From: Gluconobacter wancherniae NBRC 103581 | Lineage (GTDB): Bacteria; Pseudomonadota; Alphaproteobacteria; Acetobacterales; Acetobacteraceae | Length of the DNA: 64,000 nucleotides | Direction of reading: 5' to 3' | Assembly (NCBI RefSeq): GCF_007988885.1 | Contig: NZ_BJUZ01000001.1 | Location: forward strand, 372,001 to 436,000 | Shown here: positions 1 through 64,000 of the stretch, one piece after another | How positions within the stretch are numbered: position 1 is the first letter of the stretch | How the letters are laid out: the number at the start of each line of letters is the position of its first letter | Notes under the pieces: model-generated | The model's database searches: none | The model's input: the letters and a program-made list of their open reading frames with translations, nothing else | Told to the model about the DNA's origin: nothing | Position numbers and translations under genes: made by a program

Positions 1-435
1 CCGGCAGGCTCGGGCCATTTTGTAAAAATGGTCCATAACGGGATTGAGTACGGCATGATGCAGGCCTTCGCTGAAGGCTTTGACATCATGAAGAGCAAGA
101 ACTCGCCTGTTCTGGCCGAGAAAGAGCGCTTTGATCTCAACATGGCCGATATCGCCGAAGTCTGGCGTCGCGGCAGTGTTGTGTCGTCCTGGCTGCTGGA
201 TCTGACAGCAGAGGCACTTGCGAAGTCCGGGGAACTCTCGGAATTCTCGGGTGAGGTGTCTGATTCCGGTGAAGGTCGCTGGACGATCGAGGCCGCGATT
301 GAGGAAGATGTGCCTGCTCCGGTTATGACGGCTGCGCTGTTTACGCGCTTCCGTTCACGTTCGGGCAATAATTTCGCCGAGAAAATCCTTTCGGCGCAGC
401 GTTTCGGCTTCGGCGGTCACGTCGAGAAAAAATAA
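1..435 (+). CDS. gnd: 6-phosphogluconate dehydrogenase, decarboxylating (3' part)
   Basis: Oxidises 6-phosphogluconate to ribulose 5-phosphate and CO2 with NAD(P)+ in the oxidative pentose-phosphate pathway. The reading frame is open to the left edge, so only the C-terminal ~144 residues are present. They begin with the family signature [19 protein letters not shown], which contains the catalytic Lys and the substrate-binding His-Asn. The rest is the helical C-terminal domain, ending near the short (~330 aa) GndA type rather than the long 470 aa type. It heads the pgl-rpiA-gntK operon, separated from the next gene by 79 bp. The true start lies outside the window. Confidence 0.95.
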
Positions 436-514
436 AAGACAGCCTGAGAGTGGTATTCGGGGGCATGACCAGTATGGTTGTGCCCCCTCCCGGAGCTGAC
501 CGACAAGGACAATT

Positions 515-1375
515 ATGTCTGTTGATCTCGACGCCATACACGCTGGCCTTCCTGCTGTGACCGATACTGTGCGCCTTGTCGTTTCCGATATGGATGGCAC
601 CATCCTGACGCCGCACAAGGAACTTGCTCCGTCAACGCTTCAGGCTGTGAAGGCCCTGCAGGAAGCAGGCATCACGCTTTGTCTTGCGAGTGCGCGTCCG
701 CCAGCCAGCATGCTTCCCTATGTTCGCAAGCTCGGGCTTGCCAGCCAGAATGCCGGTTTTAATGGCGGCATTATTTTTGCACCTGATGGCACGTTCAGCG
801 TCAACCGTGTTCTTCCCCGCGATGCAGTGAAAATCATGTGTGACATGCTGCATGTGCACAAGGTCGAAACATGGCTCCTGACCGGCGAGGAATGGCTTGT
901 TAAAGACGCGGCCACTCCTTTTGTCGAGCATGAGCGCAGGCATACGGGTCTTGTCCCACGTCAGGTAGACAATCTTTACGATCATTTCGAAGGTGTCGGA
1001 AAGGTCATGGGGATCAGCACGGACTATGACCTTGTTGAGCGTATGGAAACCGAAATCGGTGTCATGCTCAAGGGGGAGGCGAGTGTGCGTCGTTCAAACG
1101 AAAGCATGCTTGATATAACGCCGGTGCTTGCGAACAAAGGCGAAGCACTGAGGGCGCTGTCTGATCTTTATGGTGTGCGTCCTGAAGAGACGGCGTGCAT
1201 TGGGGATGCGCCAAACGATCTTTCCATGTTTGCAGTTTCGGGGCTGAGCATTGCGATGGGTCAGGCAACTGATGACATCAAGGCCAACGCACAGTTCGTG
1301 ACTGACACCAACGAGCGGAACGGTTGGGCTTCTGCCGTATCCCGCTTCATTCTGCCGAGGGCTCCCAAGAAATGA
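515..1375 (+). CDS. HAD-superfamily (Cof-type) phosphatase
   Basis: Predicted Mg-dependent phosphatase of the Cof/IIB HAD subfamily, 286 aa. Seen: motif I VSDMDGT (nucleophile D25 and D27), motif II SAR at about 60, and motif III/IV with GDAPNDLSMF near 228, which supplies the Mg-binding Asp pair. The cap domain lies between about 90 and 200. The start is preceded by AAGGAC at a 5 bp distance. Its stop overlaps the pgl start by 4 bp (ATGA), so it is translationally coupled inside a pentose-phosphate operon. This suggests a sugar-phosphate substrate such as a pathway intermediate or side product, but the substrate is inference. Confidence 0.85.
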   Translation: MSVDLDAIHAGLPAVTDTVRLVVSDMDGTILTPHKELAPSTLQAVKALQEAGITLCLASARPPASMLPYVRKLGLASQNAGFNGGIIFAPDGTFSVNRVLPRDAVKIMCDMLHVHKVETWLLTGEEWLVKDAATPFVEHERRHTGLVPRQVDNLYDHFEGVGKVMGISTDYDLVERMETEIGVMLKGEASVRRSNESMLDITPVLANKGEALRALSDLYGVRPEETACIGDAPNDLSMFAVSGLSIAMGQATDDIKANAQFVTDTNERNGWASAVSRFILPRAPKK

Positions 1376-2112
1376 CGACCGATATGAGACATGCCGTTGT
1401 GGAAACACTGCCTGATTCAGAGGCTGTGGCACTGCGGATGGCGGATCTCCTCATCAGGGGAGTTGAGGCCAAGACCGACGGCCCTTTCCGTGTCGCGTTG
1501 TCGGGGGGCTCGACGCCCAAAAGACTCTTTGAAATTCTCGCCAAGCCATCAGTTGCCAAGCTCCTGCCATGGGACCGGATTGAGATTTTCTACGGGGACG
1601 AACGCCACGTTCCTGAAACCCATGCCGATAGCAATCATGCCGTCAGTAACGCTGTGTTGATTTCGCAGGTGCCGATCCCGGCTGCGAATGTCCATCCGAT
1701 GCCGACGTCTGCGACGGTCGCTGAAGATGCCATCAGTTACCAGCGGACGCTTCAGCAGGCATATGGTGCGACCATTTTGGAGCCGGGCCGCCCGCTCTTT
1801 GATCTGGTGATGCTGGGTCTTGGTACAGATGGCCATACCGCGTCGCTTTTTCCGGGTGAACCAGTGCTTTCGGAAAAGGATGCGTGGGTTTCCACGGCTG
1901 CCCCGAAAACTGCACCTCATGAGCGCGTCACGCTGACATATCCTGCGATCCATTCAAGCGCGCTTGTGGTCTTTTTGGTGACGGGTGCGAGCAAGGTTGA
2001 GATGCTGCGTCGTCTGCGGGAAGGGGATCCTTCGATCCCATCTGGCAATGTGACGAGTGAAGGTCGCATCATTATTCTTGCCGATCGTGCCGCGACCGGA
2101 GATGTCGCATGA
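1372..2112 (+). CDS. pgl: 6-phosphogluconolactonase
   Basis: Hydrolyses 6-phosphoglucono-1,5-lactone to 6-phosphogluconate, feeding gnd. The 246 aa protein shows the family motifs ALSGGSTPKRLFE, the FYGDERHVP block and GLGTDGHTASLFPG, matching the DevB/SOL type. The start chosen is the ATG overlapping the upstream stop (ATGA), because the frame upstream of it runs through the HAD gene and adds unrelated residues. Its own stop overlaps the rpiA start in the same way. The coupling predicts equal expression of the oxidative-branch enzymes. Confidence 0.95.
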   Translation: MTTDMRHAVVETLPDSEAVALRMADLLIRGVEAKTDGPFRVALSGGSTPKRLFEILAKPSVAKLLPWDRIEIFYGDERHVPETHADSNHAVSNAVLISQVPIPAANVHPMPTSATVAEDAISYQRTLQQAYGATILEPGRPLFDLVMLGLGTDGHTASLFPGEPVLSEKDAWVSTAAPKTAPHERVTLTYPAIHSSALVVFLVTGASKVEMLRRLREGDPSIPSGNVTSEGRIIILADRAATGDVA

Positions 2113-2795
2113 GCATGGAAGCTTTCAAGAAAGCGGCGGCGCGTCGTGCAGCGGATATGGTCCAGTCTGGCATGGTTGTCGGGCTCGGGACGGGCAGCAC
2201 CGCAAAGTATATGATTGAACGTCTGGGTGAGCGTATCACCGAGGGACTGGAAATCATGGGCATCCCGACTTCCGAAGACAGTGCGGAGAAGGCCCAGAAA
2301 GCGGGTATTCCCTTGACGGATTTCGCCACGCACAGGCGTCTTGATATTGCCATTGATGGTGCAGACGAAGTCGAACGCGGAACACTCAACCTCATCAAGG
2401 GGCTGGGAGGTGCGTTGACGCGCGAAAAAATCGTGGCGCAGGCTGCGAAGCGCTTTGTGGTGATTGTTGATGCCAGCAAGCCCGTGGATCATCTGGGTGA
2501 GCGAGCGCCGGTGCCTGTAGAGGTGTTGTCGTTTGGTTGGGAATGCACGGCGGATCGTCTGGCTTCTTATGGGGCACGAGGTGTGAAACCTCGCACGGAC
2601 CGCGATGGTTCACTATTTGTCAGCGATAGTGGAAACATGATTCTGGACTGCCATTTTGGCCCAATCATGGATCCCGCCGCGCTTTCTGCGAAAATCGACG
2701 GTACGGCTGGTGTTGTAGCGCACGGCATATTTCTCAACATGGCGACCGAAGTTCTGGTTGCGACCGAACAGGAGATCGAGAGATGGGAACTTTAA
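2109..2795 (+). CDS. rpiA: ribose-5-phosphate isomerase A
   Basis: Interconverts ribulose 5-phosphate and ribose 5-phosphate. The 228 aa length is usual for RpiA. Seen: GLGTGSTA near residue 26, the phosphate-binding loop, DIAIDGADEVE near 80 with the catalytic-site acids, and KGLGGALTREK followed by VDASKPVDHLG. It overlaps pgl by 4 bp and gntK by 13 bp, so the operon is unusually compact. The ATG overlapping the pgl stop is the start. Confidence 0.96.
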   Translation: MSMEAFKKAAARRAADMVQSGMVVGLGTGSTAKYMIERLGERITEGLEIMGIPTSEDSAEKAQKAGIPLTDFATHRRLDIAIDGADEVERGTLNLIKGLGGALTREKIVAQAAKRFVVIVDASKPVDHLGERAPVPVEVLSFGWECTADRLASYGARGVKPRTDRDGSLFVSDSGNMILDCHFGPIMDPAALSAKIDGTAGVVAHGIFLNMATEVLVATEQEIERWEL

Positions 2796-3343
2796 ATCCC
2801 GCGCAGGCGGTGACAGAAGATACAGCGGATATCGGCGTCAAGCCGCATTATCTTGTGGTCATGGGTGTTTCAGGAACCGGGAAAACAACGGTCGCTACAG
2901 GTGTAGCGACGCGTCTGGGCTGGAATTTCCAGGAAGGGGATGCCCTTCACCCGCAGAGCAACGTTGATAAAATGAGTGCGGGCAAGCCTTTGACCGATGA
3001 AGATCGGGCACCTTGGCTGGAGCTGTGCCGGGACTGGCTCCGTGAGCAGGTCAAACTGGGGAAGGGCGCGGTTCTGACGTGTTCTGCGCTCAAGCGTATT
3101 TATCGTGATACGCTTTCCAAGGGGCTCCCGGTCGAGTTTGTACATCTTCAGATATCCCCTGATGTGCTGACTGAGCGCATGAATCAGCGTTCGGGCCATT
3201 TCATGCCTCCAAGCCTGTTGCCTAGCCAGCTTGCGACACTTGAGGAGCCGGGGGACGATGAGCCTGTCATCCGGGTTTCTGGTGAAGCGCCGCCGCCACT
3301 TATTCTTGAAAAGCTGCTCTCCCGCCTTCGGGATAGAAAATAA
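2783..3343 (+). CDS. gntK: gluconokinase
   Basis: Phosphorylates D-gluconate to 6-phosphogluconate, the entry point for cytoplasmic gluconate into the pentose-phosphate pathway. The 186 aa GntK/shikimate-kinase-like P-loop protein has Walker A GVSGTGKTT at residues 28-36, the family segment EGDALHPQSNVDKMSAGKPLTDEDRAPWL and CSALKRIYRDTL. It carries about 20 extra N-terminal residues compared with E. coli GntK because the start lies inside the end of rpiA. Co-transcription with gnd, pgl and rpiA fits a periplasmic-oxidation lifestyle in which gluconate is re-imported. Confidence 0.95.
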   Translation: MGTLNPAQAVTEDTADIGVKPHYLVVMGVSGTGKTTVATGVATRLGWNFQEGDALHPQSNVDKMSAGKPLTDEDRAPWLELCRDWLREQVKLGKGAVLTCSALKRIYRDTLSKGLPVEFVHLQISPDVLTERMNQRSGHFMPPSLLPSQLATLEEPGDDEPVIRVSGEAPPPLILEKLLSRLRDRK

Positions 3344-3344
3344 A

Positions 3345-3818
3345 ATGTCCGCCGTAATCCGGCTGCTCATTGATGGGGATGCATGCCCTGTCAAGGATGA
3401 AGCCTATCGTGTTGCTGGTCGCTACGGGTTGAAAACACTCGTTGTTGCCAACCGCTTCATGAATATTCCCCAGTCTCCGTTGATCGAACGTGTCATCGTG
3501 CCGGATGGTCCTGATGTTGCTGATGACTGGATCGTGGAGCAGGCTGGGCCTGCGGATATTGTCATTACGAGCGATATTCCTCTGGCCGTGCGAGCCCTCG
3601 ACAAAGGGGCGAGTGTATTGCGCCCTAATGGAGAGGAAATTGACGAACGTTCTGCCGGAATGGTGTCTGCCATGCGTGATCTGATGCAGGGTCTGCGCGA
3701 GACAGGGGCTGTTACGACGTACAACGCGGCGTTCGGAAAGTCCGATCGCAGCCGGTTTCTTTCCGCTCTCGATACGCTCATTGTGCGAATCCGCAGGAAA
3801 GCTGCCTTGCAACGATAG
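3345..3818 (+). CDS. YaiI/YqxD family protein (UPF0178, DUF188)
   Basis: Conserved protein of unknown biochemical role, 157 aa. Seen: N-terminal IDGDACPVKDEAYRVA, a PIN/NYN-like acidic start, and later DIVITSDIPLA and LRPNGEEIDERS, the hallmarks of the YaiI family. The ATG lies one base after the gntK stop; upstream in-frame codons would overlap gntK, so this start is preferred. It is probably the last gene of the operon, since an inverted repeat and a new LysR gene follow. Confidence 0.9.
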   Translation: MSAVIRLLIDGDACPVKDEAYRVAGRYGLKTLVVANRFMNIPQSPLIERVIVPDGPDVADDWIVEQAGPADIVITSDIPLAVRALDKGASVLRPNGEEIDERSAGMVSAMRDLMQGLRETGAVTTYNAAFGKSDRSRFLSALDTLIVRIRRKAALQR

Positions 3819-3882
3819 ATCCCCAGTTATTCGAGAAGCATCCACAGGGCCTTCCCCGGAGATGTTCCATGATTCTGGGGAT
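3819..3882. repeat. 8-bp inverted repeat around the YaiI/LysR gap
   Basis: ATCCCCAG at 3819-3826 and CTGGGGAT at 3875-3882 are perfect inverted copies separated by 48 bp. They fill the gap between the YaiI gene and the LysR start. This could be a long-loop stem or an operator for the regulator. There is no T-tract, so it is not a classical terminator. Confidence 0.3.
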
Positions 3883-3911
3883 AAGTTTTGCCGCCTCAGG
3901 AGATGTTCGGC

Positions 3912-4778
3912 ATGAATCCCCTCCGACTGGCCCAGCTTCAGATGTTTTGCGCTGTAGTCGAAGAAGGGTCTGTGGTTGCAGCCTCCCGCAGACTTAACTG
4001 CGTGGCTTCCAACGTGACAACGCGCCTTCGGGAGCTTGAACAGCTTTTGGGGCAGGAATTGTTTTTGCGTGACAAGGGGCGCCTCAGCCTCACGCCTGAG
4101 GGGAGACTGTTCTACCAGAAGGCGTCTCCGCTGGTGATCAGTGCACAGGGGCTGACGGATTTCTTCTCTGACGCTTCGCCAAAAGGTGTGCTGGTTGTAG
4201 CAGCGCTTGACGTGGCGCTTCAGGGGTATCTGGCCCGGCGCGTTCCATCCTTTATCGCGGCTTATCCGGGGGTGGAGCTAAAATTACTCCTCAGGCCTAC
4301 TTACACGGTTGAGCGGATGCTGACGGATGGCGAGATTGATCTAGGCCTTACGGACGGACCGATCAGCCATCCGATGATTGGAAGCCTGCCAGCGTTTCAG
4401 GAGCGTCTCGCGCTTGTCGTGCCCAAAGGGGTGACCGAGCGGGGACTGATTGGATTGCATGTATTCCTGTTCAATACGGATTGTTTTTACAGGCGGTATT
4501 TCGAGACATGGCTTGAGGGGCAGGGCCTGAGTGCCCCCCTGATTCATACTGTAGAGTCCTACGATGTCATTCTCGGATGTGTTCGCGCCGGGCTGGGAAT
4601 GTCGTGTTTTCCGCAAAGCATTGTTGAGGGTTTGTCTGCAGAACAACGACAGGGCGTTGAGGTGTTGTATCCCGAGGATCTACGGGGCAGCGAAGTCTGT
4701 TTTATTTGGCGCGAACCTGGGCTGAGTGATCTAGGGCGCCGGTTTGTTCAGCATATCGATGAAGATACAGGCTCATAA
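3912..4778 (+). CDS. LysR-family transcriptional regulator
   Basis: DNA-binding regulator, 288 aa. The N-terminal winged HTH (about 1-60: LRLAQLQMFCAVVEEGS, then AASRRLNCVASNVTTRLRELEQLLG) is followed by a periplasmic-binding-like effector domain (about 90-285). I chose the ATG at 3912 because AGGAG at 3898-3902 sits 9 bp upstream; an earlier ATG at 3903 would touch the ribosome site. It lies 146 bp upstream of, and on the same strand as, the aldehyde dehydrogenase, which is a plausible target. The effector is unknown. Confidence 0.9.
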   Translation: MNPLRLAQLQMFCAVVEEGSVVAASRRLNCVASNVTTRLRELEQLLGQELFLRDKGRLSLTPEGRLFYQKASPLVISAQGLTDFFSDASPKGVLVVAALDVALQGYLARRVPSFIAAYPGVELKLLLRPTYTVERMLTDGEIDLGLTDGPISHPMIGSLPAFQERLALVVPKGVTERGLIGLHVFLFNTDCFYRRYFETWLEGQGLSAPLIHTVESYDVILGCVRAGLGMSCFPQSIVEGLSAEQRQGVEVLYPEDLRGSEVCFIWREPGLSDLGRRFVQHIDEDTGS

Positions 4779-4841
4779 TAAGTGAGCTTTGGGCTTATTT
4801 ATCATTACTTTTCATTAGCCCATTAAAGGACCACCCTTCTG

Positions 4842-4854
4842 TTCATCAACTGAA
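4842..4854. promoter_or_regulatory. candidate LysR-type operator before aldA
   Basis: TTCATCAACTGAA is a TTCA-N5-TGAA dyad with the T-N11-A form typical of LysR-type sites. It lies about 70 bp upstream of the aldehyde dehydrogenase ATG. Short dyads occur by chance, so support is limited to shape and position. Confidence 0.3.
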
Positions 4855-4924
4855 CTGAATGGTCTTTCATGCGTCTGGAAAGCTTCAGTGCATGTGATGC
4901 CGGACAGTATGACAGGAGTTTTGC

Positions 4925-6367
4925 ATGACGACGAAGCATGATCTTTTTATCGATGGTCGCTGGGTCGCACCCGTGGGCAAGGAATGGATTGACGTCGAGA
5001 ATCCGGCCACTGGCGAGATTGTCGGTCAGGTGGCGAAAGGAGACAAGGAGGACGTCGATCGCGCCGTCGCTGCTGCTAAGGGGGCTTTTGCAGCGTGGAA
5101 GAACAGAACCGCGATTGAAAGAGCGGACTATGTTCATGCCCTGAAAGATTTGCTGAAGCGCGACAAGGAAAAGCTCGCGGCAATCATCACATCTGAAATG
5201 GGAAAGCCTCTCAAGGAGGCGCGGGTAGAGGTTGATTTTGCGATCGGGCTTCTGCGGTTTGCTGCGGAGAATACGCTGCGTCTTCAAGGGGAGATCATCC
5301 CTGGCAGCACCTCAGAAGAAAAAATCCTTATTGATCGTGTTCCTCATGGTGTTGTGGGAGCGATTGCTGCTTGGAATTTCCCGCTTGCGCTTTGTGCCCG
5401 GAAAATTGGTCCGGCTATTGCGGCGGGCAATACCATTGTGGTCAAGCCGCATGAGTTGACGCCTCTTGCTGCGATTCATCTCGCAAAGCTGGTGGAAGAA
5501 GCAAAAATTCCACGTGGCGTTGTGAATGTCGTGACGGGCGATGGAAAAGACGTTGGCGTACCGATTGTAGCGCACAAGGATATTCGCCTGATTACGATGA
5601 CCGGCTCTACGCCCGCAGGTAAAAAGATCATGGCGGCAGCAGCGGAAACGCTGAAGGAAGTCCGGCTGGAACTGGGCGGCAAGGCGCCGTTCATCGTCAT
5701 GGAGGATGCGGATATTGAAAAAGCAGCCGAGGCCGCTGTGGTGTCGCGCTTCATGAATACTGGACAGGTCTGCACCTGTAACGAGCGTACCTATATCCAT
5801 GAGGCTGTTTATGACGCCTTTGTCGCCAAGGTGCGCCAGAAGATTGAAGCCCTGAAGGTCGGCCTGCCTACGGATCCGCAAACCGATATGGGCCCCAAGG
5901 TCAGTCTACCTGAACTGGAGAAGGTTCATGAGATTGTCGAGCATGCGATCAAGCAGGGAGCGAAACTGGAACTCGGTGGCAAGCGTCTGACTGGTGGAGT
6001 GTATGACAAAGGCTATTATTATGCACCCACCCTACTGACGGAGGTTCAGCAGGATATGGACATTGCACATGATGAGGTCTTCGGGCCTGTCATGTCGCTG
6101 ATCAAGGTGCGGGATTTCGATCAGGCACTCGCCTGGGCAAATGACTGCCGATATGGCTTGTCCGCTTATCTGTTTACCCATGATCTGGGGCGCATCCTGC
6201 GCATGACCCGCGAGCTCGAATTTGGCGAGGTTTACGTCAATCGGGGCGGGGGTGAAGCGCCGCAGGGCTTCCATCACGGTTATGGTGAGAGTGGCCTTGG
6301 AGGCGAGGACGGACAGCATGGTCTGGAGGCCTATGTCCAGACAAAGACCATCTATCTGAACGCCTGA
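4925..6367 (+). CDS. aldA: NAD(P)-dependent aldehyde dehydrogenase, AldA-like
   Basis: Cytoplasmic ALDH-superfamily enzyme of 480 aa that oxidises an aldehyde to its carboxylate. The closest recognised match by eye is E. coli lactaldehyde dehydrogenase AldA: shared features are the GAIAAWNFPLALCARKIGPA block, ELGGKAPFIVMEDAD with the general-base Glu, and the active-site loop NTGQVCTCNERTYI with the catalytic Cys followed by a second Cys. The C-terminal segment GFHHGYGESGLGGEDGQHGL also resembles AldA. GGAG precedes the ATG. The substrate in this organism (lactaldehyde, glycolaldehyde or another) cannot be told from sequence. Confidence 0.88.
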   Translation: MTTKHDLFIDGRWVAPVGKEWIDVENPATGEIVGQVAKGDKEDVDRAVAAAKGAFAAWKNRTAIERADYVHALKDLLKRDKEKLAAIITSEMGKPLKEARVEVDFAIGLLRFAAENTLRLQGEIIPGSTSEEKILIDRVPHGVVGAIAAWNFPLALCARKIGPAIAAGNTIVVKPHELTPLAAIHLAKLVEEAKIPRGVVNVVTGDGKDVGVPIVAHKDIRLITMTGSTPAGKKIMAAAAETLKEVRLELGGKAPFIVMEDADIEKAAEAAVVSRFMNTGQVCTCNERTYIHEAVYDAFVAKVRQKIEALKVGLPTDPQTDMGPKVSLPELEKVHEIVEHAIKQGAKLELGGKRLTGGVYDKGYYYAPTLLTEVQQDMDIAHDEVFGPVMSLIKVRDFDQALAWANDCRYGLSAYLFTHDLGRILRMTRELEFGEVYVNRGGGEAPQGFHHGYGESGLGGEDGQHGLEAYVQTKTIYLNA

Positions 6368-6372
6368 TAACC

Positions 6373-6408
6373 GGGGCAGCCTCATTTCGATGGGGCTGCC
6401 CTTTTTTT
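6373..6408 (+). terminator. rho-independent terminator after aldA
   Basis: GGGCAGCC at 6374-6381 pairs with GGCTGCCC at 6394-6401, followed directly by seven T. It ends the LysR/ALDH transcript. Confidence 0.9.
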
Positions 6409-6430
6409 ATGAGGAACCAATCTTGGCATC

Positions 6431-6511
6431 ATGGACGAAGATGCCGGGGATTATGATGCTCTGCTGTTATCGGGCGGGGTCGGCTCTTTGGATCGGCTGA
6501 ATAGGTGTTAG
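6431..6511 (+). pseudogene. probable DJ-1/PfpI-family gene fragment
   Basis: A 26-codon frame reads MDEDAGDYDALLLSGGV and then GSLDRL, closely resembling the DxDDYDALxLPGGxxxPDxLR segment around the oxyanion loop of DJ-1/PfpI proteins. A stop follows at 6509-6511. Nothing else of the family is visible on either side. It looks like a deletion remnant left between two convergent genes, touching the stop of the phosphodiesterase gene. Confidence 0.4.
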
Positions 6512-7614
6512 TCGAGGCTGTCCACAGCCTTGCGGCCCAGAGCAGGGTCATCGGTGAAGAAGCCGTCCAGGCCGAGATCCAGATAGCGGCGGATCTCGGC
6601 GATCATGCCTGCGGGGTTGCGGGCAGTGGGGCCTGCGTCATTACGAAGTTGGGCGGGCAGGAAGCAGTTTTCGGGGCGTGCCGTGTAGGAATGCACAAGT
6701 AGTCCGGCCTTGTGAGCATCACTGACCAGTGTTGAGGGCTCAAGCCAGGCGCCTTTGGCATCACGCGGGATCAGGTCCGTGTTTGACGGGCCGATCACAT
6801 CTGCATAGCGACGAATTTCAGTGAGGCCATCCCGCGTCATCAGGTCGCCGAAAGTTGTCTTTTTTCCTGCGGCCAGAAGGTCGGGCGGAATCTGGTTACG
6901 CTCGCCCATCAGCAGCATCAGGCGTGCTTGCGGGTTGATATCCAGAATCTGTTTGCGGATGCGCCCCAGATTACCTGTCTCAAAAGACTGAACTTCTAGT
7001 GGTGCCTGGCGCGTGTATTCGTGGCTTGCGATGATCTTCAGGAACGTCGCTTCAGGGTCGTGGCCGAGGGCGTGAAAATGGGTGGAGTGCTTGAGTTCGG
7101 GCACCAGGCCGAAGGTTTTTCCACATGCCGCTGCTTCTGCCGCGACGATTTCGATGACTTCTTCGAAGGTCGGGATTGTGAAATGGTCGTCGTAGCGTGT
7201 GTTGTGTACGCGGATCGTGGAGAGACGTTCACGGGCGCGGAGGGTCTTGAGTTCGGCGAGCGTGAAATCCGTGGTGAACCAGCCGGTATCCTCCCGGCCA
7301 TCGATCATCTGGGTGCGGCGACGGGAAGCAAATTCGGGGTGGTCTGCAACGTCGGTGGTACCAGCGATGTTGCTTTCGTGACGGACCACGAGGACGCCGT
7401 CCTTGGTCATTACCAGGTCGGGCTCAATGAAGTCCGCGCCATCGGCCATGGCGCGGGCATAGGACGCGAGTGTGTGTTCGGGGCGGAGGGCCGAAGCCCC
7501 CCGATGTGCGAACACGAGCGCCTTTGGAGCAAGAGAAGGCGCAGCTTTCGCCCTCAGGTGCAGGGCTGGGAGGGCCAGCGAAAGCAGGCCCAGTGTCTTG
7601 CGACGTGAGAGCAT
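6508..7614 (-). CDS. glpQ: periplasmic glycerophosphodiester phosphodiesterase
   Basis: Cleaves glycerophosphodiesters (deacylated phospholipids) to glycerol 3-phosphate and an alcohol. The 368 aa protein starts with a twin-arginine-like signal (SRRKTLGLLSLALPAL, cleavage near 25). The GDPD motif HRGASALRPEHTLASY supplies the first catalytic His and the Glu pair continues with DFIEPDLVMTKDGVLVVRHE, which holds the second His; the C-terminus has LDGFFTDDPALG. The start at 7614 is preferred because AAGGAG precedes it. It begins 11 bp after the TonB receptor stop, so the two are co-transcribed under the Pho-box promoter. The symbol reflects the E. coli GlpQ-like periplasmic type. Confidence 0.88.
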   Translation of the reverse strand: MLSRRKTLGLLSLALPALHLRAKAAPSLAPKALVFAHRGASALRPEHTLASYARAMADGADFIEPDLVMTKDGVLVVRHESNIAGTTDVADHPEFASRRRTQMIDGREDTGWFTTDFTLAELKTLRARERLSTIRVHNTRYDDHFTIPTFEEVIEIVAAEAAACGKTFGLVPELKHSTHFHALGHDPEATFLKIIASHEYTRQAPLEVQSFETGNLGRIRKQILDINPQARLMLLMGERNQIPPDLLAAGKKTTFGDLMTRDGLTEIRRYADVIGPSNTDLIPRDAKGAWLEPSTLVSDAHKAGLLVHSYTARPENCFLPAQLRNDAGPTARNPAGMIAEIRRYLDLGLDGFFTDDPALGRKAVDSLD

Positions 7615-7625
7615 GAAAGTGCTCC

Positions 7626-10016
7626 TTACAGAGAGGCGTTGAGGCTCAGGAAGAACATGCGCGGTGCAATCGGGAAGGCAGAGAACTGACCTGCCGTCTG
7701 TGTCGCGTTGACGGTGGACCATCCACGTGCATTTGTCAGATTGGTGATGTTGCCCTGAACCTTCAGGCTGGAAATGTGCGGGATGTGATGGAATGTGTAG
7801 CCCGCATTCATGCTGAACAGCGCGTAGGGCGAGACTGACATGTCGTTTGTGTAGGTGGCGTAACGCTTGCCGATCACGTCTCCGACGAACTGGCCATAAG
7901 CATTGCCCCAGTTTGTGGTGAAGACAAATTTCTCAGACCATGCCGGCATGCCGACGACGTTCTTGCCTGCAGTGTGCACCACGGTCGTGCCGGTGCTGTA
8001 GTTATCGTTGTAGACTGACTTATTGTACGACAATGCGTTGTAAAATGAGAAGTGCTCGCCGAAATGCGTCGTGAACGAGAAGTCCATACCGTCTGTCGTC
8101 ACTGAGCCAACGTTTGCGAGTGTCGTTGCGGCGCCAATGATAGAGGACAGGTTCTGGTTCGTGGCGACAGCCAGCAGGCGGTTCGAGAAGTGGACGTGAT
8201 AATATTCGATCTGACCTTCAATGGCGGTCAGTGGGCCGAGATTGATCTGACGGTGTTCACGAAGACCTGTTTCATAGGTCCATGAAGATTCCGGCTTTCC
8301 GTTCTTCTTGAATTCTTCGAATGCTGCCTGACTCGTGGCGCCCCACGGGGTGGCGTTGCCGAAGCCTGCGTCCTGGAACGAGCGCATATTCTCCTGGATG
8401 TTGGCGAACCACTGCTCGTTGGGCGTGATGTTCCAGACTGCACCAAATGCAGGGAGGAATGGCTTGGCGGCAGCAATGGTTCCACCCGGAACGGTGATGG
8501 CCGTGGCAGGTGAGAGCGAACCCGGTTTTGCAGCGACTGGCAGCGTGCCATTCGTGTAGCTCAGCTCGGATTTGAAGCCACCCATGAGGGTGAAGTTCTT
8601 CGAGATCTTCCAGCTGTCCTGAAGGTGGGTCACGAACGTGTTGGTGTAGAAATTGTTCGTGTACTGGTCGATCAGGGCGTTTTGCTGGCGCTGGTAAGGA
8701 GTCGTGGGGTTATTGGCATCCAGTGGATACCAGCGACGGGCCTGCGTGTTGTTGTTGCGCTCGTACCAGCCACCGACTTCGATGGAATGATTTCCGAGAT
8801 GTGCGCGCAGAGCGGTGATCAGGCCGCCGCGGTTATCCCAGTATTCGGTCGTACGTGTGGCGTAGCCCGAGCCACCGAAAACGTTGCTGAGGTTCTGGCC
8901 CGGAAAATATGCGCTGAAGAGTGTCGGCAGACCTGCGGCGCTGACTGGACCGGCAACCACGCCTTCACCAAGGTCATGGTGATAGTAGATTGAGTTGTCC
9001 CAGTGCAGGTTCGCATTGAAGTCATGCGTCCACTTTGAATAGGCAAGGAAATCTTCGCGCTGTGCTGCGGAGTAGTAGTTCCGGTAGTTCAGCGGGTTTG
9101 CCTTGTAGGAAGCCGAGTTCAGATAGGATTTCGCGTAATTGAAATCGGGGTAGGTGAACGGACGAACATAGATGCCCTGGCCCTGCGGGAGGGTTACGCT
9201 GTCTTCGTTGGGTTCAACCTTCTGGGACCAGTCGAAGAAGGTGGAGAAATGGTTGTGCTCGTCGTTATGCACGAACTTGGCATTGACCTGATATCCACCC
9301 TGATGGCCTGCAAAGTCCCATGCGCGGGCGTCCTGGCGGGAGAAGGAGGCATAGGCCGAATTGCCGTTGCCGAAATCACCCGTGTCGACGCGTGCGAACG
9401 TGCGGAACGTAGACCAACTGCCGAAGACCTGCTCGATCTGAGCGCCACGCTTGTGAAGCGGGTCCTGCGTTGTGAACTCGAGTGTTCCACCAAGATTGGA
9501 CGTCGATGCTGTGCCCAGAGCGCCAGCACCGGATGAGACGGACGCCGAACCGATATTCTCGCTGATGGCTGCGCGCTGCGGGGACAGGCCGTTATAGTTT
9601 CCGTAAGCCTGATCACCCAGCGGAATGCCATCGAGCGTGAAGCCGAGCTGGTTTTGGTTAAATCCGTGAACGTAGAGCGAAGAATTCTGTTCGTTGTTGC
9701 CCCAGGGGTCGGAGTTGTTGAACACGACGCCGGGCAGAATTTCGAGCGCTTTCATCGGGTTTATGCCGGGAAGGATACGCTGCAGCTGAACGTGACCCAG
9801 AGTCTGCTCTGAACGGGTACGGCGCGCTGTGATGACAAGCTGTTCGCTTCCACCAGAGACGGCTTTTGCAGCGTGCTGTGCGCGGTGTGGACGCGTGTGC
9901 TTGGCGCTGTTCGGTGTGGTGGCTGCATGTGCGATCGGCAATGCAGCCACGAGTGCCAGAGGAGAGCAGAACAGGGACAGCAGCGTGAGGCGCGTGCGCT
10001 GCAGACGATGAGACAT
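7626..10016 (-). CDS. TonB-dependent outer-membrane receptor (phosphate-starvation linked)
   Basis: A 796 aa outer-membrane receptor with a Sec signal peptide (cleavage about residue 32, AHA), a plug domain (about 60-190, starting GSEQLVITARR, containing NSSLYVHGFNQNQLGFTLDG) and a long beta-barrel ending in the aromatic-rich FFLSLNASL. The ATG at 10016 is preferred to an upstream TTG at 10070. The gene is directly followed by a secreted glycerophosphodiesterase and preceded by a Pho box, so the likely cargo is a phosphorus source such as a glycerophosphodiester or other organophosphate. That assignment is inference; the family alone would suggest a siderophore or vitamin. Confidence 0.9.
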   Translation of the reverse strand: MSHRLQRTRLTLLSLFCSPLALVAALPIAHAATTPNSAKHTRPHRAQHAAKAVSGGSEQLVITARRTRSEQTLGHVQLQRILPGINPMKALEILPGVVFNNSDPWGNNEQNSSLYVHGFNQNQLGFTLDGIPLGDQAYGNYNGLSPQRAAISENIGSASVSSGAGALGTASTSNLGGTLEFTTQDPLHKRGAQIEQVFGSWSTFRTFARVDTGDFGNGNSAYASFSRQDARAWDFAGHQGGYQVNAKFVHNDEHNHFSTFFDWSQKVEPNEDSVTLPQGQGIYVRPFTYPDFNYAKSYLNSASYKANPLNYRNYYSAAQREDFLAYSKWTHDFNANLHWDNSIYYHHDLGEGVVAGPVSAAGLPTLFSAYFPGQNLSNVFGGSGYATRTTEYWDNRGGLITALRAHLGNHSIEVGGWYERNNNTQARRWYPLDANNPTTPYQRQQNALIDQYTNNFYTNTFVTHLQDSWKISKNFTLMGGFKSELSYTNGTLPVAAKPGSLSPATAITVPGGTIAAAKPFLPAFGAVWNITPNEQWFANIQENMRSFQDAGFGNATPWGATSQAAFEEFKKNGKPESSWTYETGLREHRQINLGPLTAIEGQIEYYHVHFSNRLLAVATNQNLSSIIGAATTLANVGSVTTDGMDFSFTTHFGEHFSFYNALSYNKSVYNDNYSTGTTVVHTAGKNVVGMPAWSEKFVFTTNWGNAYGQFVGDVIGKRYATYTNDMSVSPYALFSMNAGYTFHHIPHISSLKVQGNITNLTNARGWSTVNATQTAGQFSAFPIAPRMFFLSLNASL

Positions 10017-10085
10017 TTTTGAGGCTTCCCGAAACGAGGCGATGTCGAAACGGGGGGAACCTATGCTCAACTGATCGGGAATAGT

Positions 10086-10125
10086 GTGAAGGTCTGGTGA
10101 AGCTGGTATGACAGAACTGTTACAG
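10086..10125 (-). promoter_or_regulatory. Pho box (PhoB operator) for the TonB/GDPD operon
   Basis: Reading the minus strand, CTGTAAC (10125-10119) and CTGTCAT (10114-10108) are separated by 4 bp, the 11-bp period of the PhoB consensus CTGTCAT-N4-CTGTCAT. Two weaker copies, GCTTCAC (10103-10097) and CCTTCAC (10092-10086), continue the same period. The array ends about 70 bp before the receptor ATG and slightly overlaps the 3' end of the upstream ATPase gene. It predicts induction by phosphate limitation. Confidence 0.7.
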
Positions 10126-11559
10126 CGTTTGCCAACCTAGCCCCACAAGTGCAACGCGCCGTCCGTGGGCGTCCTCACGGAGCACGATGACCTCGCGCTC
10201 TTCCAGATATGACAGCTGACGGCGTGCACGGCCGAGCGAATGTGTGCTGTAGGCACGGGCAAGGGCTTCGTCGTCGGGGCAGGGCAGGCTGTCCAGTGCG
10301 TGTCGCGCCAGTAGCAAAAACACGCCCTGGACGTCTTCCGGAAGAGACGCCGCAATGGTTTCGGCCTGTCGCCAGTCTTCCCCATCGGCACGTTCGCGCT
10401 CGAGGCCTGAACGAAGCGTGGCAAGAATACGACGAAATGACTTGAGATCCAGAATGTTACGCGGCAGCCCGTGGATGCGCGCGCGGAGCTGGAAATCCTG
10501 ATAAAGTGTCGCCAGTGGTTTGTAGTCTGCGCCTTCTTCAGCCGCGACTTCGGAGACAAGCTTCCAGATTTGATCCGGATCGAGATCCGTCTGGGCTTCA
10601 GGCATAACGGGCTCTTCCGCAGCACGTTCTGAGCCGTAGGCATCGAGCTGTGCGAGGAGATCTGGCGGTGGTGGGCGGTTTTCACGGCGCTGGCGGGGTG
10701 CGAATTCCGGGACGGGCTCCAGGATAAGGTCGCGCAGGTCTTCTGCGGCAACAGGCTCAAGCGGCACAAGAACAGGGCCGGTGGCGTGACTGGCGGTTTC
10801 GACGCGGCCGATGGATACAAGCTTCGGGCGTCGTGACAGGGCTGGACCGAGTGCCATGAACTGCCCGCGGGATAGGTCCCGGAAGGCTTCTGCGGCTCTG
10901 CGTTCCATGCCCAGAAGATCTGCTGCACGGGCCATGTCAATGTCCAGAAAGGTTCGTCCCATCAGGAAATTGGAGGCCTCGGCAGCGACATTCTTGGCGA
11001 GCTTTGCAAGGCGCTGGGTTGCGATGACGCCAGCAAGCCCTCGTTTTCGGCCACGGCACATAAGATTTGTCATTGCGCCTAATGAAAGGCGGCGTGCCTC
11101 GTCGGAAGTATCGCCCGACGTTACGGGTGCAAATAGCTGCGCCTCATCGACCACGACCAGAACCGGGTACCAGTGCGCTCGGGGGGCATCGAACATGCCG
11201 TTGAGGAAGGCACCTGCGGCGCGCAGCTGCATTTCAGCCTCTACCTGCTCCAGATTGAGCACGACGGAGGCACGATGGGCACGAACGCGCTCGCCTGCTG
11301 CACGGAGGCTGGCTTCGCTTTGGTCTTCGACGTCGATCACCAGATGGCCGTAATGCTCGGCCAGCGTGACGAAGTCTCCCTCAGGGTCGATCATGACCTG
11401 CTGGACGAGCGTGGCTGTCTGTTCGAGCAGGCGGCGCAGGAGGTGAGATTTTCCTGATCCAGAGTTGCCCTGAACCAGAAGGCGCGTGGCCAGCAGTTCC
11501 GGCAGGTCAATGCAGGTGTCGGAGCCGTCGCGGCCCTGTCCGAGAACGATGGATGTCAT
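10120..11559 (-). CDS. HerA-like (DUF87) ATPase with C-terminal winged-helix-like region
   Basis: A 479 aa cytosolic P-loop ATPase. Seen: Walker A QGNSGSGKSHLLRRLL at about 30-45, IDPEGDFVTLAEHYG at about 55, Walker B VLVVVDEAQLF near 145, and a sensor-like GVIATQRLAKLAKNV near 190, all in the HerA/FtsK-like order. The last ~60 residues (DEALARAYSTHSLGRARRQL then EEREVIVLRED) look like a winged helix. There is no NurA nuclease partner beside it. It starts 4 bp after the flavoprotein stop, so the two are likely co-transcribed. The start at 11559 is used because upstream codons lie inside the neighbouring gene. Function unknown. Confidence 0.8.
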   Translation of the reverse strand: MTSIVLGQGRDGSDTCIDLPELLATRLLVQGNSGSGKSHLLRRLLEQTATLVQQVMIDPEGDFVTLAEHYGHLVIDVEDQSEASLRAAGERVRAHRASVVLNLEQVEAEMQLRAAGAFLNGMFDAPRAHWYPVLVVVDEAQLFAPVTSGDTSDEARRLSLGAMTNLMCRGRKRGLAGVIATQRLAKLAKNVAAEASNFLMGRTFLDIDMARAADLLGMERRAAEAFRDLSRGQFMALGPALSRRPKLVSIGRVETASHATGPVLVPLEPVAAEDLRDLILEPVPEFAPRQRRENRPPPPDLLAQLDAYGSERAAEEPVMPEAQTDLDPDQIWKLVSEVAAEEGADYKPLATLYQDFQLRARIHGLPRNILDLKSFRRILATLRSGLERERADGEDWRQAETIAASLPEDVQGVFLLLARHALDSLPCPDDEALARAYSTHSLGRARRQLSYLEEREVIVLREDAHGRRVALVGLGWQTL

Positions 11560-11563
11560 GGTG

Positions 11564-12793
11564 TCAGGCGATAGCGGAATGTGATGATTCAAGCCAGCGA
11601 AGCATGCCCTCTGCGGCGGCAAATGCAGTAGAAAAACATCCCTGCAGCAGATATCCGCCGGTTGGGGCCTCCCAGTCGAGCATCTCGCCAGCGGCGAACA
11701 GGCCGGAATGTCTGTGGAGCATGAAGTGTTCGTCCAGCGCGTCCTGCCGGATGCCACCTGCTGTGGAAATGGCACTGTCGAGAGCGTCTGTTCCCGTTAT
11801 GGTAAGGGGGAGGGCTTTGATTGTGTCCGCTAGAGTGGCGGGTGTTGCATCCTTGGGTGTTGCCGCTCGCAGCAAATCTCGGGACAGGCTGTCGAGCGCG
11901 AGAGACTTGCGAAGCCGGTTGGACTGGCTTTCACGGGGGCGTTGGGCCAGCAGGCGTCGAAGAATATCCGCTTGTGTCATCATGGGACGAAGATCGAGAG
12001 ACAGAACTGCTTTGCCATTTCTGGCTACCGTATCCCGTAATGGGGCTGACAAGGCATAGAGAGCAGAACCTTCCAGGCCGCGTGCGGTCAGGGTGAGGTC
12101 GCTTCGGGTCGTGCGTCCATCAAAATTCAGGGCGACCGAATGCAGGATTGCGCCGGAATGGCGTTCGCGAAATGTGTCGTTCCAGTCTGGAAGGAAGCCG
12201 CAATTGGCGGGAGCGAACGGCGTTATTTCCGAGGGTTCAAGCAGCGTGGTCCACTTTCCATCCGAACCCAGCCTCGACCAGCTTGCTCCCCCCATGGCCA
12301 ACAATGTTGCGTCTGCTTTTATTGTGGCTGGGCCGTCGGGTGTTGCGAATATGAGGCTGCCGTCTGCGTTTCGTGCTTTCAGTCGATGCCGCGTGCGGAT
12401 CTCTACATTTTGGACTGCAAGTCTTCCTAACCATGCTCGAAGCAGTGGGGAAGCTTTCATGGCTTTCGGAAAAATGCGGCCTGAACTGCCCACAAAGCAG
12501 GGTTGTCCCAGATCTTCTGCCCATTTGCGAAGGGCCGTGGGTGGAAAGGCTTTGAGGGCGGGCGCAAGCCACTCTTGTGCTGTGCCATAGCGCGTCAGAA
12601 AACGCTCGAAGGGTTCGTCATGTGTCAGGTTCAGGCCGCTTCGTCCGGCCATGAGAAATTTCCGCCCGACACTTGGCATGCTGTCGAAGATTGTGACCCT
12701 GCATCCCTTTGCCGATAGAAGTTCAGCGGCAAACAGTCCTGCGGGGCCAGCGCCAATAATGGCAATCGTGAAGGGCGGAGTGGAAGCGTTCAT
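11564..12793 (-). CDS. NAD(P)/FAD-dependent oxidoreductase (HI0933/TIGR03862-like flavoprotein)
   Basis: A 409 aa flavoprotein. The N-terminus carries the dinucleotide fold IAIIGAGPAGLFAAELL (about 10-26) and FDSMPSVGRKFLMAGRSGLNLTHDEP, the conserved GRKxxxxGxGRxNxTN-like block of the HI0933/BaiN family. The C-terminus has the FAD-closing segment AGEMLDWEAPTGGYLLQGCFSTAFAA. The start at 12793 is the ATG just before the fold. It is divergent from panC with 69 bp between starts. Substrate unknown; relatives are annotated as aminoacetone oxidase-like or aromatic-ring reductases, with weak support. Confidence 0.82.
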   Translation of the reverse strand: MNASTPPFTIAIIGAGPAGLFAAELLSAKGCRVTIFDSMPSVGRKFLMAGRSGLNLTHDEPFERFLTRYGTAQEWLAPALKAFPPTALRKWAEDLGQPCFVGSSGRIFPKAMKASPLLRAWLGRLAVQNVEIRTRHRLKARNADGSLIFATPDGPATIKADATLLAMGGASWSRLGSDGKWTTLLEPSEITPFAPANCGFLPDWNDTFRERHSGAILHSVALNFDGRTTRSDLTLTARGLEGSALYALSAPLRDTVARNGKAVLSLDLRPMMTQADILRRLLAQRPRESQSNRLRKSLALDSLSRDLLRAATPKDATPATLADTIKALPLTITGTDALDSAISTAGGIRQDALDEHFMLHRHSGLFAAGEMLDWEAPTGGYLLQGCFSTAFAAAEGMLRWLESSHSAIA

Positions 12794-12862
12794 GGCGCGA
12801 TCATTGCCATGCGAGGCGTGTTTTGTCAGGTTCCCTCGCGCCAGTGCACAGGGAGGCAACAG

Positions 12863-13690
12863 ATGCAGGTTTTTTCAACCGTAGAAGATTTCAGGAAAGC
12901 CCGGACGGGATTTGCTGATCTTGGATTCGTGCCGACCATGGGGTTTCTGCATGAAGGACATCTGAGTCTGGTGCGGCGTGCGAAAGCTGAAAATGGTGCT
13001 GTGGCCGTCAGCATTTTCGTAAATCCTACCCAGTTTGGCCCTACCGAAGATCTGTCCAGCTATCCGCGTGATCTGGAGCGTGATCTGGAGTTGTTGCGCG
13101 AAGCTGGTGCGGATCTGGTTTTCACGCCGGATGTTGATGTTCTGTATCCGCAAGGCTTTGTGACGAAAATAGATGTGGCGGGTGTGGCTGCGGAAATGGA
13201 GGGGCGATCACGCCCGGGGCATTTTTCCGGGGTGGCAACTGTAGTGACCAAGCTGTTCAATATCGTGCAGCCGCAGCATGCTTATTTTGGTCAGAAAGAT
13301 GCGCAGCAATGCGCCGTTGTTCAGCGGTTTGTGCGGGATCTGGATATTCCTGTCCGGATCGTTGTTTGTGAAACCTCCCGCGAGGAAGATGGGTTGGCGC
13401 GATCCAGTCGTAATGTGCGGCTGAGTGCGGAAGATCGCCTGCGTGCGCCTGCACTATATCGCGCATTGACAAAAGCTGCGGAGGCCTTTCAGGCGGGCGA
13501 GCGCAGGACGTCCGTGCTGGAACAGATCATGAGTGAAGAACTCCATGCCGGTGGGATTGACGTTGTTGATTATGCGACGGTTGTTTCCCCTGACACTTTT
13601 CTGCGTCCGGATATTCTGAGTGAGAAGGGGCTGGCACTTCTTGCTGTGAAATGTAGTGGGGTTCGTTTGATCGATAATATGCTCCTCTAA
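12863..13690 (+). CDS. panC: pantothenate synthetase (pantoate--beta-alanine ligase)
   Basis: Joins pantoate and beta-alanine with ATP to make pantothenate for CoA. The 275 aa length fits the family. Seen: FVPTMGFLHEGHLSLVRRA with the HxGH nucleotidyl-transferase motif, VSIFVNPTQFGP, the FGQKDAQQCAVVQRFVRDL block with substrate contacts, and SSRNVRLS near 180 with the KMSKS-like role. The ATG at 12863 has GGGAGG 6 bp upstream; the frame upstream is in the neighbouring promoter. panB is not adjacent. Confidence 0.95.
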   Translation: MQVFSTVEDFRKARTGFADLGFVPTMGFLHEGHLSLVRRAKAENGAVAVSIFVNPTQFGPTEDLSSYPRDLERDLELLREAGADLVFTPDVDVLYPQGFVTKIDVAGVAAEMEGRSRPGHFSGVATVVTKLFNIVQPQHAYFGQKDAQQCAVVQRFVRDLDIPVRIVVCETSREEDGLARSSRNVRLSAEDRLRAPALYRALTKAAEAFQAGERRTSVLEQIMSEELHAGGIDVVDYATVVSPDTFLRPDILSEKGLALLAVKCSGVRLIDNMLL

Positions 13691-13750
13691 TCAGATTGCT
13701 CTCATGCGCTATAAGAGGCTGACACGAGGTTCTATGAAAGGTGTTCAGAC

Positions 13751-15448
13751 ATGCAGAAGACAATCGCGCAGCGCGTCGCCCAGGGGCAGGGCAGGGAGGC
13801 AGCCGATCTGGTCATCCGGGATGTGCGCCTTTTTGATCTGGTGACAGGGGACCTCGTTCCTACAGATATCGCGATCTGCGGGGATCGTATTGTTGGAACG
13901 TATGGTTCATATGAAGGTCGCAAGGTCATTGAAGGTCGCGGCCGAATTGCTGTTCCCGGCTTCATCGATACGCATCTGCACGTTGAATCCTCGCTCGTCA
14001 CGCCTTTTGAATTCGATCGGTGCGTGTTGCCGCATGGCGTTACCACGGCGATCTGTGACCCCCACGAAATGGCGAATGTTCTGGGAAGTCAGACATTTGA
14101 CTATTTTCTGGGGGCGGCAGAACGCGTGATCATGGATCTGCGTGTCAATCTGTCGAGCTGCGTTCCGGCAACTCCGATGGAGACGTCTGGTGCCACATTG
14201 CAGGCCGATGATCTGGCTCCTTATCACGATCATCCCAAGGTGATTGGCCTTGCGGAATTTATGAACATTCCCGGCGTTCTGAACGGGGATGCGGGATGCC
14301 TCGACAAGCTGGCGATGTTTTCTGGTGGTCACATTGACGGTCATGCTCCGCTTCTGCGTGGCAAGGCGCTGAACGGGTATCTGTCTGCTGGTATTTCAAC
14401 GGATCATGAGGCCACCGCAGCGGATGAGGCACTGGAGAAGGTGCGTAAGGGGATGGTCGTGCTGATCCGGGAAGGATCGGTATGTAAGGATCTGGAAGCC
14501 CTTGTTCCACTCCTGACGGTTGCGACGTCTCCGTTCTTTGCTTTCTGCACGGATGATCGAAATCCGCTTGAGATTGCTCATGAGGGTCATCTTGATTTCC
14601 TGATCCGCAGAGCGATTGAGCTTGGGGTGGAGCCGCTGGCTGCGTATCGGGCGGCTTCCATGTCCGCGGCGGCGGCTTTTGGATTGAGAGATCGTGGGCA
14701 AATTGCGCCGGGCAAGCGTGCGGATATTGTTCTGCTTGATGATCTTGAGAAATGTGCTGTGTCCGACGTCATCAGTGCGGGTCGTTTAGTAAACGACGCC
14801 CTTTTTGCTGGTCGGGATATTCTACCGCCTGTTGGGCTGCAGAGTGTGAAGCTGGCGGGCACCATATCGGCGAAAGATATGGAAATTTCTGGAAGTGGTG
14901 TTGAACGGCCGGTGATGGGAATCATTCCAGGCCAGATCATTACGGAGTTCCTGCGCTGTGATCTGCCGGAGCGTAATGGCTGTGTTATGGGTGATATCGG
15001 GGCAGACGTTGCAAAAGTCTGTGTTGTTGCGCGGCATGGGCACAACGAAAATATTGGTCGCGGCTTCGTCAAGGGATTTGGCTTGAAGCAGGGCGCGCTT
15101 GCTTCATCTGTTGGCCATGACAGTCACAATATCTGCGTTGTGGGGACGGATGACGCGGATATGGCACTCGCCGTTAACCGGCTTTCGGAAACGGGCGGCG
15201 GATTTATAGCGGTCAGGGACGGAGAGATCGTAGCGGAACTGCGTTTGCCGGTTGCAGGACTGATGAGTGATGGTACTTTCGAGCAGGTTCGTGATGATCT
15301 GATCGTGCTTCGCAAGGCTTCAAAGGAAATGGGAGTTTCACTTGAAGAACCATTCCTCCAGCTTGCATTTCTGCCGCTGCCCGTGATCCCGCATCTGAAA
15401 ATTACAGATATCGGGATGATCGACGTGAAGACGATGGAGTTTGTGTAA
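13751..15448 (+). CDS. ade: adenine deaminase
   Basis: Deaminates adenine to hypoxanthine for purine salvage. The 565 aa amidohydrolase-fold protein has [21 protein letters not shown] near 74 with the metal-binding Hx[44 protein letters not shown] with further ligands, and the DDRNP segment of the bacterial AdeC type. AAAGGTG precedes the ATG. It stands alone between panC and a small DUF2171 gene. Confidence 0.94.
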
Positions 15449-15479
15449 GCACTGGGCCTGAGTTCGCCCAAAGAAAGCG

Positions 15480-15513
15480 GACATGGCAGGACTGCGAGCG
15501 CTGCTGCCATGTC
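15480..15513. terminator. hairpin downstream of ade
   Basis: GACATGGCAG at 15480-15489 pairs perfectly with CTGCCATGTC at 15504-15513. It lies 31 bp after the ade stop. There is no T-run, so it may be a processing or rho-assisted end rather than an intrinsic terminator. Confidence 0.45.
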
Positions 15514-15695
15514 TGTGATTCGGAAATGATTTGATAATATTTCTGAGTGGTCGGTTCTTTGTTCAGTGCAATCATGCTCGAGGATAATTCTTTCTAGATG
15601 ATTGAATATTGATCCGATTTTTCCGGCATACATGAGGCTGGGGAACATTTTTCATAGTCTCGCGTTTGACGAAGGTATGAGAAAGGAAATCGATC

Positions 15696-15920
15696 ATGGT
15701 TGACTTTGCAAAGATCAAAAAAAACGCTGAGATCATTGGCGCAGATGGTGTTCATGTTGGCACCGTTGATCAGATTGAGCCGCATCGCATCCGCTTGAAG
15801 AAAGAAGGCACGGCTCCTCGTCAGAACCATTATATTTCCGTGGGACTGATTGCGGATATTGAAAACGGCACTGTTCGTCTCAGCGCGAATGCTGATGTAG
15901 CTGTGACGCTCGAAGATTGA
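15696..15920 (+). CDS. DUF2171 domain protein
   Basis: A 74 aa cytosolic protein consisting of one DUF2171/PRC-barrel-like domain: VDFAKIKKNAEIIGADGVHVG, then VDQIEPHRIRLKK and HYISVGLIADIENG. The family has no defined function. AAAGGA lies 8 bp before the ATG. It has its own upstream gap of about 250 bp and a hairpin just after it, so it is probably monocistronic. Confidence 0.85.
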   Translation: MVDFAKIKKNAEIIGADGVHVGTVDQIEPHRIRLKKEGTAPRQNHYISVGLIADIENGTVRLSANADVAVTLED

Positions 15921-15928
15921 TACTCGGG

Positions 15929-15956
15929 GCCTGTCTGGCGAAAAAATCAGACAGGC
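15929..15956. terminator. hairpin between DUF2171 and TonB receptor genes
   Basis: GCCTGTCTG (15929-15937) pairs with CAGACAGGC (15948-15956) over an A-rich loop. It sits between two convergent genes. The T-tract is poor on either strand. Confidence 0.6.
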
Positions 15957-15972
15957 GCTTACTTAATGGTGT

Positions 15973-18105
15973 TCAGAAGTCAGAAATGACGGAGAAATAC
16001 GTTCCGCGTCTCTGGCCATATTGAGCCTGATAAACGCCGACACCGCTTCCGTCCCGAAGCTGGTAACGCCTGTCGAAAAGATTGACGATGTCCACCCGGA
16101 ATTTGGCATCATAACCAAATGGCGTGTGCGTTAAGGTATATTGGTACCCAGTATTGAAAATGTCATACTGAGGCTGCTTTTTGAGATTGGCAAAGCCGCT
16201 TCGAAGACCATTTCCATAAATGAAATCGATATAAGCCATATGGTGCTTGCTACTATATGACGCGCCCGCGCTTGCCGTATAACGTCCCTGATGGTCGAGC
16301 TGAATGGCATTTCTGCGGATATAAGCGAGTTCATCCACTGCGAACTGATATTCTGCGGAATTGATATTTTTTGCTGCCGTTTGGACGAATGAAAAGTTGC
16401 CAAAAACAGACCATGGGCCGTGGTGCCAGGAGCTTCCAAATTCCGCGCCATAAACCTGTCCACGTCTATAGCTGAAAGGCGCGAGAATAACGGCGCGTCC
16501 AAACTGTCCGAGATCTGTGAGATTATGGGCCCACTTGCTGTATGCGTCGATCGTGATCTGAAAATCATGCGTGACGTGCTGTAGAATTCCAGCGTCAATA
16601 TAATGGGATGTCTCAACGCGTGTCGGGGTGTCTGTTGTGTTTTCTGGTGCGTTTGTTGTTCCGCTGAAACGAGCGAGTGTTGTGGGGTGGATGTACTGCG
16701 GCGAGGGTGGCGCAAAATATCGCGAATAACCGAGATGGAATGTTGTTTTGCCGGTCGGCTTCCAGACAATATTTACACGAGGGCTGAGTTGGCCTTGGTT
16801 TCCGAATGAAGATGCAAAACGGTCATATCGGGCACCGTAGTTCAGCGTGAGTTTTTGGGTGATATGATATTCATCCTGAATATATGCGCCTGCTTCGGCA
16901 GACCAGTTTCCTGTATTGTCAATCATGCGCTGGGGAATTGCTGACAGCTGCAGGCCCTTTTCATCGACAGGAAAGAGGAGTGTATCTGTATCGAGGCGCT
17001 CCGCTGTGTATTGTCCCAGAAAGCCTGCACGTAGGGTGTGCTGATGTGTGATTTTCCACGATAGGTCGAACTGTGCGCCTGCTGTCGTGAAGTCGTTGAT
17101 TTCGTGCTGGGCGACCCCCTGAAACATGAGGTCTCGAATAGGGTCTGGGGTATAATCAATGCGACCGTAGCGGAAAAATGGAGAGACCTGAAAATTCAGT
17201 TTGTCCAAACTATGCTGATACGACAATACGGCGTAGTAATTCTGCTCAGTCTGGCTGTCATTTAAGTATCGGGATTGAAGATTTTTGTCATTTGGGCTGC
17301 TTCCGCTCACCGCATAGATTTGTGGGAGGCCGGGTGTATTGGGAAGCTCGAACTTCGCGTAGGACGCGCTGGTCAGGAGTGAGATGCGGCTTGTATCGTC
17401 CAAGCGCCATGAGAAATAGCCAAAACCCTTTTCCTGCTCTGTAACGTCATGGATCGGCCGGAATGAACTGGTTGGATTTTCAATGCCGATATTGTTGCGA
17501 TTGAACGACAGGGTCGTGAAATATTCAAAGCGGCCTTTTTCGCCCCCCAATTGAAGGGAAGGGGCGAAGGTATTGTAGCTGCCTCCGTACAGGGAAAGCT
17601 GGTTGTGTTTCAGACTGGAGCCGCTTTTGGTTTTGACGTCCACGATCCCAGCGGTTCTAAACCCGAACTGCGCGGGGAGGGTCCCTGCCAGCAGATCTAC
17701 GGAGTCAATGATGCGTGTATCCAGTTCCTGACCAAAGCCGTTCAGGCCTTCAGGGAGAAGGACGCCATTGACACGATATGTCAGGCCACCATGTTCGCCG
17801 CGTACGTGAACCTCTCCATAGCTGTCCAGAACGACACCGGGCATGCGCAGCATGATCTGGTTAAAGGCGGCATTCTGGCCTTGAGGTGTGGCTTGAATCT
17901 GCCGCTGATCCACGCCGTAGGACACGGCGCCAAGACTTGGGAAAATGCGACCACGTTCCTGATTCAGCTTCCCGGTTACTGTAATTTTCTCGGTGGGCGT
18001 TACGGAGTTCTGAGGAACAGTTCTGGTATTTTTTTCTGCTGTTTTGGTGGCTGGAAGCGGATCTGCGTGTGCCTTTACGGCAATTAGCAGTGCGAAGGAA
18101 CTCAT
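15973..18105 (-). CDS. TonB-dependent outer-membrane receptor (predicted manganese-regulated)
   Basis: An outer-membrane receptor with a plug domain (PQGQNAAFNQIMLRMPGVVLD, then EVHVRGEHGGLTYRVNGVLLP and LPAQFGFRTAGIVDVKTKSG) and a barrel ending TYFSVISDF. The frame is open to an ATG at 18201, but a TATAAT box and an MntR-like palindrome lie at 18166-18183, so translation from there is doubtful. The ATG at 18105 (710 aa) or a TTG at 18123 is likelier; neither has a strong ribosome site. The hydrophobic segment SSFALLIAVKAHA is the signal peptide. Gene order receptor, mntH, mntR plus the operator points to Mn(II), or a Mn chelate, as cargo. The family is certain; the cargo is inference. Confidence 0.88.
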   Translation of the reverse strand: MSSFALLIAVKAHADPLPATKTAEKNTRTVPQNSVTPTEKITVTGKLNQERGRIFPSLGAVSYGVDQRQIQATPQGQNAAFNQIMLRMPGVVLDSYGEVHVRGEHGGLTYRVNGVLLPEGLNGFGQELDTRIIDSVDLLAGTLPAQFGFRTAGIVDVKTKSGSSLKHNQLSLYGGSYNTFAPSLQLGGEKGRFEYFTTLSFNRNNIGIENPTSSFRPIHDVTEQEKGFGYFSWRLDDTSRISLLTSASYAKFELPNTPGLPQIYAVSGSSPNDKNLQSRYLNDSQTEQNYYAVLSYQHSLDKLNFQVSPFFRYGRIDYTPDPIRDLMFQGVAQHEINDFTTAGAQFDLSWKITHQHTLRAGFLGQYTAERLDTDTLLFPVDEKGLQLSAIPQRMIDNTGNWSAEAGAYIQDEYHITQKLTLNYGARYDRFASSFGNQGQLSPRVNIVWKPTGKTTFHLGYSRYFAPPSPQYIHPTTLARFSGTTNAPENTTDTPTRVETSHYIDAGILQHVTHDFQITIDAYSKWAHNLTDLGQFGRAVILAPFSYRRGQVYGAEFGSSWHHGPWSVFGNFSFVQTAAKNINSAEYQFAVDELAYIRRNAIQLDHQGRYTASAGASYSSKHHMAYIDFIYGNGLRSGFANLKKQPQYDIFNTGYQYTLTHTPFGYDAKFRVDIVNLFDRRYQLRDGSGVGVYQAQYGQRRGTYFSVISDF

Positions 18106-18167
18106 GATTATTGTGTGGAGCAATAAACGCTGCTCAGAAATCCGACGCTTAAGAACATACTTATAAT

Positions 18168-18183
18168 TATAGCATATGCTATA
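18168..18183. promoter_or_regulatory. MntR-box-like palindrome in the TonB receptor promoter
   Basis: TATAGCATATGCTATA is a perfect 16-bp palindrome. Its core ATAGC-N4-GCTAT is the core of the known E. coli MntR box (AACATAGC-N4-GCTATGTT). On the minus strand it overlaps a TATAAT -10 hexamer (18171-18166), so a bound repressor would block the receptor promoter. Confidence 0.7.
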
Positions 18184-18256
18184 TATTGATGTTGAAAACA
18201 TGCCTGTTGGTTCCCAAGACGGACTTAAGTTCAGATGGTTTGGCTAGCGGATGCTG

Positions 18257-19642
18257 TCAGCCGATGACGGTGTCGTAGAGCAGTTTGATGTTAAGGATCA
18301 GAATGATGCCTGCCACGAGCCAGGAGAGGCCTTTGAGCCATGGTGTGATGACGAAGTTGCCCATTTTCCTTCGGTCTGACACGAACATCACCAGTGGGAT
18401 GACCGCAAAAGGCAACTGCATGGAAAGGATGACCTGACTGCTGACCAAGAGCGTACCGACCCCTTTTCCACCATAAAAAACCGTTACGATGGCGACGGGA
18501 ATAATAGCCAAACCTCGCGTCAGCAGGCGTCTGGCCCAGTGTGGAATGTGGAGCCTGAGAAACCCCTCCATGATGATCTGGCCAGCGAGTGTTCCCGTAA
18601 CGGTGGAATTCGTGCCTGCGGCAAGGAGGGCAAGGGCGAACAGCGTTGATGCAATCCCAAGCCCCAGAATTGGTGAAAGCAGGCGGTAAGCATCCTGTAT
18701 TTCGGCTACGTTTTGATGGCCGGTATTATGGAATGCTGCCGCCGCAACGATTAGAATTGCGGCATTGATGAAAAGAGCCAGCATCAGCGCAATCGTGCTG
18801 TCCCATGTCACCCACCGGATGGCCTCACGTCGCCCGTTTTCAGTACGCTCATAAGCGCGTGTCTGGACGATGGATGAGTGCAGATAAAGATTATGGGGCA
18901 TCACGGTGGCACCAATGATGCCGATCGCGACGTAGAGCATTGCTGGAGTGGTTATGATTTTTGGCGATGGAACCAGCCCCTGCAGCACGCCTGCGATCGG
19001 GGGGGCTGCGGCAAAAACCTGTACTGCGAAGCAAAGGGCGATGATGCTGAGAAGCCCGATGACAAAGGCCTCAAGGTAGCGAAAGCCTCGGTTCATCAGC
19101 ATCAGGACAATTAATGCGTCGCCTATCGAGAGAAGCGCTCCGCCGAGCAGTGGCAGCCCAAACAGAAGTTGTAATGCCACTGCTGTGCCTATGACTTCCG
19201 CAAGATCGCAGGCGATGATGGCAAGTTCACATGCGAGCCAGAGGAAGACATTGACCACCGGAGGAAAATGATCGCGACAGGCCTGTGCAAGATCCCGCCC
19301 AGTCGCGATGCCCAGTCTTGCAGCAAGCGCCTGCAGGAGAATGGCCATCAGGTTGGACAGGACGATAATCGTGAGCAGGGTATATCCGAACTGGGCTCCC
19401 CCCTGCAGATCCGTTGCCCAGTTCCCGGGGTCCATATAGCCGACGGAAATCATGTAACCAGGCCCGACGAATGCTAGAAAACGACGAAACCAGGGGGCTC
19501 CTGCATCGGCAACCGGAATGGTAGAAAATGCCTCAGGCAGGCTCTGGCGCGCCTGATCGCTTTCGGACGAGAAACGCCAAGATGTGTTTTTGCTGCCTGC
19601 TTGGGTGGTGGCTTTGGGGGCGTTTGGAGTCTGGTCTGGCAT
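18257..19642 (-). CDS. mntH: proton-coupled Mn(II) transporter, Nramp family
   Basis: Inner-membrane Mn2+/H+ symporter, 461 aa with about 11 membrane segments. Seen: the Nramp TM1 metal-site motif [14 protein letters not shown] and the TM6 motif with [15 protein letters not shown]; both hold the metal-binding Asp, Asn and Met-related positions of the family. I use the ATG at 19642; the longer frame starts with a TTG at 19663. A hydrophilic N-terminal extension of about 60 residues precedes TM1. A degenerate MntR box lies about 30 bp upstream, and mntR is divergent. Confidence 0.95.
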
Positions 19643-19672
19643 GATTATCGCATCCAAGCGCAATATGAATTG

Positions 19673-19690
19673 TTATGCAATATGCTATAA
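19673..19690. promoter_or_regulatory. degenerate MntR box between mntH and mntR
   Basis: On the mntH strand the site reads TTATAGCATATTGCATAA: one exact half-site ATAGC, spacer ATAT, and a shifted second half TGCAT. It shares ATATGCTATA with the palindrome at 18174-18183 when read on the plus strand. It lies 30 bp from the mntH ATG, and a plus-strand TATAAT (19686-19691) within it could serve mntR. Confidence 0.55.
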
Positions 19691-19807
19691 TGTTCAGCAG
19701 TGGGATATTTTATAAGAAGAAAAATACCTTCTATCGCTGGTAGTTCAGTGTGAAATTCATTATTCGGTCCCGAATATTGTTTGTGACGATGATCAGGACG
19801 AGGCGGT

Positions 19808-20287
19808 ATGGTGCGGAAGAAGACAGCGGGAAGCCTGCCGGACATGGAAACCCATTCAGAAGGGTTTCGGGCAAACCGCGCCGCCAGACGTAAAGTGTTG
19901 GTTGAGGACTACGTCGAACTGATCTCGGATCTGCTGTCTGAAGGAAATGAGGCGCGACAGGTGGATATTGCCGGGCGCCTTGGGGTGTCACAGCCCACGG
20001 TGGCCAAAATGCTCTCGCGACTGTCTACAGAAGGGTTTGTCATTCAGAAGCCTTATCGCGGTGTGTTTCTCACCCCCGCAGGTCAGGAAATGGCAGACAA
20101 GGCGAGGCTGCGGCATCAGGTGGTTGAGGCATTTCTGTTGGCTCTTGGTGTAAGTGAAGACAACGCTCGCATTGATGCCGAGGGCCTTGAACATTATGTC
20201 GGATTCGAAACGCTTCAGGCATTCGAAGCCGCGTTACAGGGGGGGCTTCAGGCCTTTATGAAGGGCGTGAGATCCTGCCGGGATTGA
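19808..20287 (+). CDS. mntR: manganese-responsive repressor MntR (DtxR family)
   Basis: Mn(II)-sensing repressor of Mn uptake, 159 aa. It resembles E. coli MntR closely: HSEGFRANRAARRKVLVEDYVELISDLL, then the winged helix EARQVDIAGRLGVSQPTVAKMLSRL (about 52-76) and the metal-domain segment RLRHQVVEAFLLALGV with DAEGLEHYV, whose His and Glu residues are ligands. Being the E. coli type, it should read the ATAGC-N4-GCTAT box seen at 18168 and 19673. Divergent from mntH. Confidence 0.94.
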   Translation: MVRKKTAGSLPDMETHSEGFRANRAARRKVLVEDYVELISDLLSEGNEARQVDIAGRLGVSQPTVAKMLSRLSTEGFVIQKPYRGVFLTPAGQEMADKARLRHQVVEAFLLALGVSEDNARIDAEGLEHYVGFETLQAFEAALQGGLQAFMKGVRSCRD

Positions 20288-20474
20288 GATAAAATGTGAA
20301 TTTCATTCTTGAAAATCCTCCATGTTGGTGATTTTAATTATTATTTTACAAATAATCCTAGCATAAAATTTATTCCATTTATGTGGGAGTAATTGTCATG
20401 AATGGTTGTCTTGTAAGGATTATATTTCAAGCGTATTAATAATTATGAATTTATTTACTTTGGGATGATCATTG

Positions 20475-21872
20475 ATGCACAGTCGCTGCCTTGTAATTTT
20501 TAAGACACACTTTTGGGATGGTGTGGTGCAGAGACAACTAGAACGCCTCCAGAAGGTTGTTCAAGGAAGAAATGAAAAAATAGAAATAAGTGTTATTTTG
20601 TTTGTCGACGAAACGAATGGGCACATTGAAATTCCAGAAGAGCTGAATTGTATAATTTTCCGTTGTAAATCAGACGACGTTAAAGATTATGGAATTGTAA
20701 CTGATCCTAATCACAATATATTTTGGTATAGTAATGATATTCCGGCGATTATTTTGGCCATTAATAATCCAGAGTATAATTATTATGTGATGTTAGAGTA
20801 TGATGTTGTAATAAATAAAAATATAGAAGAAATAATTTATTTGGCAAAAAAAAATCATATTGATTTTCTCGCTCACCCTATATCCTGTTCAAATCAGTCG
20901 TGGGCCTGGAAAGGTACATGTGTTGATTATTATGAAGAAAGTGATTTCGTAAAATATTTAAATTGTTTTGCATTGTTTTCTAGGGAGGCATTATTGTGGG
21001 TTATGAAGAGGAGGCTTTATTTTTCTAATCTTATTAGAGAAGGAAAGCTTAATATCTTCCCAAATGCTGAAGCTTTTGTCGCGACGGAATTATTAAAAAA
21101 AGGATTTACTCTGGCAAATTTGTCGGATTTCGGGCCTGTTCCTCATTATGATTGGAGCCCTTCATGGCTGGAAGATGATTTGGCTTTGTTCTCTGAGGAC
21201 GCATTTATTCATCCAGTAAGTGGTAAGGAAAAATATATTTCAACTACAGATTTTTCTCATCCATTCGATTATTTTAATCATAATTCGTTTCTTTATAAGC
21301 GTATTATGCGTCTTCCTGATGAGATGCTGCCTGCTCTTTATGAAAAATTGCGTAGCGTTGCTTCTGTAGACCAACTCCAGAAATTGCGCTCTGACATGAT
21401 AATACACATGAGTAATGAAGGAAGGGCAAGGTATGGCCTCGATGTTGTTAGTATTGGACGCAATTGTGCTGCATGGCAAAGTTCAACGGGTCAAGATTCT
21501 CATTCGGAGAATGAGGCATGTGATGTACTGAACCATATTCCAAATGGTCATTATTCTTTTCACACTGTCGCTGAAGAACATCCGTGGTGGATGGTTGATT
21601 TAGGAGAAATAAAATTTGTTAACGTAATGAAAGTATATAACCGAAATTTTATTCCAGATCGAGCATTTGGAATCCAACTTTTTTCGTCTAAAGATAAAAA
21701 AGATTGGATTTTATGCGATTATCATCGTTTGGATTCTCCTTTTGAAGGGTTGAACGGGACTCCTTTATTTCTTGAAGTGTATAATGAGGTTCGTTATTTA
21801 AAGCTTATTCTTCCATATTATGGATGTTTAAATCTTGATCATATTGATATTATTGGTAAAATTTTTAGTTAA
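20475..21872 (+). CDS. putative glycosyltransferase with C-terminal discoidin-like domain
   Basis: A 465 aa cytosolic or surface-associated protein in AT-rich DNA. The N-terminal ~280 residues look like a GT-A-type transferase (YNYYVMLEYDVVINKNIEEI, an acidic-strand motif, then AHPISCSNQSWAWKG). The C-terminal ~130 residues (CAAWQSSTGQDSHSENEACDV, then HPWWMVDLGEIKFVNVMKVYNR) fit the F5/8 type C / galactose-binding fold. The ATG at 20475 is used instead of the TTG just before it. Codon use and base composition differ sharply from neighbours, suggesting transfer. Likely surface polysaccharide or protein glycosylation, unproven. Confidence 0.6.
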   Translation: MHSRCLVIFKTHFWDGVVQRQLERLQKVVQGRNEKIEISVILFVDETNGHIEIPEELNCIIFRCKSDDVKDYGIVTDPNHNIFWYSNDIPAIILAINNPEYNYYVMLEYDVVINKNIEEIIYLAKKNHIDFLAHPISCSNQSWAWKGTCVDYYEESDFVKYLNCFALFSREALLWVMKRRLYFSNLIREGKLNIFPNAEAFVATELLKKGFTLANLSDFGPVPHYDWSPSWLEDDLALFSEDAFIHPVSGKEKYISTTDFSHPFDYFNHNSFLYKRIMRLPDEMLPALYEKLRSVASVDQLQKLRSDMIIHMSNEGRARYGLDVVSIGRNCAAWQSSTGQDSHSENEACDVLNHIPNGHYSFHTVAEEHPWWMVDLGEIKFVNVMKVYNRNFIPDRAFGIQLFSSKDKKDWILCDYHRLDSPFEGLNGTPLFLEVYNEVRYLKLILPYYGCLNLDHIDIIGKIFS

Positions 21873-22294
21873 ATTAACCTCAATTGTATTCAAAAGGGTT
21901 AAAAAATCAATCAATTATTATTCTATTATTTCCAAATGACTCAAAAGCGCTCCTTCAGCGCTGTTGCTAGGCGCCCCCGTTTCATGCATTGTATTATGGG
22001 CGCTTGGCTTAAAACCAGTTTATTTGACTGTCTGTTTATGGGCATTGAACCAGATTGATGACTGTCCCAGACTATGTCCTCATCAAATAAACGCTGGCTG
22101 TCGTGATACGTCTTGGGTGTGCATTTCTTCTAGCGTTTATGCTCAGCGGATATACATGCACGTGATCAGCGAAAACCCTTAATATTCACGACTCCGTCTC
22201 GGGCTTCTCAGTCGTTCCGTTGCTCGGCGGATGGGAAGATTCACTTATTATGCCGGTGACAATTGGTACGCTGAATGCTGTACTGTTTATGTCG
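21873..22294. other. gene-poor stretch with a membrane-protein-like fragment
   Basis: No intact gene. A plus-strand frame from 21964 reads LLGAPVSCIVLWALGLKPVYL and then VCLWALNQIDDCPRL, the look of the last transmembrane segment of a transporter, but loses sense after about 50 codons. I treat it as a relic of an unidentified membrane protein. The stretch ends at the IS remnant. Confidence 0.35.
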
Positions 22295-22800
22295 CTAGGA
22301 CCAATCGACATTCAAGTGATCCAGATCCTGGCTACTGCGAGATGAATGAAGCCTGTAGAATGGATGGCTTTTACGATCGTAGCGCTTTGCGAAACAACGA
22401 AAATTTTTGAGACGATTGAAGCACTCCTCGATACGGTTGCAGTCTTTGTAAAAAGTCCGGTCGTGAGGGATGACTATCTTGCGGTTCCGCTTTGACGGAA
22501 TGACAGCCTTTGCGTTCATGATAGTAATCCGTTCTCTGAATCCTTTGCTGTCATAAGTCTGATCCGCGATTACTGCACTCGCAGTCTGGCCTTCGAGCAA
22601 TGCAGATGCTTGGGTGGGGTCATGAACCTGTTCAGCTGTGATAATAAACTGTAACGGTCGCCTCAGAGCGTCAGAAAGCATGTGGATATCGGTGGTCAAT
22701 TCAGCTCGGGAGCGTCCCAGCACCTGATTTTGAGCCCCCCTTTTTCGGTTGTTGCCTGCTGGTGAGCGTGGACAATGGTGCTGGTGATCTCTCCAACTTA
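22295..22800 (-). mobile_element. IS5-family transposase remnant (IS1031-like)
   Basis: The minus strand encodes the DDE half of an IS5-family transposase: GRSRAELTTDIHMLSDALRR, VIADQTYDSKGFRERI, and AVIPSKRNRKIVIPHDRTFY followed by NRIEECFNRLKNFRCFAKRYDRK. Upstream, TSTIVHAHQQATTEKGG is in another frame, so one frameshift lies near 22725-22735. A second lies after residue ~120, where the usual FIHLAAAM tail is lost. The N-terminal half and the terminal repeats are missing, so it is inactive. Confidence 0.75.
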
Positions 22801-23352
22801 TGGATTGATTTGCATCATCTTCCTCCTGCGATGCTACAGGCCGAGCCGATCGTTAAGATATCCTATTGCGCCACTCACGTTCGTGGAGATGTGATAAAGT
22901 ATGCTATTGGCGATGCTCCGACCCAGAAGCGGAAGTGGTGCTGGAACGCAAACTGCTTGGGGCTGTGTTGGGTGCCCCGTTCTTCGCATACCGCGCCGTT
23001 TTGTTGGGCAGTGCGGACAATCGCGTCATATACCCCGACGACCGGGCACAGACATTGCCGTCTCCCAAGCATTTACACTTCAATTCAAGTGTCAGCGTAA
23101 AAATCCAGACGGTTAAATTGAAATAATGTATTCGATTATTTTTTAAAATAAAATGGTCTATATATTGTAGAAAATTACCAGTATTTTGGTTTATTTTATC
23201 CCTTTTACTCCCTTGTCGGTAGTCAGTTAATATCGAACATCGAGATTTTTTTTCTGATTTATCCCATACGGCCCATCTAAAAGGCGCGTAGCGAAGTTCA
23301 GTAAAACTCACGCTTCGCACCTGTTCAGTTCATCACTTGCTTTTGGTTGGGC
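22801..23352. other. degenerate intergenic DNA beside the IS remnant
   Basis: No convincing gene. Overlapping short frames on both strands carry protein-like stretches, for example plus-strand LERKLLGAVLGAPFFAYRAV near 22950, but no start, family or continuous domain. The part after 23100 is AT-rich. Best read as decayed insertion DNA. Confidence 0.4.
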
Positions 23353-24981
23353 TCAGGACAGCTTTGAAAGGCCTTCCAGAAGGCGGGCAATTGCCTCTGC
23401 TCCCGGGTCCGGGATATTTTTGAGACTCTCGCTCGGAACGTAGGCTGCGCGGCCGGCTCGTGCAGGCATCGTGCGGGTTGCATTGGCGCCTTCACGCGCA
23501 GCTTTGGCTGCCTGTTTCAGGTCCCCGGTTTTAAGTGCTGCTATGGCCGGGAACAGGGCATCAAGCATCGTACGGTCCCCGGGGGATGCGCCGCCATATC
23601 TGTGCATGCGCTCCAATCCGGCCTCAAGTCCATCGCGCCAGGCTGTGTTTTGTCCCGCTGTTGCGAACATGATGGACAACAACACACCACTCGAACCCCC
23701 AGCATTGCGCGCCAGAAGCCTTCCGAGCGTTTCACAGAGCTCCTGTGGAGAGGTCAGAGGAAGTCGGTCGATGTCTTTCAGGATGACGCGGCTAGCTTCG
23801 GCAAAGGTTGAACCTGCATCGCCGTCGCCGATTTGCGCATCGAGCGCATTCAGATCCTTTTCATTGTCGAGAAGGATGCTGGCTCCGTGAGTGATAAGTT
23901 TCTCGAGATAAGCGTTCGATGAAGGCTTATATGCAAATGTATCAGGCAAGGTTGGGGTGGGCTTTGTCTGGATCTTGCTAAATGGCGCAATACCCGGCCA
24001 AGCCCAAGGTTCAACTGGAAACTTCAGGGCCTGAATAAAATCAGTTCGGGCAGGGATCGCAGACAGGGAAAAGCCGTACATATCCAAGGAAGTCATCATG
24101 GGGGCAGGGCCAATCAGGAATTCTATGCGTTCAGCAAGAGAAGTTCTGGAAAGCGCATCTACGATTGCCTGGGCTTCCAATACGGGGACTGCGCCCAGCA
24201 TATTGACCATGACGGCCTGAGGTTCATCTGTCAGATACGGGGTAAGAGCTTCCGTAGTTTTCGCGACCAGGGCATCCAGCTGCTCTACAGCAATACGATC
24301 GGTGCCGGGCTCTCCATGAATTCCGAGGCCCAGTTCTGCCTCATCTTTATTTAGTCGCGTTTTGTGGTCAGGGTCATAAACATTGACGTCTGATAATGAG
24401 AGACCAAGAGATACTGTTGCCTTGATGGCATCCATGGCGGCTTGTTTAACGTCCGCCAAGGAGGCGCCAGTCTCCGCAGCATATCCTGCAATTTTCTGGA
24501 CGAGGACAGTTCCGGCGATACCTCTGGCGTTGGTATCGTGGCCGAGTGCTGTGTCATCAGCCACGATGACAAGTTCGACCTTCTTTCCAGCAAGGCGCGC
24601 CTGCTCTGCCGCAAGGCCGAAGTTCAAGCGGTCGCCAGTATAGTTTTTGACGACCAATAGGCAGCCCGAATCTCCGGTTACTTCCAGTATTGCGGCGAGA
24701 ATGGCATCCACATTGGGTGAGGCGAAGAGTGCGCCGCAGACGGCTGCGGTTAACATTCCGGCTCCGACGAAGCCCGCATGGGCGGGTTCATGGCCTGAGC
24801 CACCTCCCGAAACAATTGCGACTTTCGATTTATCCCAGTCTTTGCGCAGAACGACATGGATGTTGTCATGTCCTTCAAGTCGACAGAGATGCTGGCCGGT
24901 CGATGATCTGAGAAATCCGTCGATGCCCTCGGTAACGAGCGTGTCACGGTGATTGTAAAAGCGTTTCATCGTATCTTTCAT
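23353..24981 (-). CDS. dhaKL: dihydroxyacetone kinase, fused DhaK-DhaL
   Basis: Phosphorylates dihydroxyacetone to DHAP with ATP, joining DHA and glycerol oxidation to central metabolism. The 542 aa chain has DhaK (about 1-330) with GGGSGHEPAHAGFVGAGML, FGLAAEQAR and GLGIHGEPG, in which His222 should form the covalent hemiaminal with DHA. DhaL (about 345-540) has DAQIGDGDAGSTF for Mg-ATP and AGGSSGVLL. A fused ATP-dependent form rather than the PTS-dependent DhaKLM. Two in-frame ATGs (24981, 24969) are possible. It lies between insertion relics but is intact. A direct-repeat pair sits just upstream. Confidence 0.94.
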   Translation of the reverse strand: MKDTMKRFYNHRDTLVTEGIDGFLRSSTGQHLCRLEGHDNIHVVLRKDWDKSKVAIVSGGGSGHEPAHAGFVGAGMLTAAVCGALFASPNVDAILAAILEVTGDSGCLLVVKNYTGDRLNFGLAAEQARLAGKKVELVIVADDTALGHDTNARGIAGTVLVQKIAGYAAETGASLADVKQAAMDAIKATVSLGLSLSDVNVYDPDHKTRLNKDEAELGLGIHGEPGTDRIAVEQLDALVAKTTEALTPYLTDEPQAVMVNMLGAVPVLEAQAIVDALSRTSLAERIEFLIGPAPMMTSLDMYGFSLSAIPARTDFIQALKFPVEPWAWPGIAPFSKIQTKPTPTLPDTFAYKPSSNAYLEKLITHGASILLDNEKDLNALDAQIGDGDAGSTFAEASRVILKDIDRLPLTSPQELCETLGRLLARNAGGSSGVLLSIMFATAGQNTAWRDGLEAGLERMHRYGGASPGDRTMLDALFPAIAALKTGDLKQAAKAAREGANATRTMPARAGRAAYVPSESLKNIPDPGAEAIARLLEGLSKLS

Positions 24982-25007
24982 CCTAAGAGGACGGGTAACG
25001 ACTAGAA

Positions 25008-25072
25008 CGCTCCAATCCGCGCTTCAGACAGATCACTTTCAAAGGAGGCTGATCAAAGCGCTCAAATCCGCG
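25008..25072. repeat. two 14-bp direct repeats upstream of dhaKL
   Basis: CGCTCCAATCCGCG (25008-25021) and CGCTCAAATCCGCG (25059-25072) differ at one base and start 51 bp apart, about five helical turns. They begin 27 bp upstream of the dhaKL start, where an operator for a repressor would lie. Confidence 0.5.
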
Positions 25073-25202
25073 ATATCCAGCTAAATCATGTGTAGTTGCC
25101 ACAGTCGTTAGACAGACAAATGAGCGCATGCAGAAATATTTTATTTTGTGGGTGCTTTTATAGTTGTGCGAGGCCTCAAGTCACATGGTCTCGGATTTCG
25201 AA

Positions 25203-25648
25203 GTGGTAAACATAATTTTCGGATGTGTACGTATTTCCACGCAGGACCAACAGTATGTTCTACAGGCCCAGATTGACGAGCTTCGTAAGCAGGGCTGTGA
25301 GCGTGTTTATTCCGAATAGGTGTCAGGCCTTAGGGAGATAGACAGAGACCTACACGAGTTGTGCATATCACCAAGTCAAACAAATTATTCCCAAATATAC
25401 GGCACTTGCTCGAGCATCAGGGATGCTTATTTGTCATCCTTTTCTATGGGAGACACTTAGTTTGACGTACACAACGCAAAGGCATTGCCAAAGCGAAGGA
25501 ACAAGGCAAATATCGCGGAAGAAAGACAACAGCTATGGCTCAATCACAGGACATTCAAAAGATGAAGTCTGAGGGTGTTTCTGTTACTGACATAGCTAAG
25601 AAGCTGAATATCTCCCGCATGTCAGTCTATAGGGTCTTAAGTGAATAA
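25203..25648 (+). pseudogene. serine resolvase/invertase pseudogene
   Basis: Two pieces of one serine recombinase remain in order. 25203-25319 encodes IFGCVRISTQDQQYVLQAQ then IDELRKQGCERVYSE and a stop; this is the N-terminal catalytic start with the STQDQ region. 25466-25648 encodes QRKGIAKAKEQGKYRGRKTT and GVSVTDIAKKLNISRMSVYR, the C-terminal arm and HTH. The middle catalytic part is deleted and out of frame. Upstream of 25203 there is no intact start. Confidence 0.8.
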
Positions 25649-26351
25649 AGTTATTTGCGTGGCAATAGTAGCTTGTTTCTTTGTGATAGGGTTTTTTCTG
25701 TGCGCTTTTGTGTTCGTGTGCTCAGGTGAGAACACTGAAAAATGGGGTGATTTAGCAACATGGGCTGGATCAGGCGTTTCGTGTTTAGCTCTTATTGCGG
25801 CAATAACTGCCACAATATGGAGTAAGAACGCGTCTGATGTTGCAAATGAGAACAGTACATTTCTCTCATTAAATAGTTTAGTTGAATTAGAGTCTCAAAA
25901 ATTCTCACTTGAATATGAAAAAATGAAAAACAATGTTATAGATTTTAAGCAAAAAATTCGATGTATACATGCTGGATCCATATCTATTGAAGAAACTCAT
26001 AGATTCTCTTTGGAGGCATGGGGAGAAATAAACAGAAATTCTTTAAAAATGAATCATATTTTTATTAAAGCAAAAGATAACATTCTTTATGCAAAAATAT
26101 CATCTTCATCCAGAGAGAAGTTAATGAAAAATTTCCTAGAATCCATTGATTATGAATTTATTTTTGAGGCGTTATTTCAGAATCTAACAAAAGATGTTAT
26201 AGAATGCTGCAAAGAAAATTTCTTTGGATCGGAAATGTTTTACGAGAACTACAAGAGTATAGTTCTCGAAATGAATAATTTTGGCATGTATTCATTGTTG
26301 TTTGATCAAGCTAAGAAAAACGGCAATATAGATTACCTTAAGTCCGTCTAG
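25641..26351 (+). CDS. two-TM protein of unknown function
   Basis: A 236 aa protein I do not recognise. Two hydrophobic segments (about residues 4-28 and 42-61) are followed by a ~170-residue hydrophilic, helix-rich cytosolic part with few Gly or Pro. It starts with GTG overlapping the last codons of the resolvase remnant. Low G+C and its position between resolvase and integrase remnants mark it as cargo of a mobile element. It is the only intact gene there. Membrane-anchored exclusion or defence proteins have this layout, but no motif supports that. Confidence 0.6.
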   Translation: MNKVICVAIVACFFVIGFFLCAFVFVCSGENTEKWGDLATWAGSGVSCLALIAAITATIWSKNASDVANENSTFLSLNSLVELESQKFSLEYEKMKNNVIDFKQKIRCIHAGSISIEETHRFSLEAWGEINRNSLKMNHIFIKAKDNILYAKISSSSREKLMKNFLESIDYEFIFEALFQNLTKDVIECCKENFFGSEMFYENYKSIVLEMNNFGMYSLLFDQAKKNGNIDYLKSV

Positions 26352-26570
26352 GACGTAACATGTCCTTGTATTTCTCATTTGTGTTGTGGTCGTAGTGTGC
26401 TTCTAACATTTGCACACTCGTCCATGTGTTCCTTGCCAAGATGTACGCATCAACACCATTCTTAAGCTGCTCCGTTATATAGAAGTGCCTCAAGCTGTAA
26501 GGCGTTCTGTGTTGCTATTTCTGAAGCGTTAAACCTTGAGCAACACGCGCTTTCATATAAGCAACTTAAT
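26338..26570 (-). pseudogene. tyrosine integrase C-terminal remnant
   Basis: The minus strand reads RTPYSLRHFYITEQLKNGVD, then AYILARNTWTSVQMLEAHYDH: the RxxH box and the catalytic-Tyr region of a phage-type integrase, ending in a stop at 26338-26340. A TAG interrupts the frame just upstream (after MKARVAQGLTLQK) and nothing of the N-terminal half remains. It lies next to tRNA-Arg on the side where an element using the tRNA 3' end would insert. Confidence 0.75.
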
Positions 26571-26639
26571 CTTAGATGAGGCGCATGGTGGTTTTGCGTG
26601 AACGTTCAACCTGTCTTCAGTTTCTAGAAAAGATTCATA

Positions 26640-26775
26640 GTAGAATCGTCGATAGGGCCTTTTCGCTTCGTGACAGTCTGTCCTGTCTTGGGATTTTCGC
26701 GTTTGTCCCTGTTCGGCAATGGAAAAGCGACCAGACCAGCCAGGCAACGTCGCCCTGTTTGAGTGCATTTTATGA
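26640..26775 (-). pseudogene. HU-family DNA-binding protein remnant
   Basis: Minus-strand frames in sequence give ALKQGDVAW, LPGWSGRFSIAEQ and KRENPKTGQTVTKRKG, matching the HU/IHF order GD-V-LPGFGSFSV-A-R-GRNPKTG. Each piece is in a different frame, so the gene is broken by small indels. It may be element cargo rather than the host HU gene. Confidence 0.5.
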
Positions 26776-26900
26776 TGCGGACACTACGTTAGAACCATGC
26801 TTATCGATGCGTAAAAGCCTTGTTTTCTGCCCTCATGCTAGCATTAAGCTCAAGGGAAATGAGACAAGTTAAAATCTTAAGTCTCTGAAAAAAAGGATTT

Positions 26901-26977
26901 TGGTGGACCCGACGCGATTCGAACGCGTGACCTTTGCCTTCGGAGGGCAACGCTCTATCCAGCTGAGCTACGGGTCC
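26901..26977 (-). tRNA. tRNA-Arg (anticodon CCG)
   Basis: On the minus strand the 77-nt gene begins GGACCCG, pairs with CGGGTCC at the 3' end and has an encoded CCA. The D arm contains AGCTCAGCTGGATAGAGC. The anticodon stem TTGCC/GGCAA encloses CTCCGAA, giving anticodon CCG for CGG codons. The T arm has GTTCGAATC. It is flanked on its 3' side by integrase relics, so it likely served as an attachment site. Confidence 0.96.
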
Positions 26978-27041
26978 AGACGTGTTCCCAATAGACTGTT
27001 CGGCTCTTTATGGCCAGCCCCCTTTTTTGACTTCTGGTGCT

Positions 27042-28073
27042 TCAGGGGGGAGCGGTGGCTATCCATAATGACGCGGCGATATCTCCGCCTGAAGGCAATG
27101 CCTGATCCGGATGTTCAATCCACGCCACGACGTCCTGTGCTGCGCCCCTTCTGTCTCGCGTGAGCAGGTGGTGTGCGCCGGGGATTTCATCGACCCTTGT
27201 TCCGGCGGGAAGTTTTTTCAGGAGGGCGGCTGTATATTGCGGAAGAACAAACTGATCTCGGCCACCAAATACCAGTAGTAATGGAATATGGCTTTGCGGG
27301 GCTTTCTGGAGTGCGTCCTGCATAAGGATCGTAAGGCCATGAAGAGGGTGAATGGTGGTGTTGTGAAGCGTTAGTGGGTCAAAATACATGCGCCTTAGCG
27401 CGCGAATGTTATCACTCGCGACCCGATGTCCGGGGACTGCTGATCCGTCGAGTTTCCAGTTGGGAGCAACGGCATCTATCCCTGCGAGAATGCTCTTCCA
27501 AGGCTGTCCTATATCCATGACGGCGGGTGCCAGTAGAATAGTGCCGCTGACATCGGTGTTATTTTCTGCATCGGCAAGGAGGGCGACAGCCCCGCCCATA
27601 CTTTCCCCCATCAAATATACGGGGATGCCGGGATAGCGCAGATGCACCCATGCTGTTTGCTCGCGCGCGTCCTGAACCATGCGCTGAGTGTTACTCCAGC
27701 CTGCACGGTCTTTTGTCTGGCCGAACCCACGCAGGTCAGGGGCGACGATGTCGATGGCATGGGCATTGTAAGCAGGGGCAGCGAACTCCCACGCATCCCG
27801 GCTGTCTCCAAAGCCATGAAGGGCCAGAATAACGGCTTTGGGCTTTTCCGGATTTTTATAGAGCCGGACGGGGATTCGTGCACCGTCAGACATCTTGAGG
27901 ATCGTGTCTGGTGCGATAAGCGCAGTTTCGCGGGCGGTTGGGTGCAGGTTGGGCATATGCCTGACACTGCATGCGCTCAGGCTGAGTGAGCAGACGAGGA
28001 TACATAAAGAGTAGCCAAAGCGACCAAAGGTGCGACTTGGACGGTTTGAAACGGGCGGGAATGAGCCTATCAT
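27042..28073 (-). CDS. alpha/beta hydrolase lipoprotein (lysophospholipase-like)
   Basis: A 343 aa serine hydrolase. The N-terminus ends in the lipobox LSAC (Cys near 35), so it is probably an envelope lipoprotein. The fold is marked by ALHGFGDSRDAWEF, the nucleophile elbow GESMGG, the acid region LLVFGGRDQFVLP and the final His in PGAHHLLTRD. The cap is short, as in monoacylglycerol lipase and lysophospholipase PldB types. Divergent from polA with 50 bp between starts. Substrate not deducible. Confidence 0.85.
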   Translation of the reverse strand: MIGSFPPVSNRPSRTFGRFGYSLCILVCSLSLSACSVRHMPNLHPTARETALIAPDTILKMSDGARIPVRLYKNPEKPKAVILALHGFGDSRDAWEFAAPAYNAHAIDIVAPDLRGFGQTKDRAGWSNTQRMVQDAREQTAWVHLRYPGIPVYLMGESMGGAVALLADAENNTDVSGTILLAPAVMDIGQPWKSILAGIDAVAPNWKLDGSAVPGHRVASDNIRALRRMYFDPLTLHNTTIHPLHGLTILMQDALQKAPQSHIPLLLVFGGRDQFVLPQYTAALLKKLPAGTRVDEIPGAHHLLTRDRRGAAQDVVAWIEHPDQALPSGGDIAASLWIATAPP

Positions 28074-28123
28074 TCGTACAAGTTTAGAACGCCCGGCTTC
28101 TCCGGGCGAGCCAGGAGAGATAC

Positions 28124-30898
28124 GTGCCGTCCGAAAAAACCCATCTGGTCCTGGTTGACGGCTCCGGCTTCCTGTTCCGTGCGTTTCACGCCCTACCGCC
28201 GATGAGCAGCCCTGATGGCGTTCCGGTCAATGCGGTCTTTGGTTTCACAAACATGCTGATGCGCCTGCTGCGTGATCATGTGGGAACGCATCTGGCCGTT
28301 ATTTTTGATGCAGGGCGCAAGACCTTCCGGACGGACATGTACCCGCAATACAAGGCGCATCGTCCGGAGCCGCCGGAAGATATGCGCCCACAATTCGCCC
28401 TTGTTCGCCGGGCGACGGAAGCTTTCAATATTCCGGCAATTGAGCTTCCCGGCTGGGAAGCGGATGATCTGCTGGCCAGTTATGCCAAGGCTGTTGTGGC
28501 CGCAGGCGGGCGCTGCACGATTGTCTCATCGGACAAGGATCTCATGCAACTCGTTCGACCCGGCGTCGAGCTGTTGGAACCGATGAAGCAGAAGGTCATT
28601 CGTGAGGCTGAAGTTGAGGCTAAGTTTGGTGTTACGCCTGACAGGGTTGTTGATGTTCAGGCTCTGATGGGCGATTCGACCGATAACGTACCTGGGGTTC
28701 CAGGTATCGGGCCGAAGGGCGCGGCTCAGCTTGTGCAGGAATATGGTTCGCTTGAGGCAATTCTAGCCGCAGCGGAGGGTATGAAGCCTTCCAAACGTCG
28801 TCAGTCTCTGATTGATCACGCGGACGCGGCAAGAATGTCGCTTCGGCTCGTAACGCTTGATGAGGATGTGGAACTACCGCGCCCCATCGACGAGCTGAAC
28901 TGCTGTGAGCCTGTAAACGAGGATCTGCGTGACTGGCTTGAGACGATGGGGTTTCACTCCATCATCCAGAGAATGGGCCTTGGTCCTGCGGCACGTCCAA
29001 GAATGCCGATGCGGGCCGTTCAGGCGGCACAAGATGCGGGCTCTGATTCCGCTCAGGCTCACACACCATCCGACGTCGCTTACGGTCCGTATGAAACCGT
29101 AACGGATATGGATGCGCTCGATCGATGGATCTCGCAGGCATATGAAGCGGGGATTATGGCGGTCGATACCGAGACGACTGGCTTGAATGCGCGGCTGGCG
29201 GATATGGTGGGGCTGTCGCTGTCCACCGCACCCGGGAAGGCGTGTTATGTACCTTTCCTTCATGAGGGCACGCTTGATCAACCTACCGGCCATCAGCTTG
29301 ATCGTACGGAAGTACTGGAGCGGCTTGCTCCGTTGATGCGCGACCAGAGTGTTCTCAAAATTTTTCAGAACGCGAAATACGATTTGCTCGTATTTCATAA
29401 GGCGGGTCTGTCTGAAGTCGCGCCGATCGACGATACGATGCTCATTTCCTATGCGCAGTCTGCGGGCGAACATGGGCAGGGCATGGATGAACTCTCTGCC
29501 CTTCATCTGGGTCACACGCCAATTTCTTATGATGCCGTGACGGGTACAGGGCGTAATCGCATTCCTTTTGCTCAGGTGACGCTCGAAAGTGCGACGGCCT
29601 ATGCGGCAGAGGATGCCGATGTGACGCTGCGTTTGTGGCAGGTTCTGAAGCCTGCGCTCCGCACTCGGCAGGCGCTTGCGCTGTATGAGGAAATGGAGCG
29701 GCCGCTGGTCGATGTTCTAACCGGAATGGAAGAGGTGGGCATCAAAGTCGATGCGACTGAGCTTCGACGGATGTCCAAGGATTTCGAAACGCGGATGGCC
29801 GAGATCGAGAAGGATATTCACGAGCAGGTTGGGCGTAGTTTTAATGTTGGATCGCCCAAGCAGCTTGGTGAAATCCTGTTTGATGAAATGGGGCTTCCTG
29901 GCGGCAAGCGAACCAAGACGGGTGCTTGGGGCACTGATTCGTCCGTGCTCGAAAGCCTCGCCGAGCAGGGACATGATCTGCCTCAGAAGATCCTGTCATG
30001 GCGTCAGCTGGCAAAGTTGAAATCAACCTATGCTGATGCGCTGGTTCAGCAGATGGACCCTGCCACGCAGCGGGTTCATACGTCCTTCCAGATGGCCATC
30101 ACGACCACAGGTCGTTTGTCTTCCAACGAGCCGAACCTTCAGAATATTCCAATTCGGACAGAAGAAGGCGCACGTATTCGCAAGGCGTTCGTAGCGGCAG
30201 AGGGCCATGTGCTGGTGTCGGCTGACTACAGCCAGATCGAGCTTCGGCTTCTCGCGCATGTGGCAAAAATCGAGCCATTGCTGGAGGCTTTTCGTCTGGG
30301 GCAGGACATTCATGCGAGAACGGCGTCCGAAGTGTTCGGAGTTCTAATCGAGGGAATGGATGCGCTGACACGTCGTCGGGCGAAGGCGATCAATTTCGGC
30401 ATCATTTACGGGATTTCGGCTTTCGGGCTTTCACGCCAGCTTCAGATCTCGCCGGGCGAGGCGCGCTCCTACATTGATGCGTATTTTGCACGCTATCCCG
30501 GTATCCGTGACTACATGGAGCGGACAAAGGAAGAAGCGAAAGAGCATGGCTATGTGACGACGCCATTCGGGCGCCGTTGTTACGTTCCGGGTATTCGCGA
30601 GAAGAATGGTGCGCGCCGGGCTTATGCTGAGCGTCAGGCAATCAATGCACCGCTTCAGGGGGGCGCGGCCGATATCATCAAGCGTGCCATGGTACGTCTG
30701 GCGCGCGCCCTGCCAGAGCAGAAACTGAACGCCCGCATGCTCCTTCAGGTGCATGACGAACTGCTCTTTGAAGTTGAAGAAAAGGATGCGGCAGCGCTGG
30801 CAGCGTTTGTGCGCAAGGAAATGGAAGGGGCCGCTTCGTTGGATGTTGCTCTGGAAGTAGAAACAGGTATCGGCGCCAGTTGGGCCGAGGCACACTGA
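28124..30898 (+). CDS. polA: DNA polymerase I
   Basis: Repair and lagging-strand polymerase, 924 aa. Three domains are seen: 5'-3' nuclease (about 1-290, with FRAFHALPP, SSDKDLMQL and IGDSTDN-like MGDSTDNVPGVPGIG), 3'-5' proofreading (about 320-500, with VDTETTG, NAKYD and YAAEDADV, all catalytic acids present) and polymerase A (DYSQIELRLLAH, RRRAKAINFGIIYG, QVHDELLFEV). The GTG start has AGGAG 6 bp upstream. A SCO-like gene follows within 5 bp of the stop. Confidence 0.97.
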   Translation: MPSEKTHLVLVDGSGFLFRAFHALPPMSSPDGVPVNAVFGFTNMLMRLLRDHVGTHLAVIFDAGRKTFRTDMYPQYKAHRPEPPEDMRPQFALVRRATEAFNIPAIELPGWEADDLLASYAKAVVAAGGRCTIVSSDKDLMQLVRPGVELLEPMKQKVIREAEVEAKFGVTPDRVVDVQALMGDSTDNVPGVPGIGPKGAAQLVQEYGSLEAILAAAEGMKPSKRRQSLIDHADAARMSLRLVTLDEDVELPRPIDELNCCEPVNEDLRDWLETMGFHSIIQRMGLGPAARPRMPMRAVQAAQDAGSDSAQAHTPSDVAYGPYETVTDMDALDRWISQAYEAGIMAVDTETTGLNARLADMVGLSLSTAPGKACYVPFLHEGTLDQPTGHQLDRTEVLERLAPLMRDQSVLKIFQNAKYDLLVFHKAGLSEVAPIDDTMLISYAQSAGEHGQGMDELSALHLGHTPISYDAVTGTGRNRIPFAQVTLESATAYAAEDADVTLRLWQVLKPALRTRQALALYEEMERPLVDVLTGMEEVGIKVDATELRRMSKDFETRMAEIEKDIHEQVGRSFNVGSPKQLGEILFDEMGLPGGKRTKTGAWGTDSSVLESLAEQGHDLPQKILSWRQLAKLKSTYADALVQQMDPATQRVHTSFQMAITTTGRLSSNEPNLQNIPIRTEEGARIRKAFVAAEGHVLVSADYSQIELRLLAHVAKIEPLLEAFRLGQDIHARTASEVFGVLIEGMDALTRRRAKAINFGIIYGISAFGLSRQLQISPGEARSYIDAYFARYPGIRDYMERTKEEAKEHGYVTTPFGRRCYVPGIREKNGARRAYAERQAINAPLQGGAADIIKRAMVRLARALPEQKLNARMLLQVHDELLFEVEEKDAAALAAFVRKEMEGAASLDVALEVETGIGASWAEAH

Positions 30899-30903
30899 GA
30901 GAC

Positions 30904-31524
30904 ATGCGTAACATGCAGACCGAACACGAGCGCCGCAAAAAAGTCGGCAACAGGATCATCCTCTTGGTGATCTTTATTGCAGTAGTGCTTGGCTATATCG
31001 GCTTTGTTCTTGCATCCCATGGTGGGCCCAAAATGCTGGTGCAATCCAATGGCAATGAGATCGGCGGGAGCTTTCGCCTTAATTCACTTGGCGAGAGCAC
31101 CGTAACTGAAGGCGATTTTCACGGTACGTGGATGCTGGTGTGGTTTTTTGATCCCCGTTGCCCGAAGGATCAATGTCAGCCTGTGCTTAAAAGCATGGAA
31201 ACGGCAAAGGCAGCTCTTCATGCCAAGGGTATTCGGGTATCGGCTCTGGCTGTCTCGTTGGATATGGATGCGGTCGATAACGACGCGCTGAAGGATTATG
31301 TCATTCCAATCGCGCCTCACGTCATGCCGTTTACGGCTTCGCCAAACATGCTCAAGGCTATGACGACTGAGTATCATGCGCCTTTTGAAAAGGTTGGTGG
31401 TCATTATGTGCAGGCCCCGCAAATTGTCGTCATGAACCCTGACAGCCGGTATGCCGGGATGATTGCTGCGGATGGTGATGCAGATGCCCTGACTGCGCAG
31501 ATTCAGAAATTTGCGGCGCGCTGA
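30904..31524 (+). CDS. SCO1/SenC-like thioredoxin-fold membrane protein
   Basis: A 206 aa protein with one N-terminal membrane anchor (about 18-40, RIILLVIFIAVVLGYIGFVL) and a periplasmic thioredoxin-like domain. It follows the SCO pattern (GEST-VTEGDFHGTWMLVWFFDPRC, VSLDMDAVDNDALKDYV, a late NPDSRYAGMI), yet the Cu site is atypical: the usual CxxxC is CPKDQC (CxxxxC) and the conserved His near the end is absent. It may bind copper differently or act as a thiol protein. It starts 5 bp after polA and abuts a peptide-binding protein gene. ATG at 30913 is an alternative start. Confidence 0.7.
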   Translation: MRNMQTEHERRKKVGNRIILLVIFIAVVLGYIGFVLASHGGPKMLVQSNGNEIGGSFRLNSLGESTVTEGDFHGTWMLVWFFDPRCPKDQCQPVLKSMETAKAALHAKGIRVSALAVSLDMDAVDNDALKDYVIPIAPHVMPFTASPNMLKAMTTEYHAPFEKVGGHYVQAPQIVVMNPDSRYAGMIAADGDADALTAQIQKFAAR

Positions 31525-33177
31525 ATGAAAGTCTGCGCTGCCGCACTGGGATTGCTGATCTCGACGCTGTGGAGCGCGGGAGCGCTGGCACAGGAAATTA
31601 CTCCACCAGACTGGAACGGTGAAACGCTGGGTAGCTCTCATCGTGGCGGCGTTCTGCACCTGACGGCAGACGGTCCTGCCGGTACGCTGGACCCGCAGAT
31701 CAACTACAATACGCAGTACATGCAGGTTTTCGTGAACATGTACGACGGTCTGCTGACATTTCGTCAGGCGCGTGGACTTTCGGGTCAGGACGTTGTGCCT
31801 GACCTTGCGGACGCTCTCCCACAGATCAGTGCAGACGGTCTGGTGTGGCGACTTCATCTGAGGCCGGGGCTACGTTTTTCCAGTGGGGCGCCTGTTCGCG
31901 TTGAGGATGTTGTGTCCTCGTTCAAGCGCATTTATCAGGCAGGTAGCCCCACGGCGGCGTCATTTTATGGTGGTATCGTCGGTGCGAAAGAATGTCTGGA
32001 CGACCCTGCGCATTGCAGCTTGCCAGGCGTGCAAGGTGACCCTGCCACCGGAGACATTGTTTTCCACCTAACCCATCGCGATGGTGAGTTTCTCTATAAA
32101 CTCGCGTTCGCGCATGCTGTTATCGTGCCTTCTGACACGCCACTGCATGATACGGGAAATACGACTGTCCCCGGAACAGGGCCATACAGGATCACGTCTT
32201 ACAACCCTGAACATCAGATGATTCTGGAGCGTAATCCGTTCTTTCACGTCTGGAATCCGCAGGCACAGACTGATGGATTTGTGGATCGGATCGAATATGA
32301 TTTCGGACTGTCGGATGAGGCTCAGATCACAGCGGTCGAGCAGGGGCGGTATGACTGGATGTTAGACGCAAAGCCGTCCGACCGTCTGGGAGAGCTTGGT
32401 GCACGTTATGCTTCGCAGGTCCATATAGAACCGCTCCTGGGTCTCTATTATCTGGCCATGAACGTCCACGAAAAGCCATTTACGGATCTGCGCGTGCGTC
32501 AGGCAGTCAGTAAGGCAGTGAGCCGGCATGCTATGACCATTCTGTTCGGTGGGGGGGCGATTGCGGAGCCGCTATGCCAGATGGTGCCGCATGGAATTTC
32601 CGGAGCAGATATAGGGCTTGATTGTCCTCAGGACCTCCAAGAAGCTAGGCGGCTAATTCAGGAGAGTGGCGCGGAGGGCGCGGCTGTAACGCTCGTGGTG
32701 CCAAACCGGGCAGTTGAGGCTGGTATGGGAACGTATCTGCGGAATGTACTTCAGCAGATAGGCCTCAAGGCTCAGCTTCGGCCGATTACGGCAGGGCTTG
32801 CGACCTCTTACGAGCAGAATACTGCAAACCACGTTCAGATCGCGTTATCATACTGGTTTGCAGATTATCCTTCGGCCTCGACTTTTCTCGATGATTTGTT
32901 TGGTTGCGATAATTACCACCCGAATTCACCTGTCTCACCAAATTTTACCGGCTTTTGTGATCAGCACATTCAGTCCTTGTTTGATCAGGCGATGGCTGAA
33001 AGCGATCCCGCGAAGGCCGCTCCTATATGGCAGGAGGCGGGGCGTGGCATCATGAAACAGATGCCGGGAGCCCCGATGATACAGATGCGAACGATTGATT
33101 TTGTGTCCAAAAGAACAGGGAATTATTTTTCTACGATGTTGAACCACATGTTATTTTCTCATGTGTGGGTCCAATAA
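31525..33177 (+). CDS. ABC transporter substrate-binding protein, peptide family (SBP_bac_5)
   Basis: Periplasmic binding protein of 550 aa for oligopeptides or related solutes. Sec signal peptide MKVCAAALGLLISTLWSAGALA (cleavage after about 22). Then GTLDPQINYNTQYMQVFVNMYDGLL and the family segment WRLHLRPGLRFSSGAPVRVEDVVSSFKR, with LTLVVPNRAVEAG later. Its ATG immediately follows the SCO-like stop. No permease or ATPase is in the window, so it is an orphan or works with a distant transporter. Confidence 0.88.
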   Translation: MKVCAAALGLLISTLWSAGALAQEITPPDWNGETLGSSHRGGVLHLTADGPAGTLDPQINYNTQYMQVFVNMYDGLLTFRQARGLSGQDVVPDLADALPQISADGLVWRLHLRPGLRFSSGAPVRVEDVVSSFKRIYQAGSPTAASFYGGIVGAKECLDDPAHCSLPGVQGDPATGDIVFHLTHRDGEFLYKLAFAHAVIVPSDTPLHDTGNTTVPGTGPYRITSYNPEHQMILERNPFFHVWNPQAQTDGFVDRIEYDFGLSDEAQITAVEQGRYDWMLDAKPSDRLGELGARYASQVHIEPLLGLYYLAMNVHEKPFTDLRVRQAVSKAVSRHAMTILFGGGAIAEPLCQMVPHGISGADIGLDCPQDLQEARRLIQESGAEGAAVTLVVPNRAVEAGMGTYLRNVLQQIGLKAQLRPITAGLATSYEQNTANHVQIALSYWFADYPSASTFLDDLFGCDNYHPNSPVSPNFTGFCDQHIQSLFDQAMAESDPAKAAPIWQEAGRGIMKQMPGAPMIQMRTIDFVSKRTGNYFSTMLNHMLFSHVWVQ

Positions 33178-33262
33178 TATTTTATTGATTCTTTTTAATG
33201 TAAATAGAGCAGAATAAGGCTTAATATTGCTTATGTGATCAGGAAAACAGATAGAGCCTGAT

Positions 33263-33282
33263 GGGCGAATAACGCCCCTCTT
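33263..33282 (+). terminator. weak terminator after the binding-protein gene
   Basis: GGGCG (33263-33267) pairs with CGCCC (33273-33277), followed by CTCTTT. A short stem with a modest T-tract, 86 bp after the stop. Confidence 0.4.
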
Positions 33283-33421
33283 TATCTTCCTGCAGATCAC
33301 GCTTCTTGCTCTATTATTTAATACTTCAAAAGTAATAGAAGTTTGTTACTTAAATATTAAGTAGCGAATTGTAATATAAAATATTAAAATAGAAATTTAT
33401 AAGAATATTGATATTCATTCA

Positions 33422-33464
33422 ATAATGAAACGCCTTATAGGGACGGAACAAGGCATTTCATTAT
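33422..33464. terminator. long hairpin between convergent genes
   Basis: ATAATGAAACGCCTT (33422-33436) pairs with AAGGCATTTCATTAT (33450-33464) with one C-A mismatch and a 13-nt loop. It lies 8 bp past the stop of the minus-strand glycosyltransferase, so it probably ends that transcript. Confidence 0.6.
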
Positions 33465-33472
33465 GGCATCTT

Positions 33473-34213
33473 TTAGTAAGAATTGTTAAGAAAGTATGGG
33501 AATATATCATTATTATATAAATCAAAATTATCAGAATCGTTTCCTGTTCCAAATGGATAATTGTATATACTGAACCATTTTGGATTTCCACTTCCAATCC
33601 ACATTTCACAGCTGACTCTATCTATCGCGTTCGGGTGGCAAAAGCTTTCATCAGCAAATTTATTTGAGAGAGGAGATTCTAAGGTTTTTATGTATTCAGA
33701 TGTAGCCCACCAAAAATTACCTTGAAAATGCTTTCTAGGGTGAAGATGAAAATTGATGCCTGCCACATCATGAGCTTGTAGCATAGCTATGCACTCACGC
33801 CATTTTGTTATTGTCCCATATTCTAAAAATCTTCTCCAGCTATTCACGTTTTTTATGACATTCAATTCTGCTGTATGAGAAAAATGTCTTATTCCTTTTG
33901 TGTGGAAATAAAGAACATGGTCATAATTTTCATTTATTTTACAAAAATTATATAGATGCTTCAAGGTGAATGCTTCATATTGACGTTCATCTTCTGAGCA
34001 CTCTAATACTTCTATAAAATCATATTGTTCAATGTAATTTTTAATTATATTTGCTTGTTTGCTGTTTATGCAGCAAAAAATTTTCGCGTTATATCTTAGG
34101 TTTGATTGTATTAAATTTTTGATTTGCTCATCCACCAAGAGACACCATGCACTTGAATGCTCCGGGGCCCACACATGGTAAAAGACTGCGATTTTTTTCA
34201 TCTTAAAATCCAT
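33473..34213 (-). CDS. putative glycosyltransferase
   Basis: A 246 aa cytosolic protein in AT-rich DNA. Recognisable segments are IAVFYHVWAPEHSSAW at the start, HVLYFHTKGIRHF near 98, SWRRFLEYGTITKWRECI and AGINFHLHPRKHFQGNFWWA near 155. This YHVW...HTKG...NFWWA pattern is found in uncharacterised capsule or LPS locus transferases. The donor and acceptor are unknown. A second ATG at 34201 is preceded by a better GGA. It converges with the peptide-binding gene. Confidence 0.65.
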   Translation of the reverse strand: MDFKMKKIAVFYHVWAPEHSSAWCLLVDEQIKNLIQSNLRYNAKIFCCINSKQANIIKNYIEQYDFIEVLECSEDERQYEAFTLKHLYNFCKINENYDHVLYFHTKGIRHFSHTAELNVIKNVNSWRRFLEYGTITKWRECIAMLQAHDVAGINFHLHPRKHFQGNFWWATSEYIKTLESPLSNKFADESFCHPNAIDRVSCEMWIGSGNPKWFSIYNYPFGTGNDSDNFDLYNNDIFPYFLNNSY

Positions 34214-34911
34214 TGTTGAAGGAGGATTTTATATATTATTAAAAATAAATAGCAAACTTTTAGCATACATGCATATGCTGAAAAAATAGTATAAGATGCT
34301 CATCGCGCCTCGCATTTGAGTGAGCTTACTTTAAAATTTTTGATTTGTGATTAATTAATAAAGACAATTTTGTGGAGCGTCCCGCCGACGTTCTCAGGTC
34401 CTCGTGAGTATGTTGTATCGCTAGACGGACTGCTGTTATCGCCGTTTACGACCTCGCTCTCATAGTGATTTATGATCGATAGAGGTCAGAAATTTGTTTT
34501 CTGTTATTTTTTTCATGAGTTCCAAAGCTTATTAACCTTAGGCATTCGGATCAGCTTACTCGATCATTTACACCCAAAAGATAGTAGGACAGACACATCA
34601 CACAGCAGTGTTGTTGTAGTGTATGCCTTATCTATGCTTATTGAGGATGAATATGGCATTGACTAGAGGAGAATACATGATGGCGGTTCAATGTATTTTT
34701 GTTTTTCAATGTCGATAATAAAATGTAAACGGACAATTTATTTTAATTTCATAATTTGTTTATGTTGGAATTTTTTGATTATAGTGACATAGTGAGTGCA
34801 TCTCGTCTTTCTAAATAAGGAATGTAAGTATTTTCTAGGGTATTGGAAATTACTAAATTTCTTTATGTTTTTTATTGTTCGATTTAGCGTAATATCGAGG
34901 AATTTATCAGT
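34214..34911. other. AT-rich intergenic region, no supported gene
   Basis: Nearly 700 bp between two divergent AT-rich genes. A single 64-codon frame (34472-34666) has no family resemblance and no ribosome site. The stretch probably holds promoters of both neighbours; the FkbH-type gene has GAGGA 9 bp before its ATG. A more GC-rich insert near 34375-34460 looks foreign to the rest but carries no recognisable motif. Confidence 0.5.
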
Positions 34912-36630
34912 ATGCTTGAAGCTGTAAGACTCGTTATCTGGGATCTTGACGAAACGTTTTGGTCTGGGACGCTGGTCGAAGGCGGCTTAAATGAAAATAT
35001 TCATTACGCAGAGACTGTAAAAGAGTTGAGCAAGCGTGGAATTATGAATTCCATATGCTCAAAAAATGATTTTTCGTCCGCACGTGAAATTTTAGAACGG
35101 TTAGGGGTTTGGGATTTTTTTATTTTTCCAAGTATCAACTGGAGTTCTAAAGGTGAGCGGGTTCAAGGGATAGTTGATGGGGTTAAATTACGTCCAGAAA
35201 CGATTATGTTTATTGATGATAACCCAATGAACTTACGAGAAGTTTTAAGTGTAGTTCCTAATATTCAAATTGAAAATGAGAAATTTATTCCACGTTTGTT
35301 AAGTGATCCGCGGTTCGTGGGAAAAAATGACAATCAGCTAAAACGTCTCGCTGATTACAAGATTTTGGAGGCAAAAAACGAGGTTCTTGAATCGCGTGGA
35401 GGAGATAGTCATGCTTTTTTGCGCGATAGTGGTATAACAGTTGAGTTGGATTATGATATCGAGAATAATCTTCCACGGGTAATTGAGATTATTAATAGAA
35501 CAAATCAACTAAATTTTACTAAAAATAGATTATCTGACGATACTCATGAAGCGGAAAAACAAATACGGGAAGAGATTTCACATTATGATCGCCATGCTGC
35601 GCTTGTGCGTGTTCGAGACCGTTTTGGTGATTACGGATATGTCGGATTTTTTCTTCAGGCTCGTGGCGCTGGATACAATAATTTAAAGCATTTCTGTTTT
35701 TCATGCCGAACATTGGGTATGTATATTGAAAAATGGATTTATGATTATCTTGGTGATCCGGACGTAAATGTTATCGGAGACGTTTTGACGGATCTTTCTG
35801 ACGCAACAATTATTCCAGATTGGATTTCGATATATCAACCTGACCTTTCAGAGGTCGAAGCCCTTAAAGGTACGGGCGGGACAATTTTACTCTGTGGTGG
35901 CTGTGATCTGGATGCAGTTTCACATTATGTGAAAGCAACTTTTAGCCGCACTGCTCTTTTTGCAAACACTATGCGGCTGGGCGCTGAAATCCGGCGCGAT
36001 CATTCCTCAATGCTTAGGCGCGCATTTGAAGGGCTTCATGACGACGACGGCCTCTTTCTGCGCCAGTTGGGATATTCCACTGAGGATTCTGCCCTAGGCA
36101 TCCTACCGAGTGATGTGGATGTTGCTGTTCTAAGCTTCTGGGCTGACATGTTCTATCCGCTCTATGAAGTCGTGCGGAGGGGATACCGTATGCCGTACGC
36201 GCCCCTATTGGGGTGTGGACACACAAATATTGAAGATATTTATGAAATAGATTTGTGGAATAGGGGGGCTGTTCCGGAGAATATTGAAATATTTCGATTT
36301 GCTAAAGCGAATTTAAAATACCTAAGTGTCATCGATAAGGAAGAATTCCAGGATAATGTCCGTACAATATTGGGATATTTCCGGCCTGATGCACGTATTT
36401 TTTTAATGAATGCGTTGCAGCAGGTTCCTAAGGATTTTGAGTGGACTAGAGCCAGGCATTATCAATTAAATGAATGGCAGGCTGAGATTGCACAGGAATT
36501 TCCAAATGTCGTGCTCGTCAATGTAGATGAATTTATGTCGCGCCCCGAAGATGCTGTTTCATCGACACATTTTGTGAGGGATTTCTACAGACAAGTCGGC
36601 CTTCATCTCTGCAGTGCTGCACTTGAATAA
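34912..36630 (+). CDS. FkbH-family HAD-IIIC phosphatase with extra C-terminal domain
   Basis: A 572 aa protein. The N-terminal HAD-IIIC domain (about 5-130) has VIWDLDETFWSGTL with nucleophile D11 and D13, and MFIDDNPMNLREV for Mg. A GNAT-like region (about 160-300) shows NRTNQLNFTKNRL and RDRFGDYGYVGFF. The last ~260 residues (TILLCGGCDLDAVSHYV to SSTHFVRDFYRQVGLHL) suggest an SGNH-like domain, which in FkbH relatives usually comes first. Such proteins load glyceryl or acyl groups or modify sugars. No carrier protein or polyketide gene is near. AT-rich, probably acquired. Confidence 0.65.
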   Translation: MLEAVRLVIWDLDETFWSGTLVEGGLNENIHYAETVKELSKRGIMNSICSKNDFSSAREILERLGVWDFFIFPSINWSSKGERVQGIVDGVKLRPETIMFIDDNPMNLREVLSVVPNIQIENEKFIPRLLSDPRFVGKNDNQLKRLADYKILEAKNEVLESRGGDSHAFLRDSGITVELDYDIENNLPRVIEIINRTNQLNFTKNRLSDDTHEAEKQIREEISHYDRHAALVRVRDRFGDYGYVGFFLQARGAGYNNLKHFCFSCRTLGMYIEKWIYDYLGDPDVNVIGDVLTDLSDATIIPDWISIYQPDLSEVEALKGTGGTILLCGGCDLDAVSHYVKATFSRTALFANTMRLGAEIRRDHSSMLRRAFEGLHDDDGLFLRQLGYSTEDSALGILPSDVDVAVLSFWADMFYPLYEVVRRGYRMPYAPLLGCGHTNIEDIYEIDLWNRGAVPENIEIFRFAKANLKYLSVIDKEEFQDNVRTILGYFRPDARIFLMNALQQVPKDFEWTRARHYQLNEWQAEIAQEFPNVVLVNVDEFMSRPEDAVSSTHFVRDFYRQVGLHLCSAALE

Positions 36631-36699
36631 AACTAGAGGCACTCTCTGAAGCCTGTATGGTTACAGTCCCCAGCGAGTGCCCCGTGTAAATCACGTGTT

Positions 36700-37929
36700 C
36701 TATTTTCCGATATCGTTTCGGAAAATTTTGTCTTCCCACTGAATGGCTTTGGCGCCTTCGTAGGCTCTGTGGCGAGCTTCTTCTGGTGTTTGTGCTTTGG
36801 CGCATACCGTCAGAACTCGTCCGCCGGCGGCAACAAGAACGTTGTTGGTCAGCTTGGTCCCTGCGTGGAAAACTGAGACCCCCGGTACGGCCTCTGCGCG
36901 ATCAATGCCTGTGATCCGTCCGCCTGCTTTTGGGGCGTCCGGGTAGCCCTTTGCTGCCAGCACGAGCGATATGGATGCATCATTTGTGAAGGTGGCGCTG
37001 GCGTTGTCCAGTTCGCCTCTAGCAAGCGCTGCCAGGATCGGGAGCAGGTCGCTGTCCAGACGGATCAGCAATGCCTGCGCCTCCGGGTCTCCAAAGCGGA
37101 CATTGTATTCGATGAGCTTGGGCCCTTGATCCGTCAGCATCAGGCCAGCAAAGATGACACCACGGAAAGGGGTTCCACGACGCACCATTTCGGCGAGCAT
37201 GGGCCGCACGGAAATGTCCAGAGCTTTTTCCTGTGCATCGGCATCGAAGTCAGGGGGAGGGGAGATGGCTCCCATTCCGCCAGTATTTGGGCCGGTATCA
37301 CCATCACCAAGTCTTTTGTGGTCACGGGCCGCGCCGATAAGGACCGCTTTTTCGCCCGAGCAGAAGGCGAAAAGAGACACTTCGCTTCCGACGAGGCATT
37401 CCTCGATAACGAGCGGCATACCCAATCTGCGGATTGCGTCCTCTGCTTCGGGAATGCTCTGCGCCACGACCACGCCTTTTCCGCCTGCAAGCCCGTCAGC
37501 TTTAACGACGATCGGCGCTCCCCGAAGGCGAACGAACGCAATTGCCGCGTCTTCGTCTTCGAAGCGTTCCCATCTGGCTGTCGGGATGCCGGCCGCGTCA
37601 GCTACTTCCTTGGTGAAAGCCTTACTGCCTTCAAGAGCTGCTGCGGCTTGTGATGGGCCCGCACAGGGAATGCCAGCCTCGGCGCAGGCATCCGCAAGGC
37701 CCACGACAAGGGGTGCTTCGGGGCCGGGAACGATCAGGTCGATCTTCTTGGCTTTTGCAAATGTAATGAGAGCCGGAACGTCATCGGCTTTGATGTCGAC
37801 AAGTGTTCCGACAGAGGCGATCCCCGGGTTTCCCGGCGCTGCATAGAGCGCCGTCAGCTGGGGCGAGCGCGCCAGACATGTTGCAAGCGCATGTTCGCGC
37901 CCTCCTGAACCGACCAGCAAAACGCGCAT
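36700..37929 (-). CDS. purD: phosphoribosylamine--glycine ligase
   Basis: Second step of purine synthesis: joins phosphoribosylamine and glycine using ATP. The 409 aa ATP-grasp protein begins RVLLVGSGGREHALA and has PGPEAPLVVGLAD, KADGLAGGKGVVVA and EYNVRFGDPEAQ, the GARS signature with metal ligands. I use the ATG at 37929, which has GGAG 6 bp upstream; the longer frame runs into xseA. Divergent from xseA with 61 bp between starts, the usual alphaproteobacterial pairing. Confidence 0.96.
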   Translation of the reverse strand: MRVLLVGSGGREHALATCLARSPQLTALYAAPGNPGIASVGTLVDIKADDVPALITFAKAKKIDLIVPGPEAPLVVGLADACAEAGIPCAGPSQAAAALEGSKAFTKEVADAAGIPTARWERFEDEDAAIAFVRLRGAPIVVKADGLAGGKGVVVAQSIPEAEDAIRRLGMPLVIEECLVGSEVSLFAFCSGEKAVLIGAARDHKRLGDGDTGPNTGGMGAISPPPDFDADAQEKALDISVRPMLAEMVRRGTPFRGVIFAGLMLTDQGPKLIEYNVRFGDPEAQALLIRLDSDLLPILAALARGELDNASATFTNDASISLVLAAKGYPDAPKAGGRITGIDRAEAVPGVSVFHAGTKLTNNVLVAAGGRVLTVCAKAQTPEEARHRAYEGAKAIQWEDKIFRNDIGK

Positions 37930-37990
37930 ACCGCTCTCCATTTTCGTGTCCGGGCTTCGTTTGAGCGCGTGCGTAGCATAGACTGGGCGC

Positions 37991-39481
37991 ATGATGGAGA
38001 GTGATGCCGCATCTGCACGCGGGAATGTGCCGCAATATTCGGTTTCCGAGATCTCTGGGGCGATCAAACGCACTCTGGAGAGTGGATTCGGGCGTGTCCG
38101 TGTTCGGGGGGAGATTACGGAGCTCAAGCGTTACCCGTCAGGACACGTATATCTGTCTCTCAAGGATGAGGGCGGCAAGATTGCGGGGGTGATCTGGCGC
38201 GGGAGCGTTTCGCGGCTGGGTCTGGCACCGGAGAATGGCAACGAAGTCATCGCGACAGGTCGCGTTTCTGCCTATGGCGAGCGGTCGAGCTATCAGCTTG
38301 TCATCGAACGCATGGAGTTTGCCGGCGAGGGGGCGCTCCTCGCGAATATCGAACGCCTCCGTAAGCGGCTTCTTGAAGAGGGATTGTTCGATGGCGACCG
38401 CAAGAAGGATATTCCGTTTCTTCCTACGCTTGTGGGTGTCATCACATCGCGTTCAGGCGCAGTTTTACATGATATTCGCACGACCATAGAGCGACGCTTT
38501 CCGCGTGATGTCCTTTTGTGGCCTGTTGCTGTGCAAGGCGAGGGAGCGGCAGCCCAGATTGCGGCAGCTATTGAAGGAATGTCTGTTCGGGGGCCGCGCC
38601 GCCCGGATGTGTTGATCGTGGCACGTGGTGGCGGCTCCCTTGAAGACCTCATGGCCTTCAATGATGAGCGCGTGCTGCGCGCCGTAGCTGCATGTCCGAT
38701 CCCGTTGATCTCGGCTGTTGGGCATGAGACTGACACGACACTGATCGATCTTGTCTCTGATCGTCGTGCCCCGACTCCTACTGCTGCTGCTGAGATGGCC
38801 GTACCACTTCGATCCGAACTGGTTGCCGATCTCGCGCACCGTACCGCTCGTCTGACGGGCGGTTTGTCACGCATTATGCAGACCGCGAAAGCCAGACTTG
38901 ATCAGGCGGCGTCTAGGCTTCCGGACCTGCCGGGGTTGCTTGATACGGCGAGGATGCGCCTGGATGATCGGGGGCAGCGTCTGGAGCTTGCTTTGCCGGG
39001 GTATGTTTTGCGGCTCAGGGCGATGCTGGATGCTCCTGGGCGATATCTGCCGGGACCCGATCTTATCATTGGACGGCGAAAGGCACGCCTGAGTGCCTTG
39101 GTAATCCCGTCTCCTGAATTGCAGATCGAACGCAAGCGCGCCTTCCTGATTACCGCAGCCCGCGGGCTCGATGGTGCGGTGAACCAGACTGTTCAGCAGC
39201 AGGCACTACGAGTGGAGCGGCAGCGTCTTACACCTGAAACACTATATTCTGCGATCCGTTTGCAGAAAGCGCGGGTAGAGGGGCTGGGCGCCCATCTGGA
39301 GGCCGTCTCGCCGCAGGCCGTACTCAGGCGCGGCTATGCGCTGGTGCAGGATGCGAATGGTCGCCCCGTAACCCGTGCTGATGCAAGGCCGCCAAATGGA
39401 CGCGTTGTGCTGTCCTTTGCCGATGGAGAGCGAGGTGCAAGACTCGATCCCCTCACGTCTCAGGGCGATCTTGGGTTATGA
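37991..39481 (+). CDS. xseA: exodeoxyribonuclease VII large subunit
   Basis: Catalytic subunit of the single-strand exonuclease ExoVII, 496 aa. The OB-fold (about 15-110: RVRVRGEITELKRYPSGHVYL) is followed by the catalytic region VARGGGSLEDLMAFNDERVLRA and ISAVGHETDTTLIDLVSDRRAPTPTAAAE, then a long helical coiled-coil region. xseB is not in the window. Its stop overlaps an in-frame ATG of the following lipoprotein gene. Confidence 0.96.
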   Translation: MMESDAASARGNVPQYSVSEISGAIKRTLESGFGRVRVRGEITELKRYPSGHVYLSLKDEGGKIAGVIWRGSVSRLGLAPENGNEVIATGRVSAYGERSSYQLVIERMEFAGEGALLANIERLRKRLLEEGLFDGDRKKDIPFLPTLVGVITSRSGAVLHDIRTTIERRFPRDVLLWPVAVQGEGAAAQIAAAIEGMSVRGPRRPDVLIVARGGGSLEDLMAFNDERVLRAVAACPIPLISAVGHETDTTLIDLVSDRRAPTPTAAAEMAVPLRSELVADLAHRTARLTGGLSRIMQTAKARLDQAASRLPDLPGLLDTARMRLDDRGQRLELALPGYVLRLRAMLDAPGRYLPGPDLIIGRRKARLSALVIPSPELQIERKRAFLITAARGLDGAVNQTVQQQALRVERQRLTPETLYSAIRLQKARVEGLGAHLEAVSPQAVLRRGYALVQDANGRPVTRADARPPNGRVVLSFADGERGARLDPLTSQGDLGL

Positions 39482-39519
39482 AATCTTTTCGTCTTTTCGA
39501 TCTGTCTACCGGAGTCTGC

Positions 39520-39876
39520 ATGCGTCCGATCTGGCTGAGCCTTGCTATCCTTCCGCTTCTTGCGGCGTGTTCCGACCAGCCTGCTGCACCGCCGCAGCAG
39601 GCCCAGGGAGCGCATCCTAAAATCCCGCCACAGGATTTCGCGCCTGGTCTTGCGGAAGATACTGCGGCGCCGGAAGAAAAAAAGCTCCTGAATGATCCTT
39701 CAGCTCCGGCAAACACACCGCTCTGTGGAAGTGCGCTTCGTGAAGCAATGCAGACGGGCGCCGTGGTTTACACCCAAAGTCTGGCCACGTCTGGAACCTG
39801 CCCTCGGAACGCCTGCTTTGACCCGTTAACGGGCACTTTCATTGCGGCAAACGGCAATCGCAGCGTCTGTCGCTGA
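39520..39876 (+). CDS. small cysteine-containing lipoprotein
   Basis: A 118 aa lipoprotein of unknown role. The signal MRPIWLSLAILPLLAAC ends in the lipobox LAAC. A Pro/Ala/Gln-rich linker follows, then a compact C-terminal part with four Cys (PLCGSALREAMQTGAVVY, GTCPRNACFDP, RSVCR) that could form two disulphides. An earlier ATG at 39478 overlaps the xseA stop, but CGGAG before 39520 supports the shorter form. Confidence 0.75.
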   Translation: MRPIWLSLAILPLLAACSDQPAAPPQQAQGAHPKIPPQDFAPGLAEDTAAPEEKKLLNDPSAPANTPLCGSALREAMQTGAVVYTQSLATSGTCPRNACFDPLTGTFIAANGNRSVCR

Positions 39877-39999
39877 TCGTCTGTTGAATTATTAGTCGTG
39901 CTGTAACGGGTTGCTGTTCTTCGTGCCTTCAGCGTTCTTGCTGGATGATGTCCAAGTCTGATGCACCGTGGGCTGAATTTAGAATAAACTGAATTGATA

Positions 40000-40034
40000 A
40001 AAAAAGCCGACCGGAATGATCCGGCCGGCTTTTT
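40000..40034. terminator. bidirectional terminator between lipoprotein gene and rne
   Basis: GCCGACCGG (40006-40014) pairs with CCGGCCGGC (40021-40029) with one A-C mismatch, flanked by A-run on the left and T-run on the right, so it works on both strands for the two convergent genes. Confidence 0.9.
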
Positions 40035-40057
40035 GGTGCCCGATATGGCAGCGAAGG

Positions 40058-42877
40058 TTAGCGGTTCCACCAACCTACGCGACGCTTTGCGGGAGCAGCT
40101 TCATCAACATTGATGGGCTGGATGACATTACCATCATCAGCGGCATCTGTTGCCTTAGCCTTGTCAGCAGCACGCGGGCGGCGCCCACGCGTTTTCTTGA
40201 CCGGCTTTTCCTCTGTAGCTTCGGCTACAACTGGCTCAGCAACAGCTTCGACTGGCGCAGTTTCTTCCGTCGTTGCAGGCGCAGCAGCCTTTGTGCTGCG
40301 GCGTGGACGACGCGCCGGCTTTGCTGGAGCGTCCTCGACAGGCGTCTCGACCGTGGCTGGCTCAGAAACCGGGGCTTCAACGGCCTTGGCGATCTCGGGC
40401 TCTGCCGGACGTACCTTGCGGGGGCGACCACGCTTTGGCTTCGGAGGGGCTTCTTCGGAGACCATGGCTTCGACAACTGCTTCGATGGCCTCGTCCACGA
40501 CAGGCGCTGAGGTGATCAGCGACTGCTCGGCTTTTACCGCCTTTGCTGCAGCCTTGAGCGGCGCCGGAACCTGATTCAGTTCAGCCTGCTCAATGACATC
40601 AAAGATGTCGAAGCTACCGCCGAACGGATCTGCTGGTGTCGGACCGTTATAAGCACGCTGCGGTGCCTCACGACGTTCCTGGCGAGGGGGCTGTGCCGGA
40701 CGGTTGCTATTATTGTAGCGATCCGGACGACGGTTGCGGTTCTGCTCTACGGGGGCAGATGCAGGTTCCGGAGTGGCTGCCACGACTTCGTTTTCGACAG
40801 TTACGCCTTCCTCGGCATCCGTGTCGCGTTGTGCACGCTTGAAACGTGTCCGGCGACGTCCTGGGATGAGGCCGGTTTCGGAGGTTTCACCATCAGCTTC
40901 CGGTGCCGTAGCGTTGCTGGAAACTTCTGGTTGTTCCGAAGCGATCTCATGCTCACCAGACACTGCCGTATCGTTCTGCTCATGATCACGACGACCACCG
41001 CGACGACGACGACGACGACGGCGACGGCCATTCCCATTTTCTTCCTCGGTAGCTGTCTGCTCCGATGTGAACTGGTTAGCGGCGGGCTCGGCGACGTCCT
41101 GCTCCATGATCTCAACTGGCGCGGCGAGTGGGGCCACGTCTTCGATGATCTCGATGGCTCGGACGTTTTCTGGTGTGCGAACCGGCGCTGGCGTCTGTGG
41201 GCTCAGGCGCTCGATGCGGAGTTCGGAGTGCGGCAGGTTGTCGTCAGCACGGAAGATGACCTGCATGCGATGACGTTGTTCAATCTCGGCAAGCCAGGAA
41301 CGCTTGTTGTTGAGAATGTAAAGCGCGATTCCTGAAGCGACATGCACCTCGATCTCGGCGGCACGCTGTTTTGCACCTTCTTCATCGACGGCGCGCAGAA
41401 CGTGCAGTGCAGTGCTCTCGGTTCCGCGGACAAAGCCAGTGCCCTGACAGTGTGGGCAAGGTGTAAGAACTGCTTCGGAGATTGATGGACGCAGGCGCTG
41501 GCGCGACATTTCGAGAAGGCCGAAATGCGAGATGTGGCCAACCTGGATACGCGCACGATCCGAGCGCAGCGCGTCCTTGAGGCGCTTTTCAACCTGTGCG
41601 TTGTGACGGCGGCTTTCCATGTCGATGAAATCGATCACGACAAGACCTGCGAGGTCACGCAGACGCAGCTGGCGTGCGACTTCTTCGGCAGCTTCGAGGT
41701 TTGTGCGCAGGGCCGTCTCTTCGATGTTGCGCTGCGCGGTGGACTTGCCGGAGTTTACATCAATGGCAACCAGAGCTTCGGTCTGGTTGATGACCAGATA
41801 GCCACCAGATCTGAGCTGTGCTGTCGGCGAGAACATCGCGTCCAGATGGCCTTCGACATTATAGCGTGAGAACAGGCCCTGTCCGCGGTTCTGCCAGAGC
41901 TTAACCTTGTTGGCGTTGTGCGGCATGAGCAGGCGCATGAATTCACGCGCGCTCTTCCATGCCGACTCACCATCAATGGTGATGTCTTCAATGTCCTTGG
42001 AGAACAGATCGCGGATTGCGCGCTTGATGAGGCTTGCTTCTTCATAAACGAGCGCAGGCGCTACGGAAGATAGCGCGTGGCTGCGGATGTCGTCCCAGAG
42101 CTGCAGAAGATATTCGCAATCACGAACGACTTCCGGGCCCGGGCGACCTGCGCCGGCTGTACGAACGATCATTGCCATCGAGCGCGGAAGGTCCAGCTCG
42201 GAAATGATGTCACGTAGACGGCGACGGTCTGAGTCGGAAGTAATCTTGCGGGAGACGCCACCACCACGAAGGGCATTGGGCATCAGGACGCAATAACGAC
42301 CGGCCAGGGAGATGTATGTGGTGAGGGCAGCGCCCTTGTTGCCGCGTTCTTCCTTGACGACCTGCACCAGAATCACCTGACGGCGACGGATGACTTCCTG
42401 GATTTTGTAGTTGCGCAGGAAGCGGGCTGTGCGGCGCGAGGCTGCACCTTCTTCGCCTGTGTCATGCTCGCCACCGACGGTTTCCGGGCTGCGGCGGTCT
42501 TCGTTGTCTGATTCCTCAGTTTCGTCCGAAGGCTGATGCTCGTGGTGGCTGTTGTCTTCGGAAGATTCGTTGCGATGGTCTATCGCCAGTTCTTCTTCCT
42601 GCAGGGCAATCAGCTTTTCGCGGTCTGCAACCGGGATCTGGAAGTAATCCGGATGAATTTCGCTGAAGGCAAGAAAGCCGTGACGGTTGCCGCCATATTC
42701 GACGAAGGCGGCCTGAAGACTCGGCTCTACGCGAATGACTTTGGCAAGGTAAATGTTGCCTTTGAGTTGCTTCTTGGAAGATGTCTCGACGTCGTAATCT
42801 TCGACGCGGTCACCATCCATGACCACTACGCGGGTTTCTTCCGCATGTGTGGTGTCGATGAGCATACGCTTGGTCAT
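40058..42877 (-). CDS. rne: ribonuclease E
   Basis: Endonuclease of mRNA turnover and rRNA/tRNA processing, 939 aa. The S1 domain (about 35-130) is split by the acidic insertion DHRNESSEDNSHHEHQPSDE typical of alphaproteobacteria. The catalytic domain follows, with LVVIDFIDM and the Zn-link CPHCQGTG. The C-terminal ~370 residues are low-complexity with an Arg run (from CGA/CGT repeats at 40999-41030) and PKPKRGRPRKVRP-type basic patches for RNA and degradosome binding. The start at 42877 avoids an eight-residue extension. A long upstream gap could hold the autoregulatory leader. Confidence 0.95.
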   Translation of the reverse strand: MTKRMLIDTTHAEETRVVVMDGDRVEDYDVETSSKKQLKGNIYLAKVIRVEPSLQAAFVEYGGNRHGFLAFSEIHPDYFQIPVADREKLIALQEEELAIDHRNESSEDNSHHEHQPSDETEESDNEDRRSPETVGGEHDTGEEGAASRRTARFLRNYKIQEVIRRRQVILVQVVKEERGNKGAALTTYISLAGRYCVLMPNALRGGGVSRKITSDSDRRRLRDIISELDLPRSMAMIVRTAGAGRPGPEVVRDCEYLLQLWDDIRSHALSSVAPALVYEEASLIKRAIRDLFSKDIEDITIDGESAWKSAREFMRLLMPHNANKVKLWQNRGQGLFSRYNVEGHLDAMFSPTAQLRSGGYLVINQTEALVAIDVNSGKSTAQRNIEETALRTNLEAAEEVARQLRLRDLAGLVVIDFIDMESRRHNAQVEKRLKDALRSDRARIQVGHISHFGLLEMSRQRLRPSISEAVLTPCPHCQGTGFVRGTESTALHVLRAVDEEGAKQRAAEIEVHVASGIALYILNNKRSWLAEIEQRHRMQVIFRADDNLPHSELRIERLSPQTPAPVRTPENVRAIEIIEDVAPLAAPVEIMEQDVAEPAANQFTSEQTATEEENGNGRRRRRRRRRGGRRDHEQNDTAVSGEHEIASEQPEVSSNATAPEADGETSETGLIPGRRRTRFKRAQRDTDAEEGVTVENEVVAATPEPASAPVEQNRNRRPDRYNNSNRPAQPPRQERREAPQRAYNGPTPADPFGGSFDIFDVIEQAELNQVPAPLKAAAKAVKAEQSLITSAPVVDEAIEAVVEAMVSEEAPPKPKRGRPRKVRPAEPEIAKAVEAPVSEPATVETPVEDAPAKPARRPRRSTKAAAPATTEETAPVEAVAEPVVAEATEEKPVKKTRGRRPRAADKAKATDAADDGNVIQPINVDEAAPAKRRVGWWNR

Positions 42878-43432
42878 GAAATAATGAACTCCACGGCGCA
42901 TCCGTGCGGCATTTTCTGCGGGACGGGGCGCGAAATTTTATAGGGAGCAGAGGACCGTGCAGGCGGAATGCGCAGCGGCGAGACATGTTCTGTCCCGTGT
43001 TTCTGCGGCTCCAGACTGCAATCATGTCTAATGACATTCGGCCCCTGAGTTATGTGATCCGGACCTTGCGAGGGGCCGGATTGAAAAACATGGCCAGCAC
43101 AGCGTTGGAACGCGGCCGGGCAAGTCGGACTGTGCCGGAGCATCCCGATCAGGACCCGCTGCGATATTTACGTCGCACACGCGTCAAACGATGGGTCGTC
43201 ACGGCTCGGAAAGTGGAGGCGGGAAGGATGTGTGCGAAGGATTGGCTGCACACAGATCGGGTCGCACTCTCAGGTCCCTTGAACACAAGGATGGCGGAAA
43301 TATCAGGTCATGGCAAGCAGTGGTTTTCTGCGGATGCCAGCCTGCGGGTTGCCATGTTTAAGACACGGTTCCATCCTATGCATAACAGCTGGCATAATAG
43401 CCGTGTCTGATTAATGTGGGGACGCAGGGTCA
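42878..43432. other. rne leader / intergenic region
   Basis: 555 bp between divergent rne and the amidase gene with no supported gene. On the minus strand, CCCTATAAAATTTC (42934-42947) offers a TATAAA box about 60 bp from the rne ATG. Plus-strand frame 42904-43410 is open but its residues resemble no family and it overlaps the rne promoter. A long leader for RNase E autoregulation is plausible. Confidence 0.5.
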
Positions 43433-44284
43433 ATGCTGACGCGACGCAGTGTGGTTGGTGGAGTTTCCGGCCTTTCGGCGCTGCTCCCGGCAGAGGCGCT
43501 GGCCCATAGGCTTGCGCCACATTCCCATACAATATCGCCTGCCCGAAAAAAGCTCTCTGCACCTGTAGTCCATAGAGGTGCAGCGCCACTCAAGCCATTG
43601 GTCATGCTTGATCCGGGGCATGGGGGAAAAGACCCAGGTGCAATCGGTGTTTCAGGAACTTATGAGAAGCATATAGCGGAAGCTGCGGCGAGTGAGCTTC
43701 AGCGTCAGCTTCTTGCTTCAGGTCGGTATCGCGTTGCTCTTACGCGTTCTGAAGACCGTTTCATTCCGCTTGAGGGGCGGGTTGAGATGGCACAGAATCA
43801 TCAGGCACATCTTTTTATATCCATGCACGCTGATGCCTTGCATGACCGGGATGTGCGTGGTGCGAGTGTCTACACCCTTTCAAGCGGTGCTTCTGATGCG
43901 CAGACCGAGTCACTGGCGCGACGGGAAAATAGCGCGGACAGGTTCGCCGGCCCCGCGTTTCATGGCATGTCACCGGATGTGCAGCAGATACTCTCAAGTC
44001 TTGTTTCCGAAGAAACGCGTCGGGGCTCTGCACATATGGCATCGAGTGTGGTGGGTGCATTCCGCAGTCGTATCGGTCTGTTGACGCATCCGTCACGGCA
44101 TGCGGCTTTCGTCGTACTGAAATCTTCCGAAATTCCGTCCGTATTGGTTGAAATGGGTTTTATGTCCAACCGTCTGGATGAGGCCGCGCTTCGGCAGGCA
44201 GTGCATCGAACGCAGGTGGCCAGTGCGATGAAATCCGCAGTTGACCGTTACTTTGCCACTCAACCAGCAACAATGACGGGCTGA
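43433..44284 (+). CDS. amiC: N-acetylmuramoyl-L-alanine amidase (Amidase_3)
   Basis: Periplasmic zinc amidase that cuts the stem peptide from peptidoglycan during cell separation, 283 aa. N-terminal signal LTRRSVVGGVSGLSALLPAEALA, with a twin-arginine look. The catalytic domain (about 58-275) has MLDPGHGGKDPGA (Zn His), YEKHIAEAA (Zn Glu), FISMHADA (Zn His) and SVLVEMGFMSN (catalytic Glu). No AMIN domain precedes it, unlike E. coli AmiC, so the symbol is approximate. Confidence 0.88.
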   Translation: MLTRRSVVGGVSGLSALLPAEALAHRLAPHSHTISPARKKLSAPVVHRGAAPLKPLVMLDPGHGGKDPGAIGVSGTYEKHIAEAAASELQRQLLASGRYRVALTRSEDRFIPLEGRVEMAQNHQAHLFISMHADALHDRDVRGASVYTLSSGASDAQTESLARRENSADRFAGPAFHGMSPDVQQILSSLVSEETRRGSAHMASSVVGAFRSRIGLLTHPSRHAAFVVLKSSEIPSVLVEMGFMSNRLDEAALRQAVHRTQVASAMKSAVDRYFATQPATMTG

Positions 44285-44359
44285 CCAGCGTTTTTTGCAT
44301 CCATATTTATGGAATGCGCGGGTTGCTTTGTGCGCAAGAATCAGACATTTTCCCGCCCT

Positions 44360-44404
44360 ATGACGTTCTTTCAGGTCCTCTCGCTTCGACTTATTAGCCC
44401 CTGA
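44360..44404 (+). CDS. leuL: leucine leader peptide
   Basis: A 14-residue frame, MTFFQVLSLRLISP, with three Leu codons (CTC, CTT, CTT) in seven positions, ends in TGA at 44402-44404, 85 bp before the leuA ATG. Its stop codon falls inside the first arm of a mutually exclusive hairpin pair. Position, length and content match amino-acid-biosynthesis attenuators. Not confirmed by comparison. Confidence 0.6.
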   Translation: MTFFQVLSLRLISP

Positions 44405-44472
44405 ACGCCTCCTTATTGGCGGGCAGCGCTCCGTTGCGTTCAGGGGATGACAGACTAACATTTACCCTGAAC
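44398..44472 (+). promoter_or_regulatory. candidate leuA attenuator, alternative hairpins
   Basis: Arm 1 CCCCTGAACG (44398-44407) pairs with arm 2 CGTTCAGGGG (44437-44446). Arm 2 can instead pair with arm 3 CCCTGAAC (44465-44472), which lies 17 bp before the leuA start. A small hairpin CGCC/GGCG sits in the first loop. A ribosome stalled at the leucine codons would cover arm 1 and favour 2:3. Neither stem is followed by a T-run, so control may be translational or rho-dependent. Confidence 0.6.
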
Positions 44473-44489
44473 AGCGAGACGACCACGAC

Positions 44490-46064
44490 ATGACTTTTCA
44501 GCATCCTTCTTTCGGCAATATGGCCGACGATCGCGTCATCATCTTCGATACCACCCTGCGTGACGGCGAGCAGTCTCCCGGCTTCTCAATGAATATCGAA
44601 GAGAAGCTGCGGATGGCGCATGCGCTGAGCGGTCTTGGTGTTGATGTTATCGAGGCTGGCTTCCCGGTCGCCTCAGAGGGTGATTTCGAGAGTGTGCGCC
44701 GTATTGCGGAAGAAGTCCGCGGTTCTGTGATCTGTGGTCTGGCGCGCAGTGGTGGCCGTCGCGATATCGAGGCCGCTGGTGATGCCCTGAAAAAAGCTGA
44801 GCGCTCCCGGATCCATAACTTTATCTCTACCTCTCCGCTGCATATGAAATACAAGCTGCGGATGGAGCCGGAGACGGTTCTGGAGATCATTGCGTCGGGT
44901 AATCAGAAGGCACGCCAGTATACGGACGATGTCGAGTGGTCTGCTGAAGATGGCTCCCGCACCGATCCTGATTTTCTGTGCCGCTGTGTGGAAGTTGCGA
45001 TCCGCAATGGTGCGAACACCATCAATATTCCCGATACAGTAGGGTTTGCGACGCCAGAAGAAATGCGCGCCATCTTCAAGATGCTGATGGAGCGTGTTCC
45101 AGGTGCGGATAAGGTTATTTTTTCAGCGCATAATCATAATGATCTGGGGTTGGGCGTTGCGAATACCCTGGCGTCCGTCGAGGGGGGGGCGCGTCAGATC
45201 GAATGTACGATCAATGGCATTGGTGAGCGCGCCGGCAATGCGGCTCTTGAAGAAATCGTCATGGCTTTGCGGACCCGCCACGATCAGTATAACCGTGTGA
45301 CGGGCATTGAGACGACAAAGCTGCTGAGCATGTCGCGCATGCTGGCCACGATTACTGGCTTTGACGTCCAGCCAAACAAGGCGATCGTCGGGCGTAATGC
45401 ATTCGCACATGAGAGTGGCATCCATCAGGATGGTATCCTGAAGAACGCTGCGACCTATGAAATCATGACGCCTGAGAGCGTAGGCTGGAACAAGACATCG
45501 CTTGTGATGGGCAAGCATTCGGGCCGTGCGGCTTTCCGCGACAAGCTGGCATCCATGGGATATCCCGTTCTGGAGGAAGAAGCCCTGAACGCGGCGTTCG
45601 CGCGTTTCAAGGATCTTGCTGATCGCAAGAAGGTGGTGTTCGACGACGACATCCGGGAACTGGTGGATGATGAAAGCCGCGATCATGACCGTATCCATCT
45701 GGTATCGCTGGAACTGACTGCTGGCACGAAAGAGTCAGCACGCGTGAAGCTGGAAATCAGCGTCGATGGTGCGATCCAGTATGCTGCCGTTAGTGGGAAT
45801 GGGCCTGTTGATGCTGCATTCCGTGCGATTGGCGAAGCGTTCCCGCATACCGCTACGCTGGCACTGTTTTCCGTAGCGAACGTTACGGAAGGAACGGATG
45901 CGCAGGCGCGTACGACGGTGCGTCTGCTGGAAAACGGTAAGCTCGTTGACGGTCAGGGAGCTGATTCTGATACGGTTGTTTCGGCTGTTCGGGCTTATAT
46001 TCATGCTCTGAACAAGCTTCTGACGAAGCGCGAGCGAACAGAGCCTGAAGCGCTTGTTTCCTGA
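44490..46064 (+). CDS. leuA: 2-isopropylmalate synthase
   Basis: Committed step of leucine synthesis: condenses acetyl-CoA with 2-oxoisovalerate. The 524 aa protein has the HMGL-like TIM barrel with FDTTLRDGEQSPGFSM near 20, SAHNHNDLGLGVANTLA with the metal-binding HxH near 212, and a C-terminal LeuA regulatory domain (about 395-515) for leucine feedback. Stand-alone, with its own leader and a terminator after it. Confidence 0.96.
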   Translation: MTFQHPSFGNMADDRVIIFDTTLRDGEQSPGFSMNIEEKLRMAHALSGLGVDVIEAGFPVASEGDFESVRRIAEEVRGSVICGLARSGGRRDIEAAGDALKKAERSRIHNFISTSPLHMKYKLRMEPETVLEIIASGNQKARQYTDDVEWSAEDGSRTDPDFLCRCVEVAIRNGANTINIPDTVGFATPEEMRAIFKMLMERVPGADKVIFSAHNHNDLGLGVANTLASVEGGARQIECTINGIGERAGNAALEEIVMALRTRHDQYNRVTGIETTKLLSMSRMLATITGFDVQPNKAIVGRNAFAHESGIHQDGILKNAATYEIMTPESVGWNKTSLVMGKHSGRAAFRDKLASMGYPVLEEEALNAAFARFKDLADRKKVVFDDDIRELVDDESRDHDRIHLVSLELTAGTKESARVKLEISVDGAIQYAAVSGNGPVDAAFRAIGEAFPHTATLALFSVANVTEGTDAQARTTVRLLENGKLVDGQGADSDTVVSAVRAYIHALNKLLTKRERTEPEALVS

Positions 46065-46081
46065 AGCATAATTCATTGACC

Positions 46082-46109
46082 CGGGAACGCTGTCTGGCGT
46101 TCCCGTTCT
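46082..46109 (+). terminator. terminator after leuA
   Basis: CGGGAACGC (46082-46090) pairs with GCGTTCCCG (46097-46105), followed by TTCTT. Confidence 0.75.
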
Positions 46110-46166
46110 TCTGGACAAAGCCTGTCTCGTGGCTATGGTTTCTGTTCGAAATCAAAGGGCAGATCT

Positions 46167-46934
46167 ATGCCGCATTCATGGCTTTATTCCATTTCCGGCC
46201 TTCTTGTCGGTTTTCTCGTTGGTATGACCGGGGTCGGCGGCGGTTCGCTCATGACGCCGCTGCTTATTCTGCTTTTTGGGGTCAAGCCGCAGTCCGCAGT
46301 CGGCACGGATCTGATTTATGCAGCTGTTACCAAAATTGTCGGGACGTCTCTCAACGGGCGTCTTGGGACGGTGCAGTGGAGTATCGTGGGGTGGCTGATG
46401 GCGGGCAGTGTGCCTGGCGCAGTATTCTGCCTGATGCTCCTTCACCATCTGGGAACCTCGCCGATTTCAGGACGTCTGGTGCAGGAATCGCTGGGTGTGT
46501 GCCTGCTGATGACAGCTCCTGCCGTGCTGTTCCGCCCGAAACTTCAGCTCTGGGCCAGTCGCCGCGAGCCGCTTAAACCGGCAACCGTCAATATGCTCAC
46601 GGTCCTGATGGGGCTCGTGCTCGGTATTATGGTGACCATGTCATCGGTGGGTGCGGGGGCTGTTGGGATGGCAGCGCTCGTCATTTTGTATCCGATGGTC
46701 TCAACGCGTGTTCTTGTTGCGACAGATATCGCACATGCGGTGCCGCTGACCCTCATTGCCGGAGGCGGGCACTGGGTTGAGGGGACGACTGATTTTGGTG
46801 TTCTGGTGCGGCTGCTCGCAGGATCAATACCAGGCATTCTGCTGGGGACCTGGTGTGCAGGGGTAGTTCGGGAGGATATCCAGCGCTGGTTTCTGGGTAT
46901 TCTGCTCGCGATCATTGGTCTCCGGATGATCTGA
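46167..46934 (+). CDS. TauE/SafE-family sulfite or sulfonate exporter
   Basis: Inner-membrane permease, 255 aa with about eight hydrophobic segments. The family motif GMTGVGGGSLMTPLLILLFG lies near 18 and its internal repeat SSVGAGAVGMAALVILYP near 155, as expected for the duplicated DUF81 fold. Substrates in the family include sulfite, sulfoacetate and organic anions; context gives no hint. AAAGGG precedes the ATG. Confidence 0.9.
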   Translation: MPHSWLYSISGLLVGFLVGMTGVGGGSLMTPLLILLFGVKPQSAVGTDLIYAAVTKIVGTSLNGRLGTVQWSIVGWLMAGSVPGAVFCLMLLHHLGTSPISGRLVQESLGVCLLMTAPAVLFRPKLQLWASRREPLKPATVNMLTVLMGLVLGIMVTMSSVGAGAVGMAALVILYPMVSTRVLVATDIAHAVPLTLIAGGGHWVEGTTDFGVLVRLLAGSIPGILLGTWCAGVVREDIQRWFLGILLAIIGLRMI

Positions 46935-46958
46935 TGTGACCATCCGGAGGGGCGTGTC

Positions 46959-47456
46959 TTAGTAGCCGCCCTGACCTGGGTAATTGCCCTGAGGATAACC
47001 CTGTTGAGGGTAGCCTCTCTGTTGCTGTGGCGGGTAGCAGTTTGCCGGATAGGCACCGTTTGGTGCCTGCTGGCATGGATATGGCTGCTGGCCCTGCGGA
47101 TAGCTTGGTGTGGCATAGCCCTGCTGGGGGTATTGCTGTCCCTGCGGGTATTGTTGCTGATTGTAGCCGCCGTTCCCGTTGTAATAGCCGCCCTGATTTC
47201 CAGGGCGGTTGGGGGTTGTGACGGCACCTGCGCCTGCACCAAGCACGCCACCAGCAAGCGCACCTATGGCAGCACCGCGCCCGCCACCAGCAAGTGCGCC
47301 GATTGCTGCGCCTGTCCCGCCACCAAGCAGACCGCCACCCAGTGCGCGTGAACCTGGATCGTAATTGCCTTCACAACCACCAAGGGTGAGGGCGGTTGCG
47401 AGAGCGCCGATCATGGCGGTTCCACGAAGAAGAGGGGCCGAAAAGAGGCGGGTCAT
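46959..47456 (-). CDS. glycine-zipper lipoprotein with Gln/Pro/Tyr-rich tail
   Basis: A 165 aa envelope lipoprotein. Lipobox LGGC (Cys near 28) is followed by a glycine zipper (GGGLLGGGTGAAIGALAGGG with a near-repeat GAAIGALAGGVLG) and then a low-complexity tail of QQYPQGQ/PQQGYP units with two Cys. Start at 47456 has AAGGA upstream. The next gene upstream is a short paralogue with the same zipper, so the two arose by duplication and the tail is the extra part. Function unknown; zippers of this kind insert in the outer membrane. Confidence 0.8.
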   Translation of the reverse strand: MTRLFSAPLLRGTAMIGALATALTLGGCEGNYDPGSRALGGGLLGGGTGAAIGALAGGGRGAAIGALAGGVLGAGAGAVTTPNRPGNQGGYYNGNGGYNQQQYPQGQQYPQQGYATPSYPQGQQPYPCQQAPNGAYPANCYPPQQQRGYPQQGYPQGNYPGQGGY

Positions 47457-47504
47457 GTCAGAGGTCCTTGAGCAAAGCATGAGGCTTCAGATGCGCATTG
47501 CGTA

Positions 47505-47759
47505 TCAGTAGCCGTTATTGGGTCGGTTTGGCGTAGTTGCAGCGCCAACGGCTGCACCCGTGCCGCCACCTGCAAGTGCACCGATAAGGGCGCCGCGTCC
47601 ACCGCCAGCGAGGGCGCCGATGGCTGCGCCGCCGCCAGCGCCGATCAATGCGCCGGAACCAGCACGCGCGCCGCTGTCATACGGGCTTCCGCAACCTGCG
47701 AGAAGTGCGCCGCAAAGAGAGAGGGCTGCGATGATGCGGGGAGTCTGTGTTCTGGTCAT
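47505..47759 (-). CDS. glycine-zipper lipoprotein (short paralogue)
   Basis: An 84 aa lipoprotein with lipobox LAGC (Cys near 23) and the same zipper as its neighbour (GAGGGAAIGALAGGGRGALI, then GALAGGGTGAAVGAATTPNRP). AGGACC precedes the ATG at 47759. It ends after TTPNRPNNGY, where the neighbour continues into its Gln-rich tail. The 48 bp gap between them suggests co-transcription. Confidence 0.8.
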   Translation of the reverse strand: MTRTQTPRIIAALSLCGALLAGCGSPYDSGARAGSGALIGAGGGAAIGALAGGGRGALIGALAGGGTGAAVGAATTPNRPNNGY

Positions 47760-47784
47760 CGTAAAAGGTCCTGAAGAAAATGAT

Positions 47785-47834
47785 CTGCTTTCCGGCTCCT
47801 GCGACATCCGTCATCGGAGCGGAAAACAAAGCAG
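47785..47834. other. imperfect hairpin in the mreB/lipoprotein gap
   Basis: The 310-bp gap 47760-48070 holds no gene. CTGCTTTCCGGCTCC (47785-47799) pairs with GGAGCGGA plus AAAGCAG (47816-47834) with a bulged G and an internal loop. It falls in the 5' leader of the short glycine-zipper gene. The rest should hold the promoters of that gene and mreB; none stands out. Confidence 0.35.
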
Positions 47835-48013
47835 TGGAACGCGTAGAACGTGACCGAACGGTGGCGGGATTGCGGCTTGGTGCAATTTTTTTCTGTGTCA
47901 TAAAGAAAAATGGCACGAAATTGCATATCGTTGATGCGCTTCCGCCCTTGCTGAACGGGCCGTGCCCCTTTAATCCCTCGGCGCATGCGTCGGTCCATCA
48001 CTATGTGCCGTAA

Positions 48014-49117
<1,104 letters not shown>

Positions 49118-49136
49118 TCGGAAATTCCAAGGCGGG

Positions 49137-50078
49137 ATGTTTTCAATTCATGCCAGGCAGGTGCTTTCAAGAGCTATTCTGCCGGTCCTGATCCTGCTGG
49201 CGGTGGGGCTTGTTCTTCTTGGGCAGGTCCGTCGTCCGGTAGTTGAGAGCGTGCGCCTTGTGGCTGCGGATATGCTCGCGCCTGCCTATCATGCACTGGT
49301 GGTGCCGCAGGAGCATGTGATTGCATGGATGACGGATCTGCGCGGTGCGACGGATCTTGCGCGGGAAAACGCCCGGCTTCGTGATGAAAACCGTGGATTA
49401 CGGCATTGGTATGATGTTGCCGTGGCGCTGGCTGCCGAGAATGGCCGCCTTAAGAACAGCCTGCACTGGATTCCAGAAGCGGTGCCGCAATATGTGACCG
49501 GGCGTGTGACACGTGATGACGGTGGCCCCTACTCGCGGGCTGTTCTGCTGGATGTCGGCAGTGGACATCAGGTCCGGGCAGGGGATGTAGCACTGGATGC
49601 TGCGGGTCTGCTCGGGCGAGTGACGGAGATCGGGCCGCATACGGTGCGTGTGCTTCTCATCAGCGATGATGCCAGCCGTATACCGGTGACGCTCGCGGTA
49701 TCGCACGCGGATGCGATCATGGCAGGCGACGATACAGTCAATCCAAGGCTGCTATTCTATCCGCAGGATCATCATCCCGTGGAGGGAGAGCGCGTGGAGA
49801 CGCGCGGGCAGAACGAAATGCCTGGTGGTCTGCCGGTTGGCACGGTGCATTATCTTGCGCCTGGGCGGCCTGTGGTCTTGCCTGATGCAGATCTGGGGCG
49901 GCTGGATATCGTGCGTGTCTTTGATTATGGCGATGAGGGTGCTACTGCGCCTGATGCGCCCGGGCGTGTTCGCGTCAAGAAGTTGCCTGATATCGCGGTG
50001 CCGTCTGGATTGCATTTGCCTGAATTGCTTGGAAGTGGCGCAGGTACGGTTCCGGCTTTAGGATCAGGGCAAGAGTAG
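49137..50078 (+). CDS. mreC: rod-shape-determining protein MreC
   Basis: Bitopic periplasmic scaffold that activates PBP2/RodA. 313 aa with one TM (about 13-30), a coiled coil (about 65-105, LARENARLRDENRGLRHWYD) and the beta-domain with VTRDDGGPYSRAVLLDVGSG, GLLGRVTEIGPHTVRVLLI and GLPVGTVHYL. 19 bp after mreB and 5 bp before mreD. Confidence 0.93.
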   Translation: MFSIHARQVLSRAILPVLILLAVGLVLLGQVRRPVVESVRLVAADMLAPAYHALVVPQEHVIAWMTDLRGATDLARENARLRDENRGLRHWYDVAVALAAENGRLKNSLHWIPEAVPQYVTGRVTRDDGGPYSRAVLLDVGSGHQVRAGDVALDAAGLLGRVTEIGPHTVRVLLISDDASRIPVTLAVSHADAIMAGDDTVNPRLLFYPQDHHPVEGERVETRGQNEMPGGLPVGTVHYLAPGRPVVLPDADLGRLDIVRVFDYGDEGATAPDAPGRVRVKKLPDIAVPSGLHLPELLGSGAGTVPALGSGQE

Positions 50079-50083
50079 AGGCA

Positions 50084-50650
50084 ATGGTCGCTGAAAAATC
50101 AACGCCACACCTACACTCCGCCGTTGAGCCGAATCCGACACTGAAGCGGCGTCTGGATGCTCTCGTCCGCGCAGCGATGCCGTCGCTGTTCATTATTATC
50201 TGCACTGTTCTGCTCTCGGCGCCTTTCGGTCTTCCAGGACAGGAAGAATTGCAGTTCGGTCTCGCCGTCAGTACCGTCTGGTTCTGGGCAGCCAATCGAC
50301 CCCGATCAATGCCTGCGATTGCTGTATTTTTCTGTGGGTTGGTGCTCGAAATTTTCAGTTCAGGGCCGCCGGGTGCAGTCCTTTTCTGGCTTTTGGTGAC
50401 GTATGGAGTTGCCAGTAATTGGCGTTATGGCCTGTCCCAGATCGGGTTTGTTGCGGGGTGGTTAATATTCGCGGCACTTGCATTGACGGGCTCATTTTTT
50501 GAATGGGCACTCGTATGTCTGCATGCATTTGCGCTATTGTCTCCGGTGCCAAGCCTCTTTCAGGCTGCGCTGACAGTGGGTATCTATCCCTCGCTGAGCG
50601 CGCTGTTCGTCTGGGGTCGTCGCACCTTTGCCAACCCGGATCAGGCCTGA
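50084..50650 (+). CDS. mreD: rod-shape-determining protein MreD
   Basis: A 188 aa inner-membrane protein with about five hydrophobic segments, including PSLFIIICTVLLSAPFGL and FFCGLVLEIFSSGPPGAVLF; the latter resembles the family's DxxxxxPxG block. A 35-residue polar N-terminus precedes TM1. Identification rests on position between mreC and mrdA as well as size. Confidence 0.85.
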   Translation: MVAEKSTPHLHSAVEPNPTLKRRLDALVRAAMPSLFIIICTVLLSAPFGLPGQEELQFGLAVSTVWFWAANRPRSMPAIAVFFCGLVLEIFSSGPPGAVLFWLLVTYGVASNWRYGLSQIGFVAGWLIFAALALTGSFFEWALVCLHAFALLSPVPSLFQAALTVGIYPSLSALFVWGRRTFANPDQA

Positions 50651-50718
50651 CGGTTCGTTCCACTAAGGCATCCGCGCGAATCCACGCCACGTATTTCGGA
50701 CCCTGAACGCCTCAAACG

Positions 50719-52644
50719 ATGTTTTTCAAGCGTCGATCTTCCCGCAAAGTGTCGCGTCTCGGGCGCCCGGCCGAACCTGTACGTTCAGGGCGGGGCGTTT
50801 TTACGCGCCGTGCGCTGCTTGTCATGGCGGTGCAGGCTGGTGTTCTGGGAACGCTGGGACGACGTCTTTACAATTTGCAGGTGGTAGACGGCGGGCATCT
50901 CCGTCAGCTTGCTGAACGTAATCGTACCAGCAAACGCCTTCTTGCCCCTGCGCGTGGGCCGGTTCATGACCGCTTCGGCATTCCGCTCGCGGATAACAAG
51001 GTCAGTTGGCGTGCGTTGCTCATGCCTGAAGAAACGACTGATATTCCAGCCGTCATTGAGCGCTTTTCCCAGATCGTGCCGCTGGATGAGCATGATCGTG
51101 CGCGGATTGAGCGCGATCTTCGGCATCTGCACAAATATGTGCCCGTTACGCTCCATGAGTTTTTGTCCTGGGACGACATGGCGCGCATTGAGCTGAATGC
51201 GCCTTCCTTGCCGGGTGTGCTGGTGGATGTCGGCTCAACGCGCCTTTATCCTATGAAGGAACTGATGGCGCATATCGTCGGATATGTAGCGCCTCCCAAT
51301 GAGGATGACGTCGCAAAGGACACCACACTCTCTCTGCCTGGTATGCGCGTCGGGCGCGCCGGGATTGAGCAGACGCAGGAGGCTGTGCTGCGGGGACAAC
51401 CTGGCTCTGTGGAGATGGAGGTTAATGCGGTTGGGCGTGTCATCGGTGAGATCGATCGCGAGGAGGGGGAGCAGGGCGATAATGTTCATCTGACGCTTGA
51501 TGCCGTGCTGCAGCAGCAGGTTCTGGAGCGTCTTGGAGACCGGGTTGCGAGTTCGGTTGTGATGGACTGTCGCAACGGCGAAATTCTGGCGATGGTCAGT
51601 ACACCCTCGTTTGATCCATCACTCTTTGATTCCGGCGTGAGCCATGCGCAGTGGGACGAGTGGAACAAGGATCCACGCACACCCTTGGTAGATAAGGCCG
51701 TTTCGGGGGTTTATCCGCCGGGTTCGACTTTCAAGCCGGCTGTTGCAATGGCTGCTTTACAATCGGGTGCAGTTACGGCGCAGGACCGTTTTAACTGCCC
51801 TGGTTACTTTGATATGGGCGGCGTGCGTTTCCATTGCTGGAACCGCTGGGGGCACGGCATGATCAATATGCGCGAGGCTCTGAAATATTCCTGTGACGTC
51901 TTTTTTTATGAGACTGCACGCCGCTGCGGCATGGACCCTATCAAGGCGGTCGGCAACACTATGGGGTTGGGTGTAAAGCTGGGTGTTGAACTGCCTCATG
52001 TACGGGCAGGGTTGATCCCCACGCCTGACTGGCGGCGCGAGCATGGTTTTCACTGGAACGGTGGTGATACCGTGAATGCGGGTATAGGGCAGGGCTTCGT
52101 TCAGGTGACGCCACTTGAACTTGCCACTTATGTTTCGCGTATTGCCTCGGGTCGGAACGTCCAGCCACACCTGCTGCGCGCTATAAACGACACGCTTTCA
52201 TCGCAGGCCAGCCTGGATGTTGCTCCACCACTGGATATTCCGTCCGAGCATCTGGATGTTGTTCGGGGCGGCATGTTCGCTGTGGTTAATGAACAGCATG
52301 GTTCGGCGCCGAAGGCCAGGCTGGACTTGCCCAATGTTCAGATGGCGGGAAAGACGGGCTCGGCGCAGGTTCGTCGTGTATCGCGTGCGCTTCGTGAGTC
52401 CGGTCATTTTAATTCCATGGACCTTCCATGGGAGTACCGGCCCCATGCATTGTTCATCTGTTTTGCCCCGTATGATGAGCCACGATATGCAGTCTCTATT
52501 GTGGTGGAGCATGGAAATGCCGGTGCCGACGAAGCGGCGCCTCTGGCCAAACTCATAATGACCGATACGCTCATGCGTGATCCGTCAAACCAGTCTCGTC
52601 CGCCGGGTCAGACCGTGGCGCAGGCTGGACCCGAGCCCGGTTGA
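50719..52644 (+). CDS. mrdA: penicillin-binding protein 2
   Basis: Elongation-specific peptidoglycan transpeptidase, 641 aa. A short cytosolic arm and one TM (about 32-50) lead to the dimerisation/pedestal region and then the transpeptidase domain with GSTFK (Ser about 336), SCD (about 391) and KTG (about 545). Works with RodA and MreC. The rodA start follows 10 bp after. Confidence 0.96.
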   Translation: MFFKRRSSRKVSRLGRPAEPVRSGRGVFTRRALLVMAVQAGVLGTLGRRLYNLQVVDGGHLRQLAERNRTSKRLLAPARGPVHDRFGIPLADNKVSWRALLMPEETTDIPAVIERFSQIVPLDEHDRARIERDLRHLHKYVPVTLHEFLSWDDMARIELNAPSLPGVLVDVGSTRLYPMKELMAHIVGYVAPPNEDDVAKDTTLSLPGMRVGRAGIEQTQEAVLRGQPGSVEMEVNAVGRVIGEIDREEGEQGDNVHLTLDAVLQQQVLERLGDRVASSVVMDCRNGEILAMVSTPSFDPSLFDSGVSHAQWDEWNKDPRTPLVDKAVSGVYPPGSTFKPAVAMAALQSGAVTAQDRFNCPGYFDMGGVRFHCWNRWGHGMINMREALKYSCDVFFYETARRCGMDPIKAVGNTMGLGVKLGVELPHVRAGLIPTPDWRREHGFHWNGGDTVNAGIGQGFVQVTPLELATYVSRIASGRNVQPHLLRAINDTLSSQASLDVAPPLDIPSEHLDVVRGGMFAVVNEQHGSAPKARLDLPNVQMAGKTGSAQVRRVSRALRESGHFNSMDLPWEYRPHALFICFAPYDEPRYAVSIVVEHGNAGADEAAPLAKLIMTDTLMRDPSNQSRPPGQTVAQAGPEPG

Positions 52645-52654
52645 AAGGCACAGG

Positions 52655-53827
52655 ATGAATGATTTCGGTCTTCTGAAATCTGAAAAGCGGCTGCTGCGGG
52701 CGGAACCTGATTTTCGTCCATTGGCACGGCTTTTACAGATCAACTGGCTTTATGTGTTGCTGATCTGCGCACTGGCCGGGGTTGGCTATATTGCGCTGTA
52801 TTCTGCGGGTGGCGGTTCAGCCAAGCCGTTTGCTGCGCCGCAGATGGTGCGTTTTGGCTTTGGGCTTGTGATGATGATCGCGGTCGCGCTCGTCAGTCCG
52901 CGTATTCTGCGATTGTTGTCTGTGCCTGTGTACCTGATGTCCATCACCTTGCTCGCGCTGGTGTTGCGCATGGGGCATGTGGGCAAGGGGGCTGAGCGAT
53001 GGATCAATCTGGCTGGAATGCAGTTTCAGCCTTCCGAATTTGCAAAGATTGCGCTCGTTCTTGCTTTGGCAACGTGGTTTCACCGCATTGGCAATGAACG
53101 CATGGGCAATCCGTTGCGCCTGATCCCGCCTGCAATCCTGACGCTTCTGCCGGTCGTGCTGGTATTAAAAGAACCTAATCTGGGTACCGCCACCATCATT
53201 GGTGTGATTGGCGCGACCCTGTTTTTCGCAGCAGGAATGCGGCTTTGGCAAATTTTAATTTTGGTCGCGCCAATCCCGTTTTTGGGTAAATTTGTTTACG
53301 CGCATCTTCATGATTATCAGAAGGCCCGGATCGATACGTTCCTTCATCCGGAGCATGATCCGCTCGGCGCTGGATATAATATTATCCAGTCCAAAATTGC
53401 GCTCGGGTCTGGTGGTATGTGGGGCGAGGGCTATCTGCATGGCAGTCAGGGTCAGCTGAATTTTCTTCCTGAAAAGCAGACGGACTTCATTTTCACCATG
53501 ATCGGGGAAGAATGGGGTTATGCCGGTGGGATCGCAGTCATAGGCCTGCTGTGCCTTATCACGCTTGGTGGCATGCTCATTGCGCTCCGTAGCCGAAACC
53601 AGTTCGGGCGATTGCTCGGACTGGGGATTGCGATGGATTTTTTCCTGTATTGTGCTGTCAATCTCTCAATGGTTATGGGCGCGATCCCAGTGGGGGGCGT
53701 GCCGCTTCCGCTGATATCATATGGCGGCTCAGCGATGTTGACGATGATGTTTGGGTTTGGATTGCTGCTCTCATCCTGGGTCCATCGAAACGATCGGGAC
53801 CCAGGATTTGAGGATGAGGACAGCTGA
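52655..53827 (+). CDS. rodA: peptidoglycan glycosyltransferase RodA
   Basis: SEDS-family polymerase with about ten TMs, 390 aa. Seen: NLAGMQFQPSEFAKI, KEPNLGTATIIG, the family block EHDPLGAGYNIIQSKIALGSGGMWGEGY, EKQTDFIFTMIGEEWGY with the catalytic Asp region, and GVPLPLISYGGSAM. The ATG at 52655 is preferred; AAAGG lies upstream, whereas the longer frame overlaps mrdA. Last gene of the cluster. Confidence 0.96.
   Translation: MNDFGLLKSEKRLLRAEPDFRPLARLLQINWLYVLLICALAGVGYIALYSAGGGSAKPFAAPQMVRFGFGLVMMIAVALVSPRILRLLSVPVYLMSITLLALVLRMGHVGKGAERWINLAGMQFQPSEFAKIALVLALATWFHRIGNERMGNPLRLIPPAILTLLPVVLVLKEPNLGTATIIGVIGATLFFAAGMRLWQILILVAPIPFLGKFVYAHLHDYQKARIDTFLHPEHDPLGAGYNIIQSKIALGSGGMWGEGYLHGSQGQLNFLPEKQTDFIFTMIGEEWGYAGGIAVIGLLCLITLGGMLIALRSRNQFGRLLGLGIAMDFFLYCAVNLSMVMGAIPVGGVPLPLISYGGSAMLTMMFGFGLLLSSWVHRNDRDPGFEDEDS
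53773..53807 (+). other. perfect hairpin inside the 3' end of rodA
   Basis: ATCCTGGGTCC (53773-53783) pairs with GGACCCAGGAT (53797-53807), and ATCG/CGAT extends the stem inside the loop. It ends 18 bp before the rodA stop codon and has no T-run. It may end or protect the mre transcript, since the next gene is convergent. Confidence 0.4.
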
Positions 53828-53830
53828 ACC

Positions 53831-54862
53831 TCAGAGTTCCAGCAGGACCTTGGAGGATGTTTTTCGATCCAGCGAGGCTGTGAAGGCGTCCTGATAATGT
53901 TCCAGTGGAAAGCTGTGGGTGATCAGGCCATCTGCGATCCAGTGGTTTTTCGCAAGAAGATTAAGGGCTTCTCCAAATTCCAGATCAAAGCGGAATGTGC
54001 CGCGGTAATCCAGTTCGCGGGAGATGATCTGAGCGAGTGGCGCAGGGATATCGCCCGGTGGGAATATTCCCACCTGCACAAGGATGCCGCCCTTGCGGGT
54101 TCTGGCGATGGCTGTTGGTAGGGCTGAGATCACTCCCGTGGCTTCGAAGACGACTTCATATTCATCTTCATGCGCTGCCTGAGAGGTATTGAAGGTAGCC
54201 GTAGCGCCGAGCTTTCGTGCGATTTCGAGCGGGAAATCATGGAGGTCCGTTACAACGATTTCCGAGGCCCCGGCAATTTTAAGCCCCGCCACTATCAGTG
54301 CGCCGATGGGGCCTGCGCCCTGCACCAGAATTTTCCGGCCTTCTACATTGCCCGCACGGCTGATGGCATGGAGTGCGACTGAGAAAGGTTCCGCCATGCT
54401 GGCTCGGCGGACGTCAAGGCCGGGGGGCAGCGCATAAAGCTGCGAAGCATCCACGATCATTTCCCGCCGGAAGCCGCCTCCTGTGTGGGGGAGGAGTGCG
54501 GCGCTGCCGAAAAAGCGCATGTTCCGGCACAGGTGTCTGGCACCGCGGAGACATTCTGGGCAGGTTCCGCAGGGTTTGGCGGGATGAATGGCAACTGCCT
54601 CACCAGCATGGAACCGGGTCACGTCGGGCGCCACGGCTTCCACTACGCCTGAAACTTCATGCCCGAGGACCATGGGCTCCCGCAGGACAGAAGCTCCTAC
54701 GCCGCCATGAAGGAAATAGTGCATGTCAGAGCCGCATATGCCACCCCATGCTGGCCGGATGCGGACGGTTCCGGCTTCGAGTGCGGGGAGAGGGATCTTG
54801 TCGAGGCGCAGGTCTCCCTTGTGATGAATGACAAGGGCTTCGGTTGTGTTGGTGGACGACAT
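53831..54862 (-). CDS. idnD: L-idonate 5-dehydrogenase
   Basis: Zinc-dependent medium-chain dehydrogenase interconverting L-idonate and 5-keto-D-gluconate, 343 aa. It parallels E. coli IdnD: GGICGSDMHYFLHGGVG with the catalytic Cys, MVLGHEVSGVV, AIHPAKPCGTCPECLRGARH with the structural-zinc Cys set, MRFFGSAALLPH, GAGPIGALIVAGLK for NAD and DYRGTFRFDLEF. Start at 54862 rather than 54934. With gntK it would feed ketogluconate into the pentose-phosphate route. Sorbitol-type dehydrogenase is the main alternative. Confidence 0.85.
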   Translation of the reverse strand: MSSTNTTEALVIHHKGDLRLDKIPLPALEAGTVRIRPAWGGICGSDMHYFLHGGVGASVLREPMVLGHEVSGVVEAVAPDVTRFHAGEAVAIHPAKPCGTCPECLRGARHLCRNMRFFGSAALLPHTGGGFRREMIVDASQLYALPPGLDVRRASMAEPFSVALHAISRAGNVEGRKILVQGAGPIGALIVAGLKIAGASEIVVTDLHDFPLEIARKLGATATFNTSQAAHEDEYEVVFEATGVISALPTAIARTRKGGILVQVGIFPPGDIPAPLAQIISRELDYRGTFRFDLEFGEALNLLAKNHWIADGLITHSFPLEHYQDAFTASLDRKTSSKVLLEL

Positions 54863-55084
54863 TGTCAGGCTCACTCTCTGACTGGAGGAACATTGCTGTT
54901 CCACCTTACTCCTGCTGTCTGCGGCCGGGGTCATGACGTCTTGGTGCGTTCACGCTGAATTCAGACGGCTTACAGAGGCCTGCATTGCCGTCGACAATCG
55001 TTTCAGAGGCTTCGGCTCAGTGGTGAAGCATCTCTGCGTGGAGCGGTGAGCGAGTTTTCGTAGAGGCGTGTCGTGTTGGCTTCA

Positions 55085-55121
55085 TGGGAGCGTGGCGGCC
55101 GCATCAGGTTCCACGCTCCCA
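55085..55121 (-). terminator. hairpin downstream of glyS
   Basis: TGGGAGCGTGG (55085-55095) pairs perfectly with CCACGCTCCCA (55111-55121), 5 bp past the glyS stop on the minus strand. No T-run follows, as for the ade and rodA hairpins. Confidence 0.5.
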
Positions 55122-55126
55122 TTGGT

Positions 55127-57181
55127 TCAGCCTTCGATTTGACCAAAATCAGCGATCAATGCGGTTGTCTGGCGGAATTTGGTCAACAGCCGCAACCGGT
55201 TGGCGCGAATTTCAGGCTCTGGCGCGTTGACGATGACGGCTTCGAAGAACTGGTCCAGTACCGGGCGAAGAGCTGCCATGGCCTGCATGGCATCTGTGAA
55301 GCGCTCTTCTTTCAAGGTCTGCTGGGTCTGAACGATTGCCTCATCCAGCGCCTTTGCAAGGGCACGTTCTTCGTCCTGAGCGTAGAGTGTTGAGTCCGGC
55401 TGGCCGGTATGAGGGCCGTCCTTTTTGTCTTCGATGCGCAAAATGTTGGCAGCGCGTTTGGCGGCGGCAAGCAGGTTGCGGCCGTTTTCGGTCTGGATCA
55501 TGTCGGACAATGCGTCCGTACGGGCCAGCAGACGTACCAGATCTCCGTCCAGGCCGCCCGCAAGGGTTGCGGCCAGAACATCGTGGCGTTTGCCTTCGCT
55601 GCGAAGCTGTACGCGGAGGCGTTCTGCAATAAAGTCTGGAAGGCGAGGCAGTTCTCCGCCCGTGCGCTCTCCAGCAGCCTTGCTGAACAGGTCTGTCAGG
55701 TTAAGGCGAAGGGCGTTGTCACGGATGCTGCGGATCACGCCGAGTGCAGCCCTGCGTAGGCCATATGGATCGCCGGAACCGGTAGGGGTTTCGCTAATTG
55801 CAAAGAACCCAGCCAGAAGATCCAGACGGTCTGCAAGTGCGACAGCGACGGAGACCGGGGCCGTTGCTGTGTCATCGCCGAGGCCACGGGGCATGTAATG
55901 CTCTGCGACGGCTTGTGCGGTGGCGCTGTCTTCACCGTCATGAGCTGCGTAGTAGCCGCCCATGACACCCTGTAGTTCAGGGAACTCTCCAACCATGCCG
56001 GTTGTCAGGTCAGCCTTTGCGAGTAGGCCAGCGCGGTAAGCCTGATCGGCCTGCTGCGAGGTCAGGCCCATGGCCTCTGCCACATGGCGTGCCAGCGTAG
56101 AAATTCGCTGCGCACGGGCGCCCTGGGTGCCGAGTTTGGCATGGAACGTGACGGCATCAAGGGCCGGGACGCGGTCTGCAAGTGGCGTTTTGCGATCCAG
56201 ATCCCAGAAGTGCCTTGCATCTGCAAAACGCGCACTGAGAACCCGCTCATTGCCTGCTGTGGTCAGGGCGCCGCCATCCTTGAAGGGAAGGTTGGCCACG
56301 AATGCAAAAAACGGGGCCGCCTTACCCTCCGGTGTGCGCAGCGCGAAGTAGCGCTGGTTGATGCGCATGGAGACCTGCATGACCTCGGCCGGGAGATCCA
56401 TAAAGGCCGCTCCGATGTGCCCGAGCAGGGGCACCGGATATTCAACGAGGCCAGCAACTTCGTCCACCAGGCCCGCATCTTCAACAACGGAAATGTTCTG
56501 CTGAGCGGCAAGGCGCGCAATACCTGTGCGAATCATGTCACGGCGGGTATCCACGTCCACGATGACGGAGCGCGTTTCCAGTTCGTCTTTCCACTGTGAG
56601 GTGGATGTGACTTCAAAGGCGCCGGGCGCGACGAAGCGGTGACCTTCGGAAAGGTTGGACGAACGCAGGCCGTGGGCATCATCTCCGTCGCGGGCGAGCG
56701 AGAAGGGGACGACCCGGCCATCAAGGATGCAGGTGATGCGACGGAGGGGGCGTACCCATGTAAAATTGGACCCAGCGCCCCAGCGCATTGATTTGGGCCA
56801 TGGGAATTTCCAAAGGATTTCGGGAACGACATCTGCAATGCGCGTTTCGGCGCTTACGGGGTCGAGGTTCTGGTTAAGGACCCAGAACCCGTCCTCCAGC
56901 GTCAGATCAGCGGGCGTAACGCCATGTTTGCGGGTGAAGCCGGCGAGGGCTTTTTCCGGGGCGCTCTCACGAGGGCCGCGTTCGGAAACGGTTCTGGCCG
57001 GGATCTCGTGATCCAGTGTGATGGATGCAGCAATGCGACGGGCGCCGAAAAAAGTCTGTATGTCGCGCGGTGCAAGGCCGTCAAACGCCTTCGTCAGCGC
57101 CGACGCCAGATCTTCGGCCGCACGGGACTGCATGCCAGCAGGAATTTCCTCGCTGAACAGTTCGAGAAGCATTTCAGCCAT
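55127..57181 (-). CDS. glyS: glycyl-tRNA synthetase beta subunit
   Basis: Beta chain of the alpha2beta2 bacterial GlyRS, 684 aa; recognises tRNA-Gly. N-terminus MLLELFSEEIPAGMQSRAA is the family signature; RVLSARFADARHFWDLDRK, FHAKLGTQGARAQRI and an HD-like region GEFPELQGVMGGYYA follow, with a DALR-like C-terminus. The ATG overlaps the glyQ stop by one base, so the subunits are translationally coupled. Confidence 0.96.
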   Translation of the reverse strand: MAEMLLELFSEEIPAGMQSRAAEDLASALTKAFDGLAPRDIQTFFGARRIAASITLDHEIPARTVSERGPRESAPEKALAGFTRKHGVTPADLTLEDGFWVLNQNLDPVSAETRIADVVPEILWKFPWPKSMRWGAGSNFTWVRPLRRITCILDGRVVPFSLARDGDDAHGLRSSNLSEGHRFVAPGAFEVTSTSQWKDELETRSVIVDVDTRRDMIRTGIARLAAQQNISVVEDAGLVDEVAGLVEYPVPLLGHIGAAFMDLPAEVMQVSMRINQRYFALRTPEGKAAPFFAFVANLPFKDGGALTTAGNERVLSARFADARHFWDLDRKTPLADRVPALDAVTFHAKLGTQGARAQRISTLARHVAEAMGLTSQQADQAYRAGLLAKADLTTGMVGEFPELQGVMGGYYAAHDGEDSATAQAVAEHYMPRGLGDDTATAPVSVAVALADRLDLLAGFFAISETPTGSGDPYGLRRAALGVIRSIRDNALRLNLTDLFSKAAGERTGGELPRLPDFIAERLRVQLRSEGKRHDVLAATLAGGLDGDLVRLLARTDALSDMIQTENGRNLLAAAKRAANILRIEDKKDGPHTGQPDSTLYAQDEERALAKALDEAIVQTQQTLKEERFTDAMQAMAALRPVLDQFFEAVIVNAPEPEIRANRLRLLTKFRQTTALIADFGQIEG

Positions 57182-58053
57182 CAGGAATTCTCCTCTTCGC
57201 CAGCAAGCCAGGCTTCGCATGAAGCTTTCGCGAGAGTGCGGACTCTGCCGATATAGGAGGCGCGTTCTGATACTGAGATCACGCCGCGTGCGTCCAGCAG
57301 GTTGAACAGATGTGAAGCCTTAAGGCACTGATCGTAGGCTGGCTGTGCGATGCCTGCCTCGGCCAGGCGAATGGATTCACGCTCGGCATCGTTGAAATGC
57401 GTTAGGAGCATTCCGGTGTCGGCCAACTCGAAATTATGGCGCGAATAGTCTCTTTCGGCACGCAGGAAGATATCGCCATATTTCAGACCCTTCCCGTTGA
57501 AATCCAGGTCATAGACGTTCTCAACGCCCTGAACATACATTGCCAGCCGCTCAAGGCCGTATGTGAGTTCGGTGGAGGGCATGACAGTTGGGATACCGCC
57601 AACCTGCTGGAAATATGTGAACTGGGACACTTCCATCCCATCACACCAGACTTCCCAGCCGAGGCCCCATGCGCCGATGGTCGGGTTTTCCCAGTCGTCC
57701 TCGACGAATCGTATATCGTGCTTTTCCGGATCGATCCCGATGGCGCGATAGCTGTCCAGCAGGAGTTGCTGGCTGTCTGCCGGGGTGGGTTTCAGTAGTA
57801 CCTGATACTGGTAATAATGCTGCAGGCGGTTCGGGTTTTCACCGTAACGACCGTCGGACGGGCGACGGCATGGCTGTACGTAGGCCGCAGCCCAGGGCTT
57901 GTTTCCAAGCGCACGTAATGTGGTGTGCGGAGAGAGGGTGCCCGCACCAAGCTCTGTGTCGTAGGGTTGCAGGATGGCGCAACCCTTCTCGGACCAGAAC
58001 TGATGGAGGCGCAGGATCAGGTCCTGAAAGCACAGCGGCCGGTTCGCAGACAA
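57181..58053 (-). CDS. glyQ: glycyl-tRNA synthetase alpha subunit
   Basis: Catalytic class II subunit, 290 aa. Seen: [60 protein letters not shown] and [20 protein letters not shown]. The start codon appears to be TTG at 58053: GGAG lies 9 bp upstream and no ATG is available before the conserved FQDL. The rare start may limit synthesis. Confidence 0.95.
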
Positions 58054-58135
58054 TTCGATAGGCTCCGGTTGGCAGAAATTTGCCGCACCTTACAGAACGC
58101 GGCCTCTTACCGGAAGCTGGTGTTCAAAAAGCCTT

Positions 58136-58768
58136 TCAGCGTCTTTCGATGCCACGTTGACACAGGGTGAGCATGTCCATGGCCGTGCGGGTACGCTCTT
58201 CACACGGAATATCGAATGCCTCGCGCATGATGAACGATGTCTGGAGGCACAGGGTGATCATCATGAAAGCTGCAGCGCTGATATCCGTACCAGGCTCGAT
58301 CCAGCCTTTTTTCTCGCAGGCTTCCAGACGCATCGTCAGATAGGCGAGCAGGAGGCCACGCTTTGGAAGCTCTGCGAATTCTTTGCGGAAGTCGGTGTCC
58401 ACAAGTGCCCGGGCCATCAATACGCGCAGTCGCGGCGTGATAGAGTCCATGTGGCGCATGAGGAATGAGAAGCTGTTCCGGAGTTCGTGTGTCAGGTCTT
58501 GCGCAATCGGGCCATCCCGAAAATCGGTGAAAGCCCGGTCACATTCCTCGTTGCGGATCACTGCGATCAGCAATCCGGCTTTGCTGCCAAAATAGCGCTG
58601 GATCAGAGCTTCGGAGCATCCGGCACGGGCACCGATTTCGCGGGTGGTGGTTGTTTCGAACCCCTGTTCCGAAAAAAGAGAAAGTGCAGCGTCGGTCAGG
58701 GCCCGTTCACAGGCTGCACGATTCCGCTTCCGCGGCTGTGGCTTGTGATCGGGGGAAGTGCATCGCAT
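58136..58768 (-). CDS. TetR-family transcriptional regulator
   Basis: A 210 aa repressor-type regulator. HTH at about 22-65 (DAALSLFSEQGFETTTTREI, GARAGCSEALIQRYFGSKAGLL). The C-terminal ligand domain is not assignable and has a hydrophobic segment near 165-180. It lies between glyQ and a divergent DUF2076 gene with no obvious target. A basic N-terminus with HKPQPRKRNRA precedes the HTH. Confidence 0.88.
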   Translation of the reverse strand: MRCTSPDHKPQPRKRNRAACERALTDAALSLFSEQGFETTTTREIGARAGCSEALIQRYFGSKAGLLIAVIRNEECDRAFTDFRDGPIAQDLTHELRNSFSFLMRHMDSITPRLRVLMARALVDTDFRKEFAELPKRGLLLAYLTMRLEACEKKGWIEPGTDISAAAFMMITLCLQTSFIMREAFDIPCEERTRTAMDMLTLCQRGIERR

Positions 58769-58916
58769 GGCTTAATGTGGTTCCAGAATATGTTCAGGTC
58801 CTGCACTGCGTAGATAGCACAATTTGCAGGGTCAATGCGCATGATCTTGCGGTGGGCCTTTGCGTGCATCATATGATTGAGGTCTTGTAATTTCCTCATC
58901 TGGAAGGATGAAGACG

Positions 58917-59657
58917 ATGAACAACGAAGAACGTGACGTCATCAGCCGCTTCATTGCCCGTGTTGGCGGTGGTCAGTCTGGCACGCAGGGTGGTGCATTC
59001 GGCTCGCTCGGACAGCAGCAGCCCGCACTGCCCCCCATCGACCCGGAGGCAGACCGCTTCATCGCCGATAACTTTCAGCAATATCCGCAGGCGCGTTATC
59101 GCGTAACACAGCTTGCCGTGGTGCAGGAGGCTGCCCTTGCGCAGGCTCAGAACCGCATCCGCCAGCTTGAGTTCCAGCTTCAGCAGGCACAGTCCCAGCT
59201 GGCACAGGCTCAGCAGCAGGGCCGTTCATCTGGCGGCCTGTTTGGTGGGCTGTTCGGTGGTGGCGCCCGCCCTCAGCAGCAGTCTGCTCCGCCTCCGGGT
59301 TGGGGGCAGCAGGCTCCGCCGAACTATAATCCCCAGCAGCAGTACGGTTATCCGCCGGGCTATCAGCCAGGTATGTTCCAGCGTTCCGGTACCGGATTTC
59401 TGGGCTCTGCACTGACGACGGCTGCCGGTGTGGCAGGCGGCATGATGGCTGCCAATGCGCTGGAAGGCCTGTTCAGCGAGCATGGTGGCGGTGGTGCAGG
59501 TGGCGAGACCATCGTGAACAACTATGGCGACAGTGCTTCTGATCCGTTCGCAGGTTCAGGAATGGACGCCGGCAGTGGTTTCTCTGACAGCGATTTTGGC
59601 GGCGGTGGAGACTTCGGTGGCGGAGATGGCGGTGGTGGCTTCGACGACATGTTCTGA
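58917..59657 (+). CDS. DUF2076 domain protein
   Basis: A 246 aa protein. N-terminus MNNEERDVISRFIARVGG is the DUF2076 signature, with a predicted coiled coil (about 75-105, QLEFQLQQAQSQLAQAQQQ) and then Gly/Gln/Pro-rich low complexity. The tail GDFGGGDGGGGFDDMF is typical of the family. The ATG at 58917 is preferred over 58908, because GGAAGG at 58902-58907 is then 9 bp away. The family has no assigned role. Confidence 0.88.
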   Translation: MNNEERDVISRFIARVGGGQSGTQGGAFGSLGQQQPALPPIDPEADRFIADNFQQYPQARYRVTQLAVVQEAALAQAQNRIRQLEFQLQQAQSQLAQAQQQGRSSGGLFGGLFGGGARPQQQSAPPPGWGQQAPPNYNPQQQYGYPPGYQPGMFQRSGTGFLGSALTTAAGVAGGMMAANALEGLFSEHGGGGAGGETIVNNYGDSASDPFAGSGMDAGSGFSDSDFGGGGDFGGGDGGGGFDDMF

Positions 59658-59702
59658 TCGTTCGTTGTCAGTCCGACATTGATCTGACGTTGACTGAGCA
59701 AG

Positions 59703-59744
59703 GCCCGCCCGGATGATGTGTCCGGGCGGGCTTTGTGTTTTTTG
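59703..59744 (+). terminator. terminator after the DUF2076 gene
   Basis: GCCCGCCCGGA (59703-59713) pairs perfectly with TCCGGGCGGGC (59721-59731) over a 7-nt loop, followed by TTTGTGTTTTTT. Confidence 0.9.
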
Positions 59745-59809
59745 CTCAACCCCCGCTATCGTTCTGCGTTGGACCAGCAAACCCCTGAAACCTGCCGGAA
59801 AGTGCCGTG

Positions 59810-61339
59810 ATGACTGCCAGTGAATTTCGTGATGTCGTCGCTCTGGATGTGCTGGAAGACGGGCAGATTTCGTCGTTCAACATCAAGGGCACTCCCATCG
59901 TCCTGATCCGTGATGGAGAGCAGGTTCATGCTCTGGGGGGGAAATGCCCTCATAAGGAAGCGCCGCTCGATCAGGGGGCTTTCTGTCGCAATGAGGGCGG
60001 CAGGGGTGTTTTGGTATGTCCTTGGCACAAGGCGGTCTTTGATGTGGTGGACGGGGCGCTGCAGGAGCCTGTCGCGCTGGACAACCTGCCGCGTTACCCA
60101 GTCAACATCATTGAAGGGCGTGTTCTGGTCGGGACAGAGCCTGTTTCCCGCGTTGATCCGCCTGCGCGGCAGGCTCAGGAAAGTGTTCTGATTCTGGGAG
60201 CGGGGGCTGCGGGCGTGACTGCGGCAACGACGCTTCGTCTGCACGGATTTGCGGGCAGCATCACGCTCGTGAGTGAGGAGACGGAGCTGCCTTATGATCG
60301 TACGGCGCTGAGCAAGACCGTTCTGGTGAGTGACCCGGACAAGGCCCACGCTCCGCCTTTGCGGAATAAAGAATTCTACGAGAACAACAGGATCACCCGC
60401 GTTACTGGTCACGTCGTCTCGTTTGATCCGGTGAGCAAAATTGCGTCTCTTGAGGGAGGGCAGGAATTACGCGGGGATCATGTTCTTATCGCGACAGGTG
60501 CGCGCATACAGCGTCCGGATATTCCGGGTGTCGATATGAAAAATGTGTTCACGCTGCATCGCGAAGAGGATGCTGAAAAGATTGCTGCAATTCTTAAGCC
60601 TGAGCATGCCGTCACCATTATCGGCGGTGGCTTCATTGGGCTTGAGGTTGCGTCTTCCCTGCGACAGCGTGGCGTTGGAGTGACGATCGTATCGCGTTCT
60701 GCGGTACCCATGGAAAAGCAGTTTGGGCGCGAAGTGGGTTTGCGCCTTCTTCAGTTGCACGAAGAGAATGGGGTGGCGTTCATTTGTGATTCGATGGTTG
60801 CCAAGATCTACGGAGACCAGCATGCGCAGGGTGTGGAACTCGAAGACGGCATGCGCCTGCCTTCGGCTTTCGTCCTGGTGGGTGTGGGGGTCAAGCCCGA
60901 GACCGGTTACGTGCGCGGGCTGGAGCGTGATGAAGACGGTGCCATTGTCGTGGATGAGACGATGAAGGCTGCTCCCGGAGTTTATGCTGCGGGTGATTCT
61001 TCGGCCCTTCGCCATAATGGGGGCCTGCACCGAATCGAGCATTGGCGTCATGCGCAGGTACAGGGGCGGATCGCAGCCCTGTCCATTCTGGGGGAAGCGC
61101 CATCAAGCATCCCGACGCCATGGTTCTGGACGCAGCAGTTCGGCAAGAAGATCGAGCGGCTTGGCTGGGATGAAGCGTTTGAAACAGTGCATCTTGAGGG
61201 CGATCTGAAAGGCTTCAGCTTTCTGGCGACATACGTTGCAGCGGATGGCCGTCCGGTTGCGCTTGCCGGTGCGGGGCATGCCTATGAGCTGGCGCGGGCC
61301 GCTATGGATTTTGACGGTTTTCTTGCTGAGCGCGGCTGA
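59810..61339 (+). CDS. Rieske-type FAD/NAD(P) oxidoreductase (AIF-like)
   Basis: A 509 aa fusion. The Rieske domain (about 10-105) has CPHKEAPL and CPWHKAVFDV, the 2Fe-2S Cys-His pairs. The pyridine nucleotide-disulphide reductase part has LILGAGAAGVTAATTLRLHG for FAD, IIGGGFIGLEVASSLRQRG for NAD(P), and YAAGDSSAL closing FAD. It resembles AIFM3-like proteins and ferredoxin-NAD reductases of dioxygenases, but no oxygenase is near. GGAAAG precedes the ATG; the gene stands alone before aspS. Confidence 0.9.
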   Translation: MTASEFRDVVALDVLEDGQISSFNIKGTPIVLIRDGEQVHALGGKCPHKEAPLDQGAFCRNEGGRGVLVCPWHKAVFDVVDGALQEPVALDNLPRYPVNIIEGRVLVGTEPVSRVDPPARQAQESVLILGAGAAGVTAATTLRLHGFAGSITLVSEETELPYDRTALSKTVLVSDPDKAHAPPLRNKEFYENNRITRVTGHVVSFDPVSKIASLEGGQELRGDHVLIATGARIQRPDIPGVDMKNVFTLHREEDAEKIAAILKPEHAVTIIGGGFIGLEVASSLRQRGVGVTIVSRSAVPMEKQFGREVGLRLLQLHEENGVAFICDSMVAKIYGDQHAQGVELEDGMRLPSAFVLVGVGVKPETGYVRGLERDEDGAIVVDETMKAAPGVYAAGDSSALRHNGGLHRIEHWRHAQVQGRIAALSILGEAPSSIPTPWFWTQQFGKKIERLGWDEAFETVHLEGDLKGFSFLATYVAADGRPVALAGAGHAYELARAAMDFDGFLAERG

Positions 61340-61423
61340 AATACGCGCAGAACTTGACATGAGGGTAGCTGCCCGGCTTCCTGCGCCCAATTATTGAACC
61401 GCCAGGCAGTGACGAGGCCAAAC

Positions 61424-63220
61424 ATGCATCTCTATCGCACCCACGACTGTAGCGCCTTGCGCGAACAGAACGCAGGACAGACCGTTCGCCTCTCTGGCTG
61501 GGTGCATAGCAAGCGCGATCATGGCGGCCTGCTGTTCATTGACCTGCGCGATCATTATGGCCTGACGCAGATCGTTGTGCCGTCGGGCGCCGACCTTCTT
61601 GAGAGGGCCGAGCGCCTTCGCGTCGAGAGTGTCATCACTGTGACGGGTGAAGTTGTGGTGCGGGAGGCTGGCCAGCGCAATGATCAGCTTCCGACAGGTG
61701 CCATCGAGGTGCGCGCGGCGGAGATCGAGGTGCGTTCGAATGCTGCCGTGCTGCCGTTTCAGGTCGCAGGTCATGAGAACTACCCTGAGGACATGCGCCT
61801 CAAGTATCGTTACATTGATCTGCGCCGTGAAAAGATGCACCAGAACATCATGCTGCGCAGCAAGGTGATTGCGAGCCTGCGTCGTCGCATGATTGAGCAG
61901 GGCTTTACCGAATTCCAGACCCCGATTCTGACGGCATCTTCCCCTGAGGGCGCGCGCGACTTCCTTGTTCCTGCGCGTCTGCATCCGGGCAAGTTCTACG
62001 CGCTGCCGCAGGCACCGCAGCAGTTCAAGCAGCTTGCGATGGTTGCGGGTTTTGACCGCTATTTCCAGATTGCACCATGCTTCCGTGATGAAGCATCCCG
62101 TGCGGACCGGAGCCCGGGCGAGTTTTATCAGCTCGATTTCGAGATGTCCTTCGTGACGCAGGAAGACGTTTTTGGAATTCTGGAGCCTGTTCTTTCTGGC
62201 GTTTTCAGCGAATTCACGCCTGAAGGCTGGAAAATTACGGATGGTGCTTTTCCGCGTATCCCATATGCAGATGCCATGCGCGACTATGGCTCTGACAAGC
62301 CGGATCTTCGCAACCCGCTTCTCATCAGCGATGTTACGGAAGCATTTGCTGAATCGGGTTTTGGTCTGTTTTCCAAGATTGCGGCATCCGGTGGCCAGAT
62401 CCGTGCGATCCCGGCTCCTGGTGCGGGTGATCGTCCACGCGGTTTCTTTGACAAGCTCAACACTTGGGCACGCGAGAGCGGTGCAGGCGGCCTAGGCTAC
62501 ATCATCTTCGAGGAAGAGGGAGGCAAAGGCCCGATTGCAAAGAACCTTGAGGCCGATCGCGTTGAGAGCATTCGCAAGACCTGTGGCCTGAAGGCCGGGG
62601 ACGCTGTGTTCTTCGCTGCTGGTAAGGGTGACGAAGTTGCAAAGTTCTCAGGCGTCGTTCGTACGAAGGTTGCCACTGAGTTGGACCTTATTGAGAAGAA
62701 CGCGTTCCGCTTCTGCTGGGTCGTGGACTTCCCGATGTATGAAGTGAACGAGGAGACCGGTAAGGTCGACTTCTCACACAACCCGTTCTCGATGCCGCAG
62801 GGTGGCCTTGAGGCGCTGAATACGCAGGACCCGCTGACGATCAACGCATATCAGTATGATATTGTCTGCAACGGTGTGGAGCTGTCCTCTGGAGCCATCC
62901 GTAACCATCTTCCGGAAGTCATGCTGCGTGCCTTCGAGATCGCAGGGTATGGCCCCGAGGTTGTGGAAGAGCGCTTTGGCGGCATGCTCAATGCCTTCCG
63001 TTATGGTGCACCTCCGCATGGTGGTGCCGCGCCGGGCGTGGATCGTATTGTGATGCTACTGGCAGACGAGCCGAATATCCGTGAGGTTATTCTGTTCCCT
63101 CTCAATCAGAGTGGTGAGGATCTGATGATGGAAGCTCCGGCTCCGGTCGAAGCTTCCCGTCTCAAGGAACTCTCTTTGGCTCTGGACCTTCCCAAGCCAA
63201 AGCCCGCGGCTTCCAAGTAA
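61424..63220 (+). CDS. aspS: aspartyl-tRNA synthetase
   Basis: Class II synthetase of 598 aa, bacterial type. OB-fold (about 15-110) with [22 protein letters not shown]; motif 1 and 2 regions include [41 protein letters not shown] and [20 protein letters not shown]; a GAD insertion (about 290-430); motif 3 [18 protein letters not shown]. The ATG at 61424 is used, since the longer frame begins with TTG. It could be non-discriminating (also charging tRNA-Asn); GatCAB genes are not in the window. Confidence 0.96.
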
Positions 63221-63231
63221 CTTTCAACTTG

Positions 63232-63262
63232 CGGCATCTGAGACATCAGGTGCCGTTTTTTT
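63232..63262 (+). terminator. terminator after aspS
   Basis: CGGCATCTGA (63232-63241) pairs with TCAGGTGCCG (63246-63255), one G-T pair, followed by seven T. Confidence 0.92.
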
Positions 63263-63405
63263 ATAATTTCAGGCTGCGTGGCGCCTATGCATTTGCATCA
63301 TGGGCGAAACACGCGCCCTTTTTTTTGCCATAACCGTGCCGCAACCCTGCCTTGAGGGGACGTCATTGTTTCTCTGTCCGACAATTCGGGGAGAGGAGCG
63401 AAGAC

Positions 63406-63720
63406 ATGCTGAAACATTTTGCAGGCCTGCTGGTCGCCTCGGGCCTGTTTGTCGGGGCCATGGCATTGGGGGATGTGAGCAGTACGGCTCATGCACAGTT
63501 TATCCCCTATAGTGGCCCTTATAGAACGCCGCCGCCACCGCCTCATCTGATTCCAGAGGAAATTCCTACCCGATCGGCCACCATGAAATGGGTTCCCGGC
63601 CGATGGCAGTGGGTGGGAAACGGTTACCGCTGGTCTGCGGGACACAGAGTGCAGGCTGGAAGAAGTGCTGTCCGGCCAGGTGGCGTTTTACCTGACCGTT
63701 CTCATCTGCTCAGAAGCTGA
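63406..63720 (+). CDS. small secreted protein with WVPGRW motif
   Basis: A 104 aa exported protein. Signal peptide LKHFAGLLVASGLFVGAMAL ending AHAQ (cleavage about residue 31). The mature part has PPPPPHLIPEEIPTRSATMKW followed by VPGRWQWVGNGYRWSAGHRV, like one YXW-type repeat (WxPGxW...G.W) of bacterial envelope proteins. AGGAG lies 7 bp before the ATG. No function known. Confidence 0.75.
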   Translation: MLKHFAGLLVASGLFVGAMALGDVSSTAHAQFIPYSGPYRTPPPPPHLIPEEIPTRSATMKWVPGRWQWVGNGYRWSAGHRVQAGRSAVRPGGVLPDRSHLLRS

Positions 63721-63722
63721 GC

Positions 63723-64000
63723 CTATTTCGCTGGAAGAAGAAACAGGTCAAACCGGCGCATACGATCTCCATCGAACGAAATGGCCAGCACGCGCGGTAC
63801 CTGATCATGCGCAAGATAGATCATGCTTTCAGTCGTGTGCGCTGATGGAACGCCAAGTTTGTGTTCGATCGTTGATCTGAGATCTCCGAAATTGATTCCG
63901 TTGGGCAGTGCGATCAGATTTCCGCTCCGGTTGAACGTCCTTGGGCACCGCTCACCACTCGCAGAGCCCGGGCTGTCTTCTACCGTCACGGATTGAAGTG
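63723..64000 (-). CDS. unknown protein, 5' end outside window
   Basis: The minus-strand frame is open to the right edge, so only the C-terminal ~92 residues are seen (SGERCPRTFNRSGNLIALPN, then GINFGDLRSTIEHKLGVPSA, ending RRFDLFLLPAK). A GTG at 63989 could be a start but codons continue upstream. I do not recognise the family. It is convergent with the small secreted-protein gene, 2 bp apart. Confidence 0.6.
   Translation of the reverse strand, partial: LQSVTVEDSPGSASGERCPRTFNRSGNLIALPNGINFGDLRSTIEHKLGVPSAHTTESMIYLAHDQVPRVLAISFDGDRMRRFDLFLLPAK

Follow-up and report, generated by a model that had tools for sequence, protein, structure and literature searches.

Passage of manganese across the outer membrane is mostly ascribed to porins, and few receptors are known for this metal. 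In this regard, a question is raised by a stretch of 64,000 nucleotides from contig NZ_BJUZ01000001.1 of Gluconobacter wancherniae NBRC 103581 (positions 372,001 to 436,000, hereafter the window), where a gene for a TonB-dependent receptor lies beside mntH and mntR: does the receptor belong to the manganese regulon, and is manganese what it carries? Operator and gene order tie the receptor to MntR and MntH in many acetic acid bacteria, which makes active manganese uptake directly testable; if true, manganese import by this receptor would be an activity that few known bacterial receptors have. The elements of the locus are the following:

15973..18201, minus strand: TonB-dependent receptor (Pfam PF00593), 742 aa as the longest open reading frame; translation may actually begin downstream of the operator
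18166..18195, minus strand: promoter-like site TCAACA-18-TATAAT with an extended -10, a consensus match only (10/12)
18168..18183: predicted MntR-type operator of the receptor, TATAGCATATGCTATA (exact match), with the core ATAGC-N4-GCTAT
18257..19663, minus strand: mntH, importer of Mn(2+) of the Nramp type (NCBIfam PRK00701, 637.7 bits against a cut-off of 430)
19674..19689: predicted mntH-type operator, TATAGCATATTGCATA on the minus strand, with three mismatches to the receptor site
19808..20287, plus strand: mntR, manganese repressor of the E. coli type (224.3 bits against a cut-off of 153 for NCBIfam PRK11050), divergent from mntH

The repressor had been assigned to the E. coli type by the initial annotation, and its PRK11050 score and best match among solved structures agree with that assignment. 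The match is to 2h09, which we take to be the solved MntR of E. coli; the recognition helix GVSQPTVAKML is identical in both, and residues D34, E37, H103, E125, E128 and H129 fall at the places of the metal ligands of the B. subtilis protein. The window and E. coli thus have the MntR type in common; in E. coli itself, no TonB receptor is known to be controlled by MntR. The receptor itself was recognized through its barrel domain (PF00593, E 2.3e-22); the plug domain PF07715 was not reported for it at E 0.001, and its residues from about 85 to 190 are highly conserved. A profile of its orthologues found PqqU/YncD as only a weak match among solved structures (E 8e-4), and the AlphaFold2 models of the receptor were poor, with a mean pLDDT of 47.2 from 22 sequences and 40.9 from 27. 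An Rfam search of positions 12000-24000 gave no match.

The perfect palindrome previously pointed out at 18168-18183 was recovered there as an exact 16-mer, the sole exact copy of TATAGCATATGCTATA in the 2.78-Mb genome. Within the window there are two matches with up to three mismatches to this 16-mer, compared with a mean of 0.08 in 100 shuffles, none of which contained two. The MntR consensus, the inverted repeat ATAGC-N4-GCTAT, is present near the promoter-like site of the receptor, and the operator shares its core with the E. coli MntR box. The promoter-like site, with TG before its second hexamer, scored highest of those found by a consensus scan of 15800-20400, a region whose seven such sites do not clearly exceed the number in shuffles (4.5, sd 2.1), and the operator spans most of its spacer and most of its -10. 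The palindrome had been described as overlapping a TATAAT box in front of the receptor; the overlap holds, but the palindrome falls within the longest open reading frame, which starts with an ATG at 18201. The start codon of the receptor is therefore uncertain and, if this promoter is used, translation must begin downstream of it.

A chance palindrome, or the site of another regulator, would account for an AT-rich sequence of this kind, and sites like it do occur elsewhere in the genome at three mismatches (five, versus 15 for the reversed control). This reading is most improbable in view of the orthologues, where the search for the 16-mer that had been suggested for the Acetobacteraceae gave a clear outcome. 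At the 5' end of the receptor, 33 of 34 non-redundant orthologues from genomes with MntR carry a site within two mismatches of TATAGCAWWTGCTATA, whereas none of 1169 control windows does so within three (seven all-N windows were removed from 1176); with the plain 16-mer, a previous control had given 5/634 windows at up to three mismatches. The site is absent (five to eight mismatches) from all four orthologues of genomes where MntR was not detected. Moreover, the 14-bp core ATAGCAWWTGCTAT has 19 genome-wide matches, distributed over 18 of 32 genomes, and every one of the 19 is at this receptor locus; its reversed control matches in a single genome of the 32, and the receptor sites of the remaining 14 genomes deviate from the strict core. 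Across the class, TATAGCAWWTGCTATA is present in 1/289 genomes, which is the present one. The 34 loci leave out L065, L068 and L069, which duplicate the contigs of L109, L094 and L091, and they are related, so that the counts are not independent trials. At the level of sequence, this conservation is decisive and confirms the observed palindrome as real, and the proposal that the receptor is under an MntR-type operator is well supported.

A degenerate copy had also been noted before mntH, and the site at 19674-19689 corresponds to it. Taken alone, the copy in the window is not significant genome-wide, given the excess of three-mismatch sites in the reversed control mentioned above. Its variant TATAGCATATTGCATA is nevertheless matched within two mismatches in all 32 mntH rows from genomes with MntR (29 of them non-redundant), a conservation equal to that of the receptor site, and the two mntH rows from MntR-less genomes differ from it at six positions.

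The gene order points in the same direction. Every one of the 26 named genomes that encode the receptor also encodes MntR. In a sample of 200 genomes of the family, the receptor was found at an identity of at least 54% in 15, all of which have MntH (78/200 overall); MntR occurs in 11 of the 15, a figure that alone says little since 149 of the 200 genomes have it. In 11 of the 34 loci, the receptor follows an intact mntH. Of the remaining 23, 22 still have an mntH-type operator at a distance of 106-493 bp upstream of the receptor site, and in the last one (L087) it stands before a shortened mntH. The two genes also adjoin in L077 and L079, both without detected MntR, an adjacency that we count as support for the link with manganese; in L079 each of the two is divided between reading frames. 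The earlier proposal of a manganese regulon comprising receptor, MntH and MntR is thus backed by MntR-type sites that many acetic acid bacteria conserve at both mntH and the receptor gene. This arrangement could also mean that the receptor is mainly expressed by read-through from mntH, the palindrome acting not as a promoter operator but as a minor or roadblock site: both genes are on the same strand with only 55 nt from the mntH stop to the receptor ATG, the operator of the window is inside the receptor reading frame, and the mntH-type operator is kept in 23/23 loci lacking intact mntH. We regard this as very unlikely, as the receptor site is conserved in its own right, overlaps the top-scoring promoter-like site of this region and, in several loci, is located well before the aligned protein.

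What the receptor carries is less firmly indicated. It may be under MntR and yet transport zinc, a general divalent metal or an iron chelate, with manganese control coupling the metal supplies, a reading that we hold to be rather unlikely. Its relatives bear on this point. A Zur-type box with up to three mismatches was found in 35 of 53 relatives at 35-43% identity (43 hand-picked down the ranking of 85 non-orthologue rows plus 10 from outside the family, ten more being added later), and a Zur or ZnuA-family gene lies near eight of the 53, which favours a cargo other than manganese; MntR or MntH neighbours none. In contrast, the box is found in 0/34 loci of the MntR clade at this threshold and in one at four mismatches, the control windows giving 2/1169 and 7/1169, respectively. 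The pattern was composed after inspecting the relatives; with the pattern fixed beforehand, the ten second receptors of MntR-clade genomes examined later had the box in seven cases within three mismatches and in all ten within four. Each of the 11 family genomes having both MntR and the receptor encodes such a second relative (two matches each), with a Zur-type site of up to four mismatches in 11/11 (the present genome's own paralogue and the ten others), so that a zinc role would already be served in these cells. The linkage of the receptor to mntH, even in the two genomes without detected MntR, argues as well against a non-manganese cargo. A sequence search of the paralogue against solved structures gave no match.

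The zinc label of the relatives is itself uncertain: only two of the eight with Zur or ZnuA-family neighbours have a Zur-type site within three mismatches at the receptor, the ZnuA-family protein of L168 reaches neither the cut-off of AztC (zinc) nor that of MntC (manganese), the scores of the Zur homologues fall short of the Zur cut-off, and in the present genome the pattern, with up to three mismatches allowed, is hardly more frequent than the reversed control. A tree, from which the frame-split L079 was left out, separates the 25-row clade of the receptor from 21 other relatives with a support of 100/100. With most relatives bearing a Zur-type operator and the MntR clade none, a single branch of what is probably a zinc-type receptor family seems, by its sequences, to have moved into the manganese regulon. 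Two related receptors with MntR-type and Zur-type operators in one cell would then offer a natural case of a receptor changing its metal regulon. Relatives from other families of the class were also considered as manganese receptors and rejected, as MntR or MntH is nearby in none of the 10 taken from 13 matches; no MntR-like site is found at these receptors, the only one being elsewhere in L173.

A metal site was sought among the clade-specific residues of the receptor, and none was identified, which is in line with a different cargo. Eight clade-specific D/E residues, five of them at 367-436, were put forward and discarded, as acids are not enriched (8/98 clade-specific versus 26/245 shared residues, Fisher p 0.55). 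Since the relatives look zinc-linked, the cargo could be manganese, zinc or a chelate.

Taken as a whole, the receptor is probably the outer-membrane arm of the MntR/MntH manganese-uptake regulon. The operators, their conservation and their lack in genomes without detected MntR, the linkage to mntH and the Zur-type operator of the relatives are read directly from the sequences, and from them we infer the direction of operator change, the repression, the release at low manganese and manganese as the cargo. MntR with Mn(2+) would bind 18168-18183 over the extended -10, and also the separate site before mntH, keeping both genes low when manganese is plentiful, and both would be released when it is scarce. 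The receptor would then carry Mn(2+) or a manganese chelate to the periplasm with TonB energy, from where MntH would take the metal into the cytoplasm. By descent, the receptor would belong to a branch of an alphaproteobacterial TonB-receptor family otherwise mostly provided with Zur-type operators, a branch without a Zur-type box but with an MntR-type one and linked to mntH.

Similar systems have been described. The initial annotation took MnoT of Burkholderia as precedent, and MnoT of Burkholderia thailandensis is indeed described as a TonB-dependent outer-membrane manganese transporter, working with TseM, a manganese-binding protein secreted by a type VI system (PMC13217887); the likeness is by description. 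A closer precedent in the same work is an MntR-controlled TonB-dependent receptor of Stenotrophomonas maltophilia, which shares with the window a position near mntR and mntH and an MntR box (PMC13217887). The plug of that receptor is described there as containing a CQNC motif, and its partner gene as encoding a thioredoxin-fold protein (PMC13217887), whereas the protein of the window has no CxxC, a motif found in only two of 46 rows (L077 and L078), in both within the N-terminal leader. No thioredoxin-fold partner was found among downstream open reading frames of at least 100 aa, the surroundings on this side being:

13751-15448, plus strand: adenine deaminase
15124-15648, minus strand: open reading frame that matches no Pfam family and runs for the most part antisense to adenine deaminase
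15696-15920, plus strand: DUF2171 open reading frame

On the zinc side, ZnuK and ZnuL of Caulobacter crescentus are zinc TonB receptors controlled by Zur (PMC4176598). They resemble the present case as alphaproteobacterial TonB receptors under a metal-responsive repressor, and their Zur sites are like the box on the relatives of the window receptor, the receptors being compared by description; they differ in pairing zinc with Zur (PMC4176598), in contrast to the MntR-type operator and mntH linkage found here.

The evolutionary history that would follow is one for which we see the chances as evenly divided: in acetic acid bacteria, a branch of Zur-controlled zinc-type receptors would have lost its Zur box, gained an MntR box, joined mntH and become a dedicated outer-membrane manganese importer, independently of MnoT (judged by description) and of the CQNC type. 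In another genus of Acetobacteraceae, L080 and L081 form a separate receptor branch, divergent from an MntR homologue, and for this reason the switch of metal regulon may have happened twice.

The operator, receptor, mntH and mntR occupy a compact stretch of the window, in which the 16-mer palindrome that the initial annotation had placed in front of the TonB-dependent receptor was confirmed as an exact match:

15973-18201, minus strand: TonB-dependent receptor ORF of 742 codons, barrel PF00593
18168-18183: receptor operator TATAGCATATGCTATA, exact match, at the 5' end of the receptor ORF
18195-18166, minus strand: promoter-like TCAACA-18-TATAAT, the best-scoring such site in 15800-20400
18257-19663, minus strand (same as receptor): mntH, NCBIfam PRK00701 above cut-off
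19674-19689: second operator copy, 3 mismatches to TATAGCATATGCTATA
19808-20287, plus strand: mntR, divergent from mntH, NCBIfam PRK11050 above cut-off

The best alignment partner of this MntR was 2h09, with an identical GVSQPTVAKML helix, and each metal ligand of the B. subtilis protein is present. Most of the spacer and the -10 of the promoter-like site are covered by the receptor palindrome, such sites being not clearly over-represented in 15800-20400 (7 vs 4.5, sd 2.1, in shuffles). Use of this promoter would rule out the ATG at 18201 as the receptor start; in Acetobacter fallax (locus L085), as read from the DNA, the frame through the operator has a stop and a signal-peptide-like start lies downstream.

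The exact TATAGCATATGCTATA is single-copy in this genome, where sites within 3 mismatches amount to 6, against 15 for the reversed control; such copies are not rare, and conservation across orthologues was used as the test. Orthologues came from a 200-genome family sample, with the receptor at ≥54% identity in 15 genomes, and from a pattern-limited scan of named genomes (26 loci; titles Gluconobacter, Acetobacter, Gluconacetobacter, Tanticharoenia, Brytella and Acidomonas), giving a non-redundant set of 34 loci from genomes with an MntR match and 4 from genomes without one. The search before orthologues in other Acetobacteraceae that had been proposed proved positive, with a site within 2 mismatches of TATAGCAWWTGCTATA at 33 of the 34 loci and within 3 in none of 1169 control windows, counts that come from related genomes and so are not independent trials. 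The exceptional locus, L066, has 3 mismatches, or 4 when reading is limited to the receptor. The MntR-less loci, which occupy two places in the receptor tree, lie 5, 6, 7 and 8 mismatches from the window 16-mer; two of their genomes are recorded without MntR (G046, G061) and two are missing from the list of MntR matches (G126, G136). Moreover, the 14-bp core ATAGCAWWTGCTAT was found at 19 places in 18 of 32 genomes, always at the receptor locus (18 at the receptor and one before a shortened mntH adjoining it in A. senegalensis), whereas its reversed control matched in 1 of 32; receptor sites in the remaining 14 deviate from the strict core. Among 289 genomes of the class, TATAGCAWWTGCTATA was found in this genome only. 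With MntR present in 149 of 200 genomes of the family, its co-occurrence with the receptor (11 of 15) says little alone, and the presence of MntH in 15 of 15 receptor genomes vs 78 of 200 family-wide is confounded by kinship.

The mntH operator has a separate, nearly fixed form, TATAGCATATTGCATA, present within 2 mismatches in all 32 mntH rows from genomes with MntR (29 non-redundant) and 6 mismatches off in L077 and L079, where mntH adjoins the receptor and no MntR was detected (in L079 both genes are split between frames). An intact mntH precedes the receptor at 11 of the 34 loci; at the other 23 it is missing there or persists as a remnant (68, 290 and 58 aa in L070, L087 and L091). A mntH-type operator is retained 106-493 bp ahead of the receptor's own site at 22 of these 23, and in L087 it precedes the shortened mntH, so that the receptor appears to have kept this operator after the departure of mntH. 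The remnants in L070, L087 and L091 are flanked by the mntH-type operator on one side and the receptor on the other, and each of these genomes has a complete or nearly complete mntH match at another place. In 14 Gluconobacter genomes (L111-L124), mntR and mntH stand together at another place, mntH aligning to near the edge of the retrieved stretch. At the sequence level, conserved operators and linkage give good support to the regulon of receptor, MntH and MntR originally put forward.

Beyond this clade, relatives with ~35-43% identity occur in Acetobacteraceae and other alphaproteobacterial families, and the tree separates 25 clade rows from 21 others with 100/100 support. A different palindrome, GTTATRTTATAAYRTAAC, composed after inspecting these relatives, lies within 3 mismatches upstream in 35 of 53 relative loci, vs 2 of 1169 control windows, none of the 34 MntR-clade loci and none of the 4 MntR-less loci. 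None of the 53 has an MntR-type site within 2 mismatches, or MntR or MntH nearby. The pattern was then left unchanged and applied to the second receptors of the other ten family genomes with MntR, where it was found within 3 mismatches in 7 and within 4 in all ten (7 of 1169 control windows), with no MntR-type site within 2 mismatches in any. The novel part is this difference in operator, MntR-type in the clade and Zur-type in its kin. Zur or ZnuA-family genes neighbour 8 of the 53 relatives; in only two of these (L176, L205) does the receptor itself carry GTTATRTTATAAYRTAAC with no more than 3 mismatches. In L167, L168, L206 and L209 the receptor directly follows a ZnuA-family binding protein gene on its own strand, the best GTTATRTTATAAYRTAAC site before that gene having 4, 4, 3 and 1 mismatches, respectively. 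Small membrane-like proteins are encoded just upstream of other relatives (L165:4781-5137, L166:5598-5954, L170:5854-6162, L174:5246-5638), one with a weak DUF2946 match and three without a match.

The relatives' box is similar to the Zur motif that gel shifts confirmed in Paracoccus denitrificans (PMC5387054) and to the Zur site at Caulobacter znuK (PMC4176598). Its best matches in this genome are two sites with 2 mismatches, one at the paralogous receptor (L082) and one that separates zigA (which passes the NCBIfam ZigA cut-off) from a DUF1826 gene; of three sites with 3 mismatches, one stands directly before a ZnuA-family gene. On the other hand, with 3 mismatches allowed this genome holds scarcely more copies of the pattern than of its reversed control (5 places, counted as 4 forward and 4 reverse, vs 3 forward and 2 reverse), the top-scoring model for the Zur candidate is Zur but the score is below cut-off, and the ZnuA-family protein falls below cut-off for both zinc and manganese models; a zinc-type receptor family is therefore likely, not proved.

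Most likely, MntR-Mn would occupy the operator over the -10 and repress. With manganese low, receptor and mntH would be released, the receptor would carry Mn(2+), free or chelated, into the periplasm, from where MntH would take Mn on to the cytoplasm. The sequences document the operators, their conservation, the linkage and the difference from the operators of relatives, while the direction of the operator change, the repression and the response, as well as manganese as the cargo, are inferred; that acids made by these bacteria are the chelators is speculation. Against this mechanism, clade-specific receptor residues show no acidic enrichment, structure models of the receptor are poor, and its kin look zinc-like.

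Among known systems, the receptor under MntR control in Stenotrophomonas maltophilia comes closest; it has a CQNC motif in its plug and a partner with a thioredoxin fold (PMC13217887). The window receptor lacks the CQNC motif, and no thioredoxin-fold partner was found among the neighbouring ORFs. MnoT, named in the same paper, is the functional precedent. No account of this receptor was recognised in the literature searched, the coverage of which is incomplete.

In two genomes from a different genus of Acetobacteraceae, a more distant receptor (36-38% identity; L080:4552-7275, L081:4216-6933) and an MntR homologue are encoded divergently. Between the two genes L081 holds TGTAGCCAAAGCTACA, a TGTAGC-type inverted repeat with 4 mismatches to the MntR-type pattern (5 in the weaker L080 counterpart), and these loci may represent a second case of an MntR-linked receptor.

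Another TonB-dependent receptor (Pfam plug and barrel) is encoded at 7626-10070, the G. wancherniae genome having 35 plug matches. An adenine deaminase gene (13751-15448; TIGR01178, 583.1 bits, cut-off 472.5) is convergent with the receptor, and a small DUF2171 protein is encoded between them (15696-15920). Adenine deaminase is manganese-dependent in E. coli, possibly a coincidence here. Directly beyond mntR, 20290-22300 has a G+C content of 35.7% vs 54.2% for the window and is perhaps foreign DNA.
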